From assembly GCA_016211995.1 (NCBI GenBank), contig JACRHU010000045.1, positions 1-32,064 of the forward strand: a stretch of 32,064 nucleotides of DNA, read 5' to 3'. Positions 1-32,064 of the stretch are shown here, piece after piece. The notes under the pieces are model-generated. The model was given only the letters and a program-made list of their open reading frames with translations, was not told the origin of the DNA and made no database searches. The DNA comes from Candidatus Pacearchaeota archaeon (GTDB lineage Archaea > Nanobdellota > Nanobdellia > Pacearchaeales > DTIR01). Each line of letters begins with the position of its first letter. The first letter of the stretch is position 1. The position numbers and the translations under genes were made by a program.

Positions 1-654
1 CTAAGAAGAGCTAAACTTAGCCTTTTTTCTGAACCAGTTTGGGGCTACGCCCGATAGTATGCCGCCTAAAAAAGAAGTGAATCCAAATCCAAGTAATAAT
101 GCTGGTAAAAATGTTGCAGAAAAAAGTGATGTATCAGAGGCATTGCCTACTTTATTATAAAAATTCATTGCTGTTTTGACATCTGGTGGCTGTATTTGCA
201 TTGCTTTGACATCTTTTCTATTTATCGGAGTTGCTGTATAAACAGTTAATGCTTTCTCACTTTGATAGAAATCTCTTAATGCATTCATTCCAAGAAGTGC
301 CCCAGGCATCATGAGTACTCCTGAAGCTGCTAATAAAAGGGGGCTTTTATCTATCATTTTGCCATATTCTCTGTCTGCAAAATCCTGCAACTCAAAATCT
401 TTTTTAGTCATAATATTATAAGCTTCTTTTTTAGATTCAACTGGCTTTATAGAGCAGAATCCAACTTTGTCTGGATAGAAATTTGCTTCTATTGTGTCTC
501 CTCTAGCACGCAGATAATAAGAAAGAAAAGGATATTTGGGTCTGTTAGGTACAAACGGAATATTTGTTATTGTCTCTACTTCAAATCCTGCCTCTTTTAT
601 TTTTGCTTCAAGTTGCTTTGGATCTTTTGATCTCCATGAATAACTTGTAATCAT
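1..654 (-). CDS. hypothetical membrane protein
   Basis: Intact ORF with start ATG at 654 and stop at window position 1-3; two hydrophobic segments (LLLAASGVLMMPGALLGM, FLPALLLGFGFTSFLGGILSGV). Confidence 0.6.
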   Translation of the reverse strand: MITSYSWRSKDPKQLEAKIKEAGFEVETITNIPFVPNRPKYPFLSYYLRARGDTIEANFYPDKVGFCSIKPVESKKEAYNIMTKKDFELQDFADREYGKMIDKSPLLLAASGVLMMPGALLGMNALRDFYQSEKALTVYTATPINRKDVKAMQIQPPDVKTAMNFYNKVGNASDTSLFSATFLPALLLGFGFTSFLGGILSGVAPNWFRKKAKFSSS

Positions 655-691
655 GCTTATTGAAAGAAAAAAGAGTATAAATATTTTACTT

Positions 692-1378
692 TTATTTATT
701 TTTGCTGGTTAAGAGGAGATATGCTTTATTTTCTTTCTCATTAAATCTTGGAGTGCAGTTTCCTTTTTTTATGAAGTCTAACATTTCTTTTGGAGAGTTT
801 AGTGAGGGAAATTCTGTGTATGCCCTTTTTATACTCCTTCTTTGATGAGTATCAGAACCTCCTATCAAAGCTATTTTTCTTCCTTTAGCTTCTTCAATCC
901 TAAGGCCATATTCAAAACCGCTCCTTCCTTGTGCTATTTGAAACCCATTGTAAACTTCAACTCCATCAAGATATGATGCTATTTGTGAAGCTAAGTCTAT
1001 TGTTTGTGAAGTGCCATAAAAAGGATTAGAGTTTGGATGCGCCCAGATAATTGCGTGGGGGTCTTGTACTTCTTCTAATTTTTTAATTAAATCTTTGAGA
1101 TTGTAATTTCTTTCTAAATGGTTAAGAAAACACAGGTCTTGTGTATAAATTAAAAAATCCCCATGGCTTGGAGTTGTTACTTCAATTCCTGGAAATATTT
1201 TTTCTCTTATTTCAGGAAAATTGCTTTTGAGGTACATATAGCCTGTTAAAGAGCCATGGTCTGTTATACAAAAGTAGTCTAAATCTGATTGTTTTATGGC
1301 TTCAGCTATTTCATTCCAGCTGCTCCATGATGTGCAGCTTGATTCTTTGGTATGAAAATGCATTTCTATGTTTGTCAT
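692..1378 (-). CDS. PHP-domain metal-dependent phosphoesterase
   Basis: N-terminal EMHFHTKESSCTSW, then FCITDHGSLTGY, PGIEVTTPSHGDFLIY, WAHPNSNPF, GGSDTHQ: PHP motif series. Confidence 0.85.
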   Translation of the reverse strand: MTNIEMHFHTKESSCTSWSSWNEIAEAIKQSDLDYFCITDHGSLTGYMYLKSNFPEIREKIFPGIEVTTPSHGDFLIYTQDLCFLNHLERNYNLKDLIKKLEEVQDPHAIIWAHPNSNPFYGTSQTIDLASQIASYLDGVEVYNGFQIAQGRSGFEYGLRIEEAKGRKIALIGGSDTHQRRSIKRAYTEFPSLNSPKEMLDFIKKGNCTPRFNEKENKAYLLLTSKNK

Positions 1379-1385
1379 TTTTTAT

Positions 1386-1451
1386 ATTAGTAAGGCCAAG
1401 TGATTGACTATCACTTGCTAGCACCAAAGGGGTCAGCTTTGGTTTACTAAT
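1386..1451. other. predicted three-way-junction structured element
   Basis: Outer stem ATTAGTAA/TTACTAAT (8 bp), inner hairpins CAAGTGAT-TGACT-ATCACTTG (8 bp) and CCAAAG-GGGTCAG-CTTTGG (6 bp), all perfectly complementary. Confidence 0.55.
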
Positions 1452-1505
1452 TACCTAACCAAATATATTGAAAAGATTTATAAAATCTTGCATTAGTGTA
1501 TATAC

Positions 1506-2462
1506 ATGGAAGAAAGATGCATTATTCTTGCAGAAAGGCAAGGAAATGCTTGGAATTTTGCTTATTCTGTTTATGAGAAACTAAAAAATAAAGAAGATAA
1601 TATTGTATTAGGAGAGATAGAAATTAAAAGGTTTAATGATGGAGAGATAAAACCAAAAATTAAAGAGAATGTAAGAAAGGCTAACTGTTTTTTTATTCAT
1701 GATTCAAGCAAGCCTGCTGCAGAATGGTTCTTAGAACTTGCCCTGATTAATGAAGCAATGCGTAATTCTTCTGCAAAAGAGATAACAGATGTCCTTCCTT
1801 ATTTCAGGTTTGCAAGACAGGACAGAAAAGATGAATCAAGAACAAGCATAAACGCGAAGGTTGTTGCAAATATGATTGATTTATATGCAAATAGGGTTAT
1901 AACCTCTGAGCTGCATTCTCCTCAGATACAAGGATTTTTCAAAAATCCTGCTGATAATCTTTATGCTTTTCCTGTTGTAATAGACTATCTGAAAGAAAAA
2001 CATCCTGAAGTGCTGGAAAACATTGTTATTGCTTCGCCTGATGCTGGTGGAGCAGTAAGGGCGAGAGCATTTGCCAGCAGATTAGAAATAGAAGAGATAG
2101 TTGTTGGCTACAAAGTAAGAAAAACAGCAGGAGAGGTCGCAGAATTCAGACTGCTTGGTGATGTTTCAGGTAAAAATGTTCTGATTGTGGATGATATAAT
2201 TGATTCTGGAAAAACACTTATAAGTGCTGCAAATAGAATTGAGCTCGATGGAGGAAAGCAGGTTTATACTTATTGCACCCATGGGATTTTCAGCGGAGAT
2301 GCTAGAGAGAAGTTAACTAGCTGCTTTGATAATGTCTTTGTCAGTGATACAATCCCACAGCCAGTATACTCTGGAATAGAAGTTATAAGCTTGGTAGACT
2401 TATTTGCAGAGGCTATCTATAGGGTGAATAATGGAGAGCCTTTAAGCCAGCTTTTTGAATAG
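1506..2462 (+). CDS. prs: ribose-phosphate pyrophosphokinase
   Basis: FNDGEI, DVLPYFRFARQDRK, PRPP-binding loop NVLIVDDIIDSGKT. Confidence 0.92.
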   Translation: MEERCIILAERQGNAWNFAYSVYEKLKNKEDNIVLGEIEIKRFNDGEIKPKIKENVRKANCFFIHDSSKPAAEWFLELALINEAMRNSSAKEITDVLPYFRFARQDRKDESRTSINAKVVANMIDLYANRVITSELHSPQIQGFFKNPADNLYAFPVVIDYLKEKHPEVLENIVIASPDAGGAVRARAFASRLEIEEIVVGYKVRKTAGEVAEFRLLGDVSGKNVLIVDDIIDSGKTLISAANRIELDGGKQVYTYCTHGIFSGDAREKLTSCFDNVFVSDTIPQPVYSGIEVISLVDLFAEAIYRVNNGEPLSQLFE

Positions 2463-2508
2463 CTTACTTGAATAAATTTAAAAAGATAAAACCTACTTCT
2501 TTTATTGT

Positions 2509-3480
2509 ATGAAAATCAAAGTTAGACTAAAACCAAGTTATGAGATTGAAATAAAAGAAGGCCTCATTCAAAATAATGGGCTTCCTGATGGATTTGTAAT
2601 CGCAGATAAAAATGTTTTTGAAAGGTATAAGTGTTTGATTGGGGGAAGAAGATGTATTATTGAAGCAGGAGAGGCGAGCAAGTCTGTTGAAAACTATAAA
2701 ATTGTAGCAGAAAGATTAAGTGGGACGAATGAAGAAAGGATTATTGCTTTTGGTGGTGGAGTTGTTGGTGATTTGGCAGGATTTGTTGCTTCTACATACA
2801 AAAGAGGTATTGGATTAATGCATGTTCCAACAACCTTGCTTGCTATGGTTGATTCAAGCATTGGTGGAAAAAATGGTATTAATATTGGAGAAAAGAAAAA
2901 TTATCTTGGGACAATTTATCAGCCTCAACGAGTTTTAATAGACCCTTTATTTCTTGAAACTCTTCCAGATAATGAATTTAAAAATGGTTTAGCTGAAGTA
3001 ATTAAATATGGGTTTATTTTCAATAGACCCAGATTAGAATTGCTAGGAGATAAAATAGAAAAAGATGATGAGGATCTTGATGAGATGGTTTTTCAATGTT
3101 GCAGAAATAAGTCAAGAGTTGTTGAAATAGATGAAAAAGATAGACATTACAGGCATGTATTAAATTTTGGCCATACAATCGGCCATGCAATTGAACTGCT
3201 TTCAAATTTGTCACATGGAGAGGCAATTTCTATTGGAATGGCAAAAGAAGCAAAACTTGGAGAAAGATTAGGAATAGCAAAAAGAGGGAAACGCGAAGAG
3301 CTTAAAAGAGCCCTGATAACAAATGGGCTGCCAACTCAGTTTCCTTCTGGTATTGATAAAGAAAAAATGTTTGAACTAATGAACTATGATAAAAAGGGCT
3401 CTTTTATTTTTGCTTTGGACAGAAAAAATTATGCTATTAATATAGATGAAACAGTTGTAAGAGAGCTTTTAATAAAGTAA
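2509..3480 (+). CDS. aroB: 3-dehydroquinate synthase (class I AroB type)
   Basis: GGGVVGDLAGFVASTYKRGI, HVPTTLLAMVDSSIGGKNGIN, LAEVIKYG, LNFGHTIGHAIE. Confidence 0.93.
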   Translation: MKIKVRLKPSYEIEIKEGLIQNNGLPDGFVIADKNVFERYKCLIGGRRCIIEAGEASKSVENYKIVAERLSGTNEERIIAFGGGVVGDLAGFVASTYKRGIGLMHVPTTLLAMVDSSIGGKNGINIGEKKNYLGTIYQPQRVLIDPLFLETLPDNEFKNGLAEVIKYGFIFNRPRLELLGDKIEKDDEDLDEMVFQCCRNKSRVVEIDEKDRHYRHVLNFGHTIGHAIELLSNLSHGEAISIGMAKEAKLGERLGIAKRGKREELKRALITNGLPTQFPSGIDKEKMFELMNYDKKGSFIFALDRKNYAINIDETVVRELLIK

Positions 3481-3481
3481 T

Positions 3482-4201
3482 ATGGAAATTTTAAAGGGAA
3501 TAGAGATAAAGGGGCTTTCTTTAATTCTTAAAAAAGCTAGAAAAAAGATTCTTGTACTCGCTGACTTGCATATTGGTTATGAATATGCTTTAAATAAGCA
3601 AGGCATTCTTGTTCCAAGGCAACAATTTAAAGAAACCCTAGAAAAACTAAAAAAAATTTTTGATTCTGTTGGAAAAATTGATATTGTGGTTATAAATGGC
3701 GATTTAAAACATGAATTTGGTGAAATCTCTAATCAGGAATGGAGTGAAACTTTGAAAATTTTTGACTTTTTATCTGAAAAATGCAAGAAAATTATACTTA
3801 TTAAAGGAAATCATGATACAATTCTTGAGCCACTTGCAAAAAAGCGAAATTTAGAGATAAAAGAGTTTGTCTGTTTTGATGATTTATGTATACTTCATGG
3901 AGATAAAATTCTACTTAATAAAGAAATTTATGTGAGCAAGATATTAATTATTGGACACGAGCATCCTGCGATCTCTTTGCAAGAAGGTGCAAAGCAAGAG
4001 ATTTACAAGTGTTTCTTACTTGGAAAATGGAAAGATAAAAAACTTATTATTCAGCCAAGCTTTTTGCCTATAATTGAAGGCACTGACATAAAAAGAGAAA
4101 GGCTTCTAAGCCCGTATCTACAACAAAATCTAAAAAATTTTGAGACGTTTATTATTGCTGACAGGGTTTATAGATTTGGAAAATTAAAAAATATAAAGTA
4201 G
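3482..4201 (+). CDS. metallophosphoesterase, ICC-like (COG1407-type)
   Basis: LADLHIGYE, NGDLKHEFG, IKGNHD, LHGDK, IIGHEHP calcineurin-like phosphoesterase motifs. Confidence 0.85.
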   Translation: MEILKGIEIKGLSLILKKARKKILVLADLHIGYEYALNKQGILVPRQQFKETLEKLKKIFDSVGKIDIVVINGDLKHEFGEISNQEWSETLKIFDFLSEKCKKIILIKGNHDTILEPLAKKRNLEIKEFVCFDDLCILHGDKILLNKEIYVSKILIIGHEHPAISLQEGAKQEIYKCFLLGKWKDKKLIIQPSFLPIIEGTDIKRERLLSPYLQQNLKNFETFIIADRVYRFGKLKNIK

Positions 4202-4203
4202 TA

Positions 4204-4608
4204 TCATTTCTCTATATTAAAATATCTCAAAATTTCTTCTGGAAGCAATTTTATATTCTCTGAATCAAAAAAATAGTGTGCCCAATTTTTATAAACCCAT
4301 CTAAGCTCTGTAAGCTCTCCATCTTCAGGAAGTTTAAACTCATTAGAATTAGAAGAACATTCATACCAGTTAACTTCATCTTGATTAATTATATTCTTAG
4401 CGAGAAATTTTTCAATTTTTATTTCTAAACCAGATTCTTCTTTAATCTCCCTTTTAAGAGCGCTTTCAGGATCTTCATTTCCTTCTATCTTGCCCCCAAG
4501 ATTATGCCATTTCCCTCCTAAGTTATGGGGGTGTTCTCCTTCTTTTTTCTTGCCTAACAAAACTTTATCTCTTTCTAAATTTTTAATAATGCCTACTATA
4601 TATCTCAT
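4204..4608 (-). CDS. NUDIX hydrolase
   Basis: Nudix box GGKIEGNEDPESALKREIKEESGLEI. Confidence 0.9.
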   Translation of the reverse strand: MRYIVGIIKNLERDKVLLGKKKEGEHPHNLGGKWHNLGGKIEGNEDPESALKREIKEESGLEIKIEKFLAKNIINQDEVNWYECSSNSNEFKLPEDGELTELRWVYKNWAHYFFDSENIKLLPEEILRYFNIEK

Positions 4609-4634
4609 GCTCTTGAGGATAGAGCAAGATTAAT

Positions 4635-4660
4635 AAATCTTTTTAAATTCAAAAAGATTT
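4635..4660 (-). terminator. possible hairpin terminator after the HD-domain gene
   Basis: Perfect 10-bp inverted repeat AAATCTTTTT-AAATTC-AAAAAGATTT adjoining the stop codon. Confidence 0.3.
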
Positions 4661-6030
4661 TAGTGTTTATATTTTGATAATACTCTTTTTTCAAGATCAA
4701 AGTGGTATTTATCTGTCCCTTTTAATAAATCAAGAAAAGGATTTGTTATCTCATGTTGCACAAAATAAATTCCTCTTTCTCCTTTTTTTATACCTTTAAT
4801 AAATCCAAAATAGCCCTTAAGACCAGACAGTTCATTTGTTAAGTAGTTCACGTCTAACTCTGGGATATTGTTGGGAGTTATAATTATATCATCAAAGTTT
4901 TCAACATAAAGATGGGACAAAAGATTTGATTCGCATTTGCCCCTTGACAATGCTGTAATATCTGTAAAATAAGGTTTTTTGTAGAATTCTATAAGTAATT
5001 TTCCTGCTCCATCAGAAACCGCATTTCCAATATAAGAATCAAGGGCTCCTTCAATCATACTCCAAGCCAAAATTTTATAATCTTTTTCTCTATCAAGACT
5101 TTTTACTATATTATCTAGCTCTTCATAGCTCTTAACTCCTGGTTTGTCTACCTTGTCAAGTCCAGAAGAAGCCCACGCAACAACAGAACCATATTTAGTA
5201 ATAAAATCTCTTGTTTCTAGGCTTTTTTCATCTATCTCTTGTTTATTGCCTTTATTACAAAGTACTAAAAGGTCAAGTCCTGGAAGTCCAAGCTCGCTAA
5301 TTCTTTTTTGTTTCATTTCCATATCAGACCCGTCGCTTAATGCAATTCTTGAAGCTGCTTCCCAATATCTTGATGAAGCTCCCCCTATAAGTGGGTCAAG
5401 AAACTGAAAGATTCCTTCTTTGACTAATTTTTCAATTAACTCTCGCTGGTCTTGATTGTACAATAAAAATAATTCCTTTTTTTCTTGGCTGCTAAGATTT
5501 TTCCCAAATTTATCGTTTGTTCTGTGGGTTAATGCATCATAAAAATCTGTGAGACCTAATAGCCTTGAATAAAAATTGATCATAAGCTTTGTATTATCAG
5601 AGAAAGGAACTTTTGGTTTTGGAATATACTTTGGATAACTATCTTTCTGATGAGAATGCCCTCTTACAACTACCTCTGCAGTAAAATCATTTAATCCTTT
5701 TAGAAATCGATAACCATCTAGGGGGTGTTTTTTTATAATTTTCATATCTGCATCATTAAAACCTTCTGTTTTTCTAAGAATATCTCCATCAACTAATGTC
5801 TTTCCTAAATCATGGAGAGTGCCTGCATAAAATAATACTTTAGGGTCCAGATGCATATACTTTGAAATATCAAGTCCTAAAGCGCCAACTCTAAGAGAAT
5901 GTTCATATGTTGCTTCATCTCTTTGTCTCACTACATTAAGGAAATTAACTATTCTGCTCCTTTGTGGCTGTTGCAGATGAAGTTCTTCAAATTCTTCTTG
6001 CAATCTTTGATCAAGATTTTTTGATTCCAT
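4660..6030 (-). CDS. HD-domain (HD-GYP-like) phosphohydrolase with uncharacterised C-terminal region
   Basis: YEHSLRVGALG, GTLHDLGK, KKHPLDGYRFL, VVVRGHSHQKDSYP: HD metal-ligand pattern. Confidence 0.75.
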   Translation of the reverse strand: MESKNLDQRLQEEFEELHLQQPQRSRIVNFLNVVRQRDEATYEHSLRVGALGLDISKYMHLDPKVLFYAGTLHDLGKTLVDGDILRKTEGFNDADMKIIKKHPLDGYRFLKGLNDFTAEVVVRGHSHQKDSYPKYIPKPKVPFSDNTKLMINFYSRLLGLTDFYDALTHRTNDKFGKNLSSQEKKELFLLYNQDQRELIEKLVKEGIFQFLDPLIGGASSRYWEAASRIALSDGSDMEMKQKRISELGLPGLDLLVLCNKGNKQEIDEKSLETRDFITKYGSVVAWASSGLDKVDKPGVKSYEELDNIVKSLDREKDYKILAWSMIEGALDSYIGNAVSDGAGKLLIEFYKKPYFTDITALSRGKCESNLLSHLYVENFDDIIITPNNIPELDVNYLTNELSGLKGYFGFIKGIKKGERGIYFVQHEITNPFLDLLKGTDKYHFDLEKRVLSKYKH

Positions 6031-6061
6031 TTTACCCCTATTAGTGTGACATAAAAGGAAC

Positions 6062-6397
6062 CTATTTCCTTTTTCTTTTTATATCTTTATAAAATTGAAT
6101 TACTCCTATTTGTTCGCCGAATCTATAAGAGAAGTCGTCGCGGTCCCAATGTATATCACCAATCACTTTTATTATTTTATAGAAATCTGCTTTAAGGCTA
6201 GAACCAAGTATATATCCTCCAGTAGACAGTCCCTTTGTATAGTTCTCTAGACCATCAAAAGATGAAGGGTGCCTGACTGTTAGTAGTACCTCAACTTCGG
6301 GATAGATTGGCATAGCATCAACCGACTTCCCAGTTATCTTTAACTTCAATTTTCTGTTTTTTTCAATCAATTCTTCAAGCCTTCTTATTTTCAACAT
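6062..6397 (-). CDS. hypothetical protein
   Basis: Intact ORF in an operon-like minus-strand run; no recognised domain. Confidence 0.55.
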   Translation of the reverse strand: MLKIRRLEELIEKNRKLKLKITGKSVDAMPIYPEVEVLLTVRHPSSFDGLENYTKGLSTGGYILGSSLKADFYKIIKVIGDIHWDRDDFSYRFGEQIGVIQFYKDIKRKRK

Positions 6398-6407
6398 TTT
6401 TACCTCC

Positions 6408-6617
6408 TCACTTCCCTTTATTTTCTGGTTTTATCTCATATCTTTTCCATGGTGTTCCTGTATGTTTTTCATACTCTTTTTCAGTCACTTTTCTAGTTCT
6501 GCCTGTACTGTCTATTATGTGTGGGGAAAACATGTCCTGAAACATCTCTCCAACACTCTGACCTCTCTCTGCTGGCGTATGGTCACAATATAACCTATCA
6601 CAAATTGGGCATGTCAT
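6408..6617 (-). CDS. small Cys/His-rich protein, possible zinc binding
   Basis: N-terminal MTCPICDRLYCDHTP (CxxC...CxH). Confidence 0.5.
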   Translation of the reverse strand: MTCPICDRLYCDHTPAERGQSVGEMFQDMFSPHIIDSTGRTRKVTEKEYEKHTGTPWKRYEIKPENKGK

Positions 6618-6734
6618 TTTGTTTTAACCTCCTGCTTTCACAATAGTATATTCCCTCTCCACTATTTATTTTGGTGTTGAACAAATTTGTACATCAATAA
6701 TAATGTTTATATATTGAGAGAGATTAGGAAAGTT

Positions 6735-7460
6735 ATGGAGATAGAACAAGGACTTAGAGATCTCGATTTTACAGACAATGAAATTAAAATTTACATTACA
6801 TTGCTAAGAATAGGGAGAGCAAGGGCGGGCAGATTATCAAAAGAAGCAAGTTTAGAGAGAACTAGCACTTACAATGGACTAAAAAGATTAATTGAAAAAG
6901 GGATGGTTTCTTCAACAATAGAAGCAAACAAGAAAGTTTTCTCACCTGCGGATCCTTCAAATATTCTTGAAGTTTTTAGAGAAAAACAAGAAAGAGCAAG
7001 ATTAATAATCCCCCAACTTAAAGAATTAAAAAAATTTGAGCGTGAAAAAGAAAATATCCTAAGGTTCAGGGGATATTCTGGAGTTAAGACTGTCCTTAAT
7101 GACGTTTTAAATTCATGCAAGGAAAATACAGAATATTTAATAATGGGATCTGAAGGGCAATTATCTGATAGGATGCCTGAATTCGCAGAGATATTTGTAG
7201 CAAGAAAAGATAGGAAAAGGTTAAGGGCAAAGATTTTAATAAGAGAAGGAAGAAAAACAGAACCATACAGCAGGTTTACACAAGTAAAGTATGTCCCACA
7301 AGAAGTTATTTCACCAGCGAATATAACTATTTACTCAAATAAGGTAGCTATTGTTTTATGGTCTAAAATTCCTGAAGCAGTTATTATTGATGATGAGAAC
7401 GCATCAAAAACATTAAAGGGCTATTTTGACTTTATGTGGAAACATGCAAAAAAAGGATAG
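6735..7460 (+). CDS. TrmB-family transcriptional regulator
   Basis: N-terminal winged helix LRDLDFTDNEIKIYITLLRIGRARAGRLSKEASLERTSTYNGLKRLIEKGMV, then TrmB-like effector domain. ORF opens at 6687; MEIEQGLRDLDF at 6735 is the more likely start. Confidence 0.85.
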   Translation: MEIEQGLRDLDFTDNEIKIYITLLRIGRARAGRLSKEASLERTSTYNGLKRLIEKGMVSSTIEANKKVFSPADPSNILEVFREKQERARLIIPQLKELKKFEREKENILRFRGYSGVKTVLNDVLNSCKENTEYLIMGSEGQLSDRMPEFAEIFVARKDRKRLRAKILIREGRKTEPYSRFTQVKYVPQEVISPANITIYSNKVAIVLWSKIPEAVIIDDENASKTLKGYFDFMWKHAKKG

Positions 7461-7500
7461 ATTAAAAAAGAATATAAATGAATTTTTCTTGTCATTTGAT

Positions 7501-7582
7501 GCCGGTGTGTCTGAATGGTAAAGAGCATGCCTCGAGAGCATGTGTCCGCAAGGATTTATAGGTTCGAATCCTGTCGCCGGCG
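7501..7582 (+). tRNA. tRNA-Ser(CGA), type II, no encoded CCA
   Basis: Acceptor GCCGGTG/CGCCGGC, D arm TCT-GAATGGTAA-AGA, anticodon arm CATGC-CTCGAGA-GCATG (anticodon CGA), long variable arm GTCC-GCAA-GGAT, T arm ATAGG-TTCGAAT-CCTGT, discriminator G. Confidence 0.95.
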
Positions 7583-7591
7583 TTTGAAAAA

Positions 7592-8203
7592 ATGATTAAT
7601 TTAGGAGTCTTGGCTTCAGGAAAGGGAACAAATCTACAAGCAATAATTAATGCTTGTGAAAATAGAGAGATTGATGCAAGGGTTGTGGCAGTAATTTCTG
7701 ACAATAAAGATGCTTATGCTTTGGAGATAGCCAAGCAGCATAATATCCCTAGTTATTATGTAAATAAAGCAATTTTTTCATATAAACTATGTTATGAAGA
7801 GGAAATTGTGAAAAGATTAAATAAAAATAAAGTAAATTTAATTGTTTTAGCAGGATATATGAAGATAGTGGAAGACACCCTATTATCCTCTTATGAAAAT
7901 AAGATAATGAACATACATCCTTCTCTGCTTCCCTGTTTTCCAGGAAAAAATGCTATAGAGCAGGCATATAACTCAGGAGTAAAGATCACAGGAGTAACAA
8001 TTCATTTTGTGGATAAAGGAGTAGATACTGGACCGATAATACTACAATCCCCTGTTCCAATTCTTGAAAATGATTCTTTAGAATCACTCACAGAAAGAGT
8101 GCATCAAGAGGAGCATAAACTCTATAAAAAAGCAATTCAGCTATTTATTGAAGGAAGATTAAAAATTGATAAAGGAAAAGTTAGGATATTAGAAGAAAAA
8201 TGA
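7592..8203 (+). CDS. purN: phosphoribosylglycinamide formyltransferase (GART)
   Basis: LGVLASGKGTNLQAII, LAGYMKI, MNIHPSLLPCFPGKNAIEQA, GVTIHFVDKGVDTGPII. Confidence 0.93.
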   Translation: MINLGVLASGKGTNLQAIINACENREIDARVVAVISDNKDAYALEIAKQHNIPSYYVNKAIFSYKLCYEEEIVKRLNKNKVNLIVLAGYMKIVEDTLLSSYENKIMNIHPSLLPCFPGKNAIEQAYNSGVKITGVTIHFVDKGVDTGPIILQSPVPILENDSLESLTERVHQEEHKLYKKAIQLFIEGRLKIDKGKVRILEEK

Positions 8204-8685
8204 ATATAGTATTGATAGGCATGCCTTATTCAGGCAAGTCTACCTTAGGCAAGAAGCTTGCAAAAAAGCTTAGTATGAATTTTGTTGATACTGATAGGTA
8301 TATAGAAGAACTAGAGAGAATAAAACTAACTGAAATTTTCAAGGAAAGGGGTGAGCGAGGATTTAAAGAAATTGAAGAAAAAAGAATTTTAGAACTCGAG
8401 TTTGATAATTCTGTCATTGCATCTGGAGGTAGTGTTGTGCTTTCTCCAGGAATTATGGAGCATCTGAAAAAAAATGCTGTTATAATTTATTTAAAAATTA
8501 GTTTTGAAGAGCTAGAAAAAAGAATAAAAGATATAAATTCGCGGGGAATTGTTGGTTTCAGGGGAAATTTAAAAGAGGTTTTTGAGTTTCGTGCGCCTTT
8601 TTATGAGAGATACGCTGACAAAGTTGTTGAAGTAAACAAAGAAACTTTAAATTATATAGTAAATTTTATCAAAAATAAAGTTTAA
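8200..8685 (+). CDS. aroK: shikimate kinase, P-loop AroK type
   Basis: GMPYSGKSTLGKKLAKKL (Walker A), FVDTDRYIE, FKERGERGFKEIEEKRI, VIASGGSVV, RAPFYERYAD. Confidence 0.88.
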   Translation: MNIVLIGMPYSGKSTLGKKLAKKLSMNFVDTDRYIEELERIKLTEIFKERGERGFKEIEEKRILELEFDNSVIASGGSVVLSPGIMEHLKKNAVIIYLKISFEELEKRIKDINSRGIVGFRGNLKEVFEFRAPFYERYADKVVEVNKETLNYIVNFIKNKV

Positions 8686-8689
8686 ATAA

Positions 8690-8734
8690 GAAACTTTAGA
8701 TTATCTAGTTGATTTTATTAAAAAAAGAACTTAA
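8690..8734 (+). pseudogene. second copy of the aroK 3' end (ETLDYLVDFIKKRT*)
   Basis: Codon-aligned with the aroK tail ETLNYIVNFIKNKV* at 8641-8685; 36/45 nt identical by hand alignment; own stop. Confidence 0.75.
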
Positions 8735-9174
8735 CCAGCATAATTCTTGCTTTGATTTTGTTGTGGCCCAAGCCTTGGCAAAGGAATATGAGAAGGAAGT
8801 GCCAAATCATCTTCTAATTGTAATGCTCTGATATTACATTTAGTCATGATTGTGTTAAAAATAGCTAGCCTTATCTGTTCGTCTATTTCATTCTTTTTCC
8901 ATTTCTTCATTATTTCCTTTCCTATATCTAATGCTACTAAAACAAGAACATTTCCCTGAAAATTAACTGCTGCTACTTTAGGATCATAGATAACATCAAA
9001 ATTAAACGCAAAACTTATAACTTCCTTGTCTTTTGCGAGTTCTAGGCTTTCTCTCTTTATATCTAACACATCAATATTTGTCTTTATCTCTAGCTTAAGC
9101 TCTTTATTTTTTTCTGGTTTTGTTTCAAACCTTTCTATGCTTTCTTTCTTCAAGTTAAAACCAATAATTTGCAT
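8731..9174 (-). CDS. conserved-looking hypothetical protein, possibly SecB-like fold
   Basis: Intact ORF with regular coding character; SecB-like resemblance is impressionistic only. Confidence 0.55.
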   Translation of the reverse strand: MQIIGFNLKKESIERFETKPEKNKELKLEIKTNIDVLDIKRESLELAKDKEVISFAFNFDVIYDPKVAAVNFQGNVLVLVALDIGKEIMKKWKKNEIDEQIRLAIFNTIMTKCNIRALQLEDDLALPSHIPLPRLGPQQNQSKNYAG

Positions 9175-9361
9175 TTTATTTTCAAAGTATATTTTACTAT
9201 CTGATTATGACTTTTTAAAAGTTTGTATTTAAAAGGCTTTGCACATAAATGGGATAAATACTTCTTCTAAAGCTAATTATGTACAAAGCTTATTTAAGAT
9301 TTGGTTCTATAATTATTTAATAAAAGTCCAGACTATCTGATAGAATTGTATTTAGAAAAAA

Positions 9362-9622
9362 TTAAACAATGTCTTCTTCACTAACTACTATGAAATCACC
9401 TATTGCAATGATTGAGTTATAAGGAACTAAAAAGTCTTTTTCTCTTGTCCTTTCTAAATTGAGTGTATGGACAAATGGTGTTGCTTGAGCCAAAACAAGT
9501 TGAATTAGCTCACCTGTCCTTGTTTCAAAAGTTATATCTTTTGCGACACCCAATCTTTTTCCTTCTTTTGTTACAACCAGCTTACCAACAATTTCTTTTG
9601 ATGGTTTTTTATCAAGCACCAT
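9362..9622 (-). CDS. PRC-barrel domain protein
   Basis: IVGKLVVTKEGKRLGVAKDITFETRTGELIQLVL, LVPYNSIIAIGDFIVV. Confidence 0.85.
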   Translation of the reverse strand: MVLDKKPSKEIVGKLVVTKEGKRLGVAKDITFETRTGELIQLVLAQATPFVHTLNLERTREKDFLVPYNSIIAIGDFIVVSEEDIV

Positions 9623-9872
9623 ATACTATTTTTAGAAGCAAGTTATTTATAAACTTTTCTATTCTAGAGTAAATATAAGTTCTTTTTAATTAAAAAAATA
9701 GAAAGTTATTCGGTATAGAAATATAAAAATCAAAAAAAGATGAAAAAGTTTAAAAATTAATTAAAAATAAAAATTTTAGAAAAAAATAAGAAATAAAGAT
9801 TGAAGAGTAGAATAAAAAATAGTAAAAAAGAGAGTAAAAACAAAGTAAAGTTCGCTTTAATTAAAGGGTAAG

Positions 9873-9893
9873 ACCCCTTTATTTCTTATAGAA
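9873..9893 (-). promoter_or_regulatory. ORB-like element, inverted copy
   Basis: Reverse complement TTCTATAAGAAATAAAGGGGT; 16/21 to the copy at 10004; ORB-like GAAA...GGGGT. Confidence 0.5.
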
Positions 9894-10003
9894 AGAACAT
9901 TTAAAAAGAAAAATGAAAGTTGATTGGTATTTTTAAGGTTAGTTTATAAATTTTTATATATTATAATATATATTATATTAATTATAATTATTATATTATA
10001 GGT

Positions 10004-10024
10004 TTCCATAGGAAAAGAAGGTGT
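10004..10024 (+). promoter_or_regulatory. ORB-like element
   Basis: TTCCATAGGAAAAGAAGGTGT, close to archaeal ORB core TTCCAnnGGAAACGAAgGGGGT. Confidence 0.7.
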
Positions 10025-10077
10025 TGTTTTTATTTCGTGACGACACAGAAACAAAGGCTAAAATATTTAAATCCAGG

Positions 10078-10098
10078 TTCCACAGGAAATATAGGTCA
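10078..10098 (+). promoter_or_regulatory. ORB-like element
   Basis: TTCCACAGGAAATATAGGTCA; intact TTCCANNGGAAA core, degenerate G-rich part. Confidence 0.6.
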
Positions 10099-10221
10099 GT
10101 ATGTATATTTTTAATTATATGAATATTTAAAAGAAATATTAACAGTAGTTAAGCAAGACTAGGAATAAATTATTAAATAAAGAATAGAAATATAAAAAAG
10201 ACTAAGGTAGGAGTAAGAAAG

Positions 10222-11427
10222 ATGAAAGAGGTTGATAAGATATTTAATTCTTTTTTGAAAGATAGTATTTTTACTAATAAATTTATTCTTCAGACTCATT
10301 ACATACCTGAGACAATTCACCATAGAGAAAAAGAGATTACCCAGCTTGCATCTATTATTGCTCCTGCTCTAAGAATGGAAAAGATTTCAAATCTTTTTCT
10401 GTATGGAAAAACAGGCACAGGCAAAACTCTCTCTATTCTTTATCTAAGGGATCAACTTCTCAACAAATCAAAACAACAAAATAAGAGTTTAACTATAGAA
10501 TATATAAATTGTAAGCTTAAAAAAGTTGCAGATACAGAATACAGAATCCTTTCTGAATTAATAAGAAAGTTAGGTGGAAATGTTCCTTCAACAGGCCTAC
10601 CAACAGATTCTGTTTATACTAAGTTTATTGAATTGCTTGAATCAAGACCACAGGTTTTTATAATCATACTTGATGAAATAGACCATATTGTTCAAAAAAT
10701 AAGCGATAACTTCTTATATAATCTAACTAGGCTAAATTCAGAGCTTAATAAGGCACAGATAAGTATTATAGGGATTAGTAATGATTTAACTTTTCTTGAT
10801 AATCTAGACCCAAGAGTAAAAAGCAGCTTAAGTGAGGAAGAAGTTGTTTTTTCCCCCTATAATGCAGTTCAATTGCAAGATATCTTAAGAGAGAGGTCAA
10901 AAAAAGCATTCAAGTCTGGAGTGATTTCTGAAGGTGTAATTGAGAAATGTGCTGCATATGCTGCAAGAGAGCATGGAGATGCTAGGCGTGCTCTTGATTT
11001 GCTAAGAATATCAGGAGAGATTGCAGAGAGAGATCGGGATAAGAAAATTGTAATAGAGCATATAGACAAAGCAAATGAAAAGATGGAAAGAGATAAAATT
11101 CTCGATATAGTAGAAACAGAGCCTAAACAATTTCAACTAACTTTGCTAGCGATAATTAATCTTATAGATTCAAAAAAATATGATAAAATCTTTACAGGAG
11201 AGGTTTATGAACATTATCAGCAGCTATGCCAGAAGATTTCTTTTGAAACTCTGACTCAAAGAAGAGTAGGAGACATAATTGCAGAATTTGATATGCTTGG
11301 AATTATCAATGCAAAGGTAGTGAGTAAGGGTAGATATGGGAGAATGAGAGAAATTAAACTTGCTGTAAATCAGAATATTATTGAAAAGATTAAGAAAATT
11401 CTTTATGATTCTCTAAATTTAAACTAA
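10222..11427 (+). CDS. cdc6: Orc1/Cdc6 replication initiator
   Basis: HREKEITQLASIIAPAL, LYGKTGTGKT, FIIILDEIDHI, ARREHGDARRALDLLR-type sensor 2 (AAREHGDARRALDLLR), C-terminal winged helix. Confidence 0.95.
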   Translation: MKEVDKIFNSFLKDSIFTNKFILQTHYIPETIHHREKEITQLASIIAPALRMEKISNLFLYGKTGTGKTLSILYLRDQLLNKSKQQNKSLTIEYINCKLKKVADTEYRILSELIRKLGGNVPSTGLPTDSVYTKFIELLESRPQVFIIILDEIDHIVQKISDNFLYNLTRLNSELNKAQISIIGISNDLTFLDNLDPRVKSSLSEEEVVFSPYNAVQLQDILRERSKKAFKSGVISEGVIEKCAAYAAREHGDARRALDLLRISGEIAERDRDKKIVIEHIDKANEKMERDKILDIVETEPKQFQLTLLAIINLIDSKKYDKIFTGEVYEHYQQLCQKISFETLTQRRVGDIIAEFDMLGIINAKVVSKGRYGRMREIKLAVNQNIIEKIKKILYDSLNLN

Positions 11428-11435
11428 TTATCAAA

Positions 11436-13031
11436 ATGAACATATTGAAAAGCTGTATTGATAAAGGATATCTTATTGAAAAAGACCTTCTACAAATTTT
11501 AAATAGCATAAGCCAGATAGATCTTGAGATTTCACAAGAAGTTTTATCTGTGTTGCTTAATATAAGCAGGGAAAAAATATTAAAAAAGAAAATTTTTCTC
11601 GATAATTTGAATAAACTTATTATAATTCTTTTAAACTTAAAAGAAAAAAGGGAAGATAAACAAAGCCAGATCAACCAAACAATAGAGTTTCTGAATACTT
11701 TTTTGAAAGAAGAGCCAATCATCTCTATTAAAACAGAAATTAAAAAACAAGAAGAAAAAGAAGAGCACGAAATTAAAAAAGGAGTTAAAATTATTTCTTC
11801 GCCACATATTCTAAGCAAAAAAATAGAGGTAGATGATTTTGTTAAACATTTTAGAGCAAGATTTAATACAATTAAATCTATTCTCCAAGATAGAAATGAA
11901 TTGCAGAATTTAATGTCTATAAATAAGATTTCTGGGCAAAGGCAGAATATTTCTATAATTGGTATGATAATGGGTAAAAGAGTAACAAAAAATAAAAATA
12001 TCTTGCTTGATGTTGAAGATTTGACTGGAAGAATCTCTCTTCTTGTCAATCAAAATAAAGAAGAAGTATTCGCAAAAGCAAGAGACATAGTTGACGATGA
12101 TATGCTTGGATTTAAGTGTTCTGGGAATAATGAAATACTTTTTGTTAATGATATTGTTTTTCCAGATATTTTTTCTAAAGGCAAAAAAACTGCAGAAAAA
12201 GAAGAGCTCGCATTATTTTTATCTGACCTGCATGTAGGTTCAAATAAATTTCTTGAAAAAGAGTTTCTAAGATTTTTGCAATGGGTTAATGGGGAGATAG
12301 GAAGTGCTAAACAAAAAGAAATTTCAAAACAAATTAAATATTTGTTTATTATTGGGGATTTAGTTGATGGTATAGGGGTATATCCTGGACAAGAAGATGA
12401 ACTTGTTATCAAAGACATAACTGAACAATATAATAAGGTTGCAGAATTTCTTTCAAAAATAAGAAAGGACATCACAATAATTATTTGTTCAGGAAATCAT
12501 GATTCAGTTAGAATAGCAGAACCTCAACCATTGCTTGATGAAAGATTTGCTTCTGCACTATACAAACTGCCCAATATTTTATTTGTGAGCAATCCTTCTG
12601 TTGTTAATATTGCTTCATCAAAAACATTTCCTGGGTTAAACGTCCTGCTTTATCATGGTTATTCTTTTGATTATTATGCAAATGATGTGGATACATTAAG
12701 ATTGAACAGAGCATATCATAGGCCAAGTTTACTGATCAATTTTTTATTAAAAAGAAGACATCTTGCGCCAACACATGCGTCTACACTTTATATTCCGGCA
12801 GAACAAGACGCTTTAGTAATTAAAGAAATTCCAGATGTTTTTGTTTCAGCACACATTCATAAGAGCGATGTTTCAAATTATAATGGGATTACTACTATAT
12901 CCTGCTCTTGTTGGCAATCGAAAACGCCATTCCAAGAAAAAGTAGGCCATGAACCAGACCCATGTAAAGTACCAATCTTAAATTTAAAAAGCGGGCAAGT
13001 CAGCATAATTGACTTTAGTGAGGAAAAATAA
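11436..13031 (+). CDS. polB: DNA polymerase D small subunit (DP1)
   Basis: OB region RQNISIIGMIMGKRVTKNKNILLDVEDLTGRISLLV, phosphoesterase motifs LFLSDLHVGS, IIGDLVDGIGVYPGQEDEL, CSGNHDSVR, LYHGYSFD, FVSAHIHKSD. Confidence 0.95.
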   Translation: MNILKSCIDKGYLIEKDLLQILNSISQIDLEISQEVLSVLLNISREKILKKKIFLDNLNKLIIILLNLKEKREDKQSQINQTIEFLNTFLKEEPIISIKTEIKKQEEKEEHEIKKGVKIISSPHILSKKIEVDDFVKHFRARFNTIKSILQDRNELQNLMSINKISGQRQNISIIGMIMGKRVTKNKNILLDVEDLTGRISLLVNQNKEEVFAKARDIVDDDMLGFKCSGNNEILFVNDIVFPDIFSKGKKTAEKEELALFLSDLHVGSNKFLEKEFLRFLQWVNGEIGSAKQKEISKQIKYLFIIGDLVDGIGVYPGQEDELVIKDITEQYNKVAEFLSKIRKDITIIICSGNHDSVRIAEPQPLLDERFASALYKLPNILFVSNPSVVNIASSKTFPGLNVLLYHGYSFDYYANDVDTLRLNRAYHRPSLLINFLLKRRHLAPTHASTLYIPAEQDALVIKEIPDVFVSAHIHKSDVSNYNGITTISCSCWQSKTPFQEKVGHEPDPCKVPILNLKSGQVSIIDFSEEK

Positions 13032-13073
13032 GGAAAGAAAATAATAAAAGAATAAAAAATGCTATAATAAAAA

Positions 13074-13772
13074 ATGAAAAAAATAAAACTAATTGTAACA
13101 GATTTTGATGGATGTTTGGTAAAATTTGAAAATGAACCATATAACAGCAGCTGGGATGCAATGGGCCTGCTTCTTCCTGACACTAAAAAAAGACTTTGGT
13201 TTAGTGAGAGAGACAGATATATTGATTTAATTCATTCAACTGAAGAGATAGAGAGAAAGATAGAAATAGATAAAGAATGGTTTTATAGAGATTTGTCCTT
13301 GCTTGCCGGAGAAAGTGTAAATTATTTTTTGGAGAATATTTTTCCATTAAATTATACTTCTGGAGCAAAAGAATTTTTTTCTTCTGTCAAGAAAAATGGG
13401 CAAAAAATAGGAATTCTGAGCGCAGGACTTGATTTTATCATTGAAAAATCTGCAAAAGAATTGAATATGGACTTTTATATTTGTTCAGAAGCAGAGATTA
13501 AAAACAGAGTTTTGACGGGGAAAGGAAACTTTATTGTCACATTATTTAATAAAGATAGACATTTTTCTAATTTATTAGCTAATTATTCATTAAAAAAAGA
13601 AAATTCCTGTTATTTTGGGGATAATTTTAATTGTATCTCATGCATAGAGAAAGCTGGCTTAGGAATAGCAGTTAATGCAAAGACTAAAGCTGTTGAAGAT
13701 GCAGCAAAATATTCTATCAATGATTTTATGCAGGCAATTCCTTTAATTGAAGAATATAAAGGAGAAAAATGA
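13074..13772 (+). CDS. HAD-superfamily phosphatase (phosphoserine phosphatase-like)
   Basis: VTDFDGCLVKFE, GILSAGLDFIIEKSAKEL, CYFGDNFNCISCIEKAGLGIAVNA. Confidence 0.82.
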   Translation: MKKIKLIVTDFDGCLVKFENEPYNSSWDAMGLLLPDTKKRLWFSERDRYIDLIHSTEEIERKIEIDKEWFYRDLSLLAGESVNYFLENIFPLNYTSGAKEFFSSVKKNGQKIGILSAGLDFIIEKSAKELNMDFYICSEAEIKNRVLTGKGNFIVTLFNKDRHFSNLLANYSLKKENSCYFGDNFNCISCIEKAGLGIAVNAKTKAVEDAAKYSINDFMQAIPLIEEYKGEK

Positions 13773-16700
13773 GCCTTAATCAATATTTCAAGGAGATAGA
13801 GGATAAAGTTAGAGTAGCATATAGCATTGCTCAAGAAGCAAGAAATAGAGAACTGGACCCGGTTTCTATTGTTGAAATTCCACTTGCCAGAAGCCTTGCT
13901 GAGAAAGTCACTGCCCTTGTTTCTGTTAAATATCCTCAGGTAAATAATCCAGAACTTGCAAAAAGAATTCTTAGCCTAGAGAAAGAACACGGACAGCTAA
14001 ATCCTATAGTTTCTATTATTATTGCAGAGGAAATTTCAAATGAAAAATTTTGTAAGTTTAGAAGCAAACTCGAGGCAATTGATGCAGGAATTAGAATTGG
14101 TTTAGCATATACAACAATGGGTGTTGTCTCTTCGCCTCTTGAAGGGTTTACAGATTTGAAGTTAGGCAAGACTGCAAAAGGAGCCGAATATTTTAAAGTT
14201 TACTTTTCAGGACCAATAAGAAGTGCAGGAGGAACAGCAGCTGCATTTTGTGTTGTACTTGCAGATTATTTAAGAGAAAAATTTGGTTATGCAAAATATG
14301 ATGCAACAGAACAAGAAGTAAAGAGAACAGTTACAGAAGTACTAGACTATCATGAAAGAATTACAAATTTGCAATATCTCCCAAGTGAGAAAGAAGTTGA
14401 AATTATTGCGAGAAATTTACCTGTTCAAGTGACAGGTGAACCCTCTGAAGATAAAGAAGTTTCAAATTATAAAGATATAGAAAGAATTGAAACAAATTTA
14501 TTGAGAAGCGGGTTCTGTCTTGTAATAGCAGAAGGAATTGCACAAAAAGCTGCCAAGCTTATTAAAATAATCAGGGGGCTTAGAGACAAGAATTTATCTA
14601 TCTCATCATGGGATTTTTTACAAGATATTACAAAATTACAGAAAAAAGAGATTGCAGAAGCAAAGCCAAGTGCCTCTTCTACATTTATAAAAGATATTGT
14701 AGCAGGCAGGCCAATTTTTACACATCCTTCAAGACCAGGAGGTTTTAGATTGAGATATGGAAGAACAAGAACAAGCGGATATAGTGCTGTTGCAATTCAT
14801 CCTTCTACCATGATTTTATTAGAAAACTTTATTGCTATTGGTACCCAATTTAGAATGGAGAGACCAGGAAAATCTGCAGCAGTTGTTTCTTGTGATAGCA
14901 TTGAAGCTCCGCTTGTGAAATTAAATAATGGTAGTGTGATAAATCTTAAAGAGATAAGAGATACAGAAAGATTTAAACCAGAAGTTAAAGAAGTACTTTA
15001 TTTAGGAGATATACTAATAAGCTATGGAGATTTTATAAATAGGAACCATGTTTTAATGCCTGTGGGTTATACAGAAGAACAATGGGTCTCTGATTTAAAA
15101 CCTAAAACCCAGGAAAAGATAAGCCCCTCTAATATCGATATAGGACAGGTTAAAAAATTATCTCAAGAATTTAATGTTCCCTTACATCCGGCTTATATTT
15201 TTTATTGGAGCCAATTATGTGTAGATGATATTCTTCTACTACTCGAATGGCTTAAATATGCTCGCTTTGAGAATAAAATTATTCTTCCTTATGAAAGAAA
15301 ATTTGATTTGAATAAAAGGGCTTTAGAAATTTTAGGTGTTCCTCATATAGTGACTACTGAAAATGTCGTGATATCTGAAAAAGATTCATTAGCCTTAATG
15401 CTTAATCTAGGGATAGAAAAACTTAGCGAGATTGTTGAAATCTCTAAAAATTTTAGTAAACTTAAGGTTAATAATGGTCTTGATTTTATCAATAAAGTTT
15501 CAAAATTTAAGATAAAAGATAAGGCTGGAACTTTCATCGGAGCAAGAATGGGAAGACCAGAAAAAGCAAAACTTCGCAAGTTGACTGGCTCCCCAAATGT
15601 CTTATTTCCTGTTGGTGAAGCAGGAGGAAGATTAAGAAGCGTACAAGAAGCAGCAGAATCTACTGTTAAAGCAGATTTTCCAATTTATTTTTGTAATAAA
15701 TGCAATGCAGAAACTATTTATTTTATATGTGAAAATTGTGGTGAGAGAACTGGGAAAATGTATTATTGCAAGGATTGTGATCAAAAAATTCCTGAAAAGC
15801 ATTGCCATCTCCATGGAGAAAATTCTGTTGCAGAATTTACATTAAAAAGAGTTGATATGCAAAATTATTTTAACGCCGCAGTTAAGCATCTAAATTTCCA
15901 AAAAATAGAAATTCCTGAAATGATTAAAGGAGTTAAAGGAACATCATCAGGAACACATATTCCCGAAAATCTTGCTAAAGGCTTTTTAAGAGCAATGTTT
16001 AATCTTTGTGTTAATAAAGATGGCACAATAAGATATGATTGTACAGAACTGCCCATTACATATTTTAAACCTAAAGAAATTGGCACTCCGGTAGAAAAAT
16101 TAATTGAACTTGACTATATCAAAGATATTAATGGACAAAAATTAGTAAATGAAGAACAAATCTTAGAAATAAAGCCGCACGATGTTATTCTTCCTTGTTG
16201 TCCAGATAGTTTAGATGAAAATGCTGATTTTGTTTTTCAGAATATAGCTAATTTTATTGATTCTTTACTTGTAAGGTTTTATGGATTGAAACCATTTTAT
16301 GAATTAAAAAGAAAAGAAGATTTAATAGGACATTTAGTTACATGTATTGCTCCGCATAATTCTGCTTGTGTTGTTGGAAGAATAATTGGATTTAGTAAGA
16401 TTCAGGCTCTACTCGCTTCTCCATTTATGCATGCTGCTATGAGGAGGGATTGCGTTTATCCAACAACAAAATTATTTTTTTATGATGCTAAGAACAAAGA
16501 AATATTCTATGAGGGTTTAGGGGATTATGTTGAAAAGCTCATAAAAGAAAGAGCAGAAACAAAAAAAATTGATTCTTTTGGAACCCTTAAAGTAGATATA
16601 AATAAAAAAATTTATGCTTTGGGCATAGACCCATACACACATGAACTTAAAAAGAAAAAAATAAAATATTTTATCAAAGGTCCTGAAACAAAAGAATGGA

Positions 16701-18592
16701 TAAAAATTACGACAGCAACAAATCGAGAGTATATGATGACCCCATCTCATAAATTTATGTTTGTAGAGGGCAATAATTTTAGATTTAAAGAAGCTAAGAA
16801 TGCAACAGTAGGTGACCAAATTCCTGTTTTAGAAAATTTTAATTTTAAATTAGGAATAAGCAGCATTGATATAGTTGAATTGTTCAAAGAGAAGCTTACT
16901 GAGAAAGAAAAGAAGGAGATAATTGTTATTGATAATAAAAAAGAACAGAATCTTAATATTTTTTCTGGAATAGCAAATAAATCTTTTAAATTAAGACACA
17001 AATTTTCCCATCATAAAATCCCAGCAATTTTAAATATTAATGAAGACCTAATGAGACTTTTTGGGTATTATTCTGCCGAAGGTTATTCAAGAATAAATAA
17101 ATGGGTTGGACAGGTAAGCTTTAGGATTTGCAATAAAGATATGCAAACCCATATAGAAGAGATAATCAAAAGAGTTTTTGGAATTAAAGCAAGTTTAGGA
17201 GAGGATAATACAAAAATTACAATATGCAGCAAGCTTATCTACTACCTATTTAAAAGTTTAGGGATAGGGAAAGGGGCTTATGACAAAAGGAGTCCAAGAT
17301 TTATTTTTGGTTTAGATGAAAATCTTGTAAGGGAATATATTTCTGCATTTTTTGAAGGCGACGGAAGTGTTATCAAAACCTCTAAAAGAATTGTTTTTTA
17401 TTCTGTTTCGCGAGATTTGTTAGACGATATAGCATTACTTCTTTCAAAATTTCACATTATTGGAAGATATTTTAGAACAGAACCAAGGCTTCCTGGGAAA
17501 AGGGTTTTAGAAAGATATAAAGAATTAAGAAAAAAACCTAAAAAACACACATTAAATCATTTAATTTTGGGAGTTCATGATTCTTTTAAATTAAGCCAAA
17601 TTTTGCATCTCATAAACAGAGAAAGGATAGAGCAAATTAAATATCTAAGACCTGCAGAAAAGAGATATTTAGCATATGGCAGGAAACAAATTTTATTAAA
17701 AACGCAGAGCGATTATTTCATAGACTATGTCAAAAAAGTGGAGGTGATTAGAGACACTAAAAACTCATATTGTGTTGAAATAGAATGGAAGGAGGCAGAA
17801 GATAGGAATGTATTATGGGGAGAACAGATAATTAATACAAGATGCGACGGGGATGAGGCAGCAGTAATGCTCTTGCTTGATATGTTGATTAATTTCTCAA
17901 AGCAGTATCTTCCTGCACATAGGGGTGCGACGCAAGATGCTCCCCTAATCTTAAATGCAAGATTAAGAGTAGGAGAGGTAGATGATATGGTTTTTGATAT
18001 GGAAACTGTTAAAGAGTTTCCTTCTGAGTTATATGAAGCAGCGGAGAGGTTCGCATCTCCTGCCTCTATTAAAGTACCACAAGTTAAGTCTAAACTGCTT
18101 GAAGGGGATAATGCATTTGAGGATATGTTCTACACGCATGAGACTTCTGATATTAATTTAGGAGTTACGTGCAGTGCATATAAAAAATTAGCAACAATGC
18201 AAGAAAAAGTGCAAAAACAAATGTTAATCGTTGAAAAGATTCGAGCAGTTGATGCGGTAGATGTTGCCAAGCTCGTTATAGAAAGGCACCTTATAAGAGA
18301 CATAAGGGGCAATCTAAGAAAATTTTCAATGCAACAATTTAGATGTGTGAAATGCAATGAAAAATATAGAAGACCCCCACTTGCAGGGGTATGCTCTAAA
18401 TGCGGAGGAAAGATAATTTTTACGATTTCTGAGGGAGGAATAATAAAATATCTAGAACCAGCATTGCAACTTGCCACCAAATATGAAGTTCCTGGTTATA
18501 TCAGACAAAGTCTAGAGCTTACAAAGAAGCATATAGAAAGTATTTTTGGAAGAGAAACAGAAAAACAAGAGGCATTGCAAAAATGGTTCTAA
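13769..18592 (+). CDS. polC: DNA polymerase D large subunit (DP2), intein-containing
   Basis: FSGPIRSAGGTAAAFCVVLADYLR, GRTRTSGYSAVAIHP, GEAGGRLRSVQEA, CDGDEAAVMLLLDMLINFS, RGATQDAPLIL, zinc-ribbon cysteines, C-terminal PIP-box QEALQKWF. Confidence 0.96.
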   Translation: MSLNQYFKEIEDKVRVAYSIAQEARNRELDPVSIVEIPLARSLAEKVTALVSVKYPQVNNPELAKRILSLEKEHGQLNPIVSIIIAEEISNEKFCKFRSKLEAIDAGIRIGLAYTTMGVVSSPLEGFTDLKLGKTAKGAEYFKVYFSGPIRSAGGTAAAFCVVLADYLREKFGYAKYDATEQEVKRTVTEVLDYHERITNLQYLPSEKEVEIIARNLPVQVTGEPSEDKEVSNYKDIERIETNLLRSGFCLVIAEGIAQKAAKLIKIIRGLRDKNLSISSWDFLQDITKLQKKEIAEAKPSASSTFIKDIVAGRPIFTHPSRPGGFRLRYGRTRTSGYSAVAIHPSTMILLENFIAIGTQFRMERPGKSAAVVSCDSIEAPLVKLNNGSVINLKEIRDTERFKPEVKEVLYLGDILISYGDFINRNHVLMPVGYTEEQWVSDLKPKTQEKISPSNIDIGQVKKLSQEFNVPLHPAYIFYWSQLCVDDILLLLEWLKYARFENKIILPYERKFDLNKRALEILGVPHIVTTENVVISEKDSLALMLNLGIEKLSEIVEISKNFSKLKVNNGLDFINKVSKFKIKDKAGTFIGARMGRPEKAKLRKLTGSPNVLFPVGEAGGRLRSVQEAAESTVKADFPIYFCNKCNAETIYFICENCGERTGKMYYCKDCDQKIPEKHCHLHGENSVAEFTLKRVDMQNYFNAAVKHLNFQKIEIPEMIKGVKGTSSGTHIPENLAKGFLRAMFNLCVNKDGTIRYDCTELPITYFKPKEIGTPVEKLIELDYIKDINGQKLVNEEQILEIKPHDVILPCCPDSLDENADFVFQNIANFIDSLLVRFYGLKPFYELKRKEDLIGHLVTCIAPHNSACVVGRIIGFSKIQALLASPFMHAAMRRDCVYPTTKLFFYDAKNKEIFYEGLGDYVEKLIKERAETKKIDSFGTLKVDINKKIYALGIDPYTHELKKKKIKYFIKGPETKEWIKITTATNREYMMTPSHKFMFVEGNNFRFKEAKNATVGDQIPVLENFNFKLGISSIDIVELFKEKLTEKEKKEIIVIDNKKEQNLNIFSGIANKSFKLRHKFSHHKIPAILNINEDLMRLFGYYSAEGYSRINKWVGQVSFRICNKDMQTHIEEIIKRVFGIKASLGEDNTKITICSKLIYYLFKSLGIGKGAYDKRSPRFIFGLDENLVREYISAFFEGDGSVIKTSKRIVFYSVSRDLLDDIALLLSKFHIIGRYFRTEPRLPGKRVLERYKELRKKPKKHTLNHLILGVHDSFKLSQILHLINRERIEQIKYLRPAEKRYLAYGRKQILLKTQSDYFIDYVKKVEVIRDTKNSYCVEIEWKEAEDRNVLWGEQIINTRCDGDEAAVMLLLDMLINFSKQYLPAHRGATQDAPLILNARLRVGEVDDMVFDMETVKEFPSELYEAAERFASPASIKVPQVKSKLLEGDNAFEDMFYTHETSDINLGVTCSAYKKLATMQEKVQKQMLIVEKIRAVDAVDVAKLVIERHLIRDIRGNLRKFSMQQFRCVKCNEKYRRPPLAGVCSKCGGKIIFTISEGGIIKYLEPALQLATKYEVPGYIRQSLELTKKHIESIFGRETEKQEALQKWF
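16451..17836 (+). mobile_element. intein with LAGLIDADG (DOD) homing endonuclease inside DP2
   Basis: Starts CVYPTTKLFFYDAKNKEI after HAAMRRD; block B ITTATNREYMMTPSHKFMFV; LFGYYSAEG and FFEGDGSV endonuclease motifs; C-terminal SYCVEIEWKEAEDRNVLWGEQIIN followed by TRCDGDE. About 462 aa. Confidence 0.9.
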
Positions 18593-18739
18593 ATATATTT
18601 GAGAAACAGAAAAACAAGAGGCATTGCAAAAATGGTTCTAAATATATTTGAGAAACAGAAAAACAAGAGGCATTGCAAAAATGGTTCTAAATATATTTGA
18701 GAAACAGAAAAACAAGAAGCTCTTCAAAAATGGTTTTAG
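18552..18739 (+). repeat. 49-bp tandem repeat, three identical copies plus one diverged 41-bp copy, each encoding the DP2 C-terminal PIP-box tail and a stop
   Basis: Unit gagaaacagaaaaacaagaggcattgcaaaaatggttctaaatatattt at 18552, 18601 and 18650; variant gagaaacagaaaaacaagaagctcttcaaaaatggttttag at 18699. Confidence 0.97.
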
Positions 18740-18782
18740 TCAGTTAATCAAAATTTAAATAGTTTATTTTGTTCTTCATAGA

Positions 18783-21590
18783 ATGCAAGAAAGAGGCCAG
18801 GTTTCATTTTATATTGTATTATTCTTTTTTTTAGTTCTCCTAGCTATTGGTGCAATTATTTTTTTCTCAAAGCAGAATGTAGAAAAATTTGAAATTATTT
18901 CAATAGATAAAAATAAAGTTTATATCAAGAATATAGGAAAAATTTCCCTTCAAGATATAACTTTCTTTTCAGAAGAGGAAAATATAGGATATCTAGGGCC
19001 TTCGTCAGTAGAGCCGGGAGAGATATCGACTTTTAATCTTTATTCTTCTCAATATTCCAGAAAAATCAATATTACAATATCTACCTCTACACAATCAGAA
19101 ATTAGAGAAGTATATGTCTATTTTAAGAATAGAACAGTTTCTTCTACGAGCAATTTGACTAATTTTACCAGTAATCAGACAAATACAAATAAGACAAGCC
19201 CAATATGCATAGCTCATGAAGAAATCTGTGATAATATAGATAATGATTGTGATACTCAAATTGATGAAGGTTGCAATTGTATTGATGGAGCAATACAGTT
19301 GTGTGGGAGTAATGTTGGAGACTGTAGGTATGGTAGTCAGACTTGTTCAAATGGTCAGTGGCAAGAGTGTACGGGCAATATTGAGCCTACAACAGAAATC
19401 TGTGATGGAAATGATAATAATTGTGACGGTAGTACTGATGAAGGATGCTCTTGTATAACCGGTCAAAATATAACTTGTGGAATTAATGTTGGTAATTGCA
19501 AATCCGGAATTCAAAGCTGTGTAGATGGTCAATGGGATAGTTGTACAGGCAATATTCAACCAATAACAGAGATATGTGGTAATGGTCTTGATGAAAATTG
19601 TGATGGTTCTGATCTTCCTTGCCCTGAAAAAATTTATGATGTTATTGTTGTTGGTGGCTCATCAAGTGGAGTTGCAGCTGCAATTCAGTCAGCAAGGCTT
19701 GGTGCAAAAACAGTATTAATTGAAGAGACAGATTGGCTTGGTGGAATGTATTCTGCAGCAGGAGTTTCTGGATTTGATGGAAATCCTTCAGTAGGACCAG
19801 ACCCCATAACTGGAAGCGGATGGGTTGGACACACTTCAGCAATGACCACCGGAATATTCAAAGAAGTTGTTGATAAAATAAGAGACTATTATAAAAACAA
19901 GGGCCTCTCAAATTGGAGTAATCCAGGTAATTGTAGTGTTTCTTATATGTGCTTTGAACCACATGTTGCAGATCAAGTACTTAAGCAAATGGTTTTATCC
20001 ACAAAAAATTTAGATATTTTTTATAAAACAGAAGTCATAACTGTTTTAAAAAATGAAAGCACAGTACTTGGAGTTAAAACAAAAGATATAAATGGAATTC
20101 AAAATACATTCAAAGCAGCTGTAACAATTGATGCGACAGAATATGGTGACATTATTGGTCTTTCAGGAGCCAAATATAAATTAGGGAGGGAATCAAGAGC
20201 AGAAACAAATGAACCCCACGCACCACAGACAACAGATTTATGCACTAATCCTTATACTTTTGTTCTTATTCTAAAAGATTATAGAGTAAATAAAACAATA
20301 AGCAAACCAGCAGATTATGTAGCATCGAGGTATGAATGTAGCATTAAGCATCCTGGCTGTCCAAATGCAACTTATTCGTGGGACGAATTTGTAAGATATT
20401 TAAGATTAACTCCAAATAAAATTGCAATAAACTGGCCGGCGCATGTTTATGGAAATGATTTTTTAGGTAGCAATATAATAACTGTTTCAAAAGAGCAGAG
20501 AAAAAAAGAGTTTGAGAAATCAAAAAATTATTCACTAGGGTTTTTGTATTATATCCAAACTGTTTTAGGAAAAAATACCTGGGGCATTGCAGACGATGAA
20601 TATAGTACTGCTGACAAATTGCCTTTAATTCCATATATTAGGGAGAGCAGAAGAATAGTCGGATTAATAAAAATTAAAGAGCAGGATATTTCGGCATCTC
20701 TCTCTTCTGGACCAAGAGCCCTATTAAGAAACGATTCAATTGCAATAGGGGATTATCCAATAGATCTTCATAAATGTTCTATATCTGATACAGGAACAGG
20801 TATTCTTACATGGCCCTTCCAAATACCTTATGGTTCGCTTATTCCTTTAGATATGGATGGGTTAATTGCAGCTGAAAAAAGTATTTCGCAAACACATATA
20901 GCATCAGGAGCAACAAGATTACAACCAGTTGTCACATTAATAGGCCAGGCAGCTGGTGCAGCAGCTGCTTTATCAGCACAACAAAATGTGCAACCAAGAG
21001 ATTTAAATGTACGAGAAATTCAAGAAAAACTTCTTGACTCAGGAGATGCGCTTTATTATTATGCTGATATTTATCCTTCTAATCCTTATTTTAAAGCAAT
21101 TCAAACTTTAGCATTAGACGGAATAATTATCGGAGAAGCAGGCACATATAATTTTAATTCACTTAACAATGTTTCAAGAAGTGTTCTCGCGATATTAATA
21201 GCAAGGGCATTCAAATTCCAGAATAATTTAACAAAGAATAGTTTTATTGATGTTCCTTTAACTTACAGAACATATAATGAAATAGAAGCTTTATATGGTC
21301 GGAATATAACCTCTGGTTGTATTTTAAATTCAACTGGTAGATATTATTGTCCTGAAAATAATGCAACGAGGATGGAGGCAGTTATTTTTATAGTCAAAGC
21401 AATGAATCTTAATTTAATTAATCCATCTAATCCTTCATTCTCAGATGTTCCATCATCATATTCTGCTTACCAGTATATAGAAACCGCACTTGCAAATGGA
21501 ATTATAACCAAAACAGAAAAATTTAGACCTGAAGATCCTATTAAAATGATAGAATTGGCTGCGATTATTTATAATGCTCTATACTCTTAG
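18783..21590 (+). CDS. secreted/surface FAD-dependent oxidoreductase with MopE-like Cys/Asp-rich repeats and C-terminal SLH repeats
   Basis: N-terminal RGQVSFYIVLFFFLVLLAIGAIIFF; repeats EICDNIDNDCDTQIDEGC and EICDGNDNNCDGSTDEGC; FAD fold YDVIVVGGSSSGVAAAIQSARLGAKTVLIEETDWLGGM; SLH-like FSDVPSSYSAYQYIETALANGIIT. Confidence 0.87.
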   Translation: MQERGQVSFYIVLFFFLVLLAIGAIIFFSKQNVEKFEIISIDKNKVYIKNIGKISLQDITFFSEEENIGYLGPSSVEPGEISTFNLYSSQYSRKINITISTSTQSEIREVYVYFKNRTVSSTSNLTNFTSNQTNTNKTSPICIAHEEICDNIDNDCDTQIDEGCNCIDGAIQLCGSNVGDCRYGSQTCSNGQWQECTGNIEPTTEICDGNDNNCDGSTDEGCSCITGQNITCGINVGNCKSGIQSCVDGQWDSCTGNIQPITEICGNGLDENCDGSDLPCPEKIYDVIVVGGSSSGVAAAIQSARLGAKTVLIEETDWLGGMYSAAGVSGFDGNPSVGPDPITGSGWVGHTSAMTTGIFKEVVDKIRDYYKNKGLSNWSNPGNCSVSYMCFEPHVADQVLKQMVLSTKNLDIFYKTEVITVLKNESTVLGVKTKDINGIQNTFKAAVTIDATEYGDIIGLSGAKYKLGRESRAETNEPHAPQTTDLCTNPYTFVLILKDYRVNKTISKPADYVASRYECSIKHPGCPNATYSWDEFVRYLRLTPNKIAINWPAHVYGNDFLGSNIITVSKEQRKKEFEKSKNYSLGFLYYIQTVLGKNTWGIADDEYSTADKLPLIPYIRESRRIVGLIKIKEQDISASLSSGPRALLRNDSIAIGDYPIDLHKCSISDTGTGILTWPFQIPYGSLIPLDMDGLIAAEKSISQTHIASGATRLQPVVTLIGQAAGAAAALSAQQNVQPRDLNVREIQEKLLDSGDALYYYADIYPSNPYFKAIQTLALDGIIIGEAGTYNFNSLNNVSRSVLAILIARAFKFQNNLTKNSFIDVPLTYRTYNEIEALYGRNITSGCILNSTGRYYCPENNATRMEAVIFIVKAMNLNLINPSNPSFSDVPSSYSAYQYIETALANGIITKTEKFRPEDPIKMIELAAIIYNALYS

Positions 21591-21601
21591 ATATTAATGC
21601 A

Positions 21602-21640
21602 GAATTGGCTGTGATTATTTATAATGCATTATACCTTTAA
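21602..21640 (+). pseudogene. second copy of the FAD/SLH gene 3' end (ELAVIIYNALYL*)
   Basis: Codon-aligned with ELAAIIYNALYS* at 21552-21590; 33/39 nt identical by hand alignment; own stop. Confidence 0.8.
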
Positions 21641-22830
21641 AGATAGTATAAAATTACAGGAAGCATTATACAACCCATCAAATGCATTTTTCTTATTCCT
21701 TTTATTTGGCAGAGAATTCCTAATGCTGTTGCGGTGACTAGAACAATCAATCCAAGCCATCCTGAAAATATAACAGACATTAATATAAGAAATAATAAGA
21801 TAAATAAAGAAGTTTTTGAGTAATTTATCTTTTCTATATTTTTTGCAAATATCTTTGCAATTAGCAATGCAAGGACAAATGAAATTCCTCCAACAATAAT
21901 CATTATTAAACTAAACATGATTAAATATTTTAGAGAAAAAGTTTCTAGTAGCTTTGATACAACAATCGCTGTTCCGCTTCGTGGTTTGCTTATTGCATAG
22001 ATTGCAACAAAATTTAGTGCTGTTACTAAAGTGCTTATACTTCCTAGTAAGACAAGAAATCCTCTTCTGCTTATTTTTCCACCCATATCAGAGCCCAGGA
22101 CAGCAGCCTGGCTTGCTCCTAGTCCAGGAAGGAAACTGCAAAAGAATGAGGCAATAACTGAGGCTCCAAGGATTTTTGTTGTTTCTTTTTTCTCTATTCC
22201 CAATTCAGAAATTTTTTGTTTTGGCAATCTTACTTTTTGTTGTATAGTTATAAAAAGCATGCTTGTTCCAAATAATCCTGTTAGAAGTGGAAAAAGAGGC
22301 TGCTTCATTGGTAAACTTAAAGTTGCAAGCCCAAGAATTCCTGACAGACCGAATATGAAAAATGCAAGAAATTTTTTTCTATCAGATAAAATTAGAAATA
22401 AAGAAGCCAGAATTAGAATAAAAAACATATATTTCTTTGCAGGCCCATAAATTACTGGCAAACTAATCAAAGAAATAGGAACAAGTATTATCAATAATAA
22501 TAAACCAAGATAACAACCAATTAGAGCAAGCCTTACTGCAGCATAACCATTGCCTTTCATTAATAGCTTGTGTCCAGGTAAAATGCTTAGTGCTGTCTCA
22601 TCATTTGGAGCTGAAAGAAAAATACTTGGAATAAAATCAAAGAAAGAATGTGAAATTGACATTGAAATAATAAAGCAGACTAGAGCGACTACAGAAAAAT
22701 ATTGCAATAAGAAAGCAGAACTTGTTAAAAGAAGAAGAGCAACAAAATTTATATGGATTCCTGGCATCAGGCCAGTAAACAAGCCAGCAAGAATTCCCAG
22801 AAAAACAACAAGAAAAATTTCAAAAAGCAT
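21637..22830 (-). CDS. TctA-like multi-pass membrane protein (COG1784-type)
   Basis: GILAGLFTGLMPGIHINFVALLLL, FLPGLGASQAAVLGS, many transmembrane segments. Confidence 0.8.
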   Translation of the reverse strand: MLFEIFLVVFLGILAGLFTGLMPGIHINFVALLLLTSSAFLLQYFSVVALVCFIISMSISHSFFDFIPSIFLSAPNDETALSILPGHKLLMKGNGYAAVRLALIGCYLGLLLLIILVPISLISLPVIYGPAKKYMFFILILASLFLILSDRKKFLAFFIFGLSGILGLATLSLPMKQPLFPLLTGLFGTSMLFITIQQKVRLPKQKISELGIEKKETTKILGASVIASFFCSFLPGLGASQAAVLGSDMGGKISRRGFLVLLGSISTLVTALNFVAIYAISKPRSGTAIVVSKLLETFSLKYLIMFSLIMIIVGGISFVLALLIAKIFAKNIEKINYSKTSLFILLFLILMSVIFSGWLGLIVLVTATALGILCQIKGIRKMHLMGCIMLPVILYYL

Positions 22831-22831
22831 T

Positions 22832-23164
22832 TTAAATCTCTTTGATTTTTTGTGCCTCTATTTCTAAACTACTTCTATATCTTACTACTTTTCCCTGTAT
22901 TTCCAATTCTGCACCTTTTGTTAAGTTTGCTTTAGTATATATCACTGCACTTATTGATTCTGTTCCATCATTTATATTAAGAATTTGCATTCCTTCCAAG
23001 CTCCTTATTTCTGTCAAATTTCCTTTTATTTTTACATAGCTGTCTGTCATTTTATCATTTATTTCAGAAATCTTTACAAGCTTTGGTTCTAAATTCTGAG
23101 ATAAGAAGAGAAGTAAAATTATTCCAACAAAAGAAATTATTAAAGAAACTTTCTCAAGACTCAT
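22832..23164 (-). CDS. membrane-anchored OB-fold protein
   Basis: N-terminal TM helix; YVKIKGNLTEIRSLEGMQILNINDGTESISAVIYTKANLTKGAELEIQGKV resembles an OB-fold. Confidence 0.65.
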   Translation of the reverse strand: MSLEKVSLIISFVGIILLLFLSQNLEPKLVKISEINDKMTDSYVKIKGNLTEIRSLEGMQILNINDGTESISAVIYTKANLTKGAELEIQGKVVRYRSSLEIEAQKIKEI

Positions 23165-23170
23165 TCTTAT

Positions 23171-23593
23171 TTATTCTTTTATCCTTTTTTCTCTTTCTGG
23201 TTCAATAAGCCAAAGCTGCAATACAATTAATGATAGGATTGTAGTAGTCACGGCAACCAGATATAGTTGTGCACCAGCAGCTATTCCTATTGCAGAAACA
23301 ACCCAAATACTTGCTGCAGTTGTTAAACCATGAACTTGTCTTCCGCTCGCGATTATTGCTCCTGCTCCTAAGAAACCGATACCAGTTATTATTCCTGCTG
23401 CGAGCCTTGCAGGATCTGCATTTCCAAACCCATACATTCCAACAATAGTAATTAGCGCTGAACCCATGCAAACAAGAATATGCGTTCTTAGTCCTGCTGT
23501 CTTTCCTCTTCTTTCTCTTTCATAGCCTATGGCTGCTCCTAAAATTGAGGCAATAACCAATCTTAGTACTAAGTCAACTTCTGATGCCACCAT
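23171..23593 (-). CDS. MgtC/SapB-family membrane protein
   Basis: LRLVIASILGAAIGYERERRGKTAGLRTHILVCMGSALITIVG, AAGIITGIGFLGAGAIIASGRQVHGLTTAASIWVVSAIGIAAG; start placed at MVASEVD rather than the longer ORF opening. Confidence 0.88.
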   Translation of the reverse strand: MVASEVDLVLRLVIASILGAAIGYERERRGKTAGLRTHILVCMGSALITIVGMYGFGNADPARLAAGIITGIGFLGAGAIIASGRQVHGLTTAASIWVVSAIGIAAGAQLYLVAVTTTILSLIVLQLWLIEPEREKRIKE

Positions 23594-23689
23594 TTTATCT
23601 CTTTTTATAAATTTTTTATTATTTTTATATCTTTCTAAAGCCCAAAAGGATATAGAAAGGTTTAAGTATGCCCCCTTTTTGTTTTTTGT

Positions 23690-24709
23690 ATGGATATTAA
23701 GGAAAAACTTAAACTGATAAAGAGAAATACAGCAGAGATCATTGGAGAAGAAGAGCTTTCCAATCTGCTTAAAACAAAGAAAAAGCCAGTAATATATTGG
23801 GGAACAGCACCAACAGGAAAACCACATATAGGTTATTTTTTACCTGCACTCAAGGTTGCAGATTTTTTAAAAGCAGGGTTTAAAGCCATTATTCTTTTAG
23901 CTGATTTACATGCAGCTTTAGATAATACTCCTTGGAATATTCTTGAAAAAAGATACGATTATTACTCTAAAATAATTCCTGCAATGATTAGGGCAATTGG
24001 TGTTGAATCTAAAGATCTTGAATTTATAAAAGGAAGCGATTTCCAATTAAAACCAGAATATATGTATGATGTTTTACAACTTTCTTCAATGGTATCTGTG
24101 CATGATGCGCACAAGGCAGCTTCTGAAGTTGTTAAGCTAGGAGATAATCCAAAACTTTCTGGTTTGATATATCCTATAATGCAGGTTTTAGATGAACAAT
24201 ATCTTGGAATTGATGCTCAGTTAGGTGGGACAGACCAAAGAAAAATAATGGTCTTAGCAAGAGAAAGTTTGCCCAAATTAGGATATGAAAAAAGAATAGA
24301 AGTAATGAATCCTCTTATTCCAGGACTTATTGGTAAGAAAATGTCTGCATCTGATCCAAAATCTAAAATTGATTTGCTTGATTCCGAGCAAGAAGTTAAG
24401 GAAAAAATAAATTCTGCAGAATGTGTAGCAGGAGAGGTTAATAACGGAGTACTAGCTTTTTTAAAATATGTGATAATGGTTATCAAATCAGATAAAAAAG
24501 AAAAATTCATTGTTAAAAGACCTGAAAAATATGGGGGGGGTATTTCTTATTCAAGCTATGGAGCACTTGAAAAGGATTTCAAGGCAAAAAAACTGCATCC
24601 TGCTGATCTTAAAACCGCTTTAGCAGAAGAGGTTTCTAAGCTACTTAAAGAAATTCAGAAAGATAAAAGTCTATTTGAATTAGCAAAAAAAGCATATCCC
24701 TCAGAATAG
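23690..24709 (+). CDS. tyrS: tyrosyl-tRNA synthetase, archaeal/eukaryotic type
   Basis: [62 protein letters not shown]-like, KKMSAS. Confidence 0.88.
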   Translation: [339 protein letters not shown]

Positions 24710-24711
24710 TC

Positions 24712-25623
24712 TTACTTAACAAATACTTCTAAAACATCTTGGTCTTGTAAAATATGCCCTTTTCCTACTTTCTGTCCAGGAAATTTTGCACTTTGTCCCC
24801 AAATTTTTGCAAACCTAAAGTTTTTTACAAAATCTTTATGAATCCTTCCACAAGCGTCTTTTATTGTGCTTTCTTCTTTTAGAATCAGAGGATTTTCTCT
24901 CGATATCTTATTTCTTTCTTTTGTATAAATCCTTATTATTTTAAGATTTTCAAATATCTTTTGTTTTAATTCTCCAAGATCATCATTTAAAGCAGAAATT
25001 TTTAGGAAAAAAGATAGTCTCCTTAATTTTTCTTCTTCTTGCTGAGTTAAAAACTCTCTTTTGTTTAATATAACAAGTCTTCTTTTTATTATATTAAATT
25101 CTTTTAGTTCATCTAAAATACTCTTTAATTCTCCCGAGCTCGTGACTATGATACAAATTAAATCAGAATTATTTGCTATGGATAAAAATTCTTTATCTTC
25201 TTTATTTAATTTTAATGGGGGAAGCTCGACTACTTGTATCTTTGCTCCTAAATCTAGTGTGCCTATTTCTGGTTTTTTTGTTGTAAATGGTAGCTCCATT
25301 ATGCTAGCATTTGCATTCGTTAATCTATTTAGTAAACTACTTTTACCAGAATTTGTTAGCCCTATAAAAGTGATTTGTGCATCTCCCTCTTTCTTTATGC
25401 TTAATGAATGCCCTCTTCTCTTACTTATCTCTCTTTCTCTTGTTTGCTCCTCTTTCAGCTTCGCAAGTCTTCTTTTTAACCCAGCGACTAAATTTTCGCT
25501 GGATTTATGCTTCGGAGCAAGCTTAAGCATTACTTTCAATGCTTCTATCTTTTCCTCTGTTGTTTTTGCATTTAAATAAGCTAATTCAGCCTGCTGATAT
25601 TGAAAGGATGCATTTATTGGCAT
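24712..25623 (-). CDS. DRG/Obg-like GTPase with C-terminal TGS domain
   Basis: ITFIGLTNSGKSSLLNRLTNANASIMELPFTTKKPEIGTL; C-terminal TGS-like FAKIWGQSAKFPGQKVGKGHILQDQDVLEVF. Confidence 0.87.
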   Translation of the reverse strand: MPINASFQYQQAELAYLNAKTTEEKIEALKVMLKLAPKHKSSENLVAGLKRRLAKLKEEQTREREISKRRGHSLSIKKEGDAQITFIGLTNSGKSSLLNRLTNANASIMELPFTTKKPEIGTLDLGAKIQVVELPPLKLNKEDKEFLSIANNSDLICIIVTSSGELKSILDELKEFNIIKRRLVILNKREFLTQQEEEKLRRLSFFLKISALNDDLGELKQKIFENLKIIRIYTKERNKISRENPLILKEESTIKDACGRIHKDFVKNFRFAKIWGQSAKFPGQKVGKGHILQDQDVLEVFVK

Positions 25624-25663
25624 TAAATAAGAAGATAGAAAAAACTTTTAAGTCTTTCTTATG

Positions 25664-25752
25664 TCAGAAATGTCCTCATTTCTGAGCATCTTAAAGTTCC
25701 CAACAAACCACTCTCTTTAGAGTCTGGTAAAACTCAAGGAACTTTATGATGC
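25664..25752. other. two-hairpin structured intergenic element
   Basis: TCAGAAATG-TCCT-CATTTCTGA, then GCATC-T-TAAAGTTCC / GGAACTTTA-T-GATGC enclosing ACC-ACTCT-CTTT-AGAGT-CT-GGT. Confidence 0.55.
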
Positions 25753-25980
25753 TTTATTTTGTTGGGTTTGTGGAAGCTCAACCTTTGTTCCGCATTCTGG
25801 GCAGAACTTCTCCTCTCCTTCAAGGATTTTCTGGCATCCTTTACATTTCAATGGTTCTTTTTTCCTTTCTATGATTGTCTTATACCCATATTTGCCCCCA
25901 GATACAAGCTTAGAAAAAGCTGCAGCTGTTGCTTCATCATCTAAATATTTTCTCAGATCTCTACAACTTCCACCACTCAT
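25744..25980 (-). CDS. small zinc-ribbon protein
   Basis: LKCKGCQKILEGEEKFCPECGTKV (two CxxC pairs). Confidence 0.75.
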   Translation of the reverse strand: MSGGSCRDLRKYLDDEATAAAFSKLVSGGKYGYKTIIERKKEPLKCKGCQKILEGEEKFCPECGTKVELPQTQQNKAS

Positions 25981-26054
25981 TTTTATTACCTTTTTATTTC
26001 TATTGTATTTACCATTTATTTTCTTTTTAAATCTTTCGAAAAATATTCGGTATT

Positions 26055-26570
26055 TTAAGAAATAAGTTGCCTTATTACTATATCTTTATTTGTTTTTTTA
26101 AAGCTTATTAATATATAAGGTGAAGTAATTCTGTCTTGATTTACCTGCTCTACTGGTGGAATTTGTCTAATATATACATAGATTTTATTCCCTCTTTCTA
26201 TTATGTCCACAATTGCTATCTTCCAGCCTGTTCCTTTTCTCTGTCCGAGAAAAAAAGCCATTGCTGTTATATTCTTAAAATTTATTGTAGGAATTATAGG
26301 CGCAGGAGTTACAACTGAGAAAATATCATCCCATGTTTTTTGAAATTCAAAATCATATTGAATTATTCTTGCCTCTCCTGTTGTTATGCCGCTATACTGG
26401 CCAAAACTTATTACTTCAAAAGGGACCTTTATCTCTTGTTTTAAGTATACTATATAAGATATAGCGGCAAGGACGATTATTATTGCAACTACTGTAAAGA
26501 TTATTTTTAACTTATTTGATTTTTTCTTTTTATTTTTCTTTTCTTTTAGTTCTTTCTGTCCTTTCATCAT
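26055..26570 (-). CDS. membrane-anchored protein with PrcB C-terminal-like domain
   Basis: N-terminal K-rich segment and TM helix IIFTVVAIIIVLAAISYIVYL; MAFFLGQRKGTGWKIAIVDIIERGNKIYVYIRQIPP resembles PrcB_C. Confidence 0.55.
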   Translation of the reverse strand: MMKGQKELKEKKNKKKKSNKLKIIFTVVAIIIVLAAISYIVYLKQEIKVPFEVISFGQYSGITTGEARIIQYDFEFQKTWDDIFSVVTPAPIIPTINFKNITAMAFFLGQRKGTGWKIAIVDIIERGNKIYVYIRQIPPVEQVNQDRITSPYILISFKKTNKDIVIRQLIS

Positions 26571-26623
26571 CTTTAAAATAAATAATAATTTAAAAACCTT
26601 GTGAATCTATGCTTTATATGAGA

Positions 26624-27160
26624 TGTTTTATTGCTATAGATTTGCCTTCTGAAGTTAAGCAAGAACTTTCTAAAGTACAAAGCAAATTAAATCAAAGCTC
26701 TGGAAATAAACTTAAGCTTGTTGAATCTGAGAATTTACATCTTACGCTAGTCTTTTTAGATGAGCTTTCTGATTATGAAGTGAATCAAATTAAGGAAAAA
26801 CTCAAAAATTTAAATTTTAAAAAATTTGAAGCAAAGCTTGGAAGCATAGGAGTTTTTCCTTCTGAGTCTTTTATTAGAATTGTTTGGGTGGCCATGGAAC
26901 CTTCTCCTATTGTTAAAGAACTGCATGATAAAATTTTTGAAAGCATAAAAAGTCTTGGAAAATTTGATAGCAGATTTGAAAGCCATATAACTCTCGCTCG
27001 TGTTAAATTTATTGCAGATAAAGAAAATTTTATTAAAAAATTAAAACAGGTTAAAGTTGAGCCATTGGGGTTCGAGGTTAATTCTTTTTCAATCAAAAAA
27101 TCAATACTAACTGAACAAGGACCAGTTTATGAAAATATTTTTAAGTTCGAACTAAAATGA
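26624..27160 (+). CDS. thpR: RNA 2',3'-cyclic phosphodiesterase (2H superfamily)
   Basis: MRCFIAIDLPSEVKQEL, HLTLVFL and HITLAR signature pair; likely start is MRCF rather than MLYMRCF. Confidence 0.88.
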   Translation, partial: CFIAIDLPSEVKQELSKVQSKLNQSSGNKLKLVESENLHLTLVFLDELSDYEVNQIKEKLKNLNFKKFEAKLGSIGVFPSESFIRIVWVAMEPSPIVKELHDKIFESIKSLGKFDSRFESHITLARVKFIADKENFIKKLKQVKVEPLGFEVNSFSIKKSILTEQGPVYENIFKFELK

Positions 27161-27723
27161 AAATGGATAAGCATATACTTTTAGAATGTCTTAAAGAAAA
27201 AGGAGTCTTACAATTTGGTGAATTTATCTTGAAAGACAAAAGCAAATTAAATTTTTTTATTTCAACAGGAAAATTTGACGATGGTAAAAGCTTATCAATC
27301 CTTTCAGATTTTTATGCAGCTATAATTCATTCTGATATTGGACTAAACAATTTTGATCATATTCATGGACCCGCTTATAAAGGAATACCTATAGCTGCAA
27401 CAATATGCCAAAAACTATATGAAAGGTATGGTTCAAATAAAAGATGGAGTTATGATAGAAAGGAAGAAAAAGATTATGGACTAGAAAAGGAAAAATTTCT
27501 TATAGGGGATTTGCGGTCTGGGGATAGAGTGCTCATAGTAGACGATGTTCTTACTACTGGGAAAACAAAAATAGAGCAGAAAGAAAAACTTGAAAAATTA
27601 GTTGAGAATCTTATTTTTGTCGGTGTTTTGATCTTAATTGATAGAAGCAAAGATGAAAATATATTAAATGAATCAGGACTGAAACTTTATTCTGTTTTGA
27701 CTCTAAAGGATTTAGGACTGTGA
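27157..27723 (+). CDS. pyrE: orotate phosphoribosyltransferase-like
   Basis: HGPAYKGIPIAATI, PRPP loop VLIVDDVLTTGKTK, adjacent to a pyrF-like gene. Confidence 0.82.
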   Translation: MKMDKHILLECLKEKGVLQFGEFILKDKSKLNFFISTGKFDDGKSLSILSDFYAAIIHSDIGLNNFDHIHGPAYKGIPIAATICQKLYERYGSNKRWSYDRKEEKDYGLEKEKFLIGDLRSGDRVLIVDDVLTTGKTKIEQKEKLEKLVENLIFVGVLILIDRSKDENILNESGLKLYSVLTLKDLGL

Positions 27724-27784
27724 AAATGAAATTTGAAAAATTTCAGTTTCCTAAAAATTTAGGAGAATTTTTTTGAAAATGAAA
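27721..27784 (+). repeat. 64-bp leader repeat, copy 1, containing 16-aa uORF MKFEKFQFPKNLGEFF*
   Basis: 61/64 nt identical to the reverse complement of 29044-29107. Confidence 0.95.
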
Positions 27785-28420
27785 AAAATAATTGTTTCGC
27801 TTGATAATTTTAAGGGTAATAGTTTTGATAAAAGACTGGAAAGGGTAATAGAGAATAAAGATAAAATTTATGCACTTAAATTAAGTCCTACATCCTTTAA
27901 TTCAGTGGATTATATAAGGGATTTGACTGGGTTGAAAATAATCTATGACCACCAAAAGCTGGCAGATACTCCCTGGACAATTGAGAATATTGTTTCAAAA
28001 ATTTCCATTAATCTGCTTAATAATGATGGAATGATTCTACTTGGATATGTCGGAAGCAAGAGCATAGAAACTTTTATTGAATCCTGCAAAAATAGGCAAC
28101 TAGATTCCTATGTTGTCATCAAAATGAGTCATGAAAAATCTGATGAATTCTTGAGGGAAGATGCACCAGAGAAAATATGCGAGATTTCTGCAAGTCTTGG
28201 AGTTACAGGAGTAATCTGTCCAGTCAATGAGAATTATCTTATTAAAAAATCAAGACAAATTATTGATAAAATAAACCCAGGTATTAAGATTGCTGTTGTT
28301 GGTTGTGAAGATTTTGACGATGCACGATATGCGATACTTAATGGTGCAAATCACATAGTAACTGGAAGATATTTTTTTAATTCTCCAAGAAATATTTTTG
28401 AGAGACTTTTATTACTCTAG
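27773..28420 (+). CDS. pyrF: orotidine 5'-phosphate decarboxylase-like
   Basis: IIVSLDNFKG, IIYDHQKLADTPWT, NHIVTGRYFFNSP; downstream of pyrE. Start either TTG 27773 or ATG 27779. Confidence 0.72.
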   Translation: MKMKKIIVSLDNFKGNSFDKRLERVIENKDKIYALKLSPTSFNSVDYIRDLTGLKIIYDHQKLADTPWTIENIVSKISINLLNNDGMILLGYVGSKSIETFIESCKNRQLDSYVVIKMSHEKSDEFLREDAPEKICEISASLGVTGVICPVNENYLIKKSRQIIDKINPGIKIAVVGCEDFDDARYAILNGANHIVTGRYFFNSPRNIFERLLLL

Positions 28421-29055
28421 TTATATTTCTCATTTATTATCTTTTTCATATTTTTTATCTTGTTTTTATCAAGTCTTTCAATTTTTCCTAACTCTTTATC
28501 AGTTGCATTGACAATTTTCTTTATTGTCTTAAATTTTTTGAGAATTCTTTTTGCCAAAGAAGGGCCTATTCCTGGAAAACCCTCAAGAACAATTTGTTGC
28601 TGCTCTGCAAGATTATATGTTCTTTTCTTTGCACGCAATCCAATCTCTATTGGTTTTTTCTCTAATCTTTTAACAATTAAGGCCATGTACTCTGCTGTTT
28701 CTTGATAATCTTTTGTCAATATAATGGGAACAGAAAAGTCTGTTAAGATTGAAAGTATCATTCCCTTTATTGCATTTGGATGAAATTTTGATTCTGAAAA
28801 ATCAATTTCTTCAAGTCCCTCTATAATAAGAAGCTGTTTAGGGTATTGTTTAATCTCTTCAAGCTGGCGCATTAACCTTTTATTTATTATGCTACTTATA
28901 AAATCAGATGCAGTTTTTCTTTCAATTGCAATCTCCCCTATAAGATAGTCTGCGACTGCAAGATGTTGAAAGTCTACTTCAATCTTTTTCGAAACAAGCT
29001 CTGCTGCAACCAGGCTATTTTTCTCTCTCGTATCTGCTATAACTTTCATTTTCAA
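28417..29055 (-). CDS. XPF/ERCC4-family nuclease with helix-hairpin-helix
   Basis: VIADTREKNSLVAAEL, IGEIAIERKTASDFISSIINKRLMRQLEEIKQYPKQLLIIEG; HhH GFPGIGPSLAKRILKKFKTIKKIVNA. Confidence 0.9.
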   Translation of the reverse strand: MKMKVIADTREKNSLVAAELVSKKIEVDFQHLAVADYLIGEIAIERKTASDFISSIINKRLMRQLEEIKQYPKQLLIIEGLEEIDFSESKFHPNAIKGMILSILTDFSVPIILTKDYQETAEYMALIVKRLEKKPIEIGLRAKKRTYNLAEQQQIVLEGFPGIGPSLAKRILKKFKTIKKIVNATDKELGKIERLDKNKIKNMKKIINEKYN

Positions 29056-29107
29056 AAAAATCCTCCAAGATTTTTAGGAAACTGAAATTTTTCAAATTTC
29101 ATTTTCA
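29044..29107 (-). repeat. 64-bp leader repeat, inverted copy 2, containing uORF MKFEKFQFPKNLGGFF*
   Basis: Inverted relative to 27721-27784; three mismatches by hand alignment. Confidence 0.95.
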
Positions 29108-29169
29108 AATTTTTTTCTCAATATATATTTTAAATTATAGATATGTTTTTATACCTTTTTACTCTAAAA

Positions 29170-29679
29170 CTTTGCATGGAAAAAATGAGGCCTACAAAAG
29201 ATGAGTATTTTTTACAAATTGCCCTTGATACAAGTAAGCGAAGTACTTGTAAAAGAAGACATTTTGGGGCAGTAATCGTTAAAGAAGATTCTCAAATCTC
29301 CTCTGGTTATAATGGGTCAGCAAGAGGTGCTCCTAATTGTCTTACTGAAGAATGTTTAAAAGATAAATACGGAATGCAACCAGGAATGGCTTATGAACAT
29401 TGCAGAGCAGGGCCATTGCATGCAGAAGTCAATGCAATTATTAATGCGTCAAGGCATGCTGGAGGAACAATAGACTCAACAATATACATCGCAGGCGAGT
29501 ACCTTGATGAAAGAATATCAGACGCTCATCCTTGTAAAAGTTGCCAAAAAGCAATAATAAATGCTGGAATTGAAAAAGTAGTAATAAGAACAGAAAAAGG
29601 AATTGAAACTTTTCTCGCTGAAGACTGGACTAAAGAGGCATTTGAAACAGAAGATAAAGATATTAAAGGGTTTTATTAA
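29170..29679 (+). CDS. deoxycytidylate (dCMP) deaminase-like, zinc-dependent CDA family
   Basis: KRRHFGAVIV, LHAEVNAI, HPCKSCQKAIINAGI; likely start MRPTKDEYF region (MEKMRPTK at 29170 or 29182). Confidence 0.87.
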   Translation, partial: LCMEKMRPTKDEYFLQIALDTSKRSTCKRRHFGAVIVKEDSQISSGYNGSARGAPNCLTEECLKDKYGMQPGMAYEHCRAGPLHAEVNAIINASRHAGGTIDSTIYIAGEYLDERISDAHPCKSCQKAIINAGIEKVVIRTEKGIETFLAEDWTKEAFETEDKDIKGFY

Positions 29680-30022
29680 TCTCTACTTCTACCCTTTCTC
29701 CAAGACTCTTCATGCCAAAAATTATTATTTTGCCATAATCATTTTTTAAAATTTTTTCTAAAATTTCTATTTGGCCCATAAATACCCTATCATTTATCGA
29801 AGCATCTCTTTGGAATCTTTCATACATCTTTTTTGTTTTTTCGAGAATTTTCCCAATATTTGTTCTAAGCTCTATTTCGCATTTCTCTGTTCCATGCTGT
29901 TCAACTGCATGCGGAAGCCATATATTCTGAAAAACATAAATTCCTCTTTCTTCATTGCTATAGCTAGGATGAAAAGCCAGTTCTGTATTTAGCATTAATT
30001 CAAGATAATTTTTTTCTCCCAT
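29663..30022 (-). CDS. hypothetical protein
   Basis: Intact ORF, operon-like spacing with galE; 3' end overlaps the end of the deaminase gene. Confidence 0.55.
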   Translation of the reverse strand: MGEKNYLELMLNTELAFHPSYSNEERGIYVFQNIWLPHAVEQHGTEKCEIELRTNIGKILEKTKKMYERFQRDASINDRVFMGQIEILEKILKNDYGKIIIFGMKSLGERVEVEINKTL

Positions 30023-30042
30023 TTTATTATTCTCCTAATCTT

Positions 30043-30981
30043 TCAACAATAGCTTTTCTTAAACCATTCAACTGTCTTTTCTAGGCCAGCAGATATATCT
30101 GTTTTTGGGTGCCAATCTAACTGTTCTTTTGCCCTGCTATTACTAAGATATATTTTTTTAACTTCTCCTCTTCTTTCTTCTAGATATTCTGGATTTATAT
30201 CTATCCCATATATCCTTTTAAGATTAGCGAATATCTCATTAACACTTATTAATTTTTCTGTTCCTATATTGAATATTTTATCTTTAGTATTATCATTTTT
30301 AATAGCTAGTAATATAGCGTCTACTATATCATCAACAAAAATAAAATCTCTTCCATTATTACCATCGCCATATATCTTAGGTTTTACACTATCCTTAAAA
30401 TTCAATAAAATATTAGGGATTAGTCTATTACTTTTCAAATCATCTCTAACACCATATACATTTGAAAATCTCAATATTCTATAATCGATGTTATAATTTT
30501 TATTATACACATAAATATAATTTTCAACTGCTCTCTTACTTGCACCATAGCAGGAAATAGGGTTTATGGGATGATTTTCATCTGCAGGCAGATATTCTGG
30601 TTCACCATATAAAGCACCACCAGTTGATAGGTAGACAATCTCTTTTATTTTACAATCTCTGCAGCATTCCAGTATATTTATACTACCAATTATATTTGTC
30701 ATTGCATCTTTCTGTGGATTTTTCATTGATTCAATAACCTGTACCTGTGCTGCTGCATGTATTACTATCTCTGGTCTATTTTTTTTGAATATATCCTCTA
30801 TTTTTTCTTTATCTAATATATCTTCATTGTAAAATTCAGCTTCTTTGTCAACATTGTCTATATATCCGCTACTTAAATTATCAATTATAGAAACCTCATC
30901 ATTATTTTTAATAAGTCTGTCAACTATATTGCTTCCTATAAATCCTGCACCACCTGTAACCAGTATTCTCATTCTTATCAC
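30043..30981 (-). CDS. galE: NAD-dependent epimerase (UDP-glucose 4-epimerase-like SDR)
   Basis: ILVTGGAGFIGSNIVDRLI, HAAAQVQV, SCYGASKRAVENY, GDGNNGRDFIFVDDIVDAI. Confidence 0.85.
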   Translation of the reverse strand: MIRMRILVTGGAGFIGSNIVDRLIKNNDEVSIIDNLSSGYIDNVDKEAEFYNEDILDKEKIEDIFKKNRPEIVIHAAAQVQVIESMKNPQKDAMTNIIGSINILECCRDCKIKEIVYLSTGGALYGEPEYLPADENHPINPISCYGASKRAVENYIYVYNKNYNIDYRILRFSNVYGVRDDLKSNRLIPNILLNFKDSVKPKIYGDGNNGRDFIFVDDIVDAILLAIKNDNTKDKIFNIGTEKLISVNEIFANLKRIYGIDINPEYLEERRGEVKKIYLSNSRAKEQLDWHPKTDISAGLEKTVEWFKKSYC

Positions 30982-30995
30982 TCCCTTATAGTCTT

Positions 30996-32064
30996 TTAAT
31001 CAATTTTTAATCTTTCTAAGATTCCTTCTGCTGCGAGCATTCCTGAAGCTGCAGCTCCTACAATTCCCCTGCTTAAGCCAGCCCCGTCACCGGCAACATA
31101 AATTTTATCAGAAGCCTGTAAATACTTATTTGTTTTTATCTCAAGACCATGAAATTTTATTTCTGGAGCGTATAATAAAGTAGAGTTATTTGCTAGCCCA
31201 GGCATTATTTTATCTAATTTTTCAATTGATTCTATGATATCATCTAGATATCTTCCAGGCATTGCAAGTGTAATATCACCATAAGTCACATCTTTTAATG
31301 TTGGTTTAAACGCATACTTATCTTGGTCTTTTATCTTGCTTCTTCTTCCTTGCTTTAAGTCTCCTAAACGCTGGAGTATTGGTTTTCCATCACCGAGACC
31401 TTTGAAAACCTGAGCAAGAAGATTAGCAAAAATATTTGTATTAACTAAAGGCTCTGTTAAGGGAATAGTCACAAGAAGCGCAAAATTTGTATTCTCTGTC
31501 TTTTTTTCAGCATTAGCGTATCCATTAACTAATACAAAATTTTCATGAGCCTCTTTTGCTACAAATCCTTCAGGGCATGTACAAAATGTTCTTACTTTAT
31601 CTCTATATTTTTCAGTTAAAATATAAAATTTAAGATCTCTTGTAATTTTTATTACATCTTCTGTTATTTCTTTTGGTACTTCGATTCTTACCCCTATGTC
31701 GACAGGCCTGTATGAAAAAGGAATTGAATTTTTAACTAATAGTTCTTCTAACCAACTTGCTTTGCCTCTTCCAGGGGCTAGAATAGCGTAATCAAAATCT
31801 ATTTCATCAAGATTTTTTATGAATTTTTGTGTTTCAAATTTTATACCTTTTTCTTTTAAATCATCTCTAATTTTTTTCATTAACTCCCCAAGCTTATCTG
31901 AACCAACATGTGTTTGCCTTGCATAAACTGCATTTATTCCGTATCTAATTGCTTTTTTTCTCATAGATTCTATTTCTTTTTGTTCAGCTTCTTTTACTTT
32001 TACATTGTAGATAGAAAAAATATCTTCAATCTCTTTTACTAGACCAGCATTTTTTTCTTCTCCA
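30996..32064 (-). CDS. FAD-dependent dehydrogenase (COG2509-type), truncated by window edge
   Basis: AILAPGRGKASWLEELL, RPVDIGVRIEVP, FCTCPEGFVAKEAHENFVLVNG, YVAGDGAGLSRGIVGAAASG; the frame stays open from 31964 to the window end. Confidence 0.82.
   Translation of the reverse strand, partial: GEEKNAGLVKEIEDIFSIYNVKVKEAEQKEIESMRKKAIRYGINAVYARQTHVGSDKLGELMKKIRDDLKEKGIKFETQKFIKNLDEIDFDYAILAPGRGKASWLEELLVKNSIPFSYRPVDIGVRIEVPKEITEDVIKITRDLKFYILTEKYRDKVRTFCTCPEGFVAKEAHENFVLVNGYANAEKKTENTNFALLVTIPLTEPLVNTNIFANLLAQVFKGLGDGKPILQRLGDLKQGRRSKIKDQDKYAFKPTLKDVTYGDITLAMPGRYLDDIIESIEKLDKIMPGLANNSTLLYAPEIKFHGLEIKTNKYLQASDKIYVAGDGAGLSRGIVGAAASGMLAAEGILERLKID

Follow-up and report, generated by a model that had tools for sequence, protein, structure and literature searches.

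Recoded spare copies of gene ends beside the DNA polymerase D large-subunit gene and other genes of a Pacearchaeota genome

The gene for the large subunit of archaeal DNA polymerase D (DP2) in the DNA analysed here is followed by further copies of its own last codons, which raises the question of how one gene end came to be present four times, and why the last of these copies is spelled differently from the other three. The window (32,064 nucleotides) is the entire contig C21 of an 86-contig draft genome (G000; 924,676 bp), and the relevant features are the following, all on the forward strand.

13769..18592, + strand: DP2, with Pfam PolC_DP2 N, central and catalytic domains, intein splicing and LAGLIDADG domains
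18552..18600, + strand: copy 1, the last 41 bp of DP2 including the TAA stop, plus the 8-bp spacer atatattt (by sequence comparison)
18601..18649, + strand: copy 2, same as copy 1, phase +1 (by sequence comparison)
18650..18698, + strand: copy 3, same as copy 1, phase +2 (by sequence comparison)
18699..18739, + strand: copy 4, 41 bp, differing by six synonymous changes, in phase with the DP2 codons, no atatattt on its 3' side

The DP2 reading frame (1607 aa, with the C-terminus ETEKQEALQKWF*) contains an in-frame intein at approximately residues 950-1339, which carries LAGLIDADG and splicing domains; DP2 frames of about 1600 aa are also present in several relatives. Its natural C-terminus, EKQEALQKWF*, is PIP-box-like, and a comparison of DP2 tails revealed that a C-terminus of the KQxxLxKWF type, which we take to resemble a PIP motif, is kept in the DP2 of relatives; judged from this comparison, the tail peptide is a conserved DP2 terminus. 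The sampled relatives of G000 are Pacearchaeota, Woesearchaeota or Nanoarchaeota by name, its genus being represented by one genome.

In the array, three identical units of 49 bp precede a fourth copy of 41 bp, whose six nucleotide changes leave both peptide and stop unchanged, precisely as a preliminary description of this DNA had reported. Four tail matches were counted in the array against none in 100 shuffles, while six random substitutions were all synonymous in 0 of 200,000 simulated sets. The same description erred in placing copy 1 alone in the DP2 frame: copy 4 begins 147 bp (3 x 49) past copy 1 and is therefore also in DP2 codon phase, with the TAA of copy 1 and a TGA created at the junction of copies 3 and 4 lying ahead of it. 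Read-through or dual-tail use of the copies was considered and ruled out, the frames being inconsistent. Copy 4 had been proposed to be an older or foreign DP2 terminus displaced by copies 1-3, and it does behave like a DP2 terminus that evolved on its own, given that every one of its differences is synonymous and that relatives keep the tail; a DP2-specific event was not supported, as many unrelated genes of G000 are similarly affected. The DP2 tail of a genome of the same family (G001) is spelled nearer to copy 1 (GAG GCA TTG) than to copy 4; however, a protein identity of approximately 72% makes synonymous sites poorly informative about polarity.

In approximately 200 kb of G000, a nucleotide criterion (ungapped score of at least 16) identified tandem copies of the 3' end at no fewer than 10 of 180 genes, one of these being a repeat of different look (see below), and this number rises to about 14-16 of 180 when weaker, codon-supported cases are counted. 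Short extra copies of a gene's own ends were identified for approximately 6-8% of the readable genes. The same structures were recovered at none of 360 ends when downstream regions were swapped between genes, at 1 of 387 sites in gene interiors and at none of 401 genes of G015, a genome from the same order with a complete chromosome, and a second, independent scan by peptide gave an agreeing result. The copies recur with a period of 39-57 bp (mode 49-50; locus L296 left out, and L295 being a multiple of 39), which in most cases is not a multiple of three. Furthermore, although about 90% of the G000 sequence is coding, the tandem near-repeats that it contains with a period of 36-57 are located at gene ends or close to them rather than in gene interiors, whereas those of G015 lie mostly inside ORFs. 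Identical pairs (L280, L293) and multi-copy arrays (DP2 in the window, L295) occur, and fewer 5' ends are copied upstream and recoded, including FtsY-like and GpsA-like starts (L292). The repeat of different look is a GC-rich tandem repeat of about 170 bp (L296:2404-2800, on contig C19), unlike the AT-rich gene-end copies.

The window itself holds three cases, at the gene ends 8685, 18592 and 21590; the first and the last are diverged copies that the preliminary description did not contain.

8688..8724, + strand: diverged displaced 3' end of a shikimate-kinase-like gene (8200-8685), ETLDYLVDFIKK versus ETLNYIVNFIKN, period 49
21611..21640, + strand: diverged displaced 3' end of an FAD oxidoreductase/SLH gene (18783-21590), VIIYNALYL* versus AIIYNALYS*, period 50

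In the latter case the similarity runs on for approximately 10-16 bp to the left. Specificity for PIP boxes or DP2 was initially favoured because a pattern search for PIP tails had revealed close pairs in 8 genomes, and was abandoned when unrelated genes proved to be affected likewise. The array is special neither to DP2 nor to PIP boxes, because many unrelated G000 genes show the same structure, and it appears to be one instance of a process acting across the genome. The preliminary description had considered that the array might be a generic repeat unrelated to DP2: the kind of event is indeed generic, but each instance copies the local gene's own end.

Both copies bear the mark of coding constraint. 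Among 20 pairs, third codon positions account for 55 of 80 mismatches, and the changed codons comprise 54 synonymous and 16 nonsynonymous ones, against 57 nonsynonymous expected under neutrality, with the proviso that many of these pairs were picked by peptide similarity, which biases toward a synonymous result. Pairs picked by nucleotide identity alone gave 19 synonymous and 7 nonsynonymous changes, where 21 nonsynonymous ones were expected. All differences are synonymous at DP2 (6/6), at locus L280 (5/5) and in two other genomes, G115 (7/7) and G197 (5/5). Since the mismatches are mainly at third positions and mostly synonymous, the copies have evolved separately as functional gene ends. A simple tandem repeat would present near-identical copies placed regardless of coding constraint; what was found instead is restriction to gene ends and a synonymous bias.

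We consider that there is about an even chance that these copies arose in G000 by the tandem joining of homeologous gene-end fragments of approximately 50 bp beside resident ends, with subsequent slippage at DP2. Fragments that match a gene end but stem from a diverged, presumably foreign version of the gene would enter the genome, where illegitimate or short-patch recombination would place them in tandem next to the resident end. A selection filter would then allow insertions to persist at gene boundaries only, because the resident gene remains complete there, and 3' ends would be favoured because 5' events would part a gene from its promoter. At DP2, slippage or unequal exchange may have converted a pair into three identical units and one diverged unit, and slippage may likewise have produced the several near-identical units of L295, where the last copy is diverged. 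Counting against this proposal, nearly all displaced fragments are only about 30-50 bp long, though random insertion should leave longer ones too. No donor sequence was found, and viral contigs contained no element matching the tail patterns; the idea that a virus or plasmid carried the tail was rejected, since the only matches in viral contigs were one short ORF and what appear to be C-termini of viral genes.

Alternatively, a local tandem duplication of approximately 50 bp could have occurred at gene ends, both copies then diverging in place under coding constraint, for example if repeated deletion of the upstream unit alternated the copy in use. The identical pairs and multi-copy arrays demonstrate that local amplification occurs; however, a dead copy should gain nonsynonymous changes, which are absent from the four wholly synonymous cases given above, and periods that are mostly not multiples of three make use by read-through generally impossible, for which reasons we regard this explanation as unlikely.

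Such tails were traced beyond G000, into other genera, through DP2 3' ends and subsequently through a degenerate tail pattern, applied to 200 genomes of the order; a reversed-pattern control was near zero. Close tail pairs were identified at DP2 in G000, G115, G080, G064 and G076, at a gene that we take from its sequence to be FEN1 in G025 and G170, and at another gene in G197, while a class-wide PIP search yielded no further close pairs among the matches listed. Recoded tails were also observed at non-PIP genes in a control scan of other genes. In G115, two KQESIQKWF* copies differ by seven nucleotide changes, all synonymous, including TCT to AGC. In genomes other than G000 the copies lie further apart (62-944 bp) and in some cases enclose a VapBC-type pair, and a single mechanism may therefore not explain all cases.

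Pairs of genes which, from their sequence, are presumably VapBC-like toxin-antitoxin pairs lie exactly between recoded 3'-end copies at DP2 (G080, L238:5098-6071), at FEN1 (G025, L234) and at a third gene, ending in KQTRLSRWF* (G197, L228), and span 0.7-0.9 kb. Strong hairpins separate the DP2 tails of G076 (L235) and G115 (L237), with DNA fold z values of -7.8 and -5.4, respectively; in G076 one hairpin arm is the repeated DP2 sequence itself. A hairpin core, TCCAAGCGTGGC or a close variant, with differing but complementary flanks, occurs in several genera (L236:7537-7572 in G064, L233 in G170, L106:1103 and L133), in two cases between duplicated tails and in one next to an apparent tRNA gene. 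This core was discarded as an explanation, as it occurs elsewhere than between the tails of G064 and G170 and is unneeded for the window. In G170 (L233:~1100-1450), a gene ending in TAVKKEKRL* is followed by two more recoded tail copies, with a hairpin-like GTGCC..GGCA(C/T) stretch after each of the first two copies. Two contigs of G026 (C7 and C44; L229 and L230) carry 3' parts of DP2 that are nearly identical but continue into different sequence downstream, a purF-like gene lying directly 3' of one DP2 stop, which suggests an insertion polymorphism between strains.

The VapBC-like pairs flanked by recoded tails would suit a site-specific or homing-type element that integrated at the 3' end with a recoded, restoring tail, pushed the original tail downstream and was later lost, and the same anatomy is known from a fungal mitochondrial precedent (PMC3630166). 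Such an element is nevertheless improbable as the source of the copies: those in the window are parted by 8 bp only, many unrelated genes with unrelated tails and also 5' ends are affected, and neither a recombinase in any interval between copies nor an element in viral contigs was detected. Integrases at the site were also dismissed, as those found lie elsewhere (that of G000 on contig C86).

It was also considered whether the copies are an artefact of assembly or strain mixing, in which contig ends of two co-occurring strains were joined unmerged. G000 is a metagenome assembly, the differences between copies are such as alleles of two lineages would show, and a low-k junction carried upward is conceivable. 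However, G000 contigs, two short ones of which read as N throughout, share overlaps of exactly 141 bp and lack scaffold gaps, which suggests de Bruijn contigs of k=141 without scaffolding; a single k-mer can hold a structure of about 100 bp, and since the 166-bp periodic run does not reach the length of k plus one period (141+49), copy number is determinable. Additionally, junctions almost never fall inside genes despite approximately 90% coding density, where artefacts would be placed at scaffold joins regardless of genes, and the similar case of G115 sits on a contig whose name marks it as k141; we therefore consider an artefact quite improbable. That the extra tails are functional, as regulatory RNA, terminator or reserve C-termini, is very improbable: synonymous-only change does imply coding constraint at some time and hairpins lie between the copies of G115 and G076, but copies occur in all frames and behind stops, fold analysis found no stable structure in the DP2 spacer of the window, and Rfam gave no match near the array.

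Returning to the joining of homeologous fragments, we tentatively extend it, with rather less than even confidence, to some DPANN archaea in general, which may frequently capture ~50-bp pieces of diverged homologues and insert them in tandem at gene termini, an undescribed process that would leave about 6-8% of gene ends with a recoded spare and, in related genera, would produce junctions that can carry toxin-antitoxin pairs. If so, the gene ends of some archaea with tiny genomes would record many recent encounters with the DNA of related lineages, and would offer a directly readable measure of recombination for rarely cultured organisms as well as a test case for the entry of short foreign DNA into genomes. 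Capture of ~50-bp pieces at such a scale was not found described for cellular genomes in the literature searched. Repeated C-termini of this kind should accordingly not be taken as regulatory or PCNA-specific features.

Several known systems resemble these gene ends in part. Copies 1-3 at DP2 are an ordinary short tandem array of the minisatellite type, whereas synonymous recoding and a position at gene ends set copy 4 and most of the other pairs apart. Illegitimate or homology-facilitated recombination joins short foreign DNA at or near homologous sites, although the frequency, gene-end position and ~50-bp period seen in G000 are unusual for it. Integrative elements use the 3' ends of protein genes as attB and restore the terminus, as phage 21 and e14 do at icd, and similarly leave a recoded 3' end with a second copy downstream; in G000, however, there is no element or integrase between the copies, 5' ends are involved too, and the tails of the affected genes are unrelated instead of sharing one conserved core per element family. 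Literature searches for precedents returned the fungal mitochondrial case only, which is the nearest counterpart in anatomy: according to PMC3630166, mitochondria of Glomus, and of Allomyces as cited there, contain duplicated, displaced C-termini of atp6, atp9, cox2 and nad3. In the fungi a homing-endonuclease ORF between the termini drives mobility, whereas the archaeal copies are parted by the 8-bp spacer in the window and, elsewhere, by no more than hairpins or VapBC-like pairs, without an endonuclease; the fungal tails measure approximately 50-280 bp, against 30-50 bp for the archaeal ones with an interval of often 3-30 bp, and in the archaeal case, unlike the fungal one, many genes of one genome are affected. 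Common to both, G000 included, is a functional C-terminus followed by a second, diverged one downstream, with strong nucleotide divergence, little amino-acid change and one terminus inferred to be foreign.
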